NCBI RefSeq assembly: GCF_900095025.1
Contig: NZ_FMBK01000016.1
Location: forward strand, 1 to 64,000
Length of the DNA: 64,000 nucleotides
Reading direction: 5' to 3'
Source of the DNA: Acinetobacter albensis
GTDB lineage: Bacteria > Pseudomonadota > Gammaproteobacteria > Pseudomonadales > Moraxellaceae
Numbering within the stretch: the first letter of the stretch is position 1; every line of letters begins with the position of its first letter. Below, one piece after another: positions 1-64,000 of the stretch. The translations under genes and the position numbers were made by a program. The notes beneath the pieces were generated by a model, which saw nothing but the letters and a program-made list of their open reading frames with translations, ran no database searches and was not told where the DNA came from.

Positions 1-288
1 GTTGAATGCTCCACCCCAACCTGTATCAATATCGACCAGTAAAGGCGTATCGACACGTTCGGTAATTCGGCGTACATCTTCCAAAACGTTATCTAAACTG
101 GTCATTCCCAAGTCAGGTAAGCCATAGGAGTAGTTGGCAACACCTGCTCCTGAAACGTAGATGGCTTTGTAACCCACTTCCTTCGCCATCATCGCGGCAT
201 AAGCATTGACCGTACCAATAATTTGTAAGGGTTTTTCTATTTTTAGTGCTTCTCGAAATCTTAAACCTGCAGATCTTTGTGCTGTCAT
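1..288 (-). CDS. prpB: Methylisocitrate lyase family protein (PrpB-like), partial at window edge
   Basis: The N-terminal 96 codons of a PEP mutase/isocitrate lyase superfamily enzyme are present; the rest lies beyond the left end. The visible protein begins [15 protein letters not shown] and carries [13 protein letters not shown] and [14 protein letters not shown], which fit the PrpB family. PrpB cleaves 2-methylisocitrate to pyruvate and succinate in the 2-methylcitrate cycle. The ATG at 288 is preceded by an AGGAA ribosome binding site. It starts 39 bp after the acyl-CoA ligase stop on the same strand, so the two are probably co-transcribed. This is not the usual prpB-prpC-acnD surrounding on the upstream side, so it may be a second copy or a related C-C lyase of other specificity. 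Confidence 0.75.
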
Positions 289-327
289 ATTCCTTTCCTT
301 AAGCATTTATTCATTGAATAAAAATGT

Positions 328-1959
328 TTATTCCACTGCCAATAAAATTGAACCATAAATTTCACGTAAATCTTTTTTTAGCACTTTACCTGTACCGCCA
401 ACAGGAATTGAATCTACAAAAACAACTTTGTCAGGAATTTGCCATTTCGCAATTTTGTTGGTGTATAAAGCTAAAATTTGATCTTCAGTAATTTGACTTG
501 TCGTAGATTTTTTTGCAATTAAAACAGGTCTTTCATCCCATTTTGGATGCGTTGCTGCAATAACAGCAACCATGTCAATTTCAGGATGTGCGATGGCAAT
601 ATTTTCTAACTCGACGGATGAAATCCATTCTCCACCTGATTTAATTAGATCTTTGGAGCGGTCACTAATCATCATATAACCATCTTGATCAATGGTTGCC
701 ATGTCACCTGTATCAAACCAGCCATCAGCTGTTAAAGCATGCGTGAACTGATTAAAATAGGATTCAACAATCCAATGCCCTTTAACTTGTAAATGTCCTG
801 TAGTTTGCCCATCTCTTGCTAATTCTGTATGTCCTTTTTCATCATCGCTGAGACGAATATTGACACCAAATGGTGGGCGACCTTGTGAAAAGCGCAATTT
901 AAATTGTTTGGATTCATTCAATTTTAAATGTTTGGCTTTAAGTTGATTAATGACTCCGACGGGACTGGTTTCAGTCATTCCCCATGCATGAATCGTTTCA
1001 CATTGAAATTCATCTTTAAATGCTTGTACCATTGATGGTGGACACGCTGCACCACCCACAACATTACGTTGTAAACTTTTCAGCTGAGAATTTAACTGGC
1101 GGGCAGCAGTTAATAAAGATTGCCAAATGGTTGGCACGCCTAAAGCATTGGTTACCTGATATTGGTCAATCAGCTGTACTAAGCTTGCACCATCCAGCAT
1201 CGGCCCCGGTAAAACCATACTGCATCCTGCCATAGCTGAAGCATACGGCGTTCCCCATGCATTGACATGGAACATAGGCACCACAGGTAAGATGCGGTCT
1301 TTGGCTGAAAAATTAAAAGAATCAGGCAAACATGTGGCATAACTATGCAAGACAGTTGAACGATGGCTATATAAAACCCCTTTCGGATGTCCCGTAGTTC
1401 CCGATGTGTAACACAGTGAACAGGCTTTAGCTTCATCTAATGCGGGCCAATCAAAATGTGCAGACTGACTTTCAATTAATTCTTCATAGAACAGGACTTC
1501 AGGAAAAGCGTTGTGAATTTCTTCATCATATGCATCTAAACAAATAAAATATTCAACGTATGGAAGTGCTTGTTTAATTGACAATACTAAGTTGAGAAAA
1601 GTTTTATCAAAAATCAGAACTTTGTCATTTGCGTCATTAATAATATATGTGAGTTGTTCAGGAAAAAGTCTTGGGTTAATGGTATGACAAATTAATCCAC
1701 TGCCTGAAATGCCATACCAAGTTTCTAAATGACGATGATTATTCCATGCCAACGTGGCAATTCTATCGCTCACCGTAAAACCGAATGACTGTAAAACATT
1801 GGCAAATCGTTTAGAGTTTTTGGCAATATTTCCCCAAGAACTATGTGTCATCGAACCATCGGTGTTTTTTGAAATAATAGCCGTATCTGCATGATAAGTT
1901 GCCGCATGCTCAATGAGGCTACTGATCAGTAAAGGCTGAAACATCATATTTCCAATCAT
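328..1959 (-). CDS. AlkK-type medium/long-chain fatty acid-CoA ligase
   Basis: Member of the ANL (AMP-binding) superfamily, predicted to activate a carboxylic acid to its CoA thioester with ATP. Visible motifs (numbered from the ATG at 1959) are YTSGTTGHPKG (P-loop, residues 184-194), WGMTETSP (326-333), GWFDTGD (413-419), SKDLIKSGGEW (435-445) and a C-terminal GTGK with the catalytic lysine. The length (543 aa) and the N-terminus MIGNMMFQPLLISSLI match the AlkK subgroup. I chose the ATG at 1959 rather than the in-frame ATG at 1968 because the TAAGG ribosome binding site abuts the latter but lies 9 nt from the former. It is followed by the PrpB-like gene. A direct-repeat operator candidate lies about 120 bp upstream. 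The substrate is unknown. Confidence 0.88.
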   Translation of the reverse strand: MIGNMMFQPLLISSLIEHAATYHADTAIISKNTDGSMTHSSWGNIAKNSKRFANVLQSFGFTVSDRIATLAWNNHRHLETWYGISGSGLICHTINPRLFPEQLTYIINDANDKVLIFDKTFLNLVLSIKQALPYVEYFICLDAYDEEIHNAFPEVLFYEELIESQSAHFDWPALDEAKACSLCYTSGTTGHPKGVLYSHRSTVLHSYATCLPDSFNFSAKDRILPVVPMFHVNAWGTPYASAMAGCSMVLPGPMLDGASLVQLIDQYQVTNALGVPTIWQSLLTAARQLNSQLKSLQRNVVGGAACPPSMVQAFKDEFQCETIHAWGMTETSPVGVINQLKAKHLKLNESKQFKLRFSQGRPPFGVNIRLSDDEKGHTELARDGQTTGHLQVKGHWIVESYFNQFTHALTADGWFDTGDMATIDQDGYMMISDRSKDLIKSGGEWISSVELENIAIAHPEIDMVAVIAATHPKWDERPVLIAKKSTTSQITEDQILALYTNKIAKWQIPDKVVFVDSIPVGGTGKVLKKDLREIYGSILLAVE

Positions 1960-2061
1960 CAAGAACATCCTTATTTAAAATCTTTTTCGACTTATTGTTG
2001 AAGATTCACAGTGCATTCATTCAGTGATCGGTGTTTAAAATACAATTTTTTTTTATTCTAA

Positions 2062-2096
2062 ATTTGTCATTTGGTTATCATGATTTGTCATTTCGT
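2062..2096. promoter_or_regulatory. Direct repeat, candidate AraC-type operator upstream of the acyl-CoA ligase
   Basis: ATTTGTCATTTGGT (2062-2075) is followed exactly 21 bp later by ATTTGTCATTTCGT (2083-2096), 13 of 14 identical. Direct repeats two helical turns apart are the usual binding pattern of AraC-family activators. The same 14-mer occurs at 5507-5520, upstream of the DUF1302 gene. The remainder of the AT-rich gap 1960-2313 holds nothing else I can name. Confidence 0.55.
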
Positions 2097-2313
2097 CACT
2101 TATAGACAAAAAAAACTAAATATTATAATAGTTTGTTTTAATTGATTATTTGTATAAATAAATGATATTCAAAAAAGTAATATCGATAAATCGAAGAAAA
2201 GCATGGACGTTCATCACGGCATTTGAGGTTTAATCTCAAATATAGTTATAAAATAATGATTTCATCAAATTCAGGACACCAAAATTACAGCATTTAAAAA
2301 TAATGTGATGTGT

Positions 2314-3351
2314 TCAAACTACCGTTGATACATGAATATTTATCCGTCGCCAGCGTCCCGGTGTAATACCGTACCAACGCTTAAAAGCACGAGTAAAATT
2401 TGCCTGATCGTCATACCCCACTTGATTTGCAACTTCTATAATCATCAATTTTTTATTCTTTAATAATTTAACTGCAATTTTTTTTCGAGTGGCTTCCAGT
2501 AATGATTCAAAATTGGTTTGATACTGATTTAAATAGCGGTACAGCGTAAAACGGTGGATAGAAAAATACTCAGCGACTCGTTCAACATTACAATTTCGAT
2601 GAGGTAAGAGTTCTTCAATAATTTTACAAATCTGGCTAATCATATCGACATGATCATGACTTTGCAGTTCTGAGAGATGTTGACGCAAAAATTGATCAAG
2701 TTGGTGATCATGTCCGACCCTGTTTTGATCTAGTTGCTCTTGTGGAAACAAAATTTCATGCTGAGATTGACCAAACCAGACAGGACAACCAAACTCTTTT
2801 TCATACAAATGCGCACATTTTGGCTTTGGGTAAGAAATACGCACAAAGGATGGACGCCAAGACTTGCCCAAAATCAGTTCAATAATCGACACCATTGCCA
2901 CTAAATACGCTGTTTGATATTGTTCTTTTCCGGGAATATCCCCATCAATATGCATACAAATGCGTGCATAGCCCTGATCCTCCTGTAAATCTAATTTTTG
3001 TCCTCTGTACCACATGCTACCGTAATGAAATAGGCTTTGTATTGCATCACGCATGGTGGCTGCATTGAGTACCAAAAACCGTAAAGGACCAATATTTGAA
3101 AATTGTGCTTTTTTCCCGATCAATAAACCTAAATGATCACAGCGGGTTAATTGTTCTACTGCTTGAAAAATACGACCTTGTGTCTGTAGCGAAATAGGCA
3201 ATAAGTTATTTTTTAAATCTTCACGCTGAATATCAAAACTTTCAAAAATAGTTCGTGCGTCAAAGTGAAGTTCTTCTAAGTAATGAGCAATAAGGTTCAA
3301 AATACCAATCGGATTAGATTGCTCTTGCAGTTTTAATTCGATGTTGTGCAT
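2314..3351 (-). CDS. AraC-family transcriptional regulator (OruR/ArgR-like)
   Basis: 345 aa. The N-terminal part (about residues 20-220) resembles the Arabinose_bd-type ligand domain of the OruR/QhpR/ToxR-like AraC subgroup. The C-terminus (about 250-340) holds the two helix-turn-helix segments, with VERVAEYFSIHRFTLYRYL and the second-helix signature YDDQANFTRAFKRWYGITPGRWRR. It sits between the acyl-CoA ligase and the DUF1302 gene, all on the minus strand. Matching direct repeats lie before both neighbours, so it probably controls them. The inducer cannot be read from the sequence; a fatty acid or hydrophobic compound would suit the neighbours. Confidence 0.88.
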   Translation of the reverse strand: MHNIELKLQEQSNPIGILNLIAHYLEELHFDARTIFESFDIQREDLKNNLLPISLQTQGRIFQAVEQLTRCDHLGLLIGKKAQFSNIGPLRFLVLNAATMRDAIQSLFHYGSMWYRGQKLDLQEDQGYARICMHIDGDIPGKEQYQTAYLVAMVSIIELILGKSWRPSFVRISYPKPKCAHLYEKEFGCPVWFGQSQHEILFPQEQLDQNRVGHDHQLDQFLRQHLSELQSHDHVDMISQICKIIEELLPHRNCNVERVAEYFSIHRFTLYRYLNQYQTNFESLLEATRKKIAVKLLKNKKLMIIEVANQVGYDDQANFTRAFKRWYGITPGRWRRINIHVSTVV

Positions 3352-3413
3352 ATTGATCTCTGCTCCAAACCTGTACGTAATTATTTCATCAATTTTTAAA
3401 ATTTAACTTACAA

Positions 3414-3444
3414 AATCAGTCATGTGATTTACACATGACTGATT
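3414..3444 (-). terminator. Hairpin terminator after the DUF1302 gene
   Basis: Perfect 13-bp stem (3414-3426 with 3432-3444) with an ATTTA loop. Read on the minus strand it is followed by TTTTG and further T-rich sequence. It lies about 40 bp past the DUF1302 stop and separates that gene from the AraC regulator. Confidence 0.75.
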
Positions 3445-3484
3445 CAGGTTTAATCTTAATTAAGCAACCAGAGTTTGAAATGCA

Positions 3485-5320
3485 TTAGAAACTCGTTTTA
3501 AATACCAATGAAGCAAAATCACGGTCATCTAAAATACTAAACTCATTGTTACCAAAGAAGTTGGTATAACCAATTTCAGCGGTATATTTCTTTTGATATG
3601 TTGCAGAAACACCGACAGAAATTGCCATTTGACCTTCTTGGAAATTTGGACCATAGCCATGCACATCATGGCGAAACATTAAACTTGGTGATACTGTGGT
3701 TTGAGGAAGTAAATCGTTATAACTCAAGGCTCCACGCAAACGATAACCTGCTGACCAATCTTCAAAGTAACCATCATCATTGCAATATTTTTCATTTAAG
3801 TTTTTAATTTCTTCATCTGATAGGCCACCAGTTTTAGAGGCAATACAATAGGTCTCTGGTTTTGATGGATCATACGCCCCCGTAGATAAACCACTACGAC
3901 CAAATGCACCACTACGACCAAAATTATACTTATCGGTATCACCAATATGATTGACGCCCAGCTCACCCACTAAAGATAAAGCACTTGCCCCAAGTACATT
4001 AGGAATCGTACTTGCAGCACCCAATGTAAACTGAGTGACAGGCACACGAGCAAAACCATTAATTCGTTGACCCAATGCGAATGTTTCACCAGGTTGGGTC
4101 AATGGCGTATCAGGGTATAAAGCCTGAGCATAGACCATATCTGTACTGTTAAAATGCAGTGGCATATTCGGCTTATAATTTAATTCACTGAAAATAGCAG
4201 TTTTACCCACTTTTCCCATTAAACTTAAGCCATACATTTCAATATCTTCAGGATAAACTGAAACAATACGGGCTGTATGATAATTGGCTGCACCTGGCGC
4301 AGAAACCACCACTCCATCAAAATGCAAAATGCGACTGTGATAATTTGCATAATAAGCGCCAAGTTCAGCGTTATTAAGACTTGGAATCGTTTGTTTAATG
4401 GCTATACCAAATTGACCGCTATCCTTTGCATATTCACTTGGTAAACGCGCCACAGTAAAATCTAGAGGACCATTGATTGCCTGATCTGTGGTAAACCCGG
4501 GACCACCAATTAATAACGGGCCACAGTTCTCTGCAAAAACATCAGAGACTTCGAAGAATGTCCCGCAACCATCCACCACGGAAGGTCTAAATTTAAATTG
4601 ATAAAAACCTTCGACTTTAAGTTTATCAGTCAACCCAGCAACAAAAGAGAACATTTCCACGGGAATGATTCGTTCTTTCACCTCCCCACCCGGTCTATTC
4701 ATCGCAGCATAATCAAATGCACTAACACTATTGAGTCCATTTTGGAAAAATTGAGATTTCCCCCAATTCAATGCATGTTTGCCCAGTTTCAACTCTAAAC
4801 TTTTTGAATTTTCAAAATTAAAGTTTTTCCAGATATAAGCATCCCAAAGATCAATGCCTTTATATTTTACGAGGCGCGGCCACTCAGAATCATCAAATTG
4901 AGTAAAATCCCCTTGTCCTGTTTCATAGGCATGGTCATACCAGTATTTGGCACTCAATACAGCACCTTGCTGCTGACCTTCTAGACGAACTTCAGTCAAA
5001 CCTTTAAAGATTTGCGATATCGGATCACCTTTCTGAAAATTAGCACGGCCATTGTCACCATTGATATCAATCCCTGTACCGACCTTACCAATGTCTTGCG
5101 CATCTGGCTTATAAAGCATAAATGAATCAGGGTCTTCAGTACTCCAACTATGCCCAAGACTGATATTGGTTTTGGTTTCAAGCTTCCATTGATCATTCAA
5201 TGTATAACTGGTGGCTTGAGCATAAGAAACCGTGAATATTAGTCCCATCAAGACACTCAATTTTGTCAATTGGGTTTTTGGGGAATCATCTGTCTTATTT
5301 TTTACAAATTTACGGGCCAT
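3485..5320 (-). CDS. DUF1302 family outer-membrane protein
   Basis: About 611 aa from the ATG at 5320. The longer in-frame ATG at 5353 is disfavoured because a GGAG ribosome binding site (5326-5329) sits 5 nt before the 5320 start. A signal peptide ends near the VSYAQA/TSYT sequence. The mature part is rich in aromatic and alternating residues and ends in ...FASLVFKTSF with a terminal Phe, as expected of an outer-membrane beta-barrel. DUF1302 proteins are often encoded beside genes for degradation of hydrophobic substrates such as fatty acids, esters and steroids, and may form an uptake channel; no specific substrate is proven. Its own hairpin terminator follows, and a direct-repeat operator candidate lies about 200 bp upstream. 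Confidence 0.85.
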   Translation of the reverse strand: MARKFVKNKTDDSPKTQLTKLSVLMGLIFTVSYAQATSYTLNDQWKLETKTNISLGHSWSTEDPDSFMLYKPDAQDIGKVGTGIDINGDNGRANFQKGDPISQIFKGLTEVRLEGQQQGAVLSAKYWYDHAYETGQGDFTQFDDSEWPRLVKYKGIDLWDAYIWKNFNFENSKSLELKLGKHALNWGKSQFFQNGLNSVSAFDYAAMNRPGGEVKERIIPVEMFSFVAGLTDKLKVEGFYQFKFRPSVVDGCGTFFEVSDVFAENCGPLLIGGPGFTTDQAINGPLDFTVARLPSEYAKDSGQFGIAIKQTIPSLNNAELGAYYANYHSRILHFDGVVVSAPGAANYHTARIVSVYPEDIEMYGLSLMGKVGKTAIFSELNYKPNMPLHFNSTDMVYAQALYPDTPLTQPGETFALGQRINGFARVPVTQFTLGAASTIPNVLGASALSLVGELGVNHIGDTDKYNFGRSGAFGRSGLSTGAYDPSKPETYCIASKTGGLSDEEIKNLNEKYCNDDGYFEDWSAGYRLRGALSYNDLLPQTTVSPSLMFRHDVHGYGPNFQEGQMAISVGVSATYQKKYTAEIGYTNFFGNNEFSILDDRDFASLVFKTSF

Positions 5321-5506
5321 ACCATCTCCATATCGATATGTTTTTTTATTCATTGATGAATATGCCTACGTTACACCGGGACCAAATCAGAGCGATATAG
5401 CTCACATCCTGAATCTATTTCGTAGAGATAATTCACGTCATTTGATCTTTATTGTTTAAGCCATCCTTTAGCTTGAGATATAAATTACCTGTTCTAAAAT
5501 GTGCAA

Positions 5507-5541
5507 ATTTGTCATTTGGTCACAAAAATTAGTCTTTCAGT
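5507..5541. promoter_or_regulatory. Candidate AraC-type operator upstream of the DUF1302 gene
   Basis: ATTTGTCATTTGGT (5507-5520) is identical to the motif at 2062-2075. A weaker copy (10 of 14 bases) follows exactly 21 bp later at 5528-5541. The rest of the gap 5321-5688 is AT-rich, with nothing else recognised. Confidence 0.5.
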
Positions 5542-5688
5542 CATTTGTTGTTAAACCATTTCAACACCATCATTTTCTCTATATTTTTAATTTATTCATG
5601 CTCATATAAACAAAAAAAAAGAACAGAAAAATTAAAAATAATGAGTTAATTTATATATTTAAATTAATAATTTTTGAGTTTTTATGTT

Positions 5689-6255
5689 TTAGGCATCAAG
5701 TTGCAGAATCAACTGTTCAGCCTGAGGCCAAGGGCCAAAACCAGCAGCAGGGTTAAGATGACCGACCGCACCAGCATTTACCAGTTGACTGCCCCAAGTT
5801 TTTGCCATGTGTTGTACCGCTTCGAATGTTGCTAAATGGTCATTGGTACTTGCAACAACAATACTGGAAAAAGGTAGTTTTTGATTTGGTAAAGGACTCC
5901 AACCTTCCGTTTTTAGTACATCTGGACTTGGATAATTGACTGGCCAATTTTGTGAAAGATCAGGCGGTGCGACAAGCAACGCGCCTTGAATATTGTGCTG
6001 ATGTTGCATCGCCCAATGTAGCGTCATCAATACACCTGCACTGTGTGCCACCAAAATGATCGGCCCTTCAATTTTCTCCAGTTCTGTCTGAATTCGTGCC
6101 ACACGTCTCGCGCAATTGAGCTTATCTATTTCTGCAGGTGGCACAGAACGGACTTTAGCCAAGCGGGATTCAAGTAAAGTCTGCCAATGTTCTGCAACGT
6201 GGTCTCGCAAGCCAGGAATAATTAAAATCGTCGCTTTAGTCAGTATTTTTTCCAT
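5689..6255 (-). CDS. RBBP9/YdeN-family alpha/beta serine hydrolase
   Basis: 188 aa alpha/beta hydrolase of the small RBBP9/YdeN group. The nucleophile elbow is LVAHSAGVL (Ser72 from the chosen start). An acidic residue follows in STNDHLATF, and the candidate catalytic His is in GAVGHLNPAAG. Start choice: AAAGG lies 7 nt before the ATG at 6255; the in-frame ATG at 6279 has no such site. Probably a cytoplasmic esterase; the physiological substrate of this family is mostly unknown. It stands alone, upstream of the DUF1302 gene on the same strand, with a 330-bp gap between them. Confidence 0.82.
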   Translation of the reverse strand: MEKILTKATILIIPGLRDHVAEHWQTLLESRLAKVRSVPPAEIDKLNCARRVARIQTELEKIEGPIILVAHSAGVLMTLHWAMQHQHNIQGALLVAPPDLSQNWPVNYPSPDVLKTEGWSPLPNQKLPFSSIVVASTNDHLATFEAVQHMAKTWGSQLVNAGAVGHLNPAAGFGPWPQAEQLILQLDA

Positions 6256-6715
6256 ATGTATGCCTTTATACTTTGCCATTCTTTGGGAAAAGGCTTGTTC
6301 TTATTCAACATAAATTGATGGCTGATGAAACAATACACTTTGAGCGACACTGACTTATCATTTAATGACAAATTATTGAATTCATTTTCTTTTAAAAGCA
6401 CCAATTGACCCATTACAGAATGAACTTAGATTGGTCTTTAATTTTTAACGAGCTTGGTGATGATATCTAATAAATAGACAATACTTGAGGCTTCAATTGA
6501 ATAATCATGAGCAAATCTAAAGTCATGATTCAATGCAAAGCTTAGGAACTATCAGCTAAGAACAAAGAGGAACTTTTATTTAAAATATAAATGAGGTTAA
6601 TTTTGAACAAAAATCAGCACAATTTAGTCGCAAAAACTGATACTTTTAAAAGTAATGGATATTGATTAAAAATAAATTCAGTCAGGATGGCTGATTGAAT
6701 GACAGGGAGAGAACC
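6256..6715. promoter_or_regulatory. Divergent promoter region between the RBBP9-like hydrolase and the second AraC gene
   Basis: Non-coding, AT-rich gap. Two things are visible. A single inverted-orientation match to the ATTTGTCATT motif occurs at about 6364-6373 (AATGACAAAT on the plus strand). A TTAGTCGCAAAA element at 6624-6635 shares TTTTGCGAC (read on the minus strand) with 14462-14470. An imperfect hairpin (6676-6685 with 6691-6700) sits immediately before the AraC ribosome binding site and may be an autoregulatory site. No gene is supported here. Confidence 0.35.
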
Positions 6716-7729
6716 ATGGTCCCACTTGCTCATACAGCAGTACTCAAAAACTATTTTGATGTTAGCCAGCGATTAGACCTTAATCCATATTATTTATTAT
6801 CCAGTGCAGGTATTTATCCTGCGCAGCTCAATGATACTAAGCAGCGTATTCCAGTGGATAAAGCCATCAGTCTACTCGAACAATCTGCAGTTATCAGTGG
6901 CTGTGAAGTGTTTGGTTTACATATGGCCGAACAGCGTCAATTGTCAGATTTTGGCGAGCTGAGTCTATTATTAAGTTATCAACATACTTTACGGGACGCG
7001 CTACAAACCATTGTGAGATACCGTAATATTATCAACAATGCGCTTGAAATTTATTTGGAAGAAATTGGCAATACTGTGGTTATTCGTATAGAAGTTATCT
7101 CTGAATTTTCAGCCTATAGCCGTCAGGCCATTGAATTGGCTTTAGGTATTACGCATCGTTTTTGTGGTGCGCTTTTGTCTCAAAAATGGCATCCTTTAAG
7201 TGTACACTTTACCCATAATGCACCTCATGATCTGTCTGTACACCAACGCATATTTGGTTGTGCTTTAAATTTTGGAAGTGAGTTTAATGGCATTGTTTGC
7301 ACCATTGCTGAGCTGGATAAAACCAATCCTCAAGCCAACACTGCAATGGCGGATCATGCACAGCGTTATTTAGATATTGATTTATTACAAAATGAAAATG
7401 AATCATCAATTATTTTTGATATTCGTAAAAGTATTTATCTACTTTTGCCTATGGGCCGTGCCACCATTGCACAAGTTGCAAATACGCATGGAGTGAACGT
7501 TCGCACCTTACAGCGTCGCTTGGAAGCCTCTAATACCAGTTTTAGTACATTAATTAATGATGTGCGACGTGTTCTGGTTTTCCGTTATCTTAAAAACCTG
7601 AATTACTCACTGGGTCAAGTGTCCGATATTTTAGGTTATTCTATGCCAAGTTCTTTTACACGCTGGTTTATCAGCCAGTTTGGTACTTCCCCTACAACTT
7701 GGCGTAATAACCATTCAAACAGTCATTAA
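6716..7729 (+). CDS. AraC-family transcriptional regulator
   Basis: 337 aa from the ATG at 6716, which has AGGGAG 6 nt upstream. A TTG at 6695 in frame is less likely. The N-terminal two thirds resemble the Arabinose_bd ligand domain. The C-terminal HTH (about residues 235-330) shows IAQVANTHGVNVRTLQRRLEA and MPSSFTRWFISQFGTSPTTWR. It is encoded convergently to the seven-gene catabolic cluster that ends at 7945, and a short motif is shared between its own upstream region and the cluster's promoter region near 14461, so it is the likely regulator of that cluster. A hairpin terminator follows. Confidence 0.87.
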   Translation: MVPLAHTAVLKNYFDVSQRLDLNPYYLLSSAGIYPAQLNDTKQRIPVDKAISLLEQSAVISGCEVFGLHMAEQRQLSDFGELSLLLSYQHTLRDALQTIVRYRNIINNALEIYLEEIGNTVVIRIEVISEFSAYSRQAIELALGITHRFCGALLSQKWHPLSVHFTHNAPHDLSVHQRIFGCALNFGSEFNGIVCTIAELDKTNPQANTAMADHAQRYLDIDLLQNENESSIIFDIRKSIYLLLPMGRATIAQVANTHGVNVRTLQRRLEASNTSFSTLINDVRRVLVFRYLKNLNYSLGQVSDILGYSMPSSFTRWFISQFGTSPTTWRNNHSNSH

Positions 7730-7753
7730 GAGTTCTAAAACAACTTACTACAC

Positions 7754-7783
7754 TAAAAAAAGAGGCATTTATGCCTCTTTTAC
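7754..7783 (+). terminator. Rho-independent terminator after the AraC gene
   Basis: AAAGAGGCAT (7759-7768) pairs with ATGCCTCTTT (7771-7780), flanked by A-runs and T-runs, so it may work in both directions between this gene and the convergent YeiH-type gene. Confidence 0.8.
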
Positions 7784-7944
7784 TTCTTTATTCATTAAAT
7801 CCACACATCGCGATGGAGAGTTGCTTTAAATCGTATAATTAAGCACACGATTTAAAAATGAAGAACGTCATTTGTATTATCAATCAACCTCATTCATTAA
7901 GCGACCAATTGTGTTAATTTTTATGTCGTAAAACCAACATAAAT

Positions 7945-8973
7945 CTAAAATAACCAATGCATTAATGTTAAGACCAATATCACCAGAAAAATACTTTCTC
8001 CTACCATGAAGAGTACAGGCTTAATACCCACTGTGGCCAGCTCCTTGAACTGGGTCTTCATTCCAAGTGCGCTAATCGAAATAATCAAACACCAACGGGA
8101 TAATTCATTGATACCACCTTGCACAACTGGTGGTACCCAACCTGTACTGTTAATGCAGGCTAGAATTAAAAATCCTACCGCAAACCAAGGCAATAAGGGT
8201 GGTCGCTGACCATTTGATTCAGTACCTTGCATTCGGGTAATCATAGCCGCGCAAACAATGACAGGTAACAGCATAGCGACACGCATTAGTTTAACCACAG
8301 TTGCCGTATCGCCTGTTTCTGTCGACATGCTGTATCCTGCACCGACTACTTGTGCAACGTCATGTATCGTTGCACCTAGAAATATCCCAGCTTCCTGAGG
8401 TGACAAATCAAGCCATTGCGCAATCATGGGATAAACAATCATCGCAATGGTAGACAAAGCAGAAACACCAATCACGGTAAATAATGTTGCTTTTTCTTTT
8501 TGTGGATGATTCGGTAACGCAACCGAAAGTGCCAAGGCTGCTGAAGCACCACAAATTGCAGTTGCTCCTCCTGTTAACATGCCGAAAAGCCGCTGAAAAC
8601 CAATGATTTTCGCCACCACAATCGATAGTGAAATGGTGACAATAATGAGTGTGACCACCAGCGCCACAGGTTGCCAGCCCAAAGCTGTAATTTGCTCTAA
8701 AGTAATACGCATTCCGAGCAGTGCAATACCAATACGCATTACGGTACGTGCAGTAAATTCAATTCCAGCTTTACAGCGCCCTTCAACAGATAAAAAACTA
8801 AGTCCCATCCCCAGCAACAAAGCAAATAACATGACGGGTGCGCCATAATGCTCTGATAAAAAACTGGCAGCGGCAGCAGCAACTAAACTCACCGCAAAAC
8901 CAGGCGCTAATTCACGAATCTTTTGTGCCAAATTCATTTTATAACTAGAATTAATTCGACTTAAACCATTCAT
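7945..8973 (-). CDS. YeiH/TauZ-type putative sulfate exporter (UPF0324, COG2855)
   Basis: 342 aa integral membrane protein with about ten hydrophobic segments and the family pattern GIALLGMRITLEQI and GGATAICGASAALAL. Relatives in Paracoccus (TauZ, SuyZ) are encoded with sulfonate degradation genes and are proposed to export sulfite or sulfate. AGGGAGAG lies just before the ATG, and the start is 1 nt past the Rieske gene stop, so translation is probably coupled. It is the last gene of the cluster that begins at 14369. Its presence beside a TauD-like dioxygenase is the main hint that the pathway releases an inorganic sulfur product; this is an inference. Confidence 0.85.
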   Translation of the reverse strand: MNGLSRINSSYKMNLAQKIRELAPGFAVSLVAAAAASFLSEHYGAPVMLFALLLGMGLSFLSVEGRCKAGIEFTARTVMRIGIALLGMRITLEQITALGWQPVALVVTLIIVTISLSIVVAKIIGFQRLFGMLTGGATAICGASAALALSVALPNHPQKEKATLFTVIGVSALSTIAMIVYPMIAQWLDLSPQEAGIFLGATIHDVAQVVGAGYSMSTETGDTATVVKLMRVAMLLPVIVCAAMITRMQGTESNGQRPPLLPWFAVGFLILACINSTGWVPPVVQGGINELSRWCLIISISALGMKTQFKELATVGIKPVLFMVGESIFLVILVLTLMHWLF

Positions 8974-8974
8974 G

Positions 8975-9292
8975 TCACTCTCCCTGATTTAATACAATGA
9001 ATAGTTTTTCTTCTACAATTTCAATTGCATAAGAAGAGAGTTTTAAATGGGTTGAATTCATCATAAATCCACTGGCTAAATCAAAACGTAAGCCATGTGC
9101 ACCGCACTGAAGGGTACAGCCTTCTAATTTACCGCTAAATAACGAGGCTCCCTGATGGGGACAGCGATCATCAATGGCATAAAAATGATTATTAATATTA
9201 AATAACACCAAAAATTTATCTTCCACTTTTAAAAAAGTACGCCCACCTAATTCAGGTACTTTTTCGCGTGATACTTCAAAACGCAATGTCAT
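8975..9292 (-). CDS. Rieske [2Fe-2S] ferredoxin-like protein
   Basis: 105 aa, single Rieske domain. The cluster ligands are visible as Cys44-x-His46 (CPHQGASL) and Cys63-x2-His66 (CGAHG). The size matches NirD/ferredoxin subunits of Rieske oxygenases rather than a full oxygenase. No oxygenase alpha subunit is encoded nearby, so its electron acceptor is unknown. It overlaps the DsbA-like gene by 4 nt (ATGA) and is followed 1 nt later by the exporter, which puts it inside the cluster. Confidence 0.88.
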   Translation of the reverse strand: MTLRFEVSREKVPELGGRTFLKVEDKFLVLFNINNHFYAIDDRCPHQGASLFSGKLEGCTLQCGAHGLRFDLASGFMMNSTHLKLSSYAIEIVEEKLFIVLNQGE

Positions 9293-9942
9293 ACGGCCTG
9301 TCCTTGTACTGCGAGGGCATCAAGCATGGCTTTATAAAATGCATCTGCTGGATGTGCACCCGCCATAGCAAAACTGCCATCAAAAACGAAGTATGGGACT
9401 CCTTTTCCGCCCGTATCTTTGGAGAAAAAAGGAAAGTATGGTTGCGTTAAAATTTGATCTATAACGTCTTCTGCATAGCCACAATAGGTGGCAATTTTAT
9501 GTAGTACCGCAGATTCGCCAATATTTTCTGAATGTTGAAAATAAGCTGAAAATAGCCCTTCCAACAGTCTTTCACTTTGTTCAGGACTGGATATTTTTAA
9601 AGCATTTATCAATAAACTATGGGCTTTGGCCGTATTGGGCATGCGATAAATACGTTCAAAATCGATGTCTACCCCCACAGCTTTTGCAGCTTGACGTACT
9701 TGAGTTTGACGCCTCCGCATCGCCGTTACACTACCCAATCTTTTTAAATAAAAAGCTTCAAATGGAAGGCCTTCCAGTGGAATCTGAGGCAGCAGTTGTA
9801 CACCGTGCCATCGCAAAACCACTTCTACATCTGGATGACTGTGCTGTAGCTTTTGAATAGCTTGTTGCAACTGGCGCTTTCCAATGAGACACCACGGACA
9901 AATAAAATCAAAAAATACATCAATTGGTAATTGGCGGCTCAT
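9289..9942 (-). CDS. DsbA-family oxidoreductase (FrnE / 2-hydroxychromene-2-carboxylate isomerase-like)
   Basis: 217 aa thioredoxin-fold protein of the DsbA family with a CPWC active site (Cys15, Cys18), a central helical insertion, and the late VPYFVFDGSFAMAGAH segment carrying the cis-Pro (GVPYF). There is no signal peptide, so it acts in the cytosol, as FrnE-type proteins do. Roles include dithiol oxidoreduction and, in relatives, glutathione-dependent isomerisation. It overlaps the neighbouring genes by 4 nt on each side, so it is part of the same transcript. Confidence 0.85.
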   Translation of the reverse strand: MSRQLPIDVFFDFICPWCLIGKRQLQQAIQKLQHSHPDVEVVLRWHGVQLLPQIPLEGLPFEAFYLKRLGSVTAMRRRQTQVRQAAKAVGVDIDFERIYRMPNTAKAHSLLINALKISSPEQSERLLEGLFSAYFQHSENIGESAVLHKIATYCGYAEDVIDQILTQPYFPFFSKDTGGKGVPYFVFDGSFAMAGAHPADAFYKAMLDALAVQGQAV

Positions 9943-11267
9943 GATTGATCCTCCATCTTCTGTGAATTGTTCTGAATTAAAGTCTGCTGATTCGCATGTT
10001 CCATATCACGGTGGTAATGGCGTTTTGCGTAGAAGAATACTGCAGCGGCTGCAATGCTCATTAAAGGCATTAATTGGAACGCGTTATGTAAACCAATAAC
10101 ATCGGACAATCTGCCAACCAATAGTGGTCCAAGCGCAAGTCCTAAGAAATTATTGGCTAAAGTTAAAGTCGCAAAAGCTGTTCCATGCACAGAGTTATGG
10201 GTTAAATTGGCAACCATTGCACTGGATGGACCATTGGTGCCTAAGGCAATAAACATTCCCAAACAAATCAGTACGAGTTGAGGCGTTCCTGCTTCTAATG
10301 AAAATGCCGTCATTAACAAACCACAACCACCTAAACAATAAATGATGGCCAAAAGTACTTTACGGTCAGGGCGATCTTTGCCTAAACGATCACAAAGCAT
10401 GCCACATAAAATAGTACCAACAGCGCTGAACAACACAATAATGGCTGCTGTAATACCCGCTTTGTCTGTGCTCATGCCATAGTATCGATTGAGATAACTT
10501 GGCATCCACACAATAACCGTACCACCAACGAACAGCTGTAAACCACTCGCAATATAAGTTGCTACTACAGATTTGCTTGAATAGAGGCTTCTTAATGGGC
10601 TTTTTTCTGGTTTAATTTTTTGACCATTCGCATCTTTTACACGCGGTGATGCAATTCTTTTTTCTTTAACCACAATTGGATAAAGCAAAGCTAAAATAAG
10701 ACCGAATACCGCCATGCCAGCAAAGGCCCAACGCCAACCAAAATGCTCAGCCATTACGCCCCCTAGGGACATGCCTAAAAATGAGCCAAACACCCCGCCT
10801 GCCATAAAGGCACTGGCCAATGTCGCCCGCATTTCACGTGGAAATACTGCCACCACAACTGCAATACCGACACTGCCATACGCGGCTTCACCCACGCCGA
10901 CCATAAAACGGGCAATAAACATCTGTTGATACGTTTCAGCAACAGCACAGCCTAATGTTGCTAAACTCCATAGCACCGCCATGATGGTTAAACTTTTCAC
11001 ACGTCCAAAACGGTCTGCCAGTAAAGATAAAGGCAAGGTGAGTAAACCCACCATCAAGGCAACAATTCCACTGAGTAAACCCAGTTGGCTGTCAGTCAAT
11101 GCCCATTCACTTTTAATTAAAGGAAACACGGCATTCAGTACTTGCCGAGACATATAATCAGAAATGAGCAAGCCAAAAGTTAAAGCGAAAACCAACCAAG
11201 CATAACGGCGCGGTATATCGATCGACGAATCTGCACTACTTGCAGACACATATTGATGTGCACCCAT
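9939..11267 (-). CDS. Major facilitator superfamily transporter
   Basis: 442 aa with twelve predicted membrane spans, a motif A loop ADRFGR (residues 84-89) between TM2 and TM3, and a longer polar loop in the middle (around KEKRIASPRVKDANGQK). GGAGG lies 4 nt before the ATG. It is coupled by a 4-nt overlap to the DsbA-like gene. It probably imports the substrate of the BKACE/TauD pathway, an organic anion by analogy with similar MFS proteins. The substrate is not determinable from the sequence. Confidence 0.88.
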   Translation of the reverse strand: MGAHQYVSASSADSSIDIPRRYAWLVFALTFGLLISDYMSRQVLNAVFPLIKSEWALTDSQLGLLSGIVALMVGLLTLPLSLLADRFGRVKSLTIMAVLWSLATLGCAVAETYQQMFIARFMVGVGEAAYGSVGIAVVVAVFPREMRATLASAFMAGGVFGSFLGMSLGGVMAEHFGWRWAFAGMAVFGLILALLYPIVVKEKRIASPRVKDANGQKIKPEKSPLRSLYSSKSVVATYIASGLQLFVGGTVIVWMPSYLNRYYGMSTDKAGITAAIIVLFSAVGTILCGMLCDRLGKDRPDRKVLLAIIYCLGGCGLLMTAFSLEAGTPQLVLICLGMFIALGTNGPSSAMVANLTHNSVHGTAFATLTLANNFLGLALGPLLVGRLSDVIGLHNAFQLMPLMSIAAAAVFFYAKRHYHRDMEHANQQTLIQNNSQKMEDQS

Positions 11268-11366
11268 ACAACCTCCATGTATTTTTATAATTTCTATTGA
11301 ACTGGTTTGAGCGATGAGTGCACTCTTTCAAAGCAGTGCATTCATTGTTTTACGTTATATATAAGC

Positions 11367-11388
11367 AGACCAAAACTCCATTTGGTCT
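11367..11388 (-). other. Intercistronic hairpin between BKACE and MFS genes
   Basis: AGACCAAA (11367-11374) pairs with TTTGGTCT (11381-11388) across a 6-nt loop, just after the BKACE stop. No U-run follows in the direction of transcription, so it is more likely an mRNA-processing or stabilising structure than a terminator. Confidence 0.45.
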
Positions 11389-11394
11389 ACTCTA

Positions 11395-12447
11395 TTATTT
11401 ACGCTGTGGCACACCTTTTTGACCGACTTGACGATTCGGTGCCATACCATTTGCGAGCAAAGTTTCTTCAATACTATTGTACTGCACGCCTATACGGTAA
11501 ATTTCACGTGCTTCTTGACCACTTGCAATATCACGACCTAACTCATGCGCAATACGTACGGTTTGTTTGATCTGATCAACCGAACCGAAACGCTCACCTT
11601 TATGATTAATGATTGTATCTTCATTACCCACACGTGCATGCATACCCATTGCCATGGACATCGTGTTAAACGGCAGGACATTCTTCAGTAAAGATTCTGA
11701 GGTTAAAGTACAACCATCTGGAACACGATGAATAAAGTTAAAGAAATTAAATGGATTTGGCCCATCAAAACCACCGCCAATACCAATCCAAGTTAAGTTC
11801 ATTGGACCCATGTATTGACCTTTACGCACCATGCGTTCAAGCGTTTCCAAGCCATGCATACCAGTCAATTGGAAATGGGGTTGGATCCCATTTGCTGCTA
11901 AACGCTTCAAATGCTCAATTAGCCATTCAGGACCTGCAGGAACTGTCATTTCCGCGTAAGCCGCTTGAATTGCAGGATGCTCAAGTGATGTGCCTTTTAA
12001 ATATTCTGGATATAAAAGCTCCATAATATTCATTTGTGTGGTGTTCACGGCAACTGTTACTTGGTCAGGTTTAGGATCGAGTTCAGCCAATTTATGACGA
12101 GTATCATCACTCAACCACATTGCCGCTTCACCGTCACTTTCAGGTGCAAATGAAATTGAACCACCGACCTGAATAATCATGTCAGGTACTTCTGCACGTA
12201 CACCTGCAATCAGTTCATTGAACTTAGATAAACGCTTTGAACCTTTACCATCTAACTCACGCACATGTAAATGTAGAACTGTTGCACCTGCTTCGTAGCA
12301 TTCTACAGCTTTGGCAATTTGCTCTTCCATCGTGACAGGAATATCTTCAGGGAAATCTTGAGGCATCCACTCAGGGCCATAAGGTGCAACTGTAATTACC
12401 ACTTTTTCCATGTTTTCTGGGTGCAAAGAATCATCTAAGAATTGCAT
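11395..12447 (-). CDS. BKACE (DUF849) beta-keto acid cleavage enzyme
   Basis: 350 aa. Family members condense a beta-keto acid with acetyl-CoA and release acetoacetate plus a new acyl-CoA; 3-keto-5-aminohexanoate and dehydrocarnitine are known substrates. The metal-binding HLHVR (His59, His61), IIQVGGS (91-97) and IGIGGG motifs fit the family, and the length is a little longer than the usual ~275-310 aa. The ATG at 12447 has AAGGAA 7-8 nt upstream; the TTG at 12453 is only the longest reading. It is the key clue to the pathway: the substrate should be oxidised to a beta-keto acid before this step. Confidence 0.88.
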   Translation of the reverse strand: MQFLDDSLHPENMEKVVITVAPYGPEWMPQDFPEDIPVTMEEQIAKAVECYEAGATVLHLHVRELDGKGSKRLSKFNELIAGVRAEVPDMIIQVGGSISFAPESDGEAAMWLSDDTRHKLAELDPKPDQVTVAVNTTQMNIMELLYPEYLKGTSLEHPAIQAAYAEMTVPAGPEWLIEHLKRLAANGIQPHFQLTGMHGLETLERMVRKGQYMGPMNLTWIGIGGGFDGPNPFNFFNFIHRVPDGCTLTSESLLKNVLPFNTMSMAMGMHARVGNEDTIINHKGERFGSVDQIKQTVRIAHELGRDIASGQEAREIYRIGVQYNSIEETLLANGMAPNRQVGQKGVPQRK

Positions 12448-12508
12448 ATCCAAATTCCTTTTATATTTTATAAATTGAGAATTAAATAAAATGGTTTCGT
12501 GTTAAAAC

Positions 12509-13357
12509 CTAGTACGTGGCATCGCCAATAATCCCTGCTCGCTCCATTTTGCGGTGACACGCTGGATAATCCATGACGGCATAATGCTGTGTACTACGAT
12601 TATCCCAAATGGCGATACTATTGGGCTTCCAGCGCCAACGAACTTGATACTCTGGAATAGAGGCTTGCGAAATTAAATAGCGCAGTAAATCTGCGGCTCC
12701 CGGATTGGCATCTTGCCCGAAGCGAACCCGCTCTTTGGTGTGGTAATTGGTGAAATGTGTTGTAAATGCATTTACATACAGTATTTTCTCACCCGTTTCT
12801 GGGTGAGTACGCACCACAGGATGTTCGGCATCTGGGAACTGCGCTTTCAATGCTAAACGTTTTTCAATCGGCATTGCTGCACCAAAACTGGCTTCGATAC
12901 TATGACGTGCACGTAAGCCATCAATCTTCGCTTTAATTTCTTCTGGTAAGTTTTCATAAGCCAAAATCATATTGGTCCACATGGTATCTCCGCCGACCTG
13001 TGGCGCTTCTACACAACGCAACACACAACCCATTGGGGGGATTTCACGCCAGCTCGCATCACTGTGCCAAGCATTTTCATAGCGATCAACTGGACTATCT
13101 GGACTTTTGTAAATTTGCACCAGACCGGGATAATCTGGATGACTACCGACTGCAGGATGATCTTCCAATTGTCCAAAACGCTGAGCAAAGGCAATATGTT
13201 CTGCCCGTGTTAAATCTTGATCTCTAAAAAATAAAACACGATTTTTGAGTAACTGAGTACGAATTTCAGAGAATAAGCCATCATCATAAATGGCATCTTT
13301 CAATCGTACACTGCTGAGTTCTGCACCGATGTTGCAGCTTAATTGTTCAATTTGCAT
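12509..13357 (-). CDS. TauD/TfdA-family Fe(II)/2-oxoglutarate dioxygenase
   Basis: 282 aa, the usual size for TauD. The iron triad is His98-x-Asp100 (AWHSDASW) and His258 (NRSTQHYA), and the 2-oxoglutarate anchor is an arginine in the C-terminal HRKMERAG; these positions are almost those of E. coli TauD. Members hydroxylate carbon next to sulfonate, sulfate ester, or aryloxy groups so that the product falls apart, or hydroxylate betaines. Together with the YeiH-type exporter a sulfonate or sulfate ester is plausible, but unproven. The gene lies 13 nt after the quinone oxidoreductase gene. Confidence 0.88.
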   Translation of the reverse strand: MQIEQLSCNIGAELSSVRLKDAIYDDGLFSEIRTQLLKNRVLFFRDQDLTRAEHIAFAQRFGQLEDHPAVGSHPDYPGLVQIYKSPDSPVDRYENAWHSDASWREIPPMGCVLRCVEAPQVGGDTMWTNMILAYENLPEEIKAKIDGLRARHSIEASFGAAMPIEKRLALKAQFPDAEHPVVRTHPETGEKILYVNAFTTHFTNYHTKERVRFGQDANPGAADLLRYLISQASIPEYQVRWRWKPNSIAIWDNRSTQHYAVMDYPACHRKMERAGIIGDATY

Positions 13358-13370
13358 AAGAAATTCCTTT

Positions 13371-14369
13371 TCAAATTACAAAAATTGATGATCCTGTGGT
13401 TTTACGTGCTTCTAAGTCAAGGTGGGCCTGAACTGCATCCTTGAGTTCATAGCGCTGATTAATTTCAATTTTAATTCGACCATTTAAGACATGATCAAAG
13501 AGTTCGTTGGCCAATTCCTGTTTCTCTACGGGGTCTGCAATGTAATCTGCCAGTGCTGGACGGGTCATATACAGTGAACCTTTCATTGCCAACAAAACTG
13601 GGTTGAATTCTGGAATTGGACCGGATGCTGTACCGACACACACCAACAAACCACGTCGCTTTAAAGAGTCTAAAGATGCCATGAAAGTATCTTTACCAAC
13701 ACTGTCAAAAACGACATTGACACCAAGGTCATTGGTTAGTTCACGTACACGTTCAGCCACATTTTCATGACTATAATTAATGACGTGGTCACAACCATGA
13801 GCGCGCGCTATCGCTGCTTTTTCTTCTGAAGATGTTGTCCCAATCACAGTTAAACCAAGTAGCTTTGCCCATTGTGAAACGATTAAGCCGACACCACCTG
13901 CTGCTGCATGTAATAAAATCGTATCGCCTTTTTTAAAATCATAAATCCGGCGCATAAGATAGGCAGACGTCAAACCACGCATAGTCATGGCAGCAGCAGT
14001 TTCACATGAGATTCCTTCAGGAAGCTTGATGAGAACATTTGCATCAATTAATCGTGATGTGCTGTAAGCACCCAAGGTATTTAAAAAGCCGGTATAAGTG
14101 ACACGATCGCCGACTTGAAAGTCGTTAAAACCCTCACCAACTGCTTCTACTACACCAGATGCTTCTACGCCCATGCCATTTGGCAATGGAATTGGGTAAG
14201 TACCGTTACGGAAATATGTATCTGCGTAATTCAAACCAACAGCAACATGGCGTAAACGTACTTGCCCAGCCGATGGCTCTCCGACCTCTACATCTTCATA
14301 ACGCATTACTTCTGGTGAACCAGATTCGTAGAACCGTATCGCTTTATTCAATGTCATTTTCCTATCCAT
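13371..14369 (-). CDS. Zinc-independent quinone oxidoreductase (MDR family, QOR-like)
   Basis: 332 aa medium-chain reductase. GroES-like N-terminal half with VGLNYADTYFRNGTYP, Rossmann motif AAAGGVGLIVSQ (154-165), and NADPH-preferring surroundings. The zinc-ligand cysteines of alcohol dehydrogenases are absent. It is the first gene of the seven-gene cluster. The start is uncertain: the ATG at 14369 lacks a clear ribosome binding site, while the ATG at 14357 has AGGA only 2 nt away; the conserved region begins at NKAIRF either way. Confidence 0.85.
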   Translation of the reverse strand: MDRKMTLNKAIRFYESGSPEVMRYEDVEVGEPSAGQVRLRHVAVGLNYADTYFRNGTYPIPLPNGMGVEASGVVEAVGEGFNDFQVGDRVTYTGFLNTLGAYSTSRLIDANVLIKLPEGISCETAAAMTMRGLTSAYLMRRIYDFKKGDTILLHAAAGGVGLIVSQWAKLLGLTVIGTTSSEEKAAIARAHGCDHVINYSHENVAERVRELTNDLGVNVVFDSVGKDTFMASLDSLKRRGLLVCVGTASGPIPEFNPVLLAMKGSLYMTRPALADYIADPVEKQELANELFDHVLNGRIKIEINQRYELKDAVQAHLDLEARKTTGSSIFVI

Positions 14370-14460
14370 GCTGTATTTTTATTGGGTGCTTCAAAAGCAT
14401 TCATTAAAACTACAACACTCAGAATAGCCCTCACTTTACATAACACGACAGGCACTTAGC

Positions 14461-14474
14461 ATTTTGCGACAAAT
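14461..14474. promoter_or_regulatory. Possible AraC site in the catabolic cluster promoter region
   Basis: ATTTTGCGACAAAT shares TTTTGCGAC plus a following A/T-AA with the minus strand of 6624-6637, upstream of the AraC gene at 6716. A weaker CGACA lies 22 bp away at 14445. Short match only; a tentative operator for the cluster. Confidence 0.3.
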
Positions 14475-14650
14475 CTATTAAAAACTTATAATCAAGTTTT
14501 TATGATGATTAAGATTGGTTGAACCCCCTTTCTTTCTGTCATTGGGTATTTGCTAATACTCTGTAAGAGTATTCAACTCGTTAATTAGTCTCTCTCTATC
14601 TATAAAACTGAGTGTATATTACTAGCCATAGTGGATTATTTAATTATGAT

Positions 14651-15349
14651 ATGAAGAATACATTTTCTGGCAACGCTCAAATTGGAGTCGTTTCTACTTT
14701 TTCTGAACTTATAAATTCGAATTTTAATGGAGATATGAATGCCCTTTGCTGGCATAGAGATTTAGTTGGCGATTTTAAAGAGATTGTGGCTAAACTTGAG
14801 CTAAAAGAGAATATTACAGAAGTTTCAGTTGAGGACCTTTTGGTATTAAAACTTTCAGAAAAAGGTCATTTGGCAAGAGAAATGATCTTAAAAGATATCC
14901 AGTTATTAACTGATTTCGGAGCATCACCTTGTCTTAATTTACTCAAAAGTTACGAACGAGATGAAGAGCTAAATTTCATTTCAACAGATGTATATTCCTA
15001 TCATATTGATCGCTCCCCTATCGAAACAGATACTTTTTTATGTACTTATCATGGTCCTGCAAGTGATATCTTGCCTCATGATCAAGTTGAACAAAAAATT
15101 TTGATTCCAGATATCAGGGAAAAACTCAAAAAATTACATGATGGCCCAGAAGCTGAATTTGAAGCATTTTTGGAAGACTATTTCTTTGACTTGCATTATC
15201 AGCCTAAATCTGCTGCAAAACCTGTGAATTTAGGCTCAGGTCATCTTTGGCGACTGGCAGTAGATCATCCAACACAACAGGTATTACCTTGTGTTCATAG
15301 AGCTCCGACTGAAAAAGAGGGTGAGTATAGACTGTTATTGATTTGTTGA
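14651..15349 (+). CDS. DUF1826 family protein
   Basis: 232 aa from the ATG at 14651; an in-frame GTG at 14612 gives a longer reading with no obvious ribosome binding site. I recognise the DUF1826 pattern: YHIDRSPIETDTFLCTYHGPAS (residues about 116-137) and a C-terminal HRAPTEKEGEYRLLLIC. The conserved His/Asp and His-Arg residues suggest a metal-binding cupin-like fold, but no function is established for the family. No signal peptide. It is a single gene between unrelated neighbours, divergent from the catabolic cluster. Confidence 0.7.
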   Translation: MKNTFSGNAQIGVVSTFSELINSNFNGDMNALCWHRDLVGDFKEIVAKLELKENITEVSVEDLLVLKLSEKGHLAREMILKDIQLLTDFGASPCLNLLKSYERDEELNFISTDVYSYHIDRSPIETDTFLCTYHGPASDILPHDQVEQKILIPDIREKLKKLHDGPEAEFEAFLEDYFFDLHYQPKSAAKPVNLGSGHLWRLAVDHPTQQVLPCVHRAPTEKEGEYRLLLIC

Positions 15350-15536
15350 AGATTTATTTTCTATATCGTTAAAGCGCTCCATAATTTAATTCCACTTGCC
15401 GCCTAGTGATTGATGCTTTGCTAGGCTACCTTTTTCAAAGTAGCACTAGCAGCGTACTATTCAGTATGCACCGTCATATCTGATGTCTCGGATGCGCTAC
15501 TTAGTTATACATGTTGGAGCTACGATTTTACTTAGC

Positions 15537-15935
15537 TTAGTTACCCCGATAGGTTGAATATCCATAAGGACTAAGCAATAAGGGAATGTGATAGTGTTTT
15601 ACCGAAGCATCCGTTTGGAAAATGACAGGAACTTCAGGAAAGAAAGAAGTTTGCTTGTTTTTCTTAAACCAGTCTCCCGTTTTAAACGTGACTTTATATA
15701 TCTTATTATCTAAAGTTTGATTTTCTGGAAATAATGCGGTTACACGACCTTGCTCATTGGTTTTAGCTTCTGAAATTTGTATCCACTTTCCATTTTTTTG
15801 CTCTTCTAAAGTCACTTTTACTTCTGGCGAAGGCAATCCACTTTCTAAGTTAAGTACATGTACACTGAGAGGGTTTTGCGCCATAGCCCAACTTGAAATA
15901 AATAAACTGCCAGCGAATAAAAATAACTTGTTCAT
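15537..15935 (-). CDS. Exported 5-hydroxyisourate hydrolase (transthyretin-like)
   Basis: 132 aa with a signal peptide ending near WAMA/QN. The mature domain begins LSVHVLNLESGLP (His26) and ends HYHIPLLLSPYGYSTYRGN, the C-terminal signature of HIUase. The enzyme hydrolyses 5-hydroxyisourate in uric acid breakdown. Periplasmic versions occur in several Proteobacteria. No urate oxidase or OHCU decarboxylase is nearby. It lies 26 bp after the HbpS-like gene on the same strand and both are divergent from a two-component system, so they may instead form a periplasmic stress or metal response unit. Confidence 0.88.
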   Translation of the reverse strand: MNKLFLFAGSLFISSWAMAQNPLSVHVLNLESGLPSPEVKVTLEEQKNGKWIQISEAKTNEQGRVTALFPENQTLDNKIYKVTFKTGDWFKKNKQTSFFPEVPVIFQTDASVKHYHIPLLLSPYGYSTYRGN

Positions 15936-15961
15936 ATAAAATTATCCTAAATTAAATCGAG

Positions 15962-16441
15962 TTAAATTTGTTTAAGTGTGATTTCTATACCCTGTTGAGC
16001 ACACTGATCATCTTGAATTGACCCACCAGCACCCGCTACGCCAACCGCACCTAATAGCTGATTTTTATACATTACAGGCACGCCACCTCCTAAAAGTAAT
16101 AATTCAGGTAAGCTGGTTAAATTCTGTGAATCAACGCTATTCTGCGCATTACGCATAAACTGTAATGTGGTGACTTTGCTCGAATAAGCAGTAAATGCTT
16201 TTCTTTGTGCTGCAATCAAATTATGAACACCTACTGCTTCGCGACGTTGACTCGTCATGACATTGCCACCCTGATCAAGAACTACAACCGCCGCAGGTTT
16301 TGCACTACCTATACAAGCTTGCATAATGTTTATCACAAGTTGATTCGCAATAGCTAAGTCCATTACATAACTGCTTTGAAGAGCAGAATATGTGATTGAA
16401 CTAAATAAAATTGCAGGAATAAATAGAAGTTTTTTGATCAT
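15962..16441 (-). CDS. Exported GlcG/HbpS-family heme-binding-like protein (DUF336)
   Basis: 159 aa with a signal peptide of about 19 residues (…SSITYS/AL). The rest fits GlcG/HbpS: PAAVVVLDQGGNVMTSQR, AQRKAFTA, and the glycine-rich LPELLLLGGGVPVMYKNQLLGAVGVAGAGG (in segments, residues 109-140). Streptomyces HbpS binds heme and modulates a sensor kinase. Here the gene is divergent from, and 118 bp away from, a response regulator/sensor kinase pair, which makes an accessory sensing role attractive but unproven. Confidence 0.85.
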   Translation of the reverse strand: MIKKLLFIPAILFSSITYSALQSSYVMDLAIANQLVINIMQACIGSAKPAAVVVLDQGGNVMTSQRREAVGVHNLIAAQRKAFTAYSSKVTTLQFMRNAQNSVDSQNLTSLPELLLLGGGVPVMYKNQLLGAVGVAGAGGSIQDDQCAQQGIEITLKQI

Positions 16442-16509
16442 TTCTATTCAGCTAAATGAAGAGATAAGTTAGCTTATATAAAATAAAGTCGTTCTTGCAT
16501 GACAATCAG

Positions 16510-16525
16510 ATTACGAATTTGTAAT
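16510..16525. promoter_or_regulatory. Candidate operator of the two-component response regulator
   Basis: ATTACGAATTTGTAAT is a near-perfect palindrome (14 of 16 bases symmetric) in the 118-bp gap between the divergent HbpS-like gene and the response regulator. Its form resembles binding sites of copper-responsive OmpR-type regulators. A possible -10 (TAATAT, 16547-16552) lies so close to the ATG at 16560, with no Shine-Dalgarno sequence, that the response regulator mRNA may be leaderless. Confidence 0.45.
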
Positions 16526-16559
16526 GTAGTCTTAGACAAATCCAGATAATATGATTTAG

Positions 16560-17231
16560 ATGCACATACTTATTGTTGAAGATGAAACCAAAATTGCTCA
16601 ATTTCTAGCAAAAGGTTTAAATGAATCTGGTTATTTAACTAGCATTACTCATAATGGATTAACAGCGCTAACGTTGCTGCAAGAAAAAAAAATAGATTTA
16701 GTGATTTTGGATGTAATGCTACCTGAAATTGATGGTTGGCAAGTATTAAAGACCTTAAGAACATTTTCTAAAATTCCAGTCCTTATGCTCACTGCCAAAG
16801 ATCATGTCTTAGATCGCGTGAAAGGTTTAGAACTGGGAGCAGATGATTATTTAATTAAACCCTTCTCTTATATTGAACTATTAGCACGGATCAAAAGCCT
16901 CTTGAGACGCAGTGTAAGAGATGAATCTGAATATTATCAAGTTGAAGATCTAATTTTATATCGGCTTGAACGTACTGTTTATAGGGATCAACAAAAAATC
17001 GACTTAAGCGCTAAAGAGTTTTCCCTTTTACACTTACTCATGCAACACCAAGGTGAACTACTCACCCGATCTCAAATTTCCTCTGAAGTGTGGAATATTA
17101 ACTTTGAAACGGATACCAATGTGGTAGATGTCGCTATTCGTCGTTTACGTGCCAAAATTGATGATCATTTTCAACCTAAATTAATTCATACTGTCCGAGG
17201 TATGGGATATCGTTTAAGCGTAAATAAATGA
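16560..17231 (+). CDS. OmpR-family response regulator (CusR/CopR-like)
   Basis: 223 aa. The receiver domain has Glu7/Asp8, the phosphoacceptor Asp51 (ILDVMLPEIDGW), Thr78 and Lys100 (LIKPF). The C-terminal winged helix contains LSAKEFSLLHLLMQHQGELLTRSQI and the DTNVVDVAIRRLRAKID recognition region. The overall type is that of heavy-metal regulators such as CusR/CopR. It overlaps the sensor kinase by 4 nt. No copper efflux genes are present in the window; the divergent HIUase/HbpS genes are the obvious targets. Confidence 0.9.
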   Translation: MHILIVEDETKIAQFLAKGLNESGYLTSITHNGLTALTLLQEKKIDLVILDVMLPEIDGWQVLKTLRTFSKIPVLMLTAKDHVLDRVKGLELGADDYLIKPFSYIELLARIKSLLRRSVRDESEYYQVEDLILYRLERTVYRDQQKIDLSAKEFSLLHLLMQHQGELLTRSQISSEVWNINFETDTNVVDVAIRRLRAKIDDHFQPKLIHTVRGMGYRLSVNK

Positions 17232-18601
17232 AAAATCTGCTAAGGAATCTGAGTCTAACAACACGCTTAAGTATTGCCTTCAGTGTTATTTGTTGCATTG
17301 TATTTTTTGGTATTGGTTTACTTTCTTTTCACAACATGCAACATCTGTTCGCTAAACAACGGGATCAGAATTTAATTGCGCGTGTTGAACGTATCGAAAT
17401 TTTTTTACAAGATCAAAAAAGTTTCCAAATTCTCGTCCAACACCCTCGTCTGTATGAAAATATGCTGGGAAAAGAAGATAATCTTTTAATCTTAAGGAGC
17501 CAACACCAAACCTTAATTGAGATTAATCCATTGAAAGTCCATATTCCAGATATGGCCGAATCAAAAAACATTACTTTTTTGAACAATCAATCTGAATTTG
17601 CCACAACGCGTTTGGCCTATAAAACAGTTTTTTTTAATCAACAATATTATCAACTCATTGCTGGTACACAACTTGATGAAGCTCAATCTACTCTAGATCA
17701 ATATTTATGGAAATTGATTCTCTATAGCTTATTGGGAATTGTGATGGCAAGCCTACTCGGACGTTGGGTGGGTTTGTACTTGCTAAAATCTTTAAATAAC
17801 TTGATTGAACAGACTCATAAAATCAAGGGAACTCAACCACATCAGCGAATCGAAGCTAAAAGTACTACTGTTGAAGTTGAACAACTCCGTTCAGCAATGA
17901 ATGCAATGTTAGAAAAAATTCAAATTAATTATGATCAATTGGCACGGTTTTCTGAAGATATTGCCCATGAATTAAGAACCCCGTTAAATAATTTAATGGG
18001 CCAAACACAAATTATGCTCATGCAATCTCGGTCAAAACAAGAACTGGAACAGCTTTTATATTCTCATCTTGAGGAATATGAGCGACTAAGTAAGATGATA
18101 GACAATATGTTGTTCATCGCTCGTTCTGAAGACAGTGACTATATTATAGAAAAAGAAAATATTGACTTATCCAACCTTATTTTAGAATTGGTCCAGTATT
18201 TTGAATACTTGGCTGAAGATAGGCGAATGACATTTATTTTAGAATTAGAAAAGGGAATTCAAATATATGGCAATGCAGATTTATTAAAAAGAGCGCTGTC
18301 TAATCTGATAATCAATGCAATTGATTATGGCGTTGAAGGTCAAAATATTGTTATTTCAACAAAATCCACAAAAGATCATTTTGATATTCAAGTATTAACT
18401 ACAAATATTTTTATTGATAAACAACATTTAGATCACTTATTTGAACGCTTTTATCAAATTGATAGTAGTCGGCATTCCAAAGCGAAAACTGGTGGTTTAG
18501 GATTATCAATCGTTAAATCTATCATGCTTTTACATAGTGGGGAAGCAAGCGCATATAACAATGATAAAGGAATTGTATTTAGTCTAAAGTTTAAATATTA
18601 A
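17228..18601 (+). CDS. Membrane sensor histidine kinase (CusS-like)
   Basis: 457 aa. TM1 at about 14-34, a periplasmic sensor region of roughly 120 residues, TM2 at about 162-182, HAMP, the DHp box FSEDIAHELRTPLNNL with His247, and a C-terminal ATPase domain with N box NLIINAIDYG and G box GGLGLSIVKSIM. The periplasmic part is the size found in heavy-metal sensors (CusS group). It is translationally coupled to the response regulator. Confidence 0.9.
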   Translation: MKNLLRNLSLTTRLSIAFSVICCIVFFGIGLLSFHNMQHLFAKQRDQNLIARVERIEIFLQDQKSFQILVQHPRLYENMLGKEDNLLILRSQHQTLIEINPLKVHIPDMAESKNITFLNNQSEFATTRLAYKTVFFNQQYYQLIAGTQLDEAQSTLDQYLWKLILYSLLGIVMASLLGRWVGLYLLKSLNNLIEQTHKIKGTQPHQRIEAKSTTVEVEQLRSAMNAMLEKIQINYDQLARFSEDIAHELRTPLNNLMGQTQIMLMQSRSKQELEQLLYSHLEEYERLSKMIDNMLFIARSEDSDYIIEKENIDLSNLILELVQYFEYLAEDRRMTFILELEKGIQIYGNADLLKRALSNLIINAIDYGVEGQNIVISTKSTKDHFDIQVLTTNIFIDKQHLDHLFERFYQIDSSRHSKAKTGGLGLSIVKSIMLLHSGEASAYNNDKGIVFSLKFKY

Positions 18602-18759
18602 AATTGAAAAAACTATAGCAACTTAAGTTCAGAAAATAGGATATGTATTTTGCTCATTATTTAAGTCTCATTATATTAATTTTAATGCTGATCAGTATAT
18701 TTTTAAATAAATACGAGAACTTTTTTAATCTCGTATTCATAATATAAAAAGTATTTTTA

Positions 18760-19983
<1,224 letters not shown>

Positions 19984-20055
19984 TTATTTAAAATTACGTG
20001 CAGATGAGCTTTTAAACTATATAGAAAAATTAAAATTGACCGTATATCATTATGA

Positions 20056-20074
20056 TTGTCCGATAGTCGGACAA
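20056..20074. promoter_or_regulatory. Palindromic PobR operator candidate
   Basis: TTGTCCGA (20056-20063), TAG, TCGGACAA (20067-20074): perfect 8-bp arms in the pobA-pobR intergenic region. IclR-type regulators bind such sites; PobR is known to bind between these genes in Acinetobacter. Confidence 0.75.
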
Positions 20075-20102
20075 AACCATCTCAACATTCTGGAAATAAA
20101 TC

Positions 20103-20918
20103 ATGGATGATCAACATCAGTATGTAGTACATCCTCATTCACAAGATGTGATTCGACATGCAGATTACATTGCAGGCTTGGCCAAAGGTTTACAAATATT
20201 AGAAGTATTTGGGGTTGATCGTCAGCGCTTGAACGTAACCCAAGTGGCTGAACGCACGGGCATTAGTCGTACTGCAGCTAGACGGCATTTAAAAACCCTG
20301 AAATTTTTAGGTTACTTACACACCGATGAGCATTATTTTTGGCTCACTCCGAGAGTATTACGCTTTTCTAGCGCTTATTTAAGCTCGGCACACTTACCTA
20401 AAGTAGCTCAGTCCTTACTTAACTTACTTTGCGCTCAAACCTCATTAACCTTCTCTATGGTGATTTTAGATGAACATGAAGTGGTCCCAATTGCACGTAG
20501 TGACCTACCCCCAAAAGACTATTTTAGAGTCAATCCTTATGGTATGCATTTAGGCAATCGCTTACCTGCACATGCCACTTCGACAGGCAAAGTTTTGTTG
20601 GCGGCTTTATCTTTAGAACAACAACAGATGTGGGTTGAAAAGTATGGGCTCAAACGATTAACACCTTTGACTATTACGGACAAAGAAATATTTTATACAC
20701 AACTCAAAACGATTGCTTTATCAGATGCTTGTTTATCAAAAGAAGAACATGAACTAGGGATTATTGCACTGGCCGTACCCGTATTAAATACAAAAGGACA
20801 AGTGATTGGCGCTCTAAACTGCATGTCCCAAACCAACCTCACAAGCGAAGAATATTTGATTCAACAGGTATTGCCATTATTGCGTCAGACAGCCAATGAA
20901 CTTCGTAGCTTAATTTAA
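20103..20918 (+). CDS. pobR: IclR-family activator of pobA
   Basis: 271 aa. N-terminal winged HTH (about residues 25-85, VTQVAERTGISRTAARRHLKTLKFLGYL) and a C-terminal IclR effector domain (about 95-270, including PAHATSTGKVLLAAL and GIIALAVPVLNTKGQVIGALNCMSQ in pieces). PobR activates pobA in response to 4-hydroxybenzoate. The ATG at 20103 has GGAAA 7 nt upstream. The gap 20919-21192 after it shows no gene. Confidence 0.95.
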   Translation: MDDQHQYVVHPHSQDVIRHADYIAGLAKGLQILEVFGVDRQRLNVTQVAERTGISRTAARRHLKTLKFLGYLHTDEHYFWLTPRVLRFSSAYLSSAHLPKVAQSLLNLLCAQTSLTFSMVILDEHEVVPIARSDLPPKDYFRVNPYGMHLGNRLPAHATSTGKVLLAALSLEQQQMWVEKYGLKRLTPLTITDKEIFYTQLKTIALSDACLSKEEHELGIIALAVPVLNTKGQVIGALNCMSQTNLTSEEYLIQQVLPLLRQTANELRSLI

Positions 20919-21192
20919 AAAATAGTATATGAACCACTCTCGTGGAGGTAGCAATTTGATGCATTGAGCAATTGAAATGAAGATGGTTAAGCACCCCACC
21001 GAATTATTTCTCATGTATCCGTTGAAGGAAATTCTAGAGTGAATACTGAACGCTCTGTCAATTGAGCCAAAAATCTGAGTCGTTCACATTATTCATATTT
21101 GTAGATTGACTATTATAATCGTCAAGATAACTCAAGACTAAATGCTTTCATGCTACGACCTGCTGATGATCATTTGATATGAAATATAAAAT

Positions 21193-21684
21193 TTAAGCAG
21201 TTTCCATCTCACCGACAGTGTGATAAGCACGATTAAAGTAAGCTAGACCATGTTCATGCTCACTGCGTTGAATTGCAACAGCACGACACATTAAAATAGT
21301 GTGCGTTCCGACTTCCTGAATGTGGTCGATTTCACAATCGAAACTCACCAAAGCATCTTTTAAAACAGGTGCACCAGTTTCTAATTGTGTCCATGTTGCA
21401 TGCTTAAAGCGTTCCTCTGAACTAATTTTAGACGAAAATGCTTTAGACAGATGCTCATGATGAGCAGCCAACACATTCACTGTTAAAATTTTATTTTCAA
21501 TAAAGTGTGCATGTGAGCTAGAGGCTTTATTCATGCAGACCAATAATGTTGGAGGGGTGTCAGTGACACTACACACAGCAGACGCAGTAAATCCGTGACG
21601 ACCTGATGCACCTACCGTGGTCACAACATTGACTGCACTTGTTAAAAAAGACATTGCATTTCTAAAGTCTGTTGCTTCAATCAT
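21193..21684 (-). CDS. Flavin reductase (HpaC/RutF-like) linked to mesD
   Basis: 163-164 aa FMN-binding split-barrel flavin reductase. Typical segments are FRNAMSFLTSAVNVVTT, GFTASAVCSVTDTPPTLLVCMN and the HTILMCRAV strand near the C-terminus. AGGA precedes both the ATG at 21684 (8 nt) and the GTG at 21687 (5 nt). Such enzymes supply reduced FMN to a monooxygenase. The only oxygenase candidate in this transcript is MesX, so it probably serves MesX/MesD methionine synthesis. It lies 192 bp after mesD on the same strand. Confidence 0.85.
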   Translation of the reverse strand: MIEATDFRNAMSFLTSAVNVVTTVGASGRHGFTASAVCSVTDTPPTLLVCMNKASSSHAHFIENKILTVNVLAAHHEHLSKAFSSKISSEERFKHATWTQLETGAPVLKDALVSFDCEIDHIQEVGTHTILMCRAVAIQRSEHEHGLAYFNRAYHTVGEMETA

Positions 21685-21879
21685 CACTTTGTTCCTAAAT
21701 TGAACCGTAGCTTTTTTCGTATTGAGCTCTATCTTATGATTTCATAACATAGAGATGGTTTAAATGAGTTCTGCCATTACTTGCACTGCGTCTGCATTGA
21801 TGTAAGGACTACCAGTTCGATCATAAATAATAAATTCAACAAACAGGTAACCCTTTTCATCTCACACTATAGCTAATTT

Positions 21880-22911
21880 CTATGTTGTGAGTTCTTTACG
21901 AATAATTTCTGCACCTGCACTTAAAGCATTCAGCTTGCCTCTTGCGACTTGGCGGGATAAAGGGGCCATGCCACAGTTGGTCGAAGGATAGAGTTTATCT
22001 GCATCAACAAACTGAAGTGCTTTTCGCAAAGTATTCGCGACTTCCTCTGGTGTTTCAATCGTATTGGTTGCGACATCAATAGCCCCAACCATGACTTTTT
22101 TACCGCGAATAAGTTCAATCAGATCCATGGGTACACGAGAGTTTTGACATTCAAGTGAAATAATATCGATTTTAGATTGTTGTAGCTTAGGGAAAGCTTC
22201 TTCATATTGGCGCCATTCTGAGCCCAACGTCTTTTTCCAATCTGTATTGGCTTTGATACCGTAGCCATAGCAGATATGAACAGCTGTCTCACATTTCAGG
22301 CCTTCAAGTGCCCGCTCTAGAGTCGCAACACCCCAATCATTCACTTCATCAAAGAATACATTAAAAGCAGGTTCATCAAACTGAATGATATCGACACCTG
22401 CAGCTTCTAATTCTCTTGCTTCTTGGTTGAGAATTTTGGCAAACTCCCAAGCGAGTTTTTCGCGGCTTTTGTAATGGTTATCATACAGGGTATCGATCAT
22501 GGTCATCGGACCAGGCAGTGCCCATTTAATTGGCTGATCGGTTTGGCTACGTAAAAACTTAGCATCTTCTACAAAAACTGGCTTTTGGCGACTCACAGCA
22601 CCAACGACTGTCGGGACACTGGCGTCATAACGATTACGAATTCGAACAGTCTCACGTTTCTCAAAATCAACACCATCAAGGTGCTCAATAAACGTGGTGA
22701 CAAAATGTTGGCGAGTTTGTTCGCCATCACTAACAATATTAATCCCTGCATGTACTTGTTCTTGCAATGATAAACGCAAAGCATCTTGCTTGGCTTCAAT
22801 CAGTTGCTCACCTTCTAACTTCCAAGGTGACCAAAGTTTCTCTGGTTCTGCAAGCCAAGACGGTTTTGGTAAGCTACCAGCAGTTGAAGTCGGTAATAAT
22901 ATTTTCATCAT
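21880..22911 (-). CDS. mesD: Folate-independent methionine synthase, core MetE type (MesD)
   Basis: 343 aa, corresponding only to the C-terminal catalytic half of MetE; the folate-binding N-terminal half is missing. The zinc ligands are all present: His212 and Cys214 (VHICYGYG), Glu254 (ISLECQN) and Cys313 (TNCGMA). IIQFDEPAF (175-183) is the conserved substrate region. Core-MetE proteins of the MesD group make methionine from homocysteine with an unknown methyl donor and need MesX and oxygen. mesX lies directly upstream, 21 nt away, which settles the assignment. Confidence 0.9.
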   Translation of the reverse strand: MMKILLPTSTAGSLPKPSWLAEPEKLWSPWKLEGEQLIEAKQDALRLSLQEQVHAGINIVSDGEQTRQHFVTTFIEHLDGVDFEKRETVRIRNRYDASVPTVVGAVSRQKPVFVEDAKFLRSQTDQPIKWALPGPMTMIDTLYDNHYKSREKLAWEFAKILNQEARELEAAGVDIIQFDEPAFNVFFDEVNDWGVATLERALEGLKCETAVHICYGYGIKANTDWKKTLGSEWRQYEEAFPKLQQSKIDIISLECQNSRVPMDLIELIRGKKVMVGAIDVATNTIETPEEVANTLRKALQFVDADKLYPSTNCGMAPLSRQVARGKLNALSAGAEIIRKELTT

Positions 22912-22932
22912 AATCTTCTATATTTCGGTTAA

Positions 22933-23925
22933 TTAAGCAGCATTTTGTTTGGCGGTGTAGCTCTTAGCCCATTGCGCAAGAATTTCTTGGTACGGTTTGA
23001 TGAACTGCTCTTCAGTAAATTTGCCTTGCTTAACTGCCAATTGGCTACGTTCTTCACGGTCATACACAATTTGAGTCAATGAATAATCTTGGTATTTCAA
23101 ACTTGGTTGATACACTAGACCTGCCGCTGAATTGGCATTGTAAATTTCAGGACGGTAGATCTTTTGGAATGTTTCCATCGTGCTAATCGCACTGATCAGC
23201 TCAAGATCGGTGTAATCATCGACCAAATCACCGCTAAAATAAAATGCTAAAGGTGCAACACTGTTTGCAGGCATGAAATAACGAACAGTTAAACCCATTT
23301 TCGCGAAATATTGATCTGTCGGCGAAAATTCATTTTGTTGGTACTCAACACCCAAAACAGGATGCTGATTTGCAGTGCGATGATAAGTCTTACTGCTTGA
23401 AACACTAAGACAAATGACAGGTGCTTTATTAAATTTTGCCTTGTATGCCTCTGAATTTACAAAATATTGAAACAGCTTACCGTGTAAATCGCCAAAATTT
23501 TCTGGGGTACTCAATTTGGTTTGATTTTTATTATGCTCGGGCAATACCACACTAAAATCATAGTCACGCACATATGAAGAAAAACTATTTCCGACCATGC
23601 CTGCAAGGCGTTGATTATTTTTGTGATCCACAATATTGGTTTTCAATATTTCAATCGCTGGAAAGTTTTCACCGTTGCCCTCAATATCAATATCAACGGA
23701 AATAATTTCAAGTTCGATAGAATAACGATCTGCTTTAGGATTATCCCAATGTGCTAAGCTATTGAAGCGATTGTTCATCATTTTTAAAGTTTTGCGCAAG
23801 TTCTCTTGGCGACTCTCTCCTCTCGCCAAATTCGCAAAATTGGTCGTAAGACGGGTATTGTCTGAAGGGCTATAGTTTTCATCGAAACTGATGCTCTTAA
23901 TCGAACATGTAAATTCTTTACTCAT
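22933..23925 (-). CDS. mesX: DUF1852 protein MesX, putative oxygenase partner of MesD
   Basis: 330 aa, DUF1852 family, recognised from SIKSISFDENYSPSDNTRLTTNFANLARG and the ETFQKIYRPEIYNANSAAGLVYQPS region (in segments). In Acinetobacter baylyi this protein is needed for MesD-dependent, oxygen-requiring methionine synthesis. There is no signal peptide and no classical oxygenase motif that I can point to. It is the first gene of the transcript mesX-mesD-flavin reductase. The upstream gap shows no recognisable SAM riboswitch. Confidence 0.9.
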   Translation of the reverse strand: MSKEFTCSIKSISFDENYSPSDNTRLTTNFANLARGESRQENLRKTLKMMNNRFNSLAHWDNPKADRYSIELEIISVDIDIEGNGENFPAIEILKTNIVDHKNNQRLAGMVGNSFSSYVRDYDFSVVLPEHNKNQTKLSTPENFGDLHGKLFQYFVNSEAYKAKFNKAPVICLSVSSSKTYHRTANQHPVLGVEYQQNEFSPTDQYFAKMGLTVRYFMPANSVAPLAFYFSGDLVDDYTDLELISAISTMETFQKIYRPEIYNANSAAGLVYQPSLKYQDYSLTQIVYDREERSQLAVKQGKFTEEQFIKPYQEILAQWAKSYTAKQNAA

Positions 23926-24687
23926 GGTGATCTGCTACCCTAATTTCTTAGATAAAACCTGAACTTCTTTATGCAGTAATTTATACCTGAAACATTACAT
24001 GAATAAAAATGATTTTATCTAACACCAAGATGAGTAAAATTCATGTTTGTTCTTTTGTTTATTAAATAAGCATTAAAAGTAGACCGTTTGTTACACACCA
24101 TATTGAATACGTAAAGTCAGTAAACTTGCATGAAATAGTTAAAATTAAAGGTTTGATATTGATCATGCCAGATGTCGGATAACAGCATGTAGAATGAAAA
24201 TGGCCAAAAAATGCAAGACTTATCAAAATACGTGTATAGAAAATTCTGCTTCAATAAAGTAGAAACAATCCTGTGTTTAGCTTGATAGAGTTATTTAAAA
24301 GATAATTTTATTGCCTAATTAGTAAGGCTTAGCATTTACACCAGATACGGATGATGAAGCGTTTAAAACTAGACCTAATAAATGTACTTCATCTTAACTT
24401 TAGAAAATATCAGCACCCGCAATAACTAAACTTAAACCTTGATTGATAAATACCAATTTTTTTAGCAACGGATTTTATCTACTTTAAGAGAGATGAATGG
24501 AATCAATTTCTGCTTTAAAATTTGGGGTTCACTGAACTACTTTTATAAGCTGTAAGGTGCATAAATACATTCACGATCACCCCAATCTAAAAAAAATCTA
24601 AGGTCATTTTCAGTATAGTCTATCCGCTAAAAGTGCTTGAACCAGTTTTCAGAATCAATATACAAAGTACCTCTCAAATGAGATTAA
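23926..24687. other. Long AT-rich intergenic region, no gene seen
   Basis: 762 bp between the mesX start and the end of the RND efflux operon. It should contain the mesX promoter. I see no conserved ORF with a ribosome binding site, no riboswitch fold and no strong terminator. Confidence 0.5.
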
Positions 24688-26082
24688 TCAGATTTCTCCA
24701 CCTGATGCCGCAATTAACTGTGCTGTATTTTTAAGTTGTAATTGCATGAGTTCTAAAGCTGCTTGTTCGGCTTGCAGTCTTAAATTTTGAGCGTTCACTA
24801 CTTCTAGGTAGCTGACTAAACCTGCATTATAACGTCGCTTAACGACTCGTTCATTTTCCACAGTCAACGCAGATAATTTAGCTTGCTCCATCTGCTGCTG
24901 CCTGAAACTAGCAGACTGCATCAGCGCATCTTCGACTTCTTTCCAACCGTTGAGTACAGCCTGCTTATAAGCTGCAGATTTTTCATCATAATTTGCTTGT
25001 GCTGCAGCTATTTCGGCTTTCCTTTTGCCGCCATCCCACAATGCAGTAGCAGTTTTCAGTCCAGCCGACCACAAATACTGTGGAGACTGCAACAATTGAT
25101 TAAAAATTTGACTATTGACGGTGCTGTTTAAACCAATACTGACATCTGGCAGCCATGCAGTTTGCGCCAATCCAAGTTGTGCATGTGTAGCAGCTAAATC
25201 ACGTTCAGCACGTATTACATCAGGCCGCTGTATTAATAAACGACTAGGAAGTTGTGTCGGCAGCTTCGGTACTTGAAACACTATTTTTTGTGGCAACAGT
25301 TGAAATTGAACAATGCTCAGACCCTGTAGCGTTGCCAAAATACTTTCTTGTAAGTGCCGTTCTCTATGTATTTCTATTTGCTGTATTTGTACCTGTTTTA
25401 ACTGGGTTTCGGCCTGTATAACATCTGCACGTGCAATCAGCCCTGCCATATACTGATTTTTTAGAATTTCCACTGAACGAGTATAACTGTGCTGCGTTTG
25501 CTGGAGAATATTGATTTGCGTATCCAGTATGCGAACATTCCAATAGGCTTCTGTGGCCAGTAGCTGCTGACTTAATTTGACCGCCTGCAATTCTGCATCT
25601 GTGGCTTCAAGATTGGCTTGCTGACCTTCTAAACCCTTACCTACCCGTCCCCATAGATCTAATATCCAACTGGCCTGGACTTCGCTGCCGAATTGGCTAT
25701 TTGATGCTGTATTTTTGCCACCGCTGCGATTTACAGCGGTATTCAATGACAGACTTGGCTGGCGGGCAGCCTGCTGTTGTTCCAGCAATGCATTGGCGTA
25801 ACGGAAACGAGCCTGTGCCTGCTGTAAGCTTAAGTTTTCCTGATTCAACTGCTGCATGATCTGGCTGAGGATTGGATCATGATAAATCTGCCACCATTTC
25901 GCACCAGTCGGCTGCAATGTGTTGGTTGCTGTCCAGTTTAAATCGGCATATTTATACTGTTCATCTACTTGAACTTTAGGCACTTGATATTCTGGCGGAC
26001 GCAGAACAGCAGTCGAAGTACATGCGGTGAATATGATTAGTCCGCTGAGACAAATTGCATTTTTATAGAACAAACTCTGCAT
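24688..26082 (-). CDS. Outer-membrane factor lipoprotein of RND pump (NodT/OprM family)
   Basis: 464 aa. Lipoprotein signal with Cys21 in LIIFTACTST. Two OEP repeats follow, with SRLLIQRPDVIRAERDLAATHAQLGLA and the terminal KRRYNAGLVSYLEVVNAQNLRL typical of TolC-like lipoproteins (quoted in part). It forms the outer-membrane duct for the RND pump encoded just upstream (12-nt gap). It is the last gene of a seven-gene operon that starts at 35853 beside a Fur-like box, so expression is expected to rise under iron limitation. Confidence 0.9.
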   Translation of the reverse strand: MQSLFYKNAICLSGLIIFTACTSTAVLRPPEYQVPKVQVDEQYKYADLNWTATNTLQPTGAKWWQIYHDPILSQIMQQLNQENLSLQQAQARFRYANALLEQQQAARQPSLSLNTAVNRSGGKNTASNSQFGSEVQASWILDLWGRVGKGLEGQQANLEATDAELQAVKLSQQLLATEAYWNVRILDTQINILQQTQHSYTRSVEILKNQYMAGLIARADVIQAETQLKQVQIQQIEIHRERHLQESILATLQGLSIVQFQLLPQKIVFQVPKLPTQLPSRLLIQRPDVIRAERDLAATHAQLGLAQTAWLPDVSIGLNSTVNSQIFNQLLQSPQYLWSAGLKTATALWDGGKRKAEIAAAQANYDEKSAAYKQAVLNGWKEVEDALMQSASFRQQQMEQAKLSALTVENERVVKRRYNAGLVSYLEVVNAQNLRLQAEQAALELMQLQLKNTAQLIAASGGEI

Positions 26083-26094
26083 CCCACTTTATTC

Positions 26095-29000
26095 CTATTT
26101 TCCTAAATTTAAAGCATTTTTTATATTCAAATATTGTACTCGCTGTGCTATTTTTTCCAGCAATAGATACATGATTGGCGTGGTGTATAGCGTTAGTAGT
26201 TGCCCCAGTGCCAAGCCGCCAACAATCACAACACCTAGAGGCTGACGAAATTCTGCACCTTCGCCCCAACTGAATGCCAAAGGAATTGCACCCAACAGAG
26301 CTGCTGTATTGGTCATTAAAATTGGGCGAAAGCGCAATGCAGCGGCTGACAATACTGCGTCACGGGCAGATTTACCTGCACGACGTTCCTGCAAAGTAAA
26401 ATCAATCAACAGAATGGCATTTTTCACTACAATGCCAATCAACAGGAACATGCCCAGCAGCGCAATTAAGGTAAATTGAAAATCAAATAGCCACAGCGTT
26501 AGCAATCCACCTAAAGCGACAGCTGGAATCGTAGATAAAATCGTCAGAGGATGAATTACACTTTCATATGTCACCCCTAGTAGGATATAAATCAAACTAA
26601 TCACCGCTAGAATGAGTAATGGTGTACTTAATCCTGCCTGTAAGCTGTCTGCTTCAACATCTTTATCTGCGGTTATGAAAATCTCATTCGGTAGCATGAT
26701 ATTTGGCAAAACAGCTCGAATGGCTGCATCTGCCTGTTCAGCGCTGTAGCTTTGCTTTATCACATATCCAATACCCATGGCAGCATACTGGTTACGTCGA
26801 TAAATTCGGTCATTGCTTATGCCATAAGACCAGGTAGCGAAGTTACTGAGTGGTACATATTCACCGTGTTGATTCGGAACTTTCACATTGGTTAGCGATT
26901 CTGGCTGTTGGGTAAAGTGCTGATCAACTTCCATCACCACATGGAATTGATTACTTTGGTCGTAAATGGTAGAAATCTGCCGCTGTGAGAATGAATTATT
27001 CAGCACGCTAGAAATACTTTCAATGTCTACGCCTAAACGCTGTGCTGCTTCTCGGTCAATATCTAGCATGACATGCTGCGCACCTTCATCACCTGCAGTT
27101 TCAACTTCTTCAAGTTGCGGCAATTTCTGCATCGCTTGGGCAACTTTGGGCGCCCATTCGCGTAGCAGCGCAACATTATCTGATTGGAGCAGAAGCATAT
27201 GATCTTGTCCGCTACCACTGGAAAATGGATCATCCAGTTCAAGCTCCTGCTCGACCCATGCTGAAAAAACCGCACCAGCCTGCCATGGCGCATTCTGCTT
27301 TATTCGCTCGACAATTTCATGTGAAGTTTTACCCTCACGCTCAGCTTTGGGCTTAAGGTTCACCATTAAAAAGGAATTACTTATTCCTCCAGCCCCCCCC
27401 GATGTACCGATCACATCCTTAACGGCTGGATCACGTAATAGACTTTGGCTAAACGCTGCAATTTTGGGTTGCATGATCTGAAAAGAAAATCCGTCATCGC
27501 CTCGGATAAATGCTACAACTCGTCCAGTATCCTGTTCAGGTAATACCCGTTTAGGCAGTGCTTGATACAAGTAGGCCGATGCTGCTATAGCACCACTCCA
27601 CAATATAATCACCACATAGCTATGCCTGAGCATCCATTTTAAGGAATGAAAATAACCATGACTGAGCTTCTGCATGCAGCCTTGGCTGATTCGGTATAAA
27701 GTATTGTTTCTAGCACTTTCAATTGGTTTCAGGCAGCGAGCTGACAAGCTTGGCGTGAGTACTAAAGAAATGAAAACCGATAAAAGCACGATAAACACCA
27801 GCGTTAATGAAAATTCTCTGAACAGTCGTTCAATCACGCCCCCCATAAACAACACGGAAATAAAAATCACCACTAAAGCCAAATTCATGGCGATTAAGGT
27901 TAGGCCCACTTCCTGAATACCTTTGAGCGCAGCTTGCACAGGTGACTCATCCTGTTCAATGTGGCGCTCAATATTTTCCAGCACGACAATCGCATCATCC
28001 ACCACCAAGCCAATCGCTACAATTATCGCCATAATGGATAGATTGTTTAGGGAGAAGCCAGCCAGATAGATCAAGCTGCATGCGCCAATCAGTGTAACCA
28101 GCATCGCAATACTAGGGACCAGTGCACTTTGTAGGCGTCCCAGCATCAATGCAACTACCATAATCACCAACAGCATTGAAAAAACTAAAGTATCACGTGC
28201 TTCATTCAGTCCAGAGCGGATAATTTCTGAACCATCCATCACAATATTGAGCTGGGCATCGGTGGGAATCTGTGAACGTAGCTGTGGTAGTTTCTGTTTA
28301 ATTTTTTCAATCACAGCTACAGTATTGGCATTCGGTTGCCGACTAATTTTAATAATCACCGCAGGATCGCCATTATGAAAACCGCTGACATAACGGTTTT
28401 CTACAGCATCCTGAACCTCTGCTACATCTTTAAGCCGAACGACAGTCTGGCCATGCTGATGGATGACCAAATTGGCAAAATCCGCTGCATTTTTCAAATT
28501 GGTCGAAAGTGCCACTTGCCAACGCAGCTGCTGAGTTTCCACTATGCCCAAAGCCTGCACTGTATTACTTTTGACAACCACTTCACGGACTTGTTCTAGC
28601 GATACGCCTTGTGAAATGAGTGCATTTGGATTCAAGATAATCCGTACCGCTGGCATTGATGCCCCGTCAATGCTCACATCACCAACACCGTTGATTTGTG
28701 CTAGATTCGGTTGTAGCTGGTTACTGGCAATTTCATACAGTTTGCCTGCCGATAAGTATTTTGAGCTAAACGCCAAATAAAAAATTGGACTTTGGCTTGG
28801 ATTGATCTTGAAATATTCAGGTGGACTGGGCATGCCTGAAGGCAGCTGCGGCATAGCGGTATTGATAGCGGCCTGCACTTCCCGTGCAGCTTCATTGATG
28901 TCAATATCCAAATCAAAATGTAGTATTACCTGCGTTGCACTTTGGTTGCTGGATGAGTTAATGCCTTTCACTCCCGAAACACCCATCATGGCGCGTTCCA

Positions 29001-29199
29001 AGGGTGTGGCGACCGTAGCTGACATACTTTCAGGGCTAGCCCCGGGCAAGCTGGCCCGAACCACAATAGTAGGAATATCCGCTTGAGGTAAGGCCGCGAC
29101 CGGTAAGCGAAAATACGCCAATATACCCAGCAGTATAATCGCAATGGATAGTAAGATAATGCCCACTGGACGGTGAATAAGAGTGGAGTGTAAGCTCAA
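26095..29199 (-). CDS. RND efflux permease, MdtC-like
   Basis: 1034 aa, full-length HAE-1 RND protein with twelve membrane spans, the N-terminal RPVGIILLSIAIILLGILAYF helix, and the proton-relay aspartates in GLVVDDAIVVLENI. It overlaps the upstream MdtB-like gene by 4 nt. Two different permeases, adaptor and outer-membrane factor make an MdtABC/MuxABC-type complex in which the permeases form a heterotrimer. The operon context suggests a siderophore-related cargo. Confidence 0.92.
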   Translation of the reverse strand: MSLHSTLIHRPVGIILLSIAIILLGILAYFRLPVAALPQADIPTIVVRASLPGASPESMSATVATPLERAMMGVSGVKGINSSSNQSATQVILHFDLDIDINEAAREVQAAINTAMPQLPSGMPSPPEYFKINPSQSPIFYLAFSSKYLSAGKLYEIASNQLQPNLAQINGVGDVSIDGASMPAVRIILNPNALISQGVSLEQVREVVVKSNTVQALGIVETQQLRWQVALSTNLKNAADFANLVIHQHGQTVVRLKDVAEVQDAVENRYVSGFHNGDPAVIIKISRQPNANTVAVIEKIKQKLPQLRSQIPTDAQLNIVMDGSEIIRSGLNEARDTLVFSMLLVIMVVALMLGRLQSALVPSIAMLVTLIGACSLIYLAGFSLNNLSIMAIIVAIGLVVDDAIVVLENIERHIEQDESPVQAALKGIQEVGLTLIAMNLALVVIFISVLFMGGVIERLFREFSLTLVFIVLLSVFISLVLTPSLSARCLKPIESARNNTLYRISQGCMQKLSHGYFHSLKWMLRHSYVVIILWSGAIAASAYLYQALPKRVLPEQDTGRVVAFIRGDDGFSFQIMQPKIAAFSQSLLRDPAVKDVIGTSGGAGGISNSFLMVNLKPKAEREGKTSHEIVERIKQNAPWQAGAVFSAWVEQELELDDPFSSGSGQDHMLLLQSDNVALLREWAPKVAQAMQKLPQLEEVETAGDEGAQHVMLDIDREAAQRLGVDIESISSVLNNSFSQRQISTIYDQSNQFHVVMEVDQHFTQQPESLTNVKVPNQHGEYVPLSNFATWSYGISNDRIYRRNQYAAMGIGYVIKQSYSAEQADAAIRAVLPNIMLPNEIFITADKDVEADSLQAGLSTPLLILAVISLIYILLGVTYESVIHPLTILSTIPAVALGGLLTLWLFDFQFTLIALLGMFLLIGIVVKNAILLIDFTLQERRAGKSARDAVLSAAALRFRPILMTNTAALLGAIPLAFSWGEGAEFRQPLGVVIVGGLALGQLLTLYTTPIMYLLLEKIAQRVQYLNIKNALNLGK

Positions 29200-32100
29200 G
29201 GCGCATCTCCAGTTTCATTCATGACTGATCCAACTGGCTGGACTTTTTGATGCGATCTTTGCAAGCGATCAAAGAATAGGTAAACCACAGGTGTGGTAAA
29301 TAAGGTCAGCAGCTGGCTCAAAATCAATCCGCCCACCATCACAATACCTAAAGGTTGACGCAGTTCAGCGCCAGAACCTGAAGCCAGCATAAGTGGAATG
29401 GCACCTACGAGTGCCGCAAGCGTAGTCATGAGAATTGGCCTAAATCGAATTAAGGCAGCTTGATAAATTGCTTGTTGTGCTGAAAGACCTTCATTACGCT
29501 GTGCATCTAAAGCAAAATCCACCATCATAATTCCATTTTTCTTCACCAAACCAATCAATAAAATGATGCCAATTAAAGCAATCATATCCAACGGACGGTT
29601 GACTATAAAAAGCGCCAGCAATGCACCAATAGCCGCCGAAGGTAAAGTCGAAAGAATGGTAATCGGGTGAATAAAGCTTTCATACAATATGCCTAACACC
29701 AGATACATGGTTACGATGGCAGCCAGTATCAGCCAAAAAGTATGCTGTAATGAGTTTTCAAAGGCCGCCGCTGTACCTTGCAGCTCTAGGCTGACTCCTG
29801 CTGGTAAATTCAGAGTGTTTTCAACACGGCGTATGGCCTGAATTCCTTCACCTAAAGAAATTCCCTGTGCTAAGTTGAAAGATATGTTATATGCTGGGAA
29901 CTGCGCCTGCTGTTGCAAAATAACGGGAGTACGCTTTTGTACAATCTCAGCCACCGAACTGAGCAAAACGGATTCACCGCTGGCATTTTGGATATAGGTT
30001 TGATTCAGCGCATCCATCCCTTGCGTCAAACCGGGGGCAAGTTCCAACACAATACGGTACTGATTCGCCTGCGTATATAAAGTGGCAATTTGGCGTTGTG
30101 CAAACAAATTCTGTAAAGCTTGACTGATATCCTCAATAGTTAGGCCTAAGCGGGCAGCTGCATCGCGGTTAACATCAATAAATGCTTGTAGCCCTTGACC
30201 ACCATCGTCAATGGCTACGTCCGAGAACTCTGACTGTTGGCGTAAGGCTTCTACAAAGATAGAACTAAACTGCTGCAAATCTTCAGCTTTAACCGCGGTT
30301 AGACTGAGCTGGTATTGGGTACGACTGATTTTGTCCTCAATACTCAGCTCCTGCACGGACTGCATCCAGCCTTTAATTCCCTGTACATGGTTGAACTGAT
30401 GTTTTAAACGTACCATCACTTGATCCGCACTGTCGCGATCGTGATGTGCTTTTAAGTTAATAAGAATGCGTCCATTACTGAGTTTAGGATTCTGCGCATC
30501 AATACCGATAAATGAAGATAAGCTCTCAACGGCAGGATCTTTTAAAATCTGGCTGGCTAGCGCCTGCTGCCGTTCACTCATTACTCCAAAAGAAATATCA
30601 TCTGGTGCTTCAGTTATCACTTGTATGACGCCACTGTCCTGTATTGGGAAAAAACCTTTAGGAATCACCCAGTACAATATGCCAGCCAAAACTACTGTGC
30701 CAAGCATCACTGCTAATGTTAGTACCTGATGCCGAAATACCCACTGTAACGCCTTGCCATAATGTTGAATAATCCGGTCCAAACTCCAGCGGCTGCGGCG
30801 CGGCGCATGCTTTGCATCTTTAAGCAAATAAGCACACATCATGGGAGTCAGGGTTAAAGAGATAACCAGTGATAAACCAATTGCCGCAGCCAAAGTTACA
30901 GCAAATTCATGGAATAGTCTGCCTACAACATCGCCCATGAATAGCAACGGAATCAACACAGCAATGAGCGAGATGGTTAAAGAAATTAAGGTAAATCCAA
31001 TTTCTTTTGATCCGTTGAGCGCGGCCTGCATTAGACTTTCACCAGATTCGCGATGACGAGCAATATTCTCCAGCATCACAATCGCATCATCCACTACAAA
31101 TCCTGTGGCAATGGTTAAAGCCATCAACGTCAAGTTGTTTACCGAGAAGCCAAGAAAATGCATCAAAACAAAGGTGCCAATAATGGACAATGGCACCGCG
31201 ATGCTCGGAATAATAGTGGCAGATAAGTTTCTTAAAAACAGAAATGTCACCATCACCACAAGGCAAACAGCAAAGACCAGCTCTTTTTGCACATCCTGAA
31301 TAGCACTGCGTATACTTTCCGTGCGGTCTGTCAGTACTCTAATTTGTACATTTTCAGGCAGATTACGCTGTAATTCTGGCAAAACCTGCTTAATTTGATC
31401 AGCTACATCTATAACATTGGCATTCGGTTGACGCTGTATATTAACCAAAATGGCCGACTGACTGTCTGCCCATGCTGCCATGTAGCGGTCTTCACTACTC
31501 TCGATCACCTGTGCTACATCTTTCAGACGGATTGGTGCACTGCTATTCCAGCGTAAAATTAGATTTTCATAATCCGCAATAGAGCGAATTTGTTCGTTTG
31601 CATCCAACATGGTGGTGCGGTAAGGCCCATCAAAACTACCTTTGGGCTGATTGGAATTCGTTGCATTGATTGCGACACGGATATCCTCAGCACTCATTTT
31701 ATAAGATGCAAGCGCAGCAGGATTTATTTGCACCCGTATAGCTGGACGTTGTCCGCCAGCAAGGCTGACCATACCTACTCCAGAAAGCTGTGAAAGCTTC
31801 TGTGCCACTCGCGTATCCACCATGTCATAGACGGTGGGGAGTGCTAAAGTCTTGGAGCTAATGGCCAATGTAATAACAGGAACATCTGCTGGATTGACTT
31901 TGCGATAAATCGGCGACGTCGGTAAATCGTTGGGTAGTTTGCTGCTGGCTGTGCTCAGCGCAGATTGCACTTCCTGCTCGACCACACCCAATTCTGCGCT
32001 CAGATCAAATTGTAAAGTGATCACTGATGCACCAACCGAGCTGGTCGAAGACATTTGCTTCAGACCAGAAATTTTACCCATCTCACGTTCTAACGGCATC

Positions 32101-32291
32101 GTCATTGTGCGCTGTACGGTATCTGGATTGGCCCCCGGCTGAAAAGTATAGATTTGAATAATCGGATAATCCACTTGCGGCAAGGCGGAAACTGGTAGAA
32201 GGCGCCAGACCAACAAACCACTGAATAACAGTGCTAGCATGAGCAACACTGTTGCAACTGGGCGTAGAATGAAGAAACGTGAAATATTCAT
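29196..32291 (-). CDS. RND efflux permease, MdtB-like
   Basis: 1031 aa HAE-1 RND permease starting MNISRFFILRPVATVLLML. GFVVDDAIVMLENIARH carries the proton-relay Asp pair, and the large periplasmic loops are complete. It starts 3 nt after the adaptor stop and ends overlapping the MdtC-like gene, so the pair should be made in equal amounts. MdtB/MuxB type rather than AcrB type, judged from pairing and from the QMSSTSSVGASVITLQFDL region. Confidence 0.92.
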   Translation of the reverse strand: MNISRFFILRPVATVLLMLALLFSGLLVWRLLPVSALPQVDYPIIQIYTFQPGANPDTVQRTMTMPLEREMGKISGLKQMSSTSSVGASVITLQFDLSAELGVVEQEVQSALSTASSKLPNDLPTSPIYRKVNPADVPVITLAISSKTLALPTVYDMVDTRVAQKLSQLSGVGMVSLAGGQRPAIRVQINPAALASYKMSAEDIRVAINATNSNQPKGSFDGPYRTTMLDANEQIRSIADYENLILRWNSSAPIRLKDVAQVIESSEDRYMAAWADSQSAILVNIQRQPNANVIDVADQIKQVLPELQRNLPENVQIRVLTDRTESIRSAIQDVQKELVFAVCLVVMVTFLFLRNLSATIIPSIAVPLSIIGTFVLMHFLGFSVNNLTLMALTIATGFVVDDAIVMLENIARHRESGESLMQAALNGSKEIGFTLISLTISLIAVLIPLLFMGDVVGRLFHEFAVTLAAAIGLSLVISLTLTPMMCAYLLKDAKHAPRRSRWSLDRIIQHYGKALQWVFRHQVLTLAVMLGTVVLAGILYWVIPKGFFPIQDSGVIQVITEAPDDISFGVMSERQQALASQILKDPAVESLSSFIGIDAQNPKLSNGRILINLKAHHDRDSADQVMVRLKHQFNHVQGIKGWMQSVQELSIEDKISRTQYQLSLTAVKAEDLQQFSSIFVEALRQQSEFSDVAIDDGGQGLQAFIDVNRDAAARLGLTIEDISQALQNLFAQRQIATLYTQANQYRIVLELAPGLTQGMDALNQTYIQNASGESVLLSSVAEIVQKRTPVILQQQAQFPAYNISFNLAQGISLGEGIQAIRRVENTLNLPAGVSLELQGTAAAFENSLQHTFWLILAAIVTMYLVLGILYESFIHPITILSTLPSAAIGALLALFIVNRPLDMIALIGIILLIGLVKKNGIMMVDFALDAQRNEGLSAQQAIYQAALIRFRPILMTTLAALVGAIPLMLASGSGAELRQPLGIVMVGGLILSQLLTLFTTPVVYLFFDRLQRSHQKVQPVGSVMNETGDAP

Positions 32292-32294
32292 GCT

Positions 32295-33500
32295 TTATCC
32301 AGTGGCCGATCGTGTTGAAGTCGCTTTTATATTTTCCTTCACAATTTGTACTTCATGCCCCTCAGAGAGTCGGTCAATACCCTCTAAAACCACGCGCTCA
32401 GTTCCGTTTAACCCAGTTAAAATTTCGGTTTGTCCTTGTGAAGTCACACCTAACTTCACTATGCGTATTTCAGCTTTATTTTGAGTATTAATCACATAGA
32501 CATAGGTGCCTTTTGCGCCATGCTGAATAGCATCACTGGGGATACTGACCGCATCTTGAATGGTGTGAGCATTCAGACGGATATTGACAAACTGGTTTGG
32601 AAACAGCGCATCATCGCGGTTATCGAATACTGCTTTTAATTTTAAGGTGCCAGTATTAAGGTCTATCTGGTTATCCAAAGCCTGCACCTGTCCTGAAGCC
32701 AATTGTTTTTGATCAGCTTTGTCCCATGCGCTGACTTGTGCTTTCTGTCCTTGACTGGATGCTCCACGTAAGATGTCTAAATAGTTTTCTGCGACCGCGA
32801 ATTGCACATAAATTGGATGAACCTGCGTTACTGTGACTAAGCCTGCTTCTTCATTGGCTTGAATTAAATTACCAGCATCCTTCTGCTTAAATCCTACTCG
32901 CCCTGCAATAGGGGAATAAATTTTGGTATAAGACAGGTTCAGTTTCGCAGCATCCACTTGCGCCTGATTGGCTTGAATTTGCCCTTTTAACTGATTCACC
33001 AAAGCTTGTTGCTGCTCCACCTGTTGTTTCGCAATTGAGTCTTGCTTAAACAGCAATTGATAGCGCGCCAGCTCAGTCTCGGCATTGCGTAGTTGTGCCA
33101 TATTCTGTTGCTGCGTGCCTTGTGCCTGAGCCAATGCCACCTTAAAAGGTGCTGGATCTATTTGTGCCAGTAACTGACCTTTGGCAACTAAATAACCTTC
33201 TTGAAAATAAATACCTTGCAGCGCGCCTGAAACCTGACTTTGAACATTCACCATATGTGCGGGAATAACAGTTCCAATTGCTTTCAATTCAACACTTAAA
33301 TCACGGCGCTCGACTGCAACTACTCGTACGGGTACGGGCTTGCTCCATTGGCTGAATTCTTCTGTAGGCTGAGAAGACGCCGTAGCCCAATATCCATAGC
33401 CTGCGCATAACGCCAGAATAAGAATAAATCCGATTAAATATATAAATTTAGGGACAAGAGGCTTTTTTTTGTGGTTTAAATTTTCAGTTAGATCACTCAT
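32295..33500 (-). CDS. Membrane fusion protein of RND pump, MdtA-like
   Basis: 401 aa from the ATG at 33500, which has GGTAAG 8 nt upstream; the TTG at 33509 is only the longest reading. One N-terminal membrane anchor (FIYLIGFILILALCAGYGYW), a lipoyl/barrel-sandwich half (VQSQVSGALQGIYFQEGYLVAKGQLLAQIDP, in part), an alpha-helical hairpin rich in Gln, and a beta-barrel domain. Periplasmic adaptor that joins the permeases and the outer-membrane factor. It follows the DUF3325 gene by 9 nt. Confidence 0.9.
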   Translation of the reverse strand: MSDLTENLNHKKKPLVPKFIYLIGFILILALCAGYGYWATASSQPTEEFSQWSKPVPVRVVAVERRDLSVELKAIGTVIPAHMVNVQSQVSGALQGIYFQEGYLVAKGQLLAQIDPAPFKVALAQAQGTQQQNMAQLRNAETELARYQLLFKQDSIAKQQVEQQQALVNQLKGQIQANQAQVDAAKLNLSYTKIYSPIAGRVGFKQKDAGNLIQANEEAGLVTVTQVHPIYVQFAVAENYLDILRGASSQGQKAQVSAWDKADQKQLASGQVQALDNQIDLNTGTLKLKAVFDNRDDALFPNQFVNIRLNAHTIQDAVSIPSDAIQHGAKGTYVYVINTQNKAEIRIVKLGVTSQGQTEILTGLNGTERVVLEGIDRLSEGHEVQIVKENIKATSTRSATG

Positions 33501-33509
33501 GAACAACAC

Positions 33510-33863
33510 TTACCCATATATTCGAAAAAATTGCAGCCCAAGTACCAAACACAGCAAAACTATACAAAAATTTAAATTCAACTTGGGCCGATATGACTGA
33601 ATAAAAATGATGCAGCCTGCGGCCGCAGTAGCAATGCCAAAGCATGCCGTAATCCCCACTGCGCCTCCCCATGCTAAAATGCTAGTACACAGCGCAAGTA
33701 TCAAACAGCACCAGCCTAAGCCATAGCTGAGTTTGGCTAGCTTGAAAGAAAGTGCATGATTGAGGATTAATTTGGCATTACGTTCCATGGAAAAGTTCAA
33801 TGCAAACATACCTAAATAACTGAGTAAGCAGGCAGTTGAGATATTGACTGTATCAAGGCTCAT
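33510..33863 (-). CDS. DUF3325 small membrane protein
   Basis: 117 aa with three or four hydrophobic segments; the N-terminal LSYLGMFALNFSMERNAKLIL is typical of DUF3325. Such genes accompany PepSY membrane proteins in iron-siderophore loci of gammaproteobacteria. It overlaps the PepSY gene by 4 nt and is followed by the adaptor gene after 9 nt. The biochemical role is unknown; it is presumably a helper subunit of the PepSY protein. Confidence 0.85.
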   Translation of the reverse strand: MSLDTVNISTACLLSYLGMFALNFSMERNAKLILNHALSFKLAKLSYGLGWCCLILALCTSILAWGGAVGITACFGIATAAAGCIIFIQSYRPKLNLNFCIVLLCLVLGLQFFRIYG

Positions 33864-35545
33864 GACAACTCCTTACTGGTCTGAATTACATCCGACTGAA
33901 CCTGTTTTGGCATGCGCTTCGCTTTAGGTACTGGTTTTTTTAAAATTACGTTACGCTTCAACCAAACTTTGTAGGTAGCCCATGCCAAAAGACTACCCAA
34001 AAACAGAAATCCAAGGTCAATGCTGGCCAATTCATAATCCTGATGCATGAGTGAAGCGGCTAAATGTCGTTCTGTCGTCAGCGCATTTAGGAGTGGCAGC
34101 AATAGATAAGCCAGAGAAGCAACGCTTAGAATTTCCAGCCAAGCGCGTGCAATTGGCCTGCACAACGCATAAAAGAAACTCAATGCTAAAGTGATATACA
34201 AACTGTGGATTTCCCAAGCAGCCCGATCAGCTAGATTTATGGGAATTAGGCGGTTAGCCCAAAAATAGACTGCAATTGCTAAAGGCAACCCCGCAATCAT
34301 GGCAATGTTCAAGCGCTCTACCATTACATGACCAAAACTCATCCGCTCGGCTTTTAGCTGTTTTGTTCTGCGTTTTACCGTCCACAGTACTAAACCGGTC
34401 GCAACCATCGCTGTACCCAATAATCCAGTAATGACATAAAGCATCCGAATCAGCGGTGAAGCAAAAGAGCCTTCATGCAGCCCCAACACAGCCAAGGCAA
34501 ATTGCATTGGTGCTTTGTCTTCATTGGAGGGATTTTCAATAATTTTTTTCCCGTTGGATAAATCAAAACTCAGAGATGCGCGCTGTCTGGCAATACTGTC
34601 ATGACTAATTTGATAGAACTCTGCTTTAGGAGGTGCATCACCTTTGGCAGGATAGAAATTCACGCTGCCAATGCGATGTACTCCCCATTCTTGTTGCACT
34701 TGCTGCAATATAGGTTGGACTGGAACAAAATGCTGTGCGCTCTGCCCCATCGGCTTCGCAACATTTGATGCATTGGTATCAAAGCGCGAACTGGGATACA
34801 GTTCTGCATAGTAGCGCTCTGAATTTTTCTCGCCAAAACCGTAAACCATTGGCACGCCAAACGGCATATAGGCATTGGCAAAAAAAATTAGGCCGCTATA
34901 AGTGATCATCAAATAGAATGGCAAAGCGATCACGCTGATGACATTGTGTGCATCCAGCCATGAACGCTGGCCTTTGGCGGGACGGAAAGTGAAAAAGTCC
35001 TTGAAAATCTTTTTATGGGTGATGATGCCCGAAATAATCGCCACGAACATGAACATGGTGCAGATCCCGACAATGCGGATGGCCCAGTCATAAGGAAGAT
35101 AATGCAAAGCATAATGCATGCGGTACAGCGCATCGCCGCCACCAGTTTCCCGCGGCTTGAGCTGCTGCGCCGGCGGCTGCCCACTATTAATATCTAAAAC
35201 TTGAGTACGGTATTCGCCGTAGCGTTGGCCTTCTTGCGCGGGCAGCGACCAGTTCACGGAGAATTCATCTCGGTCGCGAGCACTTGACATTAAATTGATG
35301 CCCCAACGTTCAGCCTGCTGTGCTTCCGGCAGTTGCTTCAAATAAGCATAGGCTTTACCCAATTGATCTGCTTCCGCTGGAACGGCTGCAGTCTGCATAG
35401 CCCTTTCCGGCTGCATCCAACGGGTCAGTTCAATCTGCACATAACCTGCTGTTCCAGTTAAAAACACAAAGAACAGTACCCAGCCGACCACCAAGCCAGT
35501 CCATGTATGCAACCAAGCCATGCATTGGCGGAAGCCTTCCTTCAT
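33860..35545 (-). CDS. PepSY-domain membrane protein, putative siderophore-iron reductase
   Basis: 561 aa from the ATG at 35545. That ATG forms an ATGA overlap with the DUF3649 stop and has GGGGAAC before it; the longer reading to 35614 is rejected. It begins MKEGFRQCMAWLHTWTGLVVGW and has several membrane spans, conserved His residues in or near them (MHYALHYLPYDWAIR, GLHEGSFASPLIR) and large periplasmic PepSY parts. Relatives such as FpvG of Pseudomonas reduce iron in ferripyoverdine in the periplasm. That function fits the Fur-like box and the receptors next door. Confidence 0.88.
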   Translation of the reverse strand: MKEGFRQCMAWLHTWTGLVVGWVLFFVFLTGTAGYVQIELTRWMQPERAMQTAAVPAEADQLGKAYAYLKQLPEAQQAERWGINLMSSARDRDEFSVNWSLPAQEGQRYGEYRTQVLDINSGQPPAQQLKPRETGGGDALYRMHYALHYLPYDWAIRIVGICTMFMFVAIISGIITHKKIFKDFFTFRPAKGQRSWLDAHNVISVIALPFYLMITYSGLIFFANAYMPFGVPMVYGFGEKNSERYYAELYPSSRFDTNASNVAKPMGQSAQHFVPVQPILQQVQQEWGVHRIGSVNFYPAKGDAPPKAEFYQISHDSIARQRASLSFDLSNGKKIIENPSNEDKAPMQFALAVLGLHEGSFASPLIRMLYVITGLLGTAMVATGLVLWTVKRRTKQLKAERMSFGHVMVERLNIAMIAGLPLAIAVYFWANRLIPINLADRAAWEIHSLYITLALSFFYALCRPIARAWLEILSVASLAYLLLPLLNALTTERHLAASLMHQDYELASIDLGFLFLGSLLAWATYKVWLKRNVILKKPVPKAKRMPKQVQSDVIQTSKELS

Positions 35546-35853
35546 AGTGTTCCCCACGGCTTGAGCAATACCGCCAACAAACCTAGGCCCGCAATGCAGC
35601 CTAAAGTCAGGCAAAACGCATGCAATGCATTTTTAATACTGAATATAGCCAAGATAAAAATCAGCCACACTATAAAACTCATCTGCAATCCAGCATATAC
35701 AGCAAGAGCCAACTGTTCTGGAAACATAAGTCCAACCACTGGCACGGTTAAGTTGGCAATACAAAAACCGCCCAAGGAGGCAAGCAAAATACGCAGCAGT
35801 ACCATAAAGCGGTAGCGCTGCTGATCATTAAGTTTAGAAATCACGGGCTTCAT
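35542..35853 (-). CDS. DUF3649 small membrane protein
   Basis: 103 aa with three hydrophobic segments (LLRILLASLGGFCIANLTV, a middle helix, and a C-terminal ALHAFCLTLGCIAGLGLLAVL). DUF3649 proteins occur beside PepSY iron-uptake reductases. It is the first gene of the seven-gene operon extending to 24688. The Fur-like box at 35981 lies about 130 bp upstream. It is coupled by ATGA overlap to the PepSY gene. Confidence 0.85.
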   Translation of the reverse strand: MKPVISKLNDQQRYRFMVLLRILLASLGGFCIANLTVPVVGLMFPEQLALAVYAGLQMSFIVWLIFILAIFSIKNALHAFCLTLGCIAGLGLLAVLLKPWGTL

Positions 35854-35980
35854 CTATTTATTCACTACTGACATGCAGAAACTTCTGTATACCCATTACG
35901 GGTATTTACTACTAAGACGAATGAAAAGAAAAAACAGCTCACAATAAATGTTGCGATTTGTAATTTTTAGTTGTTGTGTT

Positions 35981-36006
35981 TAATAATGATTATTATTAAC
36001 ATTATC
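35981..36006. promoter_or_regulatory. Fur box candidate between divergent iron operons
   Basis: TAATAATGATTATTATTA followed by ACATTATC. It matches the 19-bp Fur consensus GATAATGATAATCATTATC at about 14-15 positions. It lies in the 223-bp gap between the DUF3649-RND operon and the ECF sigma gene, 71 bp before the latter, and could repress both. Confidence 0.75.
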
Positions 36007-36076
36007 AGGTAAACCTTCACCTCCTAATTTTCAGGACAAATTTTAGGATTGTTGTCTCAAGCCAATAGGCAAAAAT

Positions 36077-36592
36077 ATGAATCTGAATGTACAAAAACAG
36101 CTATGGCTCAGCCACGTTTATCAAACGCATCAAACTACATTATTGTCTTGGTTTAAGCATAAACTTCAGCATCACCATCAATCAGAAGATTTAAGTCAGG
36201 AAGTTTTTTATCGCGCTTTAAAAAGTAATTATTGTTTTACGAGCATTAAAGAACCGCAAGCGTGGTTAATGGGTATAGCGAAACATGTGATCATTGACCA
36301 TTGGCGTCGTCAACATATTGAACGTTTATATTTAGAAGCACTGGCCTATTTACCCGAAGAATTTTATCCTTCCGCTGAGCATGAGGTTTGTATTCGCGAA
36401 ACTTTATATCAAGTTCATCTCATGCTAGAAAAACTCCCACAACGTACAGCTCAAGTTTTTTTATTATCGCAATTAGATGGTTTGACTTATTATACGATTG
36501 CTGAAAAATTAGGTATTTCTGAAGCGACGGTTAAACGCGATATGAAACAGGCTTTCCTTGCCTGTATAAATCTTTATAATTCCGAACATTAA
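36077..36592 (+). CDS. FecI-type ECF sigma factor
   Basis: 171 aa. Region 2 (about residues 12-78) includes SEDLSQEVFYRALKS and the DHWRRQHIERLY end. Region 4 (about 108-165) includes LEKLPQRTAQVFLLSQLDGLTYYTIAEKLGISEATVKRDM, given here in pieces: LPQRTAQVFLLSQLDGL and YYTIAEKLGISEATVKRD. Iron-starvation sigma factor that should direct transcription of the two receptors downstream after a signal from FecR. It is followed 21 nt later by fecR. Confidence 0.93.
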   Translation: MNLNVQKQLWLSHVYQTHQTTLLSWFKHKLQHHHQSEDLSQEVFYRALKSNYCFTSIKEPQAWLMGIAKHVIIDHWRRQHIERLYLEALAYLPEEFYPSAEHEVCIRETLYQVHLMLEKLPQRTAQVFLLSQLDGLTYYTIAEKLGISEATVKRDMKQAFLACINLYNSEH

Positions 36593-36613
36593 TTCAATTT
36601 CATCTGGGTATTT

Positions 36614-37585
36614 ATGTCTGCTCCTCAGCCCATTCCTGAGCATGTTATAGATGAAGCTACAGATTGGCTGGTCTTGTTGAATTCAGGGGAAGTCACTGAA
36701 CTGCAACTTCAACAATTCGAGCAATGGAAAGCAGAAAAACAACAAAATGCTTTAGCTATTCAGTACATTGAAAGGCTGACTCAGGGCCTATCTAACCTTC
36801 CTTCAAACTTTCAACCTGAACTTTTAGTGAGTTCCGAAAAAAAATTTCATTCAGCGCTTAAAAGAAATATTTTACTTAGTCTTTCTGGATTATTTCTTCT
36901 TGGGTTTCTAGCCTCTTGTATTTCGTGGGAAAAATGGCAAGCGGATTATCATACTGAAGTAGGTGAAATTAAATCAGTACTTTTAGAAGATGGTTCACAA
37001 CTAATTTTATCCAGTGACAGTTATGTCAAGATTAAATTTTCAACACAAAAACGTCAGGTCAAATTAATTGAAGGTGAAATTTATATTCAAACCGCCAAGG
37101 ATCAACAAAAGCATTATCGTGCTTTTATTGTGGAGACACAGGATGGTCAAGTTGAAGCTTTAGGTACACAGTTTACGGTTCGTCAGGAAAATAGTCACAA
37201 AACAAAAGTAAGTGTTTATCAACATGCTGTCGCGGTACACGCAGAGCAGTTGACAGAAAGCCATGTTATTCACCAAGGTCATCATGTGGTTTTTGATAAC
37301 CAATATATTTCAAAATCGACTGCTTTACAAAATGAGCATCCTTATTGGACTCAACGACTTTTAGTGGTTGAAAAATGGCCATTAGAAAAAGTGTTATCTG
37401 AACTCTATCGTTATAAGAAAGGAACTTATTTTTTGGATGAAAGTCTTAAAGCAATCCCCGTTTCTGGTGTTTTTTCACTACAAAATACACAGCAAAGTTT
37501 AGAAACATTGGCTTATTCACATCAACTTGACTTGAATTTTTATAGTCCTTATGTGCTGAAGATTAAAAAAAAGATAAAAAATTGA
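36614..37585 (+). CDS. FecR-type anti-sigma regulator
   Basis: 323 aa. N-terminal cytoplasmic DUF4880 region (DEATDWLVLLNSGEV, about 14-60), one membrane span at about 91-110 (LLSLSGLFLLGFLASC), then the periplasmic FecR domain with GEIKSVLLEDGSQLIL and VEALGTQFTVRQE and a C-terminal STN-like interaction part. It passes the receptor-loaded signal across the inner membrane to the sigma factor. The two receptors that follow both carry the matching STN signalling domain. Confidence 0.92.
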   Translation: MSAPQPIPEHVIDEATDWLVLLNSGEVTELQLQQFEQWKAEKQQNALAIQYIERLTQGLSNLPSNFQPELLVSSEKKFHSALKRNILLSLSGLFLLGFLASCISWEKWQADYHTEVGEIKSVLLEDGSQLILSSDSYVKIKFSTQKRQVKLIEGEIYIQTAKDQQKHYRAFIVETQDGQVEALGTQFTVRQENSHKTKVSVYQHAVAVHAEQLTESHVIHQGHHVVFDNQYISKSTALQNEHPYWTQRLLVVEKWPLEKVLSELYRYKKGTYFLDESLKAIPVSGVFSLQNTQQSLETLAYSHQLDLNFYSPYVLKIKKKIKN

Positions 37586-37604
37586 CCTTTTTTTCTGCTA
37601 CATC

Positions 37605-37642
37605 CGACTTATAGAGAAATACACTCTTAATCGAGAAACAGC
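37605..37642 (+). promoter_or_regulatory. Receptor leader/promoter shared with 40268-40306
   Basis: CGACTTAT then AGAGAAA, ACTC and CGAGAAA occur in the same order and spacing before both receptors, with only a 1-nt length difference up to the ATG. Candidate ECF sigma-dependent promoter and ribosome binding region. Confidence 0.5.
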
Positions 37643-40138
37643 ATGAAGGATTATCAGGCAAAAAATACCTTGGCAATGGCTATACGGGCAGTATTATGGG
37701 GAATGCCCTTAGTTGTAAGCAGCTTTACTCCCACTGCTCTCTATGCGGCCAATATATATGCTATTTCGATTGCTCATACTTCCCTTGACCAATCTCTTAA
37801 ACAGCTTGCTATTCAAACAGGAACAACCATTAGCTATGATGCCGCATCCCTCTCTAAAATAAAGAGCGCAGCACTTAAGGGAAATTATTCTGTAGATCAA
37901 GCATTGGCTTTATTATTGCAACCAAATCAGTTAAATTCCGTGAAAACATCCAGTGGCGGCTATAGTATTCAAGCTCAAATCAATACTGCAAAATATCAAA
38001 TTTCCAATCAGAATCAAGCAAATGAAAGTTCAGTTACAGGAACAGATTCGGCACAATTAGCAACCATTTCTTTAACGGCAAATCAAGGAAAGTCTCTAAC
38101 AACCGAAGGCTCTGGTTCATATACAGCAAAAGCAACCACTGCATCAACAGGCTTGGCACTGAGTCTAAAAGAAACACCACAATCTGTAAGTGTCATGACA
38201 CGTCAACAAATGGATGATCAAAACTTAACTCAAATTACTGACGTGGCCAATCAAGTCGCTGGTTTGACTGTAAATCAATCGGGTAATGTAGGGTCAGATA
38301 GTTCACCCATCTATGCACGTGGGAAAAGTGTTGATAGTTATTTACTCGATGGGGTGAAATTACTCAGTACGTATTCTTCTATTTTTCAAAGCCAAGATAC
38401 TGCTCTTTTCGACCGAGTTGAAGTCGTTCGTGGTTCAACAGGCTTAATGACGGGTGCTGGAACGGCGAGTGCCAGTATTAATATGGTCAGAAAGAAACCA
38501 TTACAAGACTTTAAAGCGTCTGTAAGTGCAGATGTCGGTTCTTGGAATTCATATCGTACTGATCTGGATGTGTCTTCCCCGCTTAATGACTCAGGCAGTG
38601 TTCGGGGGCGTACAGTCTTTGCTTATCAAAATTCAGATTCCTATATAGATCGTTTTAATGAAGAACGTAAAATTGCTTATGGTGTTGTTGAAACAGATCT
38701 AACTGAAAATACTCAAGCGAGTTTAGGTTTAAGTTATCAACAAATTTATATCACAGGTCAAGCACGTGGCGGGTTACCCGCGTTTAATAGCGATGGAACA
38801 CGGACAAACTGGTCGCGCTCTGATTCAGCTGCACCCAATTGGTCATATTCTGACAGAGCAACCACTTCAATATTTGCAGACGTGAATCATCAATTGTCTG
38901 ATCATTGGAAATTAAAAACATCTTTAGCGCATATTATTACAGAGTCAGATGAATTGGTGGGTTACGCCAGTGGAGGAACACCCAATAAAGACACTGGAAG
39001 CGGTGTTTCACTTTATTCAACCCATTGGGCATATAAGCCCATCCAAAATTTATTCAACATCACATTAAATGGCTCATTTGACTTATTGGGGCAAACGCAT
39101 GACCTTGTTGTGGGTTCAACCTTAACAAAAAGTAGTAATAGTCAGCCCTACTTCACCAATTGGTGGATTGATGGATGGAGTGGAACGATTAAAAATATTT
39201 ATGAATGGGATGGCAATACACCTAGCCGTCCTTACAATCCTGCTGTAGGTTGGACAAAAGAAGATAATACAAGCTCATCAATATTTGCAGCTGCTCACTT
39301 TAAATTGAATGATGACTTGGCATTATTGGTAGGTTCACGATTAGAAAACTGGAAACTTAAAAAAGAAAATAATAATTATAAAGAAAATACGATTACCACC
39401 ACAACGCGACAAGAAAATAATAAAATTATCCCCTATATCGGTCTCATTTATGATTTCAATGATTATTGGTCAGCCTATACCAGCTATACCAATATCTTTT
39501 CACCTCAAGATAGAAAAACTTTGGCTGGTAATTATATCGATCCATTAGACGGAAATAGTACTGAACTCGGTATAAAAGGTGCTTTTTTTGATAATCAATT
39601 CAATATTGGCGTGGCAATATATGAAACTCAAGAAGATAATCTGGCGGTTGCTATCCCAGACAATTCAAATGGTTCTAAAGTGCTTGCTCCAGATGGTTCC
39701 CAAGCTTACCGAGCCGAATCTGGAACAAAAACTCGCGGTTTTGAATTAGAGGCAACTGGAAAATTAAGTGACACTTGGCAAATTTCGAGCAGTTTTTCGC
39801 GAAATTTAAGCAAAGATAGTAAAGGAAATTTATTAAATCCAAATATTCCAAGCAATACAGCCAAAATTTTTACGACATATACACTCCCTTACTTGGATGA
39901 AGCAATCACGATAGGTGGTGGTATTCGTTGGCAAAGTGAAATCCATTCTGCAGATCGAAAATTCACACAAGGTGAATATAGCGTTGTAGATTTAATGGCA
40001 CGCTATAAAATAATGAATAATTTAACGGCAAACTTAAATTTAAATAATATTTTTGATAAAAAATATTATTTAACAACAGGTAACAGTTATTATGGTGCAC
40101 CCACCAATTTTAGAGTTGGGTTAAAATATGATTGGTAA
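37643..40138 (+). CDS. TonB-dependent siderophore receptor with STN signalling domain (FecA/FpvA type), copy 1
   Basis: 831 aa. Signal peptide up to about residue 35, an STN domain at about 40-110 (AIAHTSLDQSLKQLAIQTG start), a TonB-box-like ATISLTAN, a plug domain with QSVSVMTRQQMDDQNL and VEVVRGSTGLMTGAG, then a beta-barrel ending FRVGLKYDW with terminal aromatic Trp. The STN domain contacts FecR to signal ligand binding. It is probably controlled by the sigma/FecR pair directly upstream (57-nt gap). The siderophore is unknown. Confidence 0.93.
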   Translation: MKDYQAKNTLAMAIRAVLWGMPLVVSSFTPTALYAANIYAISIAHTSLDQSLKQLAIQTGTTISYDAASLSKIKSAALKGNYSVDQALALLLQPNQLNSVKTSSGGYSIQAQINTAKYQISNQNQANESSVTGTDSAQLATISLTANQGKSLTTEGSGSYTAKATTASTGLALSLKETPQSVSVMTRQQMDDQNLTQITDVANQVAGLTVNQSGNVGSDSSPIYARGKSVDSYLLDGVKLLSTYSSIFQSQDTALFDRVEVVRGSTGLMTGAGTASASINMVRKKPLQDFKASVSADVGSWNSYRTDLDVSSPLNDSGSVRGRTVFAYQNSDSYIDRFNEERKIAYGVVETDLTENTQASLGLSYQQIYITGQARGGLPAFNSDGTRTNWSRSDSAAPNWSYSDRATTSIFADVNHQLSDHWKLKTSLAHIITESDELVGYASGGTPNKDTGSGVSLYSTHWAYKPIQNLFNITLNGSFDLLGQTHDLVVGSTLTKSSNSQPYFTNWWIDGWSGTIKNIYEWDGNTPSRPYNPAVGWTKEDNTSSSIFAAAHFKLNDDLALLVGSRLENWKLKKENNNYKENTITTTTRQENNKIIPYIGLIYDFNDYWSAYTSYTNIFSPQDRKTLAGNYIDPLDGNSTELGIKGAFFDNQFNIGVAIYETQEDNLAVAIPDNSNGSKVLAPDGSQAYRAESGTKTRGFELEATGKLSDTWQISSSFSRNLSKDSKGNLLNPNIPSNTAKIFTTYTLPYLDEAITIGGGIRWQSEIHSADRKFTQGEYSVVDLMARYKIMNNLTANLNLNNIFDKKYYLTTGNSYYGAPTNFRVGLKYDW

Positions 40139-40163
40139 GTGATCATATTATTGCAAGGATTTA

Positions 40164-40190
40164 ATAGGCATCTTTGGGTGCCTATTTTTA
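40164..40190 (+). terminator. Terminator between the two receptors
   Basis: ATAGGCATC pairs with GGTGCCTAT (one G-U pair) around a TTTG loop, followed by TTTTATTT. The second receptor therefore needs its own promoter. Confidence 0.75.
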
Positions 40191-40267
40191 TTTCACTCAA
40201 GATTAATTTGATTAAATTATAAATTAAAAAAAACTACAGAATAAATGAGCTTTTATTTGTACTTGTT

Positions 40268-40306
40268 CGACTTATTAGAGAAACATACTCGCAGACGAGA
40301 AATCTC
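40268..40306 (+). promoter_or_regulatory. Receptor leader/promoter, second copy
   Basis: CGACTTATTAGAGAAACATA then ACTC and CGAGAAA, closely matching 37605-37642. The coding starts also match (MKEYRVNNALALAMQ against MKDYQAKNTLAMAIR), so the duplication includes the leader. Confidence 0.5.
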
Positions 40307-42814
40307 ATGAAGGAATATCGAGTAAATAATGCATTGGCCCTTGCCATGCAGACCATTTTTTTAGGCATACCACTCACTGTATGTAGCATGACAACAACAT
40401 CTATATATGCAGCGACTGAACATAATATTTACATTGCAAAAACTTCACTTGATCAAGCTCTAATAGATTTGGCCATACAATCAGGTATTACGATTAGCTA
40501 TGATTCCGTTACTCTTTCTAAATTGCAAAGTTCGGGCTTAAGTGGTCATTATTCAACTGAGCAAGCTCTGGTATTATTGTTAGCACCACATCACTTACAA
40601 CCAGTAAAAATAGCCACTGGTGGATATGGTATTCAAGCCAAGGTCATCACAGAAAAAAAAGATGCTCAAATAGTGCAATTAGCACCGATTTATAGCCAAG
40701 CGGCTCATTTAAGCAATAAAAACCTCGTATCCGGCAGTGAAAATGAATTCGGGGTATCTCAATTACCCACTATTTCAATGGTTGCAGCTTCTGACAAACA
40801 TATGGTTAATGTTGGAAAATCAGCACAAAACTTAAAAGAAGTGCCCCAATCCGTCACGGTCATCTCGCGTGAACGTATGGATCAACAAGGTTTAAAAACC
40901 TTAGATGATGTGATGCTGCAAACCACAGGTGTGACACGAGAACAACTCTGGTTAAATAACAACTATAGTTCTCGTGGTCTAAAAATAGAAAATATCCGTT
41001 ACGATGGCGGTGGTACATCAAGCGTTCAGGATAGAAACAATAATGCAGACATGGCGCAATATGAATCCGTGGCTTTACTTCGTGGTGCTGACGGGCTATT
41101 TGGTGCAGGAGAAGCTGGCGGGGTCATTAATCTAACCTCAAAACGCCCCAAGGCTGAAACTGAAATCAATTCTACTCTAAGCATCGGTAGCTGGAATAAT
41201 TATCGTGCTGAAATTGATGGCACAGGCACGTTAAATACTGAGCAAACTATTCAAGGCCGTGCTGTTGCGGTTTTCCAAGACCAAGACTTTTTCTATAAGC
41301 CGACTCATAACCGCCGTGAAATGTTATACGGAGCACTCAACTTTGAACTGAGCCCACAAACCACTTTATTTACGGGTGCAAGTTACCAAAAAGATAAAAC
41401 CGATGCTTTTAATGCCAGTTTACCCCGTTGGCAAGATGGCGAAGATTTGAATTTACCACGTAGTACAACCATGGGCGCACCTTGGGGATGGATGGAACGT
41501 GAAAATATTTCTCTGTTTGCAAATGTACAACATGTATTTAATGACGACTGGAAAACGCAATTTAATGTCCGTCACAATATTGGTGATGATGGGATTAATA
41601 CTGCCGAAATGGAAGGTGCTGTCAACTATGAAACCCTTGAAAGTCAATGGTGGCGTAACCAAAGTAAAACTGATTTTAAAGAAACCACTGTCGATTTAAA
41701 CCTACAAGGCAGTTTTAATTTATTTGATCAAAAGCATGATGTGATTTTAGGTATTGACCACAGTAACAGCACGAAGGACTATAAAGAGAACTGGATTTAC
41801 TATGGAAATGGTAATGCTTTTGAACATGTTGCTCCACCAGAATGGGCTTATCCGCCAACTGAGTGGGAAACCATAAATCAAACAACCAATAAAAAAACGG
41901 GTTTATATGGTTCGCTACGTTTCCGTCCAGTTGAAAATCTTGCGCTGATTACTGGTGGACGCTATATTTTAAAAGATGATAATAATGTTCATAATTTTAA
42001 AGCCCCCACTGGCAGCAACCCCGATACAAGGACATTACAAGACAAACTATTTATTCCTTATTTTGGCATTGTCTATGATGTGACCGATGTAACAACACTG
42101 TATGCGAGTTCAACGGAAATTTATAAAAGCCAAGCCAACTTGTTGGATGTTAACAATCAACCTTTAGAGCCGATTACAGGTACAAACTATGAAATAGGGA
42201 TTAAATCGACCTTATTTAATGATCAATTGAATACCAGTTTTGCTTTATACCAACTCAAGAAAGAAGGTGAAGGGAATAGAATAAGTGGAAATTGGAGTAG
42301 TCCTTGCTGTTATATCGATAGTGGTTTATATGAAAGCAAAGGTTTTGATATTGAAGTAAATGGCAACATCACACCTGAATGGGACATGTCTATAGGCTAT
42401 ACTTATAACGACAATGAAAATAAAAACAATATCAGTAAGTCACTCAATAGTTACACACCTAAACACCTCCTCAAAATTTGGACAAATTACAAATTAGATC
42501 AATTCGTGGAGGGGCTTGAAGTTGGTGGCGGTTTAACAGCACAAAGTAAAAATTATAAAGATGGTTGGGTTCAAGCATATAACCCACTAACAGGAAAATA
42601 TGATGGGGCATGGAATGAAATGCAAGTCGTGCAACCCAAATATTCACTTTGGTCATTACGAGCGGCTTATGCAATCAATCCTAATCTCAATTTAGCATTC
42701 AATTTGAATAATATTTTTGATAAATGCTATTACAGTACAATCGGTCAACCTGGCTATGGCAGTTTCTATGGTGAACCCAGAAGTTTTCTTTTAACACTTA
42801 AAGCTAAATATTAA
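40307..42814 (+). CDS. TonB-dependent siderophore receptor with STN signalling domain, copy 2
   Basis: 835 aa paralogue of the preceding receptor. Signal peptide, STN domain at about 42-110 (AKTSLDQALIDLAIQSG start), TonB-box-like PTISMVA, plug with QSVTVISRERMDQQGLKTL and a barrel ending FLLTLKAKY with terminal Tyr. The two receptors clearly share origin in signal peptide and STN but differ through the barrel, so they should recognise different ligands while signalling through one FecR. Confidence 0.93.
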   Translation: MKEYRVNNALALAMQTIFLGIPLTVCSMTTTSIYAATEHNIYIAKTSLDQALIDLAIQSGITISYDSVTLSKLQSSGLSGHYSTEQALVLLLAPHHLQPVKIATGGYGIQAKVITEKKDAQIVQLAPIYSQAAHLSNKNLVSGSENEFGVSQLPTISMVAASDKHMVNVGKSAQNLKEVPQSVTVISRERMDQQGLKTLDDVMLQTTGVTREQLWLNNNYSSRGLKIENIRYDGGGTSSVQDRNNNADMAQYESVALLRGADGLFGAGEAGGVINLTSKRPKAETEINSTLSIGSWNNYRAEIDGTGTLNTEQTIQGRAVAVFQDQDFFYKPTHNRREMLYGALNFELSPQTTLFTGASYQKDKTDAFNASLPRWQDGEDLNLPRSTTMGAPWGWMERENISLFANVQHVFNDDWKTQFNVRHNIGDDGINTAEMEGAVNYETLESQWWRNQSKTDFKETTVDLNLQGSFNLFDQKHDVILGIDHSNSTKDYKENWIYYGNGNAFEHVAPPEWAYPPTEWETINQTTNKKTGLYGSLRFRPVENLALITGGRYILKDDNNVHNFKAPTGSNPDTRTLQDKLFIPYFGIVYDVTDVTTLYASSTEIYKSQANLLDVNNQPLEPITGTNYEIGIKSTLFNDQLNTSFALYQLKKEGEGNRISGNWSSPCCYIDSGLYESKGFDIEVNGNITPEWDMSIGYTYNDNENKNNISKSLNSYTPKHLLKIWTNYKLDQFVEGLEVGGGLTAQSKNYKDGWVQAYNPLTGKYDGAWNEMQVVQPKYSLWSLRAAYAINPNLNLAFNLNNIFDKCYYSTIGQPGYGSFYGEPRSFLLTLKAKY

Positions 42815-42822
42815 AACAATCA

Positions 42823-42862
42823 AGTCAGTCATATAAAGCTATGACTGACTCTTCTTTTTTTC
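42823..42862 (+). terminator. Terminator after the second receptor
   Basis: Perfect 11-bp stem AGTCAGTCATA / TATGACTGACT around TAAAGC, followed by CTTCTTTTTTTC. Confidence 0.88.
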
Positions 42863-43003
42863 TTTATATTCAGAGGTCTTAATATATGATTATAGATTCC
42901 CTTAAGAATGATATTGTATGGCTTCCTAATATTAGGTTTAAAAAATCTACAAAAATGCTATCAAAAATATAGAGGTCTATTCAATTTTTGACATGTATTA
43001 TTT

Positions 43004-43999
43004 CTAATTTAACGTATTTTTGTGTTTTATGGTCCGAAATCCTACATGACTGATGGCCAAATTCGCTTCCTGCGATTGTCTGGCGCTGGCGCGATATCGA
43101 GCACAATAATTATCGGAACAAAGATAAGAACCACCTTTGATGGTGTAATTATTGGCTATATTGGAGAACTCTGTTTTGATTTGTGCATGATTGCCCATGT
43201 GATCATCATGATTTCCAGAAAATGGACTTCGCGTATATTCCCAAACGTTACCGATCATATCGTATAAGCCATAAGGATTGGCTTCAAAACAACCGACTGG
43301 AGCAACATCAGGAAAACCATCCTGAACCTCATTTTGATAAGGGAAATTACCTTGCCACACATTGGCGTTAACATGCTTTCCCTGATGTTCGGCCGCAACA
43401 TCTTCTTCTTTGGTAAAGGACTTTGCAGCATACTCCCATTGCTCTTCAGTCGGTATTTCTCGACCTAACCAGTCTGCGTATGCAATGGCATCTTTTAGTG
43501 TAGCTAATCGAACGGGTTCATTCGGTAAAATCTTTCTTTTTGCTTGCTTGCCCCAAGGATATTTCCATGAGATTCCTTTTTCTAGCTTCCACCACCCCAA
43601 ATCATTAACAGTCTGATCTGGCTGAATAAATACAGCAGCTTCGCCCTGCTTTTCGGATTCCGTGACATAACCTGTAGCATCGACAAAAGATTGGAATTGG
43701 GCATTGGTAACTTCAGTGGCATCAATATAGAAATTATCCACTTTACGCTGAGAATTTGAGATTGATTTTTCTTCAGGATAGGCATGATTGTTGCCTATAT
43801 TAAAACTGCCGCCTTGGATTGAAACCATACCCGAAGTTTCACTTTCCAACCAACCTTTAGGTAATCCCGAATAACTTTTACAAGCTTCCAAACTACCTAA
43901 TTTAATCACTGGGTTTACATCTTCCTGAGGATTCGAAGTATGTTGTGAGCATGCAACCTGTAGTAGGCTGAACGAAAGAGTAAGAGAGATATTTTTCAT
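43004..43999 (-). CDS. Exported formylglycine-generating enzyme (SUMF1/FGE family)
   Basis: 331 aa from the ATG at 43999 (AGGAAG 4 nt upstream; the ATG at 44014 is too far upstream of it to use it). An N-terminal signal sequence with lipobox-like LLQVAC precedes the FGE-sulfatase domain: NFYIDATEVTNAQF, PTEEQWEYAAK, IGNVWEY. The copper-binding cysteine pair of true FGE is present in GGSYLCSDNYCARYRASAR (Cys294 and Cys299 from this start). It oxidises the active-site Cys of sulfatases to formylglycine. Export is unusual for a bacterial FGE. It lies 62 bp after the sulfatase stop on the same strand, so they form a maturation pair. Confidence 0.9.
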   Translation of the reverse strand: MKNISLTLSFSLLQVACSQHTSNPQEDVNPVIKLGSLEACKSYSGLPKGWLESETSGMVSIQGGSFNIGNNHAYPEEKSISNSQRKVDNFYIDATEVTNAQFQSFVDATGYVTESEKQGEAAVFIQPDQTVNDLGWWKLEKGISWKYPWGKQAKRKILPNEPVRLATLKDAIAYADWLGREIPTEEQWEYAAKSFTKEEDVAAEHQGKHVNANVWQGNFPYQNEVQDGFPDVAPVGCFEANPYGLYDMIGNVWEYTRSPFSGNHDDHMGNHAQIKTEFSNIANNYTIKGGSYLCSDNYCARYRASARQSQEANLAISHVGFRTIKHKNTLN

Positions 44000-44076
44000 C
44001 TGACTTCCTGTCATATTAAATCCGTTAGTGGGTATACATTAAATTCAAAATTTAACATATACCCGATAAATTTAGA

Positions 44077-45777
44077 TTAGTTGGGATTCTTTAAAAAGTC
44101 GGGCTGTATGCACGTATTATAAAAACAGTTCATCTGACCATATTTATAGCGAACAGGTGCGTTCACCACACCTACATGTTGAGCATATTGATCCCACTCT
44201 TTTGCAAGCTGCGCGGTTTTTCCAACTTCTTTATCTGCTAGATTATTGATCAAAATTGGATCATTTTTGCGATTGTAAAGTTCCCATTGACCGGTTCCAT
44301 AAGGTGGAGCTTGCATCTGAATAGCCCAATCACCCTTATAGTATGCACGTCGTGTATTAAATTCCCAACCAATTCCACGTTCAGCCTGTTTTTTACCTTT
44401 CAATGTTGGTAGGAATGAACGACCTTCTAGAGCCAATAATTTATGACCATCGTTGGTTTCAGGACGTTTAATTTTGGTGATATCCAAAATAGTCGGGGTA
44501 AAATCCATTGCACTCATAAAATTATGATTAATATCATTCTTTTGTTTCGAATTTGGATATTTAATAATTGCTGGAACGTGAATTCCGCCATTCGCTAAAT
44601 AACTTTTAAAATATGGATACGGTGTAGAGGAAACCTGCGCCCATTGTGGACCGAGTGCTATATAGGAATTTGTTTTACCCATATTTTCAATACTATTATC
44701 AAAAGTTTCATCAACCCACTTACGAATACCATCAGTGTGATCTTTTGTTCCTAATGATTCAGGTGTTGAGGATTCTGCTCCATTATCGGACATAAACATG
44801 ACAATAGTATTGTCTAACTCGCCCGATTTTTCTAATTGATCCAATATTCGTCCGACATTATGATCCAAATTATCAATCATAGCCGCATAAACCTGCATGG
44901 TTTTGGTTTGTTCCGCTTTTTGTGCAGGTGTTAATTTATCCCATGAAGGTAATTTATCCGCAAAAGGATTATTTGCTTTGGTATTTTTTGGAATAAGACC
45001 AAGTTCAATTTGTTTGTTTAAACGCTTTTGACGAATAGCATCATAGCCATCCTGATAAGCGCCTTTGTATTTATTCAGATATGCATCAGGGGCTTGTAAA
45101 GGCCAATGAGGTGCTGTGTAAGCGACATAAGCGAAGAAAGGTTGATCTTTTTTTCGATCATCTTTTAAATAAGATAAAATCTTATCAGTATAAAAGTCTG
45201 TTGAATAAAAATCTTTAGGTAGCTTAGCAACTTGACCATCTTCTTTATATTTTGCAGGATAGCCCTGAAAGAGTCCCTGATCTTTAAAATGGTCTGCACC
45301 ACCTGGAACTAAAACAAAGGAGCGATCAAAACCTCTAGCATTGGGTAAACTATCATCACTTCCACCTAAATGCCACTTCCCTGCAATATAAGTACGGTAT
45401 CCATTATTTTTTAATATTTCAGGTAAAGTCATGACCTGTTTATTGAGTTTTCCCTCATAACCCACTTTACCCATTTGCTCTGGTTGTAAATATTCAGCCA
45501 TCGTGCCTAAACCAGCTTGATGGTTATCATTACCAGTTAATAGCATAGATCGTGTGACTGAACAGGTTGGACCAGCATGAAAATCAGACATGATTGTCCC
45601 ACTTTTTGCTAGCTTAGTTAAATTTGGAGTGGAAATCTCTCCGCCAAAAGGCGCAATATCCGAATACCCTAAATCATCTGCTACAATGAGTAGCACGTTA
45701 GGCTGTTTAGCCGTAGCAGACCATGCTACCGTTGTTAATGTCATGGGAATTAAAGCCCACATTAATTTTTTCATCAT
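44077..45777 (-). CDS. Exported arylsulfatase with variant active-site motif
   Basis: 566 aa type I sulfatase, alkaline phosphatase superfamily. Signal peptide about 1-23. Metal-binding Asp34-Asp35 (VADDLGYSD), sulfatase signature GPTCSVTRSMLLTG with Cys72, and metal site MSDNGAES. The core motif reads C-S-V-T-R, so the Pro of the canonical C-x-P-x-R is Val; the codon is GTC. AAGGA lies 7 nt before the ATG. It hydrolyses sulfate esters in the periplasm after formylglycine formation by the enzyme encoded next to it. The role is probably sulfur scavenging. Confidence 0.93.
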   Translation of the reverse strand: MMKKLMWALIPMTLTTVAWSATAKQPNVLLIVADDLGYSDIAPFGGEISTPNLTKLAKSGTIMSDFHAGPTCSVTRSMLLTGNDNHQAGLGTMAEYLQPEQMGKVGYEGKLNKQVMTLPEILKNNGYRTYIAGKWHLGGSDDSLPNARGFDRSFVLVPGGADHFKDQGLFQGYPAKYKEDGQVAKLPKDFYSTDFYTDKILSYLKDDRKKDQPFFAYVAYTAPHWPLQAPDAYLNKYKGAYQDGYDAIRQKRLNKQIELGLIPKNTKANNPFADKLPSWDKLTPAQKAEQTKTMQVYAAMIDNLDHNVGRILDQLEKSGELDNTIVMFMSDNGAESSTPESLGTKDHTDGIRKWVDETFDNSIENMGKTNSYIALGPQWAQVSSTPYPYFKSYLANGGIHVPAIIKYPNSKQKNDINHNFMSAMDFTPTILDITKIKRPETNDGHKLLALEGRSFLPTLKGKKQAERGIGWEFNTRRAYYKGDWAIQMQAPPYGTGQWELYNRKNDPILINNLADKEVGKTAQLAKEWDQYAQHVGVVNAPVRYKYGQMNCFYNTCIQPDFLKNPN

Positions 45778-46415
45778 AAAATATTCCTTTTTTACGATAC
45801 ATCTTATATTCGGTTATATAAACCACAGATATTTACCTAAATCATGCTGTATAGCCGTTTTAGTGGCTATTTCAAATTAAGATCAAACACCTTTAATTCA
45901 ACAATAATTCAGTTAATCAATTTTTTTCTATGCACAATTGAAGCATGAGAAAATACTTATTTAGCAATTCTAGTTTAACCATCATGTGTAATATTCAGTA
46001 TAGAAATCCCTATCCACTTATTCATGATTTACTGTTCATTTAAATGGACAGAATGTTTTTGATTACGTGTTTTAATTGTTCTATTGAGTTCTTGGGTGTT
46101 TTCGGTGTAATCAAAATGAACGCTATCGTCGTTCACTCACTACATTTGAATGCAAAAAATGCAAATAGGCATAATGAACATACATAGTTAATGAACATTG
46201 TACTTATCAGAGAAGTTGGTTGGGCAAAAGAAATCACCTTTAGACTCCGATCTCAAGAATGCTTAAAATGATTCAATATTCTTTTTCTATAAATGAAATT
46301 TTTATGAAGTGAATTATAGATGTTCTGAATTTATTAAATTTCCAATAAAATTTTAGCAAAATTTAAGAACAGCACCCTTCAGAATATCTCAGACCATTTA
46401 CTGTTATTCATACAG
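45778..46415. other. Intergenic region, no gene recognised
   Basis: 638 bp between the arylsulfatase start and the end of an uncharacterised gene, both on the minus strand. It should hold the sulfatase promoter. I found no conserved ORF, repeat or clear operator. Confidence 0.5.
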
Positions 46416-47231
46416 CTAAAAATGGGGTCTAAATACAGACTTTTGATGTTGTAAACAGGTTTGCATATATTCAGCATAAACAGATAATTTTTCATAAATA
46501 TGTTCAGAATAGAACATATCTTCAATTAAATGGATGGATTGATGCTTATTATAACTATCACAATACTGAAGTAATTCGGCATTTATAACTGAAAATTTTT
46601 CACACAATTCAGTATATTCTGCATTTTTGTTTTTAAATAATAATTTGCGCATATTCAGCGCATCACTATCGATCATTTTTTGATGATGTTGAGTATTAAT
46701 TAAATAGATATTCACTTTAAAAAATATTTCTAATTCCTCTCTTTTTGCAGGATCAATTTTCAAATTTGTAATGATAAAAATACTTGAAATATCTGCTCTA
46801 CACAGGGCCTTAATCATCGAAAAATATAAGAAATCACTTTCTTCTAATTCAGTGAAACTGAGATCTAAATAAATATTTAAAGTGTTCAAAACGTCATCTA
46901 TTTTCACGTTTTGCTTTTGTTCAAGCGGATAGTACTTATTCAAAATATTCAGAACAGGTAAGGATGCTGGTGTATTATAAATAACTGTTTTATTGAGGTT
47001 CGCTAAAATAAAGGGTGAAAAAAGAAAAGCCAAACTTGCTTGCTGTGCTTGAATTTCAGATTGAATAATATAGTGAACTTTCAACTTTGAAAATTCACGT
47101 AAAACTTTGGCACGTAATAAGGTTGCTTCTAAATTGACATATTGCTGCTGCAATTTATGCTTCAATTGTTCAGAAATAACCTGTATTTCTATAAGTTCTA
47201 AGAGTGTATTTAATTTCTCTGTCACACACAT
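46416..47231 (-). CDS. Hypothetical protein, divergent from MocR regulator
   Basis: 271 aa that I do not recognise. It is mostly predicted alpha-helical, with a Gln/Leu/Glu-rich N-terminus (KLNTLLELIEIQVISEQL) suggesting a coiled coil, no signal peptide and no membrane span. The middle SIFIITNLKIDP looks like a buried beta strand. The codon usage and low GC are like the surroundings. A palindrome at 47404-47444 lies in the 386-bp gap shared with the MocR gene, which may regulate it. The start codon ATG has GGGTGAT upstream. Confidence 0.6.
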   Translation of the reverse strand: MCVTEKLNTLLELIEIQVISEQLKHKLQQQYVNLEATLLRAKVLREFSKLKVHYIIQSEIQAQQASLAFLFSPFILANLNKTVIYNTPASLPVLNILNKYYPLEQKQNVKIDDVLNTLNIYLDLSFTELEESDFLYFSMIKALCRADISSIFIITNLKIDPAKREELEIFFKVNIYLINTQHHQKMIDSDALNMRKLLFKNKNAEYTELCEKFSVINAELLQYCDSYNKHQSIHLIEDMFYSEHIYEKLSVYAEYMQTCLQHQKSVFRPHF

Positions 47232-47403
47232 TGCATCACCCTTTAGCTTAAATCTGCAGGTTCATCGAGCTACTCACCTTTTTAATCAATATGTAGCATC
47301 ATATTAGATACAGACATCTTCAATAAAAAATAATGGCTCAATAGAACAGACAGATTTTGGTGGGATGCAAAAGAAAAGTATAGCTACAAAAATAGCAGGA
47401 TAA

Positions 47404-47444
47404 AATATAACAGATGAAAATAGCATTTATATCACTGTTATATT
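47404..47444. promoter_or_regulatory. Candidate MocR operator, copy 1
   Basis: AATATAACAG (47404-47413) and CTGTTATATT (47435-47444) are perfect 10-bp arms separated by 21 bp. The same half-sites recur at 49123-49158 with 20-bp separation. This copy lies midway between the divergent 46416-47231 gene and the MocR gene. Confidence 0.6.
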
Positions 47445-47617
47445 TTCTCTCTTTTTGCTTTGTCCACTCTCCTTGGCTTTGGAATTACCTCTCGATATTT
47501 GAATAGAAAAATGAGGATTGGGCTGAGTTGACTTGCTATAGGAGGGAACTATGATAAAAGAATATGAATAGCTTGATCTATCTATATTCTGCTTACATTA
47601 TGATGAACTGAATTTTT

Positions 47618-49042
47618 ATGTATAAATCTGAAAAACTTGCGAACAGCCTGAAACTGCTAATTGAAAATGGAACTTGGAAAGCCAATGAAAAATTGCCTTC
47701 CTTACGCCATCAAGCAGAACAATCAGGTTTGAGTTTGATTACTGTCATGAATGCATATCAAGAACTTGAAGCACAGGGACTCATTTATTCAAAAGAGAAG
47801 TCAGGTTATTTTGTCATCGCACAAGAACTTTCAAATAATGAACAAAATCAAAATGTCACACTAAATCCTAAAATTGAAATTAACTCGACTGTATTTCAAT
47901 ATTTAAAATCTATCCAATCCGATCATCTCATTCCTTTCGGAACCGCTTTTCCGAATAGCCAATTACTCTACTCACCCAAATTAATTCAGACTTTGGGACA
48001 ACTTGCTCGTCATAGATTGAGCTATGAACAAACCCCTAGCCTACCACCCGGTAATTTTGCTTTACGTAAATTGATTGCTCAACGCTATTGTATGCAAGGA
48101 ATTCAAACGGACCCATCAGACATTGTTATTACCTCGGGTGGATTGGATGCCTTGAACTTGTCCTTACAGGCGATGACAAAAACAGGTGACTATATTTTAT
48201 TACAACAAACGATTTTTTATGGTGCTTGGCAAGCAGCAGAACGTTTAGGTTTGAAAGTGATCACTATTCCGACACATCCCGAACACGGAATTGATCTGAA
48301 CGCCTTTGAACAAGCCATTCAAAAATATCCCATTAAAGTCTGCCTACTCATGCTGAATTGTCATAATCCTATTGGTTTTACAGTCAAGGATGAAATTAAA
48401 TTTCAATTGGCAAAGTTGCTTCATCAGCATGAAATTCATTTGATTGAAGATGATGTTTACGAAGAACTGTATTATGATCAGAAAAAACCTTTATCAATGA
48501 AATACTTTGATCAGCAAAATTTGGTTCTACATTGCTCTTCCTTCTCTAAAACATTAGGCGCAGGCTTTCGTATTGGTTGGGTCTATGCGGGGAAATTTTC
48601 TGAACATATTCAACATATTCAATTGATGAGTACGCTATCGGTCAATCCATTTATTCAAAATGCATTAGTTGAATATTTATCACACCGCCATTATGAGAAA
48701 CATTTAAAAAACTTACGCGTGTCTTTACAACGAAATAAAAAACAATTTTATCAATATCTTAAAGAAAATTTACCCATGGGTTGTGAAGTTGAATATTATC
48801 CAGCGGGTTATTTTTTATGGATTGAACTACCCGAATATATCGATAGTACACATATTTATCAGGCATTATTAGATCGAAATATTAGTATTGCACCCAGCAT
48901 TTTATTCAATGCAAACTTTGCGAAACAAAATAATTTTTTACGTATCAATTGTTCTTTTGACTTTAATGATCGGATTGAATCAGCTTTATCTCATGTCGTT
49001 GAGTGTATTTATGATGCTATCAATAATAATCATCTTAGATAG
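47618..49042 (+). CDS. MocR-family (GntR-HTH plus aminotransferase-fold) regulator
   Basis: 474 aa. N-terminal GntR winged HTH (residues about 3-68, LPSLRHQAEQSGLSLITVMNAY). The rest is a fold type I aminotransferase domain with NCHNPIG (248-254), IEDDVYEELYY (277-287) and the PLP-binding lysine Lys311 in SSFSKTLGAGFRIG. MocR proteins sense PLP or amino compounds and often activate adjacent genes. Its own promoter region and the one at 49123 carry matching palindromes. Regulated targets may be the divergent unknown gene, itself, and the small membrane gene after it. Confidence 0.9.
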   Translation: MYKSEKLANSLKLLIENGTWKANEKLPSLRHQAEQSGLSLITVMNAYQELEAQGLIYSKEKSGYFVIAQELSNNEQNQNVTLNPKIEINSTVFQYLKSIQSDHLIPFGTAFPNSQLLYSPKLIQTLGQLARHRLSYEQTPSLPPGNFALRKLIAQRYCMQGIQTDPSDIVITSGGLDALNLSLQAMTKTGDYILLQQTIFYGAWQAAERLGLKVITIPTHPEHGIDLNAFEQAIQKYPIKVCLLMLNCHNPIGFTVKDEIKFQLAKLLHQHEIHLIEDDVYEELYYDQKKPLSMKYFDQQNLVLHCSSFSKTLGAGFRIGWVYAGKFSEHIQHIQLMSTLSVNPFIQNALVEYLSHRHYEKHLKNLRVSLQRNKKQFYQYLKENLPMGCEVEYYPAGYFLWIELPEYIDSTHIYQALLDRNISIAPSILFNANFAKQNNFLRINCSFDFNDRIESALSHVVECIYDAINNNHLR

Positions 49043-49122
49043 TCATTTATACTTTTTACCATTTTAAAGTCTTAATTCATTCTCAAAATTTGTATGCATG
49101 TTATTGTATTTGTCCTTACAAC

Positions 49123-49158
49123 TATAACAGATGAATTAAAACACATAAATCTGTTATA
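49123..49158. promoter_or_regulatory. Candidate MocR operator, copy 2
   Basis: TATAACAGAT (49123-49132) and ATCTGTTATA (49149-49158) are perfect 10-bp arms. The half-site TATAACAG/CTGTTATA is identical to copy 1 at 47404-47444. It lies 87 bp before the small ORF at 49245. Confidence 0.6.
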
Positions 49159-49244
49159 TTTTTTTAATCATTTTTTGTATCTATATGTTTAAATCTAAAC
49201 ATTAGATAATTATTTCATCTTAAAGATACAGTAGAGATTTTTAC

Positions 49245-49355
49245 ATGAAAGCGTTAAAAAGAAAAAATAATGCTCTTTTTGTGTTTTTTATCATCACCAT
49301 TTATGCATTTCTTGGCTTTGGTTTAGGCTATATTATTTGGGAATATTTTTTATAA
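49245..49355 (+). CDS. Small single-pass membrane protein (36 aa)
   Basis: ATG-to-TAA frame encoding 36 residues. A basic start MKALKRKNN is followed by one hydrophobic helix of about 20-25 residues with glycines (FLGFGLGYIIW). This has the composition of genuine bacterial small membrane proteins. The ribosome binding site is weak (TAGAG). It is placed after a MocR operator-like palindrome. The following stretch to 49660 holds only a 31-codon fragment on the minus strand that I cannot identify. Confidence 0.4.
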   Translation: MKALKRKNNALFVFFIITIYAFLGFGLGYIIWEYFL

Positions 49356-49660
49356 GAAGGATAGAGAGCAATCAAAGTCAAAGTTTTGATGGACACTCTA
49401 CATCTTGATATGGCGATAGTCCAAATTTCCTTTTAAATAATCATACCGAGATACTTTAGCGGCAGTCAGATGAATTATGGCCTCCTCTCCCATATCTATA
49501 TATTACTTGACCACTACGGGAATGCTTTTAAATATAAAGGTGAGTGATTCTCTTGCCTAATTTTAATTTAAAGACATAGTTTAAAGCATTGAAATACTCA
49601 AAAATAAAAGCTATCTGCATTAAACACGCAGACAACTTTTATTTTTAACACACTGTTCAA

Positions 49661-51823
49661 TTAGAAACTCATGCTCCATGCTAATTGTGCGGTACGCGGT
49701 GCGCCGAGGAATAAATAGTCATCCCCAAAGAAACTACCTACATCACGCCAGTATTTTTTATTGAATACATTATCAACGTTGAATCGAACTGTATTCTCAT
49801 TACCATAGGCTCGGAAGTTATAGGCTGCACCTGCATCGAATACGGTATAGCCTGATACTTTTACAGTGCCAGATTTATTGGCGTATTTGCTGCTGCTGTA
49901 TTGCATACCTGCAAGTAAACGTAACCCTTCGACTTGAGGCATTTGGTAAGACACATGGCTAGCAAATCTAACAGTCGGTACATTTTGAGTTTGATGGCCT
50001 TTATAAGCATCTACCTGTATATCTTCCAAACGTGAACGAGTCACAGCCAAAGTCGATGTCATATCTAGATTTTCAGCAACGCGACCTTGCAAGCCCAATT
50101 CCAAACCGAGATTATGCTGTTCACCATCGGTGACATAATAATTGTCTAAGTTGGTATATTGATGGTCTTGTTTTAAATCAAACAAAGCTGCAGTAAACAA
50201 TAGCGTTTGCCACTGCTGTTTAAGCCCTAACTCATATTGGCTTGAATGTCTAGGTGCTAATGTTTCAAAGGCATTACCTGCGATGCCTTTATCCGGATTA
50301 CCATAGGCAGACCACGGTGCTTGACTGCCGTCGCTGATCCCTTTGGCATACGAAGCATACAGATGAGTGTTCTGCCAAGGCTGATACATCAACGCAAGCT
50401 GTGGCAAGAAGCGATTGAAGTCGGTGTCACGAATGCTGTTGCCATCCGCTGCATAGGCACTTTCATTTAAATGTAAAAGCTTACCGCCCAGCAAAACTGA
50501 CCATGCATCATTAAATTCGATTTGATCCAACACGTTGAGGGCTGTTTGTTGACTATCCAATGATTTGTAATGATTACCTAAGGCTTTATCCGTAGGCGTA
50601 TAGGTAACAGGATCATTATCAATATTTCCTGAACCTATCCATTCATTGATTGCATCATACTGAGTATGGCGTTTGTAGGCATGTGACAATTCTAAACTCA
50701 GGTTGTGTTGCCATGCTCCAGTGCTGAATTTTCCGTTTAAACCTGTTTTAAATTGATTGGATAGATAACTGTCATCTGGGCTGCGGAAATCATAAATGTC
50801 ATAGTTACCATCAGTGTAAAAGGTGTATGCAAAGGCTGAATAATCATCTACAACCACACGACTTTGTGAAGCAGACAGATTGCTGCTCCAGTTATCATTG
50901 ATTTGATAGCTATATTTCAGACTCGTATTTAGACTTTCATTGGTGATTGGTTTGCTCCAGCTTTGATAGCCCAGCAAACGATCCCATTCCACTCCTGTCG
51001 GTACAGTTTCACCACCAAGTAGCTGATAACCTGGTACCGAACGCTGTTTTTGATGCTGTGATTCAATATCAAATTCAAGTTTTGAACGATCTGAAATTTT
51101 CCAGTCTAAAGCCAATGAACCAAACAAACGCTTGCCATCGGCATGTTCAACATACGGGTGAATGTCTTCATAAGCTGCATTCACACGATATCCAAACTGT
51201 TGATTGTCTCCAAGCCATCCACCAAGGTCAGTCGCCACACTGCTGCCGCCATGACTGTCTGCTTCAAGGGTTAAAGACTGGACATCTTTGGGGCGTTTGC
51301 TCACGTAGTTCACTACGCCGCCCGGCGTTGACATCCCACTTTGAATCGCACTTATGCCTTTTAGTATTTCAACTTGCTCTTTATTTTCAAGCGCTATATT
51401 TTGCTCACCGCGTAGCAAATTACCGTTTAGTAAATAACTTGATCCCGCATTTAAGCTAAATCCACGCATCACAAAGTTTGCATAGTAACCAATGGGTGCA
51501 TAGCCATCACCAACAGACGCATCATTCTTTACCACATCACTCAATGTTTTCGCATGTTGATCTGCTATCAGTTCAGCAGTAACAGTGTTAATAGATGCAG
51601 GGATTTCAGCAATGTTTTGCTGAATAAAACCTGATAAATTCACTTGTGGTTGATAGTAAGCAGTTTCTGCGGTTTGAGCAGTCACTGTGATTGTGGCAAG
51701 CTGCGCTGTATTATTTTCACCCTCAGCATGTGCCAGTTCTGCACTTAACCCTAAACATGAAAATGAACCAACGGCCAGCAATGCTTTTTGTAAACGAGAA
51801 AATGAAAATGAATACTTTTTCAC
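49661..51823 (-). CDS. TonB-dependent siderophore receptor (no STN domain)
   Basis: 720 aa. Signal peptide to about residue 33 (LSAELAHA/EG), TonB-box-like ATITVTAQ, plug with ASINTVTAELIADQHAKTL and VEILKGISAIQSGMSTPGG, and a 22-strand barrel ending TAQLAWSMSF with terminal Phe. The STN domain is lacking, so it is not itself a signalling receptor. The siderophore ABC transporter encoded 1.1 kb away on the opposite strand is its likely partner. The ligand cannot be decided; FhuE/FoxA-like families are the nearest in style. Confidence 0.92.
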   Translation of the reverse strand: MKKYSFSFSRLQKALLAVGSFSCLGLSAELAHAEGENNTAQLATITVTAQTAETAYYQPQVNLSGFIQQNIAEIPASINTVTAELIADQHAKTLSDVVKNDASVGDGYAPIGYYANFVMRGFSLNAGSSYLLNGNLLRGEQNIALENKEQVEILKGISAIQSGMSTPGGVVNYVSKRPKDVQSLTLEADSHGGSSVATDLGGWLGDNQQFGYRVNAAYEDIHPYVEHADGKRLFGSLALDWKISDRSKLEFDIESQHQKQRSVPGYQLLGGETVPTGVEWDRLLGYQSWSKPITNESLNTSLKYSYQINDNWSSNLSASQSRVVVDDYSAFAYTFYTDGNYDIYDFRSPDDSYLSNQFKTGLNGKFSTGAWQHNLSLELSHAYKRHTQYDAINEWIGSGNIDNDPVTYTPTDKALGNHYKSLDSQQTALNVLDQIEFNDAWSVLLGGKLLHLNESAYAADGNSIRDTDFNRFLPQLALMYQPWQNTHLYASYAKGISDGSQAPWSAYGNPDKGIAGNAFETLAPRHSSQYELGLKQQWQTLLFTAALFDLKQDHQYTNLDNYYVTDGEQHNLGLELGLQGRVAENLDMTSTLAVTRSRLEDIQVDAYKGHQTQNVPTVRFASHVSYQMPQVEGLRLLAGMQYSSSKYANKSGTVKVSGYTVFDAGAAYNFRAYGNENTVRFNVDNVFNKKYWRDVGSFFGDDYLFLGAPRTAQLAWSMSF

Positions 51824-52169
51824 AGTAACTTCCTAACCCCAAAAGATAATTTTATAGCTTGAATTATGCGAGCATGAGTATTCACAATTTTCTGAGATTG
51901 AACAAGCATTACTAAAATATATCTCAAAAAATTTGCAGTGAACTTCCCTCTCAAGCTCAAACCAGAAACTAGGTGTTAGCGCTATAGAATTATGTCAATT
52001 TTTAATACAGTAATACGTTAAATTCATTGAGATCAATTTAAGAAAAATCTCTAATTATTTGATCATTTTTCAACCAAAATAAAATTTAATTGATTATTAT
52101 CAATTGATTTATGTCTGAATTTATCCCCAATTTCTGCGGATAAGATTAGGGATAATTTTTTATTGATTT

Positions 52170-52187
52170 TGTACGTTAAAGCTTACA
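52170..52187 (+). promoter_or_regulatory. GacA upstream activating sequence, left copy (one mismatch)
   Basis: TGTACG-TTAAAG-CTTACA against the GacA consensus TGTAAG-N6-CTTACA. It is centred about 66 bp before the predicted transcription start near 52244, the usual distance for rsm sRNA genes. The -10 candidate is TATTAT (52232-52237); no good -35 is seen, as expected for an activated promoter. Confidence 0.7.
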
Positions 52188-52243
52188 AGAATTTAGGTAT
52201 GTTGCGAGTATACCATTTCGTGTTTATTTCTTATTATAGGGAT

Positions 52244-52366
52244 ATAGAGAACAGGATGTTCCGCCAATAACAATAATAGAATCAGCATAAGGAATATGAG
52301 GTACGACAGGAGTTCTACCTAAGGCATCAAATATGAAAAACCCTGACAGGATGTCAGGGTTTTTTT
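52244..52366 (+). ncRNA. Rsm/Csr-type CsrA-sequestering sRNA candidate, left copy
   Basis: Predicted RNA of about 123 nt. Hairpin 1: GAAC-AGGAT-GTTC (52249-52261). Hairpin 2: AGGTA-C-GAC-AGGA-GTT-C-TACCT (52299-52320). Hairpin 3, the terminator: CCCTGAC-AGGAT-GTCAGGG (52341-52359) plus seven T. Each shows AGGA in a loop closed by a C-G pair; a fourth GGA lies unpaired at 52291-52293. This is the architecture of RsmX/Y/Z RNAs, which bind CsrA/RsmA. The start is inferred from the -10 and the GacA box. No ORF with a ribosome binding site fits. Confidence 0.8.
52336..52366 (+). terminator. Terminator of the left sRNA
   Basis: Seven-bp G/C-rich stem (CCCTGAC/GTCAGGG) with AGGAT loop, A-run before and seven T after. 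It can also work on the minus strand (TTTTT). Confidence 0.93.
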
Positions 52367-52368
52367 AT

Positions 52369-52798
52369 CTCTATATTTCTGAAATCAAGAATAGTTTTAT
52401 ACATCCACAATATGAATTAAGGCTGCTGCTGAGCCATTCTGATATCTACATACTCTACTTAAAGCCTCCTTGAGCTGACATGCAATTGCTTCAAATCTCA
52501 TTTGGCTTGGAAACTCTTTGGTGCAAATTTTGACAGCAAGCTTGATATTTCAGCTGAATAAAGCAGAAGATTTTTCTTGTTTAAGCATGATCTTGATGAA
52601 TTCGGCTTTAAATTATGCTCTATAGCTCAGACAAGCATGTTAACTCATCATATCACTCCTTTTGATTAATTCTATCTCTTTTAAAATCTCTGATTTTTTA
52701 GCAAAAATTCACGATAAAAGCACTGCAATAAAAAGAATAAAATATGAGATAAATAATGGAAATTATTCAGCGTAAAGTAGCCATAATCGACAAATAAG
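52369..52798. other. Non-coding stretch before the siderophore ABC operon
   Basis: About 430 bp with no supported gene. A frame on the minus strand (about 52397-52545) reads like a coding relic (LAVKICTKEFPSQMRFEAIA) but has no credible start. Nothing else recognised. Confidence 0.4.
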
Positions 52799-52845
52799 TA
52801 ATTATCATTTGTTAATATTTAACAAATAGAAACAATTATCATTTT
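52799..52845 (+). promoter_or_regulatory. Fur-like boxes before the siderophore ABC operon
   Basis: Two direct copies of AATTATCATTT (52799-52809 and 52834-52844), whose complement contains the Fur core AATGATAAT, flank a perfect 9-bp-arm palindrome ATTTGTTAA-TAT-TTAACAAAT (52807-52827). They lie 107-153 bp before the first permease start, so the operon is probably iron-repressed. Confidence 0.65.
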
Positions 52846-52951
52846 TCTGAGTTGTAAGATTTATGTTATTTTTACTTTAATTATTTATTAATAAATCACC
52901 TTTTTTATTCACTTTTCTCATGATGTATTCAATATATGAAACAGGTATCAG

Positions 52952-53905
52952 ATGATTAAGTGCCGCTACCTGTTGGCCTTATTATTACCATGTGCGCTAA
53001 TTTCCTTGTTTGTCGGAGTCGGTAATATGACTTGGCAAGGCTTATTAAATGGGCAAATGCAAGACTGGCAAATTTTTTGGACCAGTCGGTTTCCACGTTT
53101 AATGGCGATTGTTGTAGCAGGCGCAGGATTGAGTGTTTGTGGTCTGATTATGCAAACATTGACGCGTAATCGTTTTGTATCTCCTACTACAGCAGGGCTT
53201 TATGACTGCGCGCGTCTAGGAGTATTGGTTTCAATTATTCTAATCCCTACAGCATCTATATTTTTAAAAACTGGATTCGCAATTGGAGTGACTCTGCTTG
53301 GTGCATTGGCATTCATGGGAATTTTATCAACATTAAAACATCGAGATACTGTATTTGTTCCATTGGTAGGGATGATTTTTGGCAGTATTATTTCAGCTTT
53401 TACTACATTTATTGCCTTACAAATGGATTTGCTACAAAGCCTCTCAGGTTGGTTACAAGGTGATTTTTCCACTATTCTCAATGGACAATATGAACTGATT
53501 TATTTCAGTGTCCCAATACTCGTATTAATTTATATTTTCGCAAACCGATTTTTACTTGCAGGTTTAGGCGAAGATTTTGCTGTTAATCTAGGCTTAAATT
53601 ATAAAAAAACCTTATTCGTTGGCTTAGCTTTAGTATCTGTAATTACAGGTGTAGTCATTATTACTGTGGGAGCAATTCCTTTCCTTGGTCTTATTGTTCC
53701 AAATATTGTCAGCTTATATCTAGGCGATAATTTACGTAAAACCTTACCTCACACGGCTTTGTTAGGGGCCTTATTGGTACTAATGTGTGACATTTTTGGT
53801 AGAGTTGTTATTTATCCTTATGAAATTCCTATTAGCTTAATTATGGGAGTATTGGGTAGCGTAATTTTCCTTGCACTACTGATTAGGAAATATCGCCATG
53901 TCTAA
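52952..53905 (+). CDS. FecCD-family siderophore permease (FatD/BauD-like)
   Basis: 317 aa, nine or ten membrane spans. The BtuCD/FecCD signature regions are visible: RFPRLMAIVVAGAGLSVCGLIMQ near the N-terminus and VGAIPFLGLIVPNIVSLYLGDNLR near residue 250 (in part). First gene of a four-gene operon permease-permease-ATPase-binding protein, the order of bauDCEB in acinetobactin loci and similar to Vibrio fatDCB. It overlaps the next gene by 8 nt. Inner-membrane half of a ferric siderophore importer. Confidence 0.92.
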   Translation: MIKCRYLLALLLPCALISLFVGVGNMTWQGLLNGQMQDWQIFWTSRFPRLMAIVVAGAGLSVCGLIMQTLTRNRFVSPTTAGLYDCARLGVLVSIILIPTASIFLKTGFAIGVTLLGALAFMGILSTLKHRDTVFVPLVGMIFGSIISAFTTFIALQMDLLQSLSGWLQGDFSTILNGQYELIYFSVPILVLIYIFANRFLLAGLGEDFAVNLGLNYKKTLFVGLALVSVITGVVIITVGAIPFLGLIVPNIVSLYLGDNLRKTLPHTALLGALLVLMCDIFGRVVIYPYEIPISLIMGVLGSVIFLALLIRKYRHV

Positions 53906-54860
53906 TCAACTTAAGTTAATGCTTCTCGTACTTTTAATTTTTATCAGTACCGCCGTATATTTATTTTGGGACATGGGTGAAGCTTGGCAATATGCTTTAT
54001 CTCTTCGGTTGAAAACGGTTTTGGGGATACTCGTTACAGGTGTAGCTGTCGGTATTTCTACCCTCATCTTTCATACTATTGTAAATAATCGCGTGGTTAC
54101 TCCTCAAACATTAGGTTTGGATAAACTTTATGATTTATCCAAAACCCTGATTATCTATATCTTTGGTGCCAGTACCTTACTTTCGTTAAATATAGTAGCC
54201 GACTATTTTATTAGTCTGTTTCTCATGCTGATTTTTGCTTTAATGTTATATCGTTTTATCTTTCGTAAAGTTGCCGATCAAAATATTTATTTTCTCTTAT
54301 TAATCGGCCTTATTTGTGCAACTTTATTTGATAGCATGACCACATTTTTTCAAGTTTTACTTGATCCCGATGAATTCCAAGTTGCAGCTTATGCGGGTTT
54401 TGCAAGTTTTAATTTTGTCAAAATAGAACCTTTAATTCTTGCGACTTTGACTATATGTCCTATTTTAATGTATTGCCTTTCTAAACTTCATATTTTTGAT
54501 GTGATGGCATTAGGTCGAGATCATGCTCTGAATTTAGGAATGAACTATGACAAAACCAGTCGTACCTTTTTAATTTTAGTCGTATTGGCTTTAGCTTCGG
54601 CGACCGCATTGGCAGGCCCGATGATGTTTCTCGGCTTATTGGTGTTGAATATTAGTTTAGAAATTTTTAAAACACATCAACATAAAGTTTTATTGCCTGG
54701 CATTATTTTAGTTTCAATCGCATCACTTTTAATTGGTCAATCGATTGTTCTCCATGTTCTTAATCTTAAAACCACTTTGAGTGTCATCATTAACTTTGTT
54801 GGCGGCATTTATTTCTTCTGGATTCTACTGAAGGAGAATAAAAAATGGCAATTGTCTTAG
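53898..54860 (+). CDS. FecCD-family siderophore permease (FatC/BauC-like)
   Basis: 320 aa multi-span membrane protein with RLKTVLGILVTGVAVGIST, NLGMNYDKTSRTFL and GPMMFLGLLVLNIS as the family landmarks. Shorter and more divergent than FatD types, as usual for FatC. It overlaps the preceding permease by 8 nt and the ATPase gene by 16 nt, so translation is tightly linked. The two permeases form the heterodimeric channel. Confidence 0.91.
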   Translation: MSNQLKLMLLVLLIFISTAVYLFWDMGEAWQYALSLRLKTVLGILVTGVAVGISTLIFHTIVNNRVVTPQTLGLDKLYDLSKTLIIYIFGASTLLSLNIVADYFISLFLMLIFALMLYRFIFRKVADQNIYFLLLIGLICATLFDSMTTFFQVLLDPDEFQVAAYAGFASFNFVKIEPLILATLTICPILMYCLSKLHIFDVMALGRDHALNLGMNYDKTSRTFLILVVLALASATALAGPMMFLGLLVLNISLEIFKTHQHKVLLPGIILVSIASLLIGQSIVLHVLNLKTTLSVIINFVGGIYFFWILLKENKKWQLS

Positions 54861-55609
54861 AAAATATTGATAAATCTTATCATGGTACTAAGGTGGTCGA
54901 TCAGGTGTCCTTAGAAATTGCTAAAGGTCAATTTACTGCATTTATTGGCCCAAATGGCGCAGGCAAAAGTACAGTTCTCGGCATTATGAGCCGTTTACTC
55001 TCTGCCGATTCAGGTACTGTTTATTTAGACGGTCAAAATCTTTATAAAATGAATCATGCCGATGTGGCTAAAAAAATGGCGATTTTAAAACAGGCAAATC
55101 ATACAGAACTCCGCTTATCGATAGAAGACTTGGTTGCATTTGGACGATTCCCCTATTCTCAAGGACGTTTAACTGAGCAAGACCATCGCGTCATTAATCA
55201 AGCGATTGGCTATATGGATTTAGAAGAAATGCGAACCAAGCAGTTGAGTGAACTCTCAGGAGGGCAACGACAGCGTGCTTATATTGCAATGGTATTGGCA
55301 CAAGACACAGATTACATTCTTTTAGATGAACCACTCAATAACCTAGACATGAAACATTCAGCGCAAATTATGCGTGTATTGAAAGATCTTAGTCTAAATC
55401 ATGGAAAATCTATCATTGTGGTCATTCATGATATTAATTTTGCTTCAGTTTATGCTGACCAAATTATTGCAATGAAAAATGGTGCTCTTGCTTACCAAGG
55501 TTCGCCAAAACAAATTATGCATGAAGATATTTTAGAAGATATTTTTGATTTTCATATTCCCATTCAAGACATTCAACAACACAAATTAGGCTTATTTTTT
55601 ATTAGTTAG
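54845..55609 (+). CDS. Siderophore ABC transporter ATP-binding protein
   Basis: 254 aa. Walker A GPNGAGKST (35-43), signature LSGGQRQR, Walker B YILLDEP and the switch His in VIHDINFA. FepC/FecE/BauE type. It overlaps the FatC-like gene by 16 nt; GGAG lies before its ATG. It powers ferric siderophore import through the two preceding permeases. Confidence 0.95.
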   Translation: MAIVLENIDKSYHGTKVVDQVSLEIAKGQFTAFIGPNGAGKSTVLGIMSRLLSADSGTVYLDGQNLYKMNHADVAKKMAILKQANHTELRLSIEDLVAFGRFPYSQGRLTEQDHRVINQAIGYMDLEEMRTKQLSELSGGQRQRAYIAMVLAQDTDYILLDEPLNNLDMKHSAQIMRVLKDLSLNHGKSIIVVIHDINFASVYADQIIAMKNGALAYQGSPKQIMHEDILEDIFDFHIPIQDIQQHKLGLFFIS

Positions 55610-55618
55610 GAGATTGTT

Positions 55619-56569
55619 ATGTTTTTAAAAAAAACACTCATTGCGCTTGCTTTTGCGAGTGTATTGGTTGGATGCTCTCAACAAAATACAACATCGGCAT
55701 CTCAATCCCAAAGTGCTGCATCTACCGAGATGCAAACATTTTCCAGTAAAGCTGGTGAGATTAGCATTCCTAAAGAATTAAGCCGTATTACCGTTTTAGA
55801 TACCAACTCTTTAAATACTATTCAAGAATTAGGCGCAAGCGATAAAATAGTTGCATTACCTAGAGGTACTCCACTTCCTAAAGCGCTTAGTCGTTTTTCT
55901 AAAGACCAATATATTGATGTCGGAACCGCAAAAGAACCAAATTTAGAAAAAATTGCGTCAAGCAAACCACAATTAATTATCATGAGTGCACGTATGGAAA
56001 ATCTGATCGATCAGATTAAAGGTATCGCACCAACTTATTTTAACCAATTGGACTATAAGGATCGGGTTAATTCTTTTAAACAACAAACTTTAAATATTGC
56101 TGAAATGGTCGGTAAAAAAGCGGAAGCTGAACAACAACTCGCAATATTAGACCAACAGATTGCAACTTTAAGAGAAAAAACCAAAAACAAAACTGCATTA
56201 GTGATTTTAGTTAATAATAATAAATTATCTGCTTATGGTGTAGGGTCACGCTTCGGGCTGATACATGATCTTTATGGTTTTTCACCTGCCGACCCTGCGA
56301 TTAAAGTCGGTACGCATGGCATGTCTGTTTCGCATGAATTTATTAGTGAAAAAAATCCAGATTACTTATTTGTTATTGACCGTAATGCAGCTATTACTGA
56401 TGGTGATGGTGGAACAAAAAAAGTCTTAGACAACAATCTAATCAATCAAACCAACGCTGCTAAAAATGGCAATATTGTATTTTTAGATTCAAGTACTTGG
56501 TATCTAATGAATGAAAGTTTAGGCGGAATGAAAGCAATGGTTAAAGAGGTATCTGCAGCAGTAGAATAA
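55619..56569 (+). CDS. Periplasmic siderophore-binding lipoprotein (FatB/BauB-like)
   Basis: 316 aa class III (FepB-type) substrate-binding protein. Lipobox VLVGC with Cys19, a Ser/Gln-rich linker, N lobe with RITVLDTNSLNTIQELG and PNLEKIASSKPQLIIMS, a long connecting helix, and C lobe with GTHGMSVSHEFISEKNPDYLF. It delivers ferric siderophore to the permeases. It starts 9 nt after the ATPase gene and ends the operon with a hairpin terminator. Confidence 0.93.
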   Translation: MFLKKTLIALAFASVLVGCSQQNTTSASQSQSAASTEMQTFSSKAGEISIPKELSRITVLDTNSLNTIQELGASDKIVALPRGTPLPKALSRFSKDQYIDVGTAKEPNLEKIASSKPQLIIMSARMENLIDQIKGIAPTYFNQLDYKDRVNSFKQQTLNIAEMVGKKAEAEQQLAILDQQIATLREKTKNKTALVILVNNNKLSAYGVGSRFGLIHDLYGFSPADPAIKVGTHGMSVSHEFISEKNPDYLFVIDRNAAITDGDGGTKKVLDNNLINQTNAAKNGNIVFLDSSTWYLMNESLGGMKAMVKEVSAAVE

Positions 56570-56578
56570 AATTTTAAT

Positions 56579-56614
56579 AAGTATGGATATCTCAAATATT
56601 CATACTTTATTTAA
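56579..56614 (+). terminator. Terminator of the siderophore ABC operon
   Basis: AAGTATGGATAT pairs with ATATTCATACTT (one G-U) around CTCAA, followed by TATTTAATTT. The rest of the gap to 56942 shows no gene. Confidence 0.7.
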
Positions 56615-56942
56615 TTTCAGTTTGAGGGTTCCATTAAATTATGAAAAATAAATTTACAGATGGGTCTTATCATATCAAGTTCATATTTGACTCATACTAC
56701 ATTACTTTATTCTCTGGGTTTCACCCGTCATAGACTCCTTCATTACGCGTCTAAAACTGGATCTGTAATGGTTCTTGATTTTATCAATCAGTCAAAATCA
56801 ATCATACAGTCGTCACACAAACGTTAATCCACTTATGACAAGTTTATCAACTTTAAATTAGAAATCACTTATCTAAAAAATAAACCTAATTTAAAAAATA
56901 AATTTAATTTAATAAAGTTAAGAACCTTGCCATTTTTAATCC

Positions 56943-57206
56943 TTAATGGTGCTTATATTGGCGTGTACAGTAACCACGGATTACCTCTGGCATGCGTAGT
57001 TGCAAATGCTTGGTTTTACGCCCTGCCACCCGCTCACGCCATAACTTAAAACTACTCGACTTTAAATTTTTCCGCATTAAACGAACCACAGCAGATTCAT
57101 TTAACCCAAACTCACGCTCTATGGCTTCAAAAGGGGTTCTATCCTCCCACGCCATTTCAATAATTCGTGATAGATCTGCACCATTAGATTCGACAGTATT
57201 ATTCAC
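56943..57206 (-). CDS. DUF2805 / TIGR03643 family small protein
   Basis: 87 aa from a GTG at 57206 that has AGGA 7 nt upstream; the ATG at 57314 adds a poorly conserved N-terminus. The body LSRIIEMAWEDRTPFEAIE, FGLNESAVVRLMR and SFKLWRERVAGRKTKHLQLR is the TIGR03643 pattern. The helical, HTH-like EREFGLNESAVVRLMRK segment and the basic C-terminus suggest nucleic acid binding, but no function is established. It is a single gene inside the inverted repeat-bounded segment. Confidence 0.82.
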   Translation of the reverse strand: MNNTVESNGADLSRIIEMAWEDRTPFEAIEREFGLNESAVVRLMRKNLKSSSFKLWRERVAGRKTKHLQLRMPEVIRGYCTRQYKHH

Positions 57207-57473
57207 AGCATGGTCCTGATCATTTGAAAATAAAAATATCTTAAAGATGGAAAAGTTGCCGATCTGTATCGGTCTATCTACTTTTTTAATCTTGAAGAAA
57301 TCATGTTTACACATTTGTATTTTAAAAAATACGAAATGAAGAATTTGTGATTTTTTTAAATTTTACCTGATTATTCATATTTAATTTCAATTTTATAAAC
57401 CATATTCAAACTCTTAAATGCATTTGCTTTAAAATTGAATATGATGAAAAAAAAAGCATCCTTTGAATCTCAT

Positions 57474-58064
57474 TTAGTGTGAGTCTTTTTTATTTGTTGC
57501 AATGTCTATTTCTTTCATAAATTGTTTAAATTTCAACTTTAATTGAATATACTTTTGATTTAATTTAGCTTCATCCCATTTTAGCTTAAAGATTTTAGCA
57601 GCAGCTACTTTTTCGGGATCTTGATCTTCAAAGTTTTCTCTTAATAATTGTTCACGGCCATGTGCTCCACTCAAGCCTTTCTTGTCTAATGGAACTGCGC
57701 CGTTATATTTTTTACCTCCTTTATGATTGGCATATCTACGCGCGCGAGTGTATCCCATTTGCAAAAATTTTCTTGCCATATCTGCACCAATAAAATCATC
57801 CTTATCCAAATAGTCTAAAAATAATGAATAAATCTTTTCACTGCTGATCTTAGCTTTATTTCTATCTGCAAATTTCCAATAAGGCAGAATTTCTGATTTA
57901 TAGGGTTCAACCAGCAGTACACCTTGTTCTCCCCGACCAATACGATATAACTCAGGTCTTTCCCTAAAATTGATCTTGTTAAAATCTAAACCATAATCAA
58001 AACTATTTGAAAAAACTCTTGAAGCTCTTTTCGGGATATGATCTTTTGAAAATATAGCTTTCAT
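57474..58064 (-). CDS. DUF4385 family protein
   Basis: 196 aa. Recognised from NFRERPELYRIGRGEQGVLL, EPYKSEILPYWKF and GADMARKFLQMGYTRARRYA, the conserved DUF4385 core. Soluble, basic, no signal peptide. The family is widespread in bacteria and some phages and has no known function. It lies just inside the right inverted repeat, convergent with nothing and upstream of the DUF2805 gene on the same strand, about 270 bp apart. Confidence 0.85.
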   Translation of the reverse strand: MKAIFSKDHIPKRASRVFSNSFDYGLDFNKINFRERPELYRIGRGEQGVLLVEPYKSEILPYWKFADRNKAKISSEKIYSLFLDYLDKDDFIGADMARKFLQMGYTRARRYANHKGGKKYNGAVPLDKKGLSGAHGREQLLRENFEDQDPEKVAAAKIFKLKWDEAKLNQKYIQLKLKFKQFMKEIDIATNKKDSH

Positions 58065-58160
58065 TTAATTTCCTCAAAAATTATATAAAATCGGTTCAAT
58101 AGGGATATTTTTATTTCAGCCATTAATTTTCGAACTTATGAATTAAAAGTTTTAGAATAT

Positions 58161-58283
58161 AAAAAAACCCTGACATCCTGTCAGGGTTTTTCATATTTGA
58201 TGCCTTAGGTAGAACTCCTGTCGTACCTCATATTCCTTATGCTGATTCTATTATTGTTATTGGCGGAACATCCTGTTCTCTAT
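58161..58283 (-). ncRNA. Rsm/Csr-type CsrA-sequestering sRNA candidate, right copy
   Basis: The predicted transcript is identical in sequence to the left copy except at the extreme 5' end of the promoter-proximal part (the -10 reads TATCAT instead of TATTAT). Same three hairpins with AGGA in C-G-closed loops, same unpaired GGA, same terminator (58161-58191). It is transcribed towards the left copy, from the far side of the siderophore operon. Confidence 0.8.
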
Positions 58284-58339
58284 ACCCCTATGATAAGAAA
58301 TAAACACGAAATGGTATACCCGCAACATATCTAAATTCT

Positions 58340-58357
58340 TGTAAGCTTTAACTTACA
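58340..58357 (-). promoter_or_regulatory. GacA upstream activating sequence, right copy (exact consensus)
   Basis: TGTAAG-TTAAAG-CTTACA on the minus strand, an exact match to TGTAAG-N6-CTTACA, centred about 66 bp before the predicted start of the right sRNA near 58283. This is the strongest single piece of evidence that the repeats are rsm-type genes. Confidence 0.85.
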
Positions 58358-58584
58358 AAATCAATAAAAAATTATCCCTACTCTTATCCACAAAAATTGG
58401 GGATAAATTCAGACATAAATCAATTGATAATAATCAATTTAATTTTATTTCGGTTGAAAAATGATCAACACTATTGGCAAAAAACTATATTCCTGATTAA
58501 AATGAACTAAATTATTTTCAAGTTGAATATTTGCATTTTTCAAATTAATTTTTTTAATTTACTGAAAAATAATATTATTTTAAA

Positions 58585-59562
58585 TTATGTTGAATGAGGC
58601 TGATGATTATCACTGCCTATTCCAAAAGCTTTTCTCCATGCTTGAGGACTAGTGCCATATTTTTCACGGAAATTCTTTCTAAATGAAACTGTATGATTAA
58701 ACCCTGAAAGTTCGGTGATCTTTTCAATAGGTAAGTTTGTTGTTTCTAATAGCTCACAACTTAACTTGATTTTTTCTGTATTCAACCACTCAACTAAGGT
58801 CATGCCTGTCGCTTTCTTAAAATGTCGTGTGAACGTTCTACGTGTCATATGTGCCCGCTCAGCTAGGCCTTCAATTTGATGTTGTGTGGCTAAATTCTTT
58901 CTTAAAAAATCAAGTAAGAGATTAATTTGTGCATCTTGGCTCGACTTTGCTACAGGCTGTTCAATAAATTGAGCTTGTCCACCTTCACGATGAGGTGGAA
59001 TCACCATTACTCTAGAGACTTTATTTGCAATTTGTGCATTATAGATTTCACGTACCAAATATAGACAGCAATCCAACGCTGCGCCTGTTCCAGCTGAGGT
59101 TACAATTCTTTGATCTTCTACATAAAGGGCATCACGATCGAGCTGAATTTGTGGAAATCTCGTACTGAAATCTTGTTCAGCCATCCAGTGTGTTGCTGCT
59201 TTTTTATGGTCGAGTAAACCTGCATACGCCAATGCATAAGTCCCGTAGCATAGTCCTACGATTCTAATTCCAGTCTGATATGCCCAATTTAGACTATCAA
59301 TCAGTATAGGTTCAGGCTTGTGATTAAAATCATCCCATCCAGGAATAATAATCAGATCCAACTCTTTGATGAGTTCAATTCCACCATCAGGAATAATCAT
59401 CATGGAGTGTTCTGTTTTCACAGGCTGACCATCTATAGAAAAGATTTTAAGCTCAAATAATGGCTTATCTTCAATTTTAATATTAAAGATAATGTGAGGA
59501 ATGGAGAAGTGAAATGGATTTATATTGGCATAAACAAATAATCCAATGACAGGTATCGCCAT
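58585..59562 (-). CDS. GlxA-family transcriptional regulator (DJ-1/PfpI plus AraC HTH)
   Basis: 325 aa. The N-terminal DJ-1/PfpI-like domain (about 1-190) has the nucleophile-elbow-like GLCYGTYALAYAG. The C-terminal AraC HTH (about 220-315) has LAERAHMTRRTFTRHFKKATG and SGFNHTVSFRKNFREKYGTSPQAWR. Relatives such as GbdR, CdhR and ArgR-like proteins control use of amines and amino acids. It is divergent from the metallo-hydrolase/isochorismatase pair with 133 bp between, and is their likely regulator. Confidence 0.88.
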   Translation of the reverse strand: MAIPVIGLFVYANINPFHFSIPHIIFNIKIEDKPLFELKIFSIDGQPVKTEHSMMIIPDGGIELIKELDLIIIPGWDDFNHKPEPILIDSLNWAYQTGIRIVGLCYGTYALAYAGLLDHKKAATHWMAEQDFSTRFPQIQLDRDALYVEDQRIVTSAGTGAALDCCLYLVREIYNAQIANKVSRVMVIPPHREGGQAQFIEQPVAKSSQDAQINLLLDFLRKNLATQHQIEGLAERAHMTRRTFTRHFKKATGMTLVEWLNTEKIKLSCELLETTNLPIEKITELSGFNHTVSFRKNFREKYGTSPQAWRKAFGIGSDNHQPHST

Positions 59563-59695
59563 TTGATTTCACCTCTCTAAAATAATGAATATAGCATTTT
59601 GTCCTAATAGTTTCGATTATTGTCTTTAAGGACAGTTTTTTTGTGGTTCAGTTTCCTTCACTATTCATCTATCAGCAATGAATTGGATAAGTGAT

Positions 59696-60580
59696 ATGAA
59701 TAAAATTTTAAGTAGCTCTGTTATTGCACTCTCTCTAGCAATGGCTTCAGTCCATTTATATGCGAATGATAAGGTGGTTCAGCGAGATACATCTAAAGTG
59801 ACGCATATACAAGAAATTCGTAATGCAACGATAAAAGTCACCTATGCCGATACGACTTTTTTAATTGACCCAATGTTTGCTAGAAAGGGATTTTATGAAG
59901 GTTTTCCTAATAGTCATCGCAGTTATTTACGCAATCCATTAGTTGATTTACCCGTCAAGACTGAAACGATTTTAGAAGGTGTAGATGCAGTAATTGTGAC
60001 CCATACACATTTAGATCATTGGGATGATGCAGCACAAGCAGCTATTCCAAAAAATATGCCTTTGTTTGTACAGAATAAAGCAGACCAAAAAGTCATCCAG
60101 TCACAAGGTTTTAAAGATGTTCGTGTATTAACGCAAGCGACTTTTGAAGGAATTAAGCTCACTAAAACTGGTGGTCAACATGGTACTGACGAAATGTATC
60201 GTAATGCTGAACTCAAAGCTGGCTTAGGCGAAGCAATGGGTATAGTTTTTGAAGCTGCTGGCCATGAAACGGTTTATGTGGCTGGTGATACGATTTGGCG
60301 TCCTGAAGTTGATCATGCAATTCAAACATTTAAACCTGATGTGATTGTATTAAATACAGGTAATGCATTAATGGATGGATATAAAGAGTCCATCATTATG
60401 GGTAAAGAAGACACTTATCACGCAACTCAAAAAGCTCCGAATGCTAAAATTGTTGCTGTTCACATGGATGCCATTAATCATATGTCGGTAACACGTGCTC
60501 AGCTTTCAGAATATGTAAAAGACAAAGGAATTCAAGATAAGGTTTTAATTCCAATCGATGGTGAAACTCTTTCTTTCTAA
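59696..60580 (+). CDS. Exported metallo-beta-lactamase-fold hydrolase
   Basis: 294 aa from the ATG at 59696 (GGATAA upstream), which puts the signal peptide SSSVIALSLAMASVHLYA at the very N-terminus; the ATG at 59678 is the alternative. MBL-fold metal motif VTHTHLDHWDD, later GGQHGT, AGDTIWRPEV and VAVHMDAINHM. Similar to UlaG/YfiR-like MBL hydrolases rather than to beta-lactamases. The substrate is unknown. It is followed 86 bp later by an isochorismatase-like gene, together a small unit opposite the GlxA-type regulator. Confidence 0.86.
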   Translation: MNKILSSSVIALSLAMASVHLYANDKVVQRDTSKVTHIQEIRNATIKVTYADTTFLIDPMFARKGFYEGFPNSHRSYLRNPLVDLPVKTETILEGVDAVIVTHTHLDHWDDAAQAAIPKNMPLFVQNKADQKVIQSQGFKDVRVLTQATFEGIKLTKTGGQHGTDEMYRNAELKAGLGEAMGIVFEAAGHETVYVAGDTIWRPEVDHAIQTFKPDVIVLNTGNALMDGYKESIIMGKEDTYHATQKAPNAKIVAVHMDAINHMSVTRAQLSEYVKDKGIQDKVLIPIDGETLSF

Positions 60581-60666
60581 AAACACTTAAAGAAGTGGAA
60601 TTATATCCACTTCTTTAAAATCATAAGCCAGAACAAAACCAATATGAATTAAATAAAGGAACAGAT

Positions 60667-61209
60667 ATGTCAAAATCAGCTTTATTAGTCATCGACTTAC
60701 AAAATGAATATCTACCTACAGGTAAATTACCATTGGTGAATATTGAACAAACTGCTGCTAATGCAGTGAAGGTAATTGCTAAGGCCCGTCAAGAAGGTAC
60801 TCAAGTGATTTATGTCCAACATATTGGCAATGCTGAATCTCCAATATTTCAACCCAGCTCAAACGGAATTGAATTTCAGGACACAGTTAAGCCACAAGCA
60901 AATGAAACTGTAGTGATTAAAAATCACATCAACGCATTTTTAAACACGAATCTCAAAGAAATTTTAGATAGCAATGAGGTGACTGAGCTAGTTGTGCTTG
61001 GTGCTATGAGCCATATGTGCATTGATGCTGCTGTACGTGCTGCTTCTGATTTTGGTTATAAAGTAAAAGTGATTCATGATGCTTGTGCAACGCTAGATCT
61101 AGAATTTAGTGGCGTCAACGTACCTGCCGCGCATGTGCATGCAACAATAATGGCCGCTTTTGAATTTGCGTATGCTCAAGTGATATCCACTAAAGATTAT
61201 GTAAGTTAA
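60667..61209 (+). CDS. Isochorismatase-family cysteine hydrolase
   Basis: 180 aa. The catalytic triad is visible as Asp10 (LLVIDLQNEY), Lys85 (VVIKNHINAF) and Cys118 (GAMSHMCIDAA), the latter preceded by the usual cis-peptide region. Family members hydrolyse amides or vinyl ethers (nicotinamidase, N-carbamoylsarcosine amidase, isochorismatase). The short form and neighbours do not fix the substrate. AAGGAACAG lies before the ATG. Confidence 0.87.
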   Translation: MSKSALLVIDLQNEYLPTGKLPLVNIEQTAANAVKVIAKARQEGTQVIYVQHIGNAESPIFQPSSNGIEFQDTVKPQANETVVIKNHINAFLNTNLKEILDSNEVTELVVLGAMSHMCIDAAVRAASDFGYKVKVIHDACATLDLEFSGVNVPAAHVHATIMAAFEFAYAQVISTKDYVS

Positions 61210-61965
61210 AGATTAGAGTCTGTTGACATTTACTGTGCGAAAAAATAGCGAGAAAGTAAAATTATTCAATCGCCCAACCAAATCTACTTCTCGCTCTACC
61301 TCGTCCAATCTCGACTGATCAACACAGGTTGAAGCTAAAATCTACTCGTCACAATTTGTGGATGTCTCTCAAACCATCATCTGAGAGGTTTTATTCAAGT
61401 CATTATATTTTATTAGATAATTTTTAAATAATTGATATGTAAGATTTTAAAAATTTTTGAGTAAATTAGCTTAATTTTTGATTTCTTTGATTTCTATTGT
61501 TTATTTAAATTAATGTATTTTAATGAATGGATTTTTTTGTAAAAATGATCAAATTTTAAAATTTAGATATTTGCTTAGGCTATTTTCTAAATTAACCTCT
61601 TTAAATAGCTGTTGTCCTAAACTTTGTAATATGGCTATAAGTTTTGTAGCTGCATTTCTTGCGGCCTGATTTTTTTGCAAAAAATATTAAGTGTATTTGC
61701 TTGGTTTCTTGTGATATTGGCGATCATTTTTTTTGATAATATTCTATTAAACTTATTCTGAAAATGCCTTATACAACAGGACAAATGCTTTGTTTAAATT
61801 GATGTGAATCAACCTAATTCTTTGCTAGGTCATTTAACTAAAATAAATTAGATAAACTATATATTTCAATTATTTGTTAAATATTTTTAATGAGGTAAAA
61901 TCGGACTTACTTGTGCACTTTAGTATATGATATTGAGGCAAATCCCATCAGCAATTAAGGATAAA
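61210..61965. other. Intergenic region with a terminator and a possible IS-end relic
   Basis: A hairpin CTCTCA/TGAGAG (61366-61387) followed by TTTTATT may terminate rightward transcription. The stretch from about 61215 (GAGTCTGTTGACATTT) to 61320 looks unlike its surroundings and may be the end of a decayed insertion sequence, but I cannot match it to a family. From 61400 to 61965 the sequence is very AT-rich and holds only the promoter region of the LysR gene. Confidence 0.35.
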
Positions 61966-61969
61966 ATGG

Positions 61970-62917
61970 ATGGAAATAGATGAAGAACTCACGCTAAAAA
62001 AAATTCAAATTTTTTTAGCTTTTATGCGATGTGGAAATTTGTCAAAAGCTGCTGTTGAAATGCAAATTAGCAATGTGAGTGTACATAAAGCATTACATTC
62101 TCTAGAAAACGCATTACGTTGTCCTTTGTTTAAAAATGAAGGCCGAAATTTAATTCCTTTAAAAAGTGCTTATGTACTTGAAGAAAATTCAAAAAAAATT
62201 GTTCAAGATATTGTCACTACAGTCAATAAAACACGAGAAGCTGCTGGATTTGCAGCCAAAATCTTTCATTTAGGTTCTTTGTATTCTCTAACCGTGACAA
62301 CTTTGCCAAGTATCATTAGTGGAGTAAAACTTAGACGCGGTGAATTAGATATTCAGCTTTTGCTGAGTTCCAATATCGACTTAATAAAAAAGCTAAAAGA
62401 AACAGAATTGGATGCGATTATTGTCGCGCTCAATGAAACTACTTCTGGTCAAGAATTCGAACATTTACCGATGTTTGAAGATGAGATCTTTTTAGCAGTT
62501 CATAAAGACTCCAAGTATGTGGGCTATGATGAAATTGATTTAAGTCAGCTTAAAGATGAAACTTTTTTGACATTGGCAAAAGGTTTTGCAACACGGAGTG
62601 ATAGTGATATTGTGTTTGAAAAAGCAAATATTGATCCCAAAGTTTTCTTGCAAGTTTCTGATATTTTTACATTAATTAGCATGGTTAATTCGGGTGTTGG
62701 CTTTGCTTTATTACCTGGACGAATTTCATCGATTTATGAAAGCTCAGTCAAATTAATTCGATTAAAACGGGAGTATCAAATCAAGCAAGAAATTGGTTTG
62801 GTCTTTTTAAAAAGTAAGGAGCGCGATCCGAATTTATTGGCACTTATTGCTGAATGCCGTATGTTTACGCAAAAATATAATGCATTAAATGCTAAAAAAG
62901 GTAATTCTCCATTTTAA
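61970..62917 (+). CDS. LysR-family regulator of malonate utilisation (MdcR-like)
   Basis: 315 aa LTTR. N-terminal winged HTH (residues about 8-65, LTLKKIQIFLAFMRCGNLSKAA) and effector domain with VNSGVGFALLPGRI. AAGGATAAAATGG gives an AGGA 8-9 nt before the ATG at 61970. It is convergent with the malonate transporter genes madM/madL, from which the malonate-regulator assignment is taken; LysR-type MdcR proteins accompany mdc operons in Acinetobacter and Pseudomonas. Confidence 0.8.
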   Translation: MEIDEELTLKKIQIFLAFMRCGNLSKAAVEMQISNVSVHKALHSLENALRCPLFKNEGRNLIPLKSAYVLEENSKKIVQDIVTTVNKTREAAGFAAKIFHLGSLYSLTVTTLPSIISGVKLRRGELDIQLLLSSNIDLIKKLKETELDAIIVALNETTSGQEFEHLPMFEDEIFLAVHKDSKYVGYDEIDLSQLKDETFLTLAKGFATRSDSDIVFEKANIDPKVFLQVSDIFTLISMVNSGVGFALLPGRISSIYESSVKLIRLKREYQIKQEIGLVFLKSKERDPNLLALIAECRMFTQKYNALNAKKGNSPF

Positions 62918-62934
62918 AGAGAATTACCTTTTCT
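62898..62934. terminator. Bidirectional terminator between the LysR gene and madM
   Basis: Perfect 10-bp stem GGTAATTCTC (62900-62909) / GAGAATTACC (62919-62928), A-run on the left and TTTT on the right. It overlaps the last codons of the LysR gene and serves both convergent units. Confidence 0.88.
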
Positions 62935-62946
62935 ATTATGTGATGA

Positions 62947-63711
62947 TTAACCGACTAACAATTTTACGCATAAGAATAAAATAGTCGGTCCCATTAAGCA
63001 GCCCAAACCTGTGTGGAAGGTTGCAGTTAATGCACCATAAGGCACTAAACGGCGATCTGTTGCAGCCAATCCTGCTGATACCCCACTTACAGTTCCAGCC
63101 AAACCACCAAAAATCATGGCTGAACGTGGATTATCTAAGCCCATAAATTTTGCAGTCATTGGTGTAGAGATCATGACACAAATCGCTTTCACCAAACCTG
63201 TAGCAATCGATAATGCCATTACTTCTGAGCTTGCACCAATTGCCGCACCTGTAACTGGTCCAACAATATAAGTAACCGCACCCGCACCAATAGTGGTAAT
63301 GCTGACTGCATCGCGATAACCAAAGATCCACGCAAAAATACAGCCGACGATGAAAGGAAAAATCGTGCCTAAAAACAGTGCCAATACGCCAATAAAACCC
63401 GCTTTTTTCGCTTCGGTCGCTTGAACTTCAAATGCCGTTGCAACAATGGCAAAGTCACGTAACATGGCCCCGCCCATCAAGCCAATTCCTGTAAACAAAG
63501 CGATGTCTGTGATCCCTTTCTGTCCGCCCGTTACACTACCGCCGATGTAGGCTAGAATTAGACCAATTACAATGGCAATGGCTGAAGCATGTACACGACC
63601 TTTGGTTAAATATTTAGACAGCTTGGTTGAAAGCCACATAATTAAGGCAACCAAAGCAAATGCTGTCACTAAACCTAAATGGGTTAAACCATCTAACATT
63701 AAATCAAACAT
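62947..63711 (-). CDS. madM: Malonate transporter subunit MadM
   Basis: 254 aa integral membrane protein with eight or so spans. Glycine-rich segments GLMGGAMLRDFAIVAT, GAGAVTYIVGPVTGAAIGAS and GGLAGTVSGVSAGLAATDRR match MadM. Works with MadL as a sodium- or proton-coupled malonate importer. It overlaps madL by 8 nt and is the last gene of what is probably an mdc malonate decarboxylase operon continuing to the right. Confidence 0.93.
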   Translation of the reverse strand: MFDLMLDGLTHLGLVTAFALVALIMWLSTKLSKYLTKGRVHASAIAIVIGLILAYIGGSVTGGQKGITDIALFTGIGLMGGAMLRDFAIVATAFEVQATEAKKAGFIGVLALFLGTIFPFIVGCIFAWIFGYRDAVSITTIGAGAVTYIVGPVTGAAIGASSEVMALSIATGLVKAICVMISTPMTAKFMGLDNPRSAMIFGGLAGTVSGVSAGLAATDRRLVPYGALTATFHTGLGCLMGPTILFLCVKLLVG

Positions 63712-64000
63712 GTGCTTTACCCCCTACTTCAACTGGACTGAATTCTTCTTCCTCCGGTAAAGGTTCGCCTTTGTTATAACGACTTAAGCCAGCAATTGTA
63801 AGCGTACATACAGCCACGGTAGTGATGGCTGCGAAGATAGCCATATGACCACTTGAAACTGCTGAAATTACATTCTGTTGCGCTGCCATTGCGACCACAA
63901 TTGGAATATACATGGTGCCCCAAAACACCACACCTTTTTCTGTTTCAACAGTCATCAGTCCGCGTTTGTCCATCCAAATACGGATGAAAATAAGTAAAAT
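63704..64000 (-). CDS. madL: Malonate transporter subunit MadL, partial at window edge
   Basis: The last 98 codons of madL. The reading frame is open to the window end (ILLIFIRIW precedes MDKRGLMT), so the internal Met at 63973 is not the start. WGTMYIPIVVAMAAQQNV is typical of MadL. Partner of MadM in malonate uptake. Confidence 0.92.
   Translation of the reverse strand: MLLIFIRIWMDKRGLMTVETEKGVVFWGTMYIPIVVAMAAQQNVISAVSSGHMAIFAAITTVAVCTLTIAGLSRYNKGEPLPEEEEFSPVEVGGKAHV

Follow-up and report, generated by a model that had tools for sequence, protein, structure and literature searches.

Within the window, by which we mean the whole 64-kb stretch of DNA analysed here, two copies of a 310-nt sequence face each other, and we conclude with high confidence that each is a complete predicted gene for a CsrA-titrating small RNA (sRNA), and that the family to which it belongs is spread over the genus Acinetobacter in multiple copies and has a plasmid branch; the pair in the window we read as a duplicated, landed mobile copy. 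Chromosomal Rsm RNAs of Acinetobacter have already been predicted; what is new here is the apparent mobility of the family.

A repeat search placed the left arm, comprising promoter region and sRNA gene, at 52059–52368 on the forward strand and the right arm at 58159–58468 on the reverse strand. The arms are 310 nt each, 97% complementary and 5.8 kb apart, which upholds the near-identical facing pair described in a first-pass annotation of this DNA. Sequence inspection and box scoring also confirmed the GacA-type upstream boxes of that annotation, TGTACGTTAAAGCTTACA with one mismatch in the left copy (52170–52187, +) and TGTAAGTTAAAGCTTACA, an exact match, in the right copy (58340–58357, −), and no other site in the 64-kb window reaches at least 11 of the 12 box positions. 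The mismatch in the left box is not necessarily a sign of decay; within the genus, TGTACG is the more frequent half-site. A −10-like box, likewise annotated before, can be read in each arm, TATTAT at 52232–52237 (+) and TATCAT at 58290–58295 (−), with TATnAT as the genus consensus. The predicted sRNA of the left copy, with its start inferred from the −10 box and its end from the terminator, spans 52243–52368 (+), and that of the right copy spans 58159–58284 (−). The two 126-nt bodies are identical in sequence and in predicted structure (MFE −31.9 kcal/mol, z −4.1), and none of 200 shuffles reached this stability.

In the predicted fold of the left copy, hairpin 1 (GAACA-GGA-UGUUC, 52249–52261, +) and hairpin 2 (52299–52320, +, with the loop region GACAGGAGU) lie as first described. 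The third spans 52335–52365 (+) and is the intrinsic terminator, whose tip carries GACAGGAUGUC. The fourth GGA had been called free; it is predicted instead inside a small hairpin at 52286–52298 (+) with AAGGA in the loop, which belongs to the MFE fold of the left copy and is absent from the family consensus structure. All four GGA of the window sRNA sit in predicted loops. Beside the left copy, a possible remnant of the 3′ end of nadS was found at 52403–52447 (−), a weak match of 15 residues (60%, E 0.057).

A search of the window against Rfam gave no match at the gathering threshold. When E values up to 10 were admitted, the left copy yielded 18 chance-level matches, the best at 26.3 of 55 bits and none to an Rsm or Csr family, and three further loci (L007, L010 and L016) likewise showed no such family beyond chance level; a PrrB_RsmZ match near the C7 locus was also at chance level (18.2 of 44 bits). 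The comparison with the RsmX, RsmY, RsmZ and CsrB models proposed in the first-pass annotation was therefore negative, as neither copy matches any of them. Judged from their sequence, the RNAs of the window are very probably GacA-controlled, CsrA-titrating sRNAs of the Rsm/Csr type. The genome encodes one CsrA, above the NCBIfam cut-off. The best GacA-like protein scored 268–269 bits and the next 80, its match of 267.6 falling below the curated cut-off of 280 of the E. coli model; for GacS/BarA the best protein scored 550 bits and the next 113, and here too the match (551) is below the curated cut-off of the E. coli model (890).

To describe the family, a covariance model named R1 was built from the seven RNA bodies of the window's own genome, with the box excluded. 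R1 matched 116 of 119 Acinetobacter genomes (E ≤ 1e-3), with 1 to 13 matches each, so the search in other Acinetobacter genomes that had been suggested at first pass was positive. The own genome holds seven close copies, together with a diverged one that has a box, and two further single-copy sRNA candidates of this kind. The earlier description of the window pair as the duplicated CsrA-titrating sRNAs of this Acinetobacter thus holds for the Rsm-type features and fails for the implied sole pair. An independent scan for a box plus AGGA, in which an R1 match anywhere in the locus was counted and titles were sorted by eye, recovered R1 in 51 of 53 Acinetobacter-titled loci and in none of 27 others (80 loci listed among at least 114 stretches). 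Beyond the genus, 16 family members gave marginal R1 matches (E 4e-5 to 9e-4). R1 was also present in 5 of 22 viral contigs. Four tandem copies on "Acinetobacter phage MD-2021a" share their contig with vgrG and fabB, and this contig was taken as bacterial DNA. Matches on Klebsiella, Raoultella and Enterobacter plasmids were rejected as intact copies; the one examined (L189) covers 44 bp at the terminator, without a box, at 41 bits.

The alignment was made from 94 loci of L001–L159 (own copies, named plasmids and genus loci; genus duplicates, contig-cut loci and near-repeats had been omitted by hand), which gave 93 matches, 90 of them distinct. In alignment A4 of the 90 distinct rows, which was fitted to the covariance model and leans towards its structure, 16 of 26 pairs changed on both sides and 97.8% of cells were paired; none of 500 shuffles was as high, and slid structures were paired in 40–51%. 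A model-free alignment gave 23 pairs, 15 with double changes, and 98.7% pairing. GGA occurs 394 times in the 90 distinct transcripts, compared with about 230 in mononucleotide shuffles, and is unpaired in the MFE fold in 284 of the 394 cases, against 31% of all triplets. At least four GGA are present in 84 of the 90 transcripts, and A(N)GGA is missing from the terminator loop in three, the own copy C12a among them. Hairpin 3 is paired in 99.0% of cells and followed by a T run. In the family RNA, three conserved hairpin loops present GGA, the third of them in the terminator, and one or two more GGA are usually there. Hence the stems covary and the GGA loops are retained, the pattern that the first-pass annotation had named as support for its reading.

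That the conserved unit is a small protein gene, for example one of 55 to 70 codons that begins with a TTG or ATG at the box, is hardly credible. Related open frames do run over copies L003–L006, but a frame starting at the box would begin upstream of the −10 box, the frames of the window copy over 52160–52380 contain stops (frame 0 within the RNA), and an open frame of at least 25 codons is present in 37 of 90 transcripts, sometimes running off the end. Moreover, the transcripts of 60 fetched regions range in length between 121 and 140 nt and not in threes, substitutions track base pairs, and no conserved reading frame was found in the 90 transcripts or the window copy. A multi-copy sRNA that acts by base pairing, of the Hfq type or like the C4-like antisense RNAs of A. 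baumannii Group 1, with the GGA motifs incidental, is improbable, although somewhat less so. Other multi-copy sRNAs do occur in Acinetobacter, such as the 21 C4-like Group 1 members in AB5075 (PMC5320573), and the stretches between the hairpins are single-stranded, A-rich and could pair; however, the window has no C4 or other Rfam family at gathering, the GGA loops, closed by covarying stems, stay under change, and a GacA-type box stands at a fixed spacing.

The position of this box argues for the Rsm/Csr-type reading. Among 60 fetched RNA-model matches (four of these regions repeating loci already among L020–L049), 59 have a box scoring at least 10 of 12 between −72 and −74, and the remaining one (L084) has it at −58; an equal score was reached elsewhere in those loci at 4 of 24,500 positions. 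With at least 11 of 12 positions required and any place in the locus allowed, 27 of the first 30 loci have a box, the exceptions being L038 (10/12), L039 and L040. When 92 of the 93 aligned matches were examined, the remaining one being too near a contig end, the box was present in 90; L084 (−58) and L056 had none in the searched range. One match of the own genome, C9:1479–1603 (50 bits), has no box. The family box mostly reads TGTACG-N6-C(G/T)TACA. The strict Pseudomonas-type pattern TGTAAGN6CTTACA (at most one mismatch) is not enriched in the genome, with 11 sites against 9 in a reversed control, and the evidence therefore lies in the fixed position of the box ahead of the RNA. Loss of the box or of the GGA loops in relatives would, according to the first-pass annotation, speak against its proposal; box spacing and loops are conserved genus-wide.

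In this genome, in A. baumannii NZ_CP104448.1 and in four others that were fetched, a chromosomal copy adjoins yggS. Of the seven close own copies, six, among them both copies of the window, are more similar to plasmid copies than to the yggS type; two of the six, on the chromosome, have a truncated nadS beside them (L005, E 3e-25; L006, E 2e-21). One plasmid copy is predicted on pAB1 of A. baumannii ATCC 17978 (CP000522, minus strand, about 10909–10785). We analysed 23 hand-picked plasmid loci, 14 of them mainly from the best plus spread matches and 9 chosen to include weak ones. A box is present in 21 and missing from two; L194 has no RNA body. In 17 of the 23, a pdif-like XerC/XerD site precedes the box by 254–269 bp. 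Scored against the pdif consensus, 34 pdif-like sites of at least 19/22 occur in 68 kb of 13 plasmid loci and none in a reversed control; in the 64-kb window, no site of at least 18/22 was found. The plasmid copies mostly adjoin toxin-antitoxin genes (higBA-type, nadS or VapBC) and twice OXA-24/72, and in L151 and L152 two pdif sites about 445 bp apart enclose the sRNA and no other feature. Thus, judged from the position of the copies and the variety of their partners, the sRNA family has an apparently mobile, plasmid-borne branch in pdif surroundings.

Copies at module ends beside pdif sites could also be read as ends of mobile elements or recombination repeats, with an inactive sRNA whose homology serves cargo shuffling. 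Two further observations fit such a reading: in genome G062 (about 4 Mb, locus L235) three copies alternate with convergent, unrelated genes, and the window arms end near the terminators. We consider it very unlikely, since box, −10 box, loops and terminator are retained as a set and the stems show covariation even within 12 plasmid copies, where 6 pairs have double changes and pairing is 97.1%, a combination that needs selection on the transcript. Mean identity among plasmid copies is 0.70 in the transcript, better kept than the flank behind (0.42); the region before the transcript is intermediate (0.61–0.62), which indicates that the promoter region is kept too.

Between the two window copies lies a siderophore operon of two FecCD permeases, an ABC ATPase and a periplasmic binding protein (52952–56569, +), which we do not judge to be part of the sRNA system. 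With 97% identity, inverted orientation and 5.8 kb between them, the arms around this operon would suit a functional unit with it, for instance local control or an invertible segment, and the first-pass annotation had connected the pair with iron uptake. This connection was not borne out: in five relatives whose periplasmic binding protein is 60–68% identical, no copy lies near the homologous operon (15–18 kb fetched each), and the other copies of the own genome adjoin unrelated genes. To a siderophore unit we accordingly assign a very small probability. Under the mobile-copy reading, the six plasmid-like own copies would be landed mobile copies, and one of these would recently have been duplicated locally to give the window pair, which would then not be a device dedicated to iron.

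We propose that phosphorylated GacA would bind the box, whose centre lies about 63 bp upstream of the predicted start, and that CsrA dimers would bind the GGA loops of the RNA and so be drawn off their mRNA targets. More copies would mean more sponge per active GacA, so that each plasmid or insertion would shift the Csr set point of the host towards the GacA-active state. We give an even chance to the broader proposal that Acinetobacter plasmids carry their own CsrA sponges, as GacA-driven sRNAs at pdif sites together with addiction genes and in some cases carbapenemase or tetracycline genes, and that the extent to which GacS/GacA relieves CsrA repression depends on plasmid content and copy number. 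If true, this would tie host metabolism, desiccation tolerance or conjugation to plasmid load. The candidates described here, if right, would account for the number of sponge genes per strain and for strain differences, and would offer a concrete way in which a global regulator may be retuned by plasmids, carbapenemase carriers among them.

RsmA-regulating sRNAs of Acinetobacter were reportedly predicted by Kulkarni in 2006. Rsm-type RNAs are predicted in A. baylyi ADP1 at ACIAD0018/0019 and ACIAD2750/2751 (Fakhry 2017, PMC5568370), and A. baumannii predictions are tabulated in brackets (PMC7366521). These predictions concern single chromosomes and could not be mapped onto the families described here, and the accessible portions of both papers mention neither a multi-copy family nor plasmid copies. 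Within an incomplete coverage of the literature, we found no description of plasmid copies of Acinetobacter Rsm-type RNAs. In A. baylyi, the phenotype of GacA/GacS loss requires CsrA (PMC12455638), and CsrA-sequestering RNAs downstream of GacS/GacA are invoked, unnamed, in the accessible portions of A. baumannii and A. baylyi work (PMC12455638, PMC12442408); as candidates for them we now give the coordinates of a multi-copy, apparently mobile family and of two single-copy sRNAs. Efficient transfer of pAB3 needs GacS/GacA (PMC10746170). In A. baylyi evolution experiments, csrA, hfq and rnd acquired mutations, as did a predicted, unexplained sRNA located between recD and ACIAD0400 (PMC11426457). 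The C7 sRNA candidate lies directly behind recD, with a GacA-type box, and puts these sRNA mutations in context.

Like RsmX/RsmY/RsmZ of Pseudomonas and CsrB/CsrC of Enterobacteriaceae, the Acinetobacter family combines a palindromic GacA-type box, a short untranslated RNA, GGA hairpin loops and a terminator with GacS, GacA and CsrA genes. It differs from them in lacking an Rfam match, in its mostly TGTACG-type box, in a terminator loop that is itself predicted to be of the binding type, and in reaching up to 13 matches per genome and lying on plasmids near pdif. Multiple copies have precedents in RsmZ1-7 plus RsmY1-2 of Azotobacter vinelandii (PMC7366521, Table 1) and the duplicated rsmX of P. 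brassicacearum (PMC7911923). The dif modules described for Acinetobacter plasmids include higBA2, abkBA, tet39 and oxa24, and no mention of RNA, noncoding or CsrA was found in the accessible part of that paper (PMC13141974). The plasmid sRNA copies resemble these modules in lying at pdif sites beside higBA-type, nadS or VapBC genes. A further parallel is RsmQ, whose plasmid is presumably of the pQBR103 type. RsmQ is a plasmid-encoded CsrA homologue (PMC9928087), to which the sRNA would be the RNA counterpart; in both cases a plasmid would act on the Csr/Rsm system of its host, but whereas RsmQ is a CsrA-like protein, the Acinetobacter plasmids carry an antagonist RNA, apparently under the control of the host GacA.

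The inverted repeat consists of two 310-nt arms (left, 52059-52368, plus strand; right, 58159-58468, minus strand) that are 97% complementary to each other, and each arm carries a GacA-type palindrome, then a -10-like box and finally a body of 126 nt whose sequence is the same in the left and right copies. In the minimum-energy structure, all four GGA motifs of the body lie in hairpin loops, and its 3′ end forms a terminator with a 14-bp stem and the tip GACA-GGA-UGUC. The two sRNA genes are convergent and face each other across genes for two FecCD permeases, an ABC ATPase, a periplasmic binding protein, a DUF2805-type and a DUF4385-type protein, and the only box sites scoring at least 11 of 12 in the 64-kb window are the two that precede them. 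Upstream of the box, a dyad TTATCC...GG(G)ATAA was also observed (52125-52157 and its mirror in the window; the same place in loci L003, L028 and L154). It was present in 17 of 90 copies against none in a reversed control, and is possibly a site for another regulator.

The 3.05-Mb genome (30 contigs) was searched with the 231-bp left copy, and the full element was found at seven places, comprising the window pair and C13:91910-92128, C12:88727-88945, C30:9748-9959, C14:182197-182408 and C12:27596-27739. Two further matches are the terminator read backwards, not elements. The seven bodies, without their boxes, were used to build a covariance model (R1), which gave two extra matches, C20:175307-175436 (37.8 bits, with an 11/12 box at -67) and C9:1479-1603 (50 bits, without a box).

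The first-pass annotation had proposed a search of other Acinetobacter genomes, and R1 matched 116 of 119 of them (E ≤ 1e-3; 1-13 matches per genome), with no match in G032, G050 and G077 under the stricter filters of this search. Among 199 genomes drawn from the family, strong matches were confined to Acinetobacter (63 genomes), and 16 genomes outside the genus had marginal ones. A. baumannii NZ_CP104448.1 is matched six times at E ≤ 1.3e-8 and once weakly; this record, a 4.09-Mb chromosome listed as a plasmid, is likely misfiled. Among 22 contigs listed as viral in IMG/VR and having the box pattern, five matched R1 (L360, L369, L370, L354, L364). The contig CAKLQF020000013.1, named “Acinetobacter phage MD-2021a”, holds vgrG and fabB and is also likely misfiled. 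Clusters of 3-5 sRNA copies within a few kb were seen in L235 (1896-5541, genome G062), L191, L243, L260, L284, L295, L306 and L318. In L235 a different gene ends against each copy (NUDIX-like, membrane protein, 521-aa protein), an arrangement suggestive of copies bordering exchangeable cargo.

Because R1 contains no promoter, box spacing provides an independent test. We fetched 60 R1 matches, mostly one per genome down the genus list (four repeat earlier loci), and the best box between -110 and -40 reached at least 10/12 in all 60, with 49 boxes at -72, nine at -73 and a single one each at -74 and -58, so that the box is retained in relatives at -72 to -74 in 59 of 60. Elsewhere in those loci such a score occurred at 4 of 24,500 positions, and a -10 consensus TATnATG is kept between box and body. 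The strict Pseudomonas-type pattern alone was not enriched in the A. albensis genome (11 against 9 control sites); at least six of the 11 sites precede sRNA candidates (both window sites, C7:20177, C12:27540, C17:186548 and C20:175240).

The expected covariation in stems with retained GGA loops was also found. Across 90 distinct bodies, in an alignment fitted to R1, the model whose structure it scores, 97.8% of cells were paired in the three-helix structure, 16 of 26 pairs were changed on both sides and the covariation score was 0.271; none of 500 shuffles reached the pairing, double-change or covariation value, and slid versions of the structure gave 40-51% pairing. A MAFFT alignment folded without R1 gave 23 pairs, 15 with double changes, and 98.7% pairing. 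At least four GGA occur in 84/90 bodies; the AGGA of hairpin 1 is kept in 89/90, the exact GACAGGAGT of hairpin 2 in 84/90 and the terminator tip A(N)GGA in 87/90.

As for regulatory partners, the genome encodes one CsrA above the NCBIfam cut-off. The best GacA-like protein (C7:92228-92860) reached 268-269 bits with the UvrY/SirA/GacA model, against 80 for the next protein, and the best GacS/BarA-like protein (C21:26522-28915) scored 550 bits (next, 113), both below the curated cut-offs. In A. baylyi, the phenotype of GacA/GacS loss depends on CsrA, and sequestering RNAs are proposed, with none named in the text consulted (PMC12455638). Sequence and structure, together with covariation, distribution and the spacing of the box, indicate that the proposed Rsm-type CsrA-binding identity is very probably right in kind; we infer that the window RNAs would be expressed, controlled by GacA and bound by CsrA, which they would titrate.

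A box scan of the same genome yielded two single-copy candidates. The GGA-rich candidate on C17 (L016, C17:186277-186572, minus strand) has eight GGA and a GGA-tipped terminator; its type has a match in 36 of 41 Acinetobacter genomes (marginal in one of these), with the box in 12/12 fetched loci. The other (L010, C7:19916-20201, minus strand) lies directly behind recD (TIGR01447, above cut-off). Its type is very conserved, with a nearly invariant 3′ half, and matches 41/41 genomes, some in part only; the box is present in 11 of its 12 loci, and the remaining locus is truncated at a contig end. A sponge role is less sure for this RNA because only some of its four GGA are in loops. By its position, it is probably the recD/ACIAD0400 predicted sRNA of A. 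baylyi, where evolved mutations are described in csrA, hfq, rnd and a function-unknown predicted sRNA at the recD intergenic place (available text of PMC11426457).

BLAST with the left copy returned 309 plasmid records (290 Acinetobacter; 54 with at least 80% query coverage), and with the related L091 copy 435 (414 Acinetobacter; 137 with at least 80%), totals that are not counts of intact genes because many partial matches are genuine but diverged copies and some are terminator only. Of 23 plasmid loci read, R1 matched 22 (E ≤ 1e-3) and 21 had a box of at least 11/12. A pdif-like (XerC/XerD) site lies 254-269 bp before the box in 17/23; sites of at least 19/22 numbered 34 in 68 kb of plasmid loci against 0 in a reversed control, and 0 in the 64-kb window. 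Among the six exceptions, L154 begins at the edge of its record, and in L159 an ISNCY transposase (876-2210) separates the pdif site from the box. The plasmid pAV2 (L147) holds two copies of one ISNCY-family transposase gene. By annotation, toxin-antitoxin genes stand beside the RNA in 12/23 loci, as RelE/HTH pairs (L147, L153, L156, L158, L159, L190, L196), convergent nadS-RelE pairs (L146, L150, L157, L193) or VapBC (L192); pAB1 (L145) has two neighbour genes of the same sizes under other names. Across the pdif site from the RNA, L158 and L196 carry blaOXA-72 or blaOXA-24; L149 and L152 carry tet(39), and in L151 and L152 the RNA stands alone between two pdif sites ~445 bp apart. In Klebsiella oxytoca pKO-16-21-NDM-1 (L189), a 44-bp terminator hairpin identical to that of L091, without a box, adjoins an IS5-family transposase and a catalase gene.

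On the chromosome, a truncated nadS adjoins the terminator in the plasmid-like arrangement at the C30 (L005, E 3e-25) and C14 (L006, E 2e-21) copies, the former also retaining a piece of relE; the left window copy has a weak nadS trace only (15 residues, E 0.057). Over box and body, six of the seven copies are closer to a plasmid copy (0.74-0.82) than to the two yggS-type copies compared (0.59-0.62), the exception being the second C12 copy (C12b), beside yggS (0.63 against 0.66). Since the overall nearest relatives are other chromosomal copies, the direction of movement, from plasmid to chromosome, is one that we infer. A yggS-linked copy also occurs in A. baumannii NZ_CP104448.1 (L167), L111, L116, L117 and L119.

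The first-pass annotation had placed the pair around an iron uptake operon; a link with iron uptake was not supported: no R1 match occurs in 15-18 kb around the homologous binding protein (60-68% identity) in any of five genus members, and iron genes are absent from the ORF lists read around the other A. albensis copies. We take the window pairing to be a local duplication.

Among known systems, and as far as the consulted portions of these sources go, Rsm-type sRNAs were predicted in A. baylyi ADP1 (PMC5568370, citing Kulkarni 2006), those of A. baumannii appear in brackets (PMC7366521), and a CsrB-like RNA is merely supposed (PMC12442408). The text seen of three A. baumannii sRNA papers makes no mention of CsrA, Rsm or GacA (PMC11472050) or of CsrA, RsmX or plasmid (PMC5320573), or names CsrA only as an essential gene (PMC12802169). 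A chromosomal member may already have been published, e.g. by Singh 2025 on A. baumannii CsrA; our literature search found no paper combining Acinetobacter, a dif module and a small RNA. The wider result is an apparently mobile family of probable Rsm/Csr-type RNAs that plasmids carry; plasmid-borne CsrA proteins are known (sections seen of PMC7366521 and PMC9928087).
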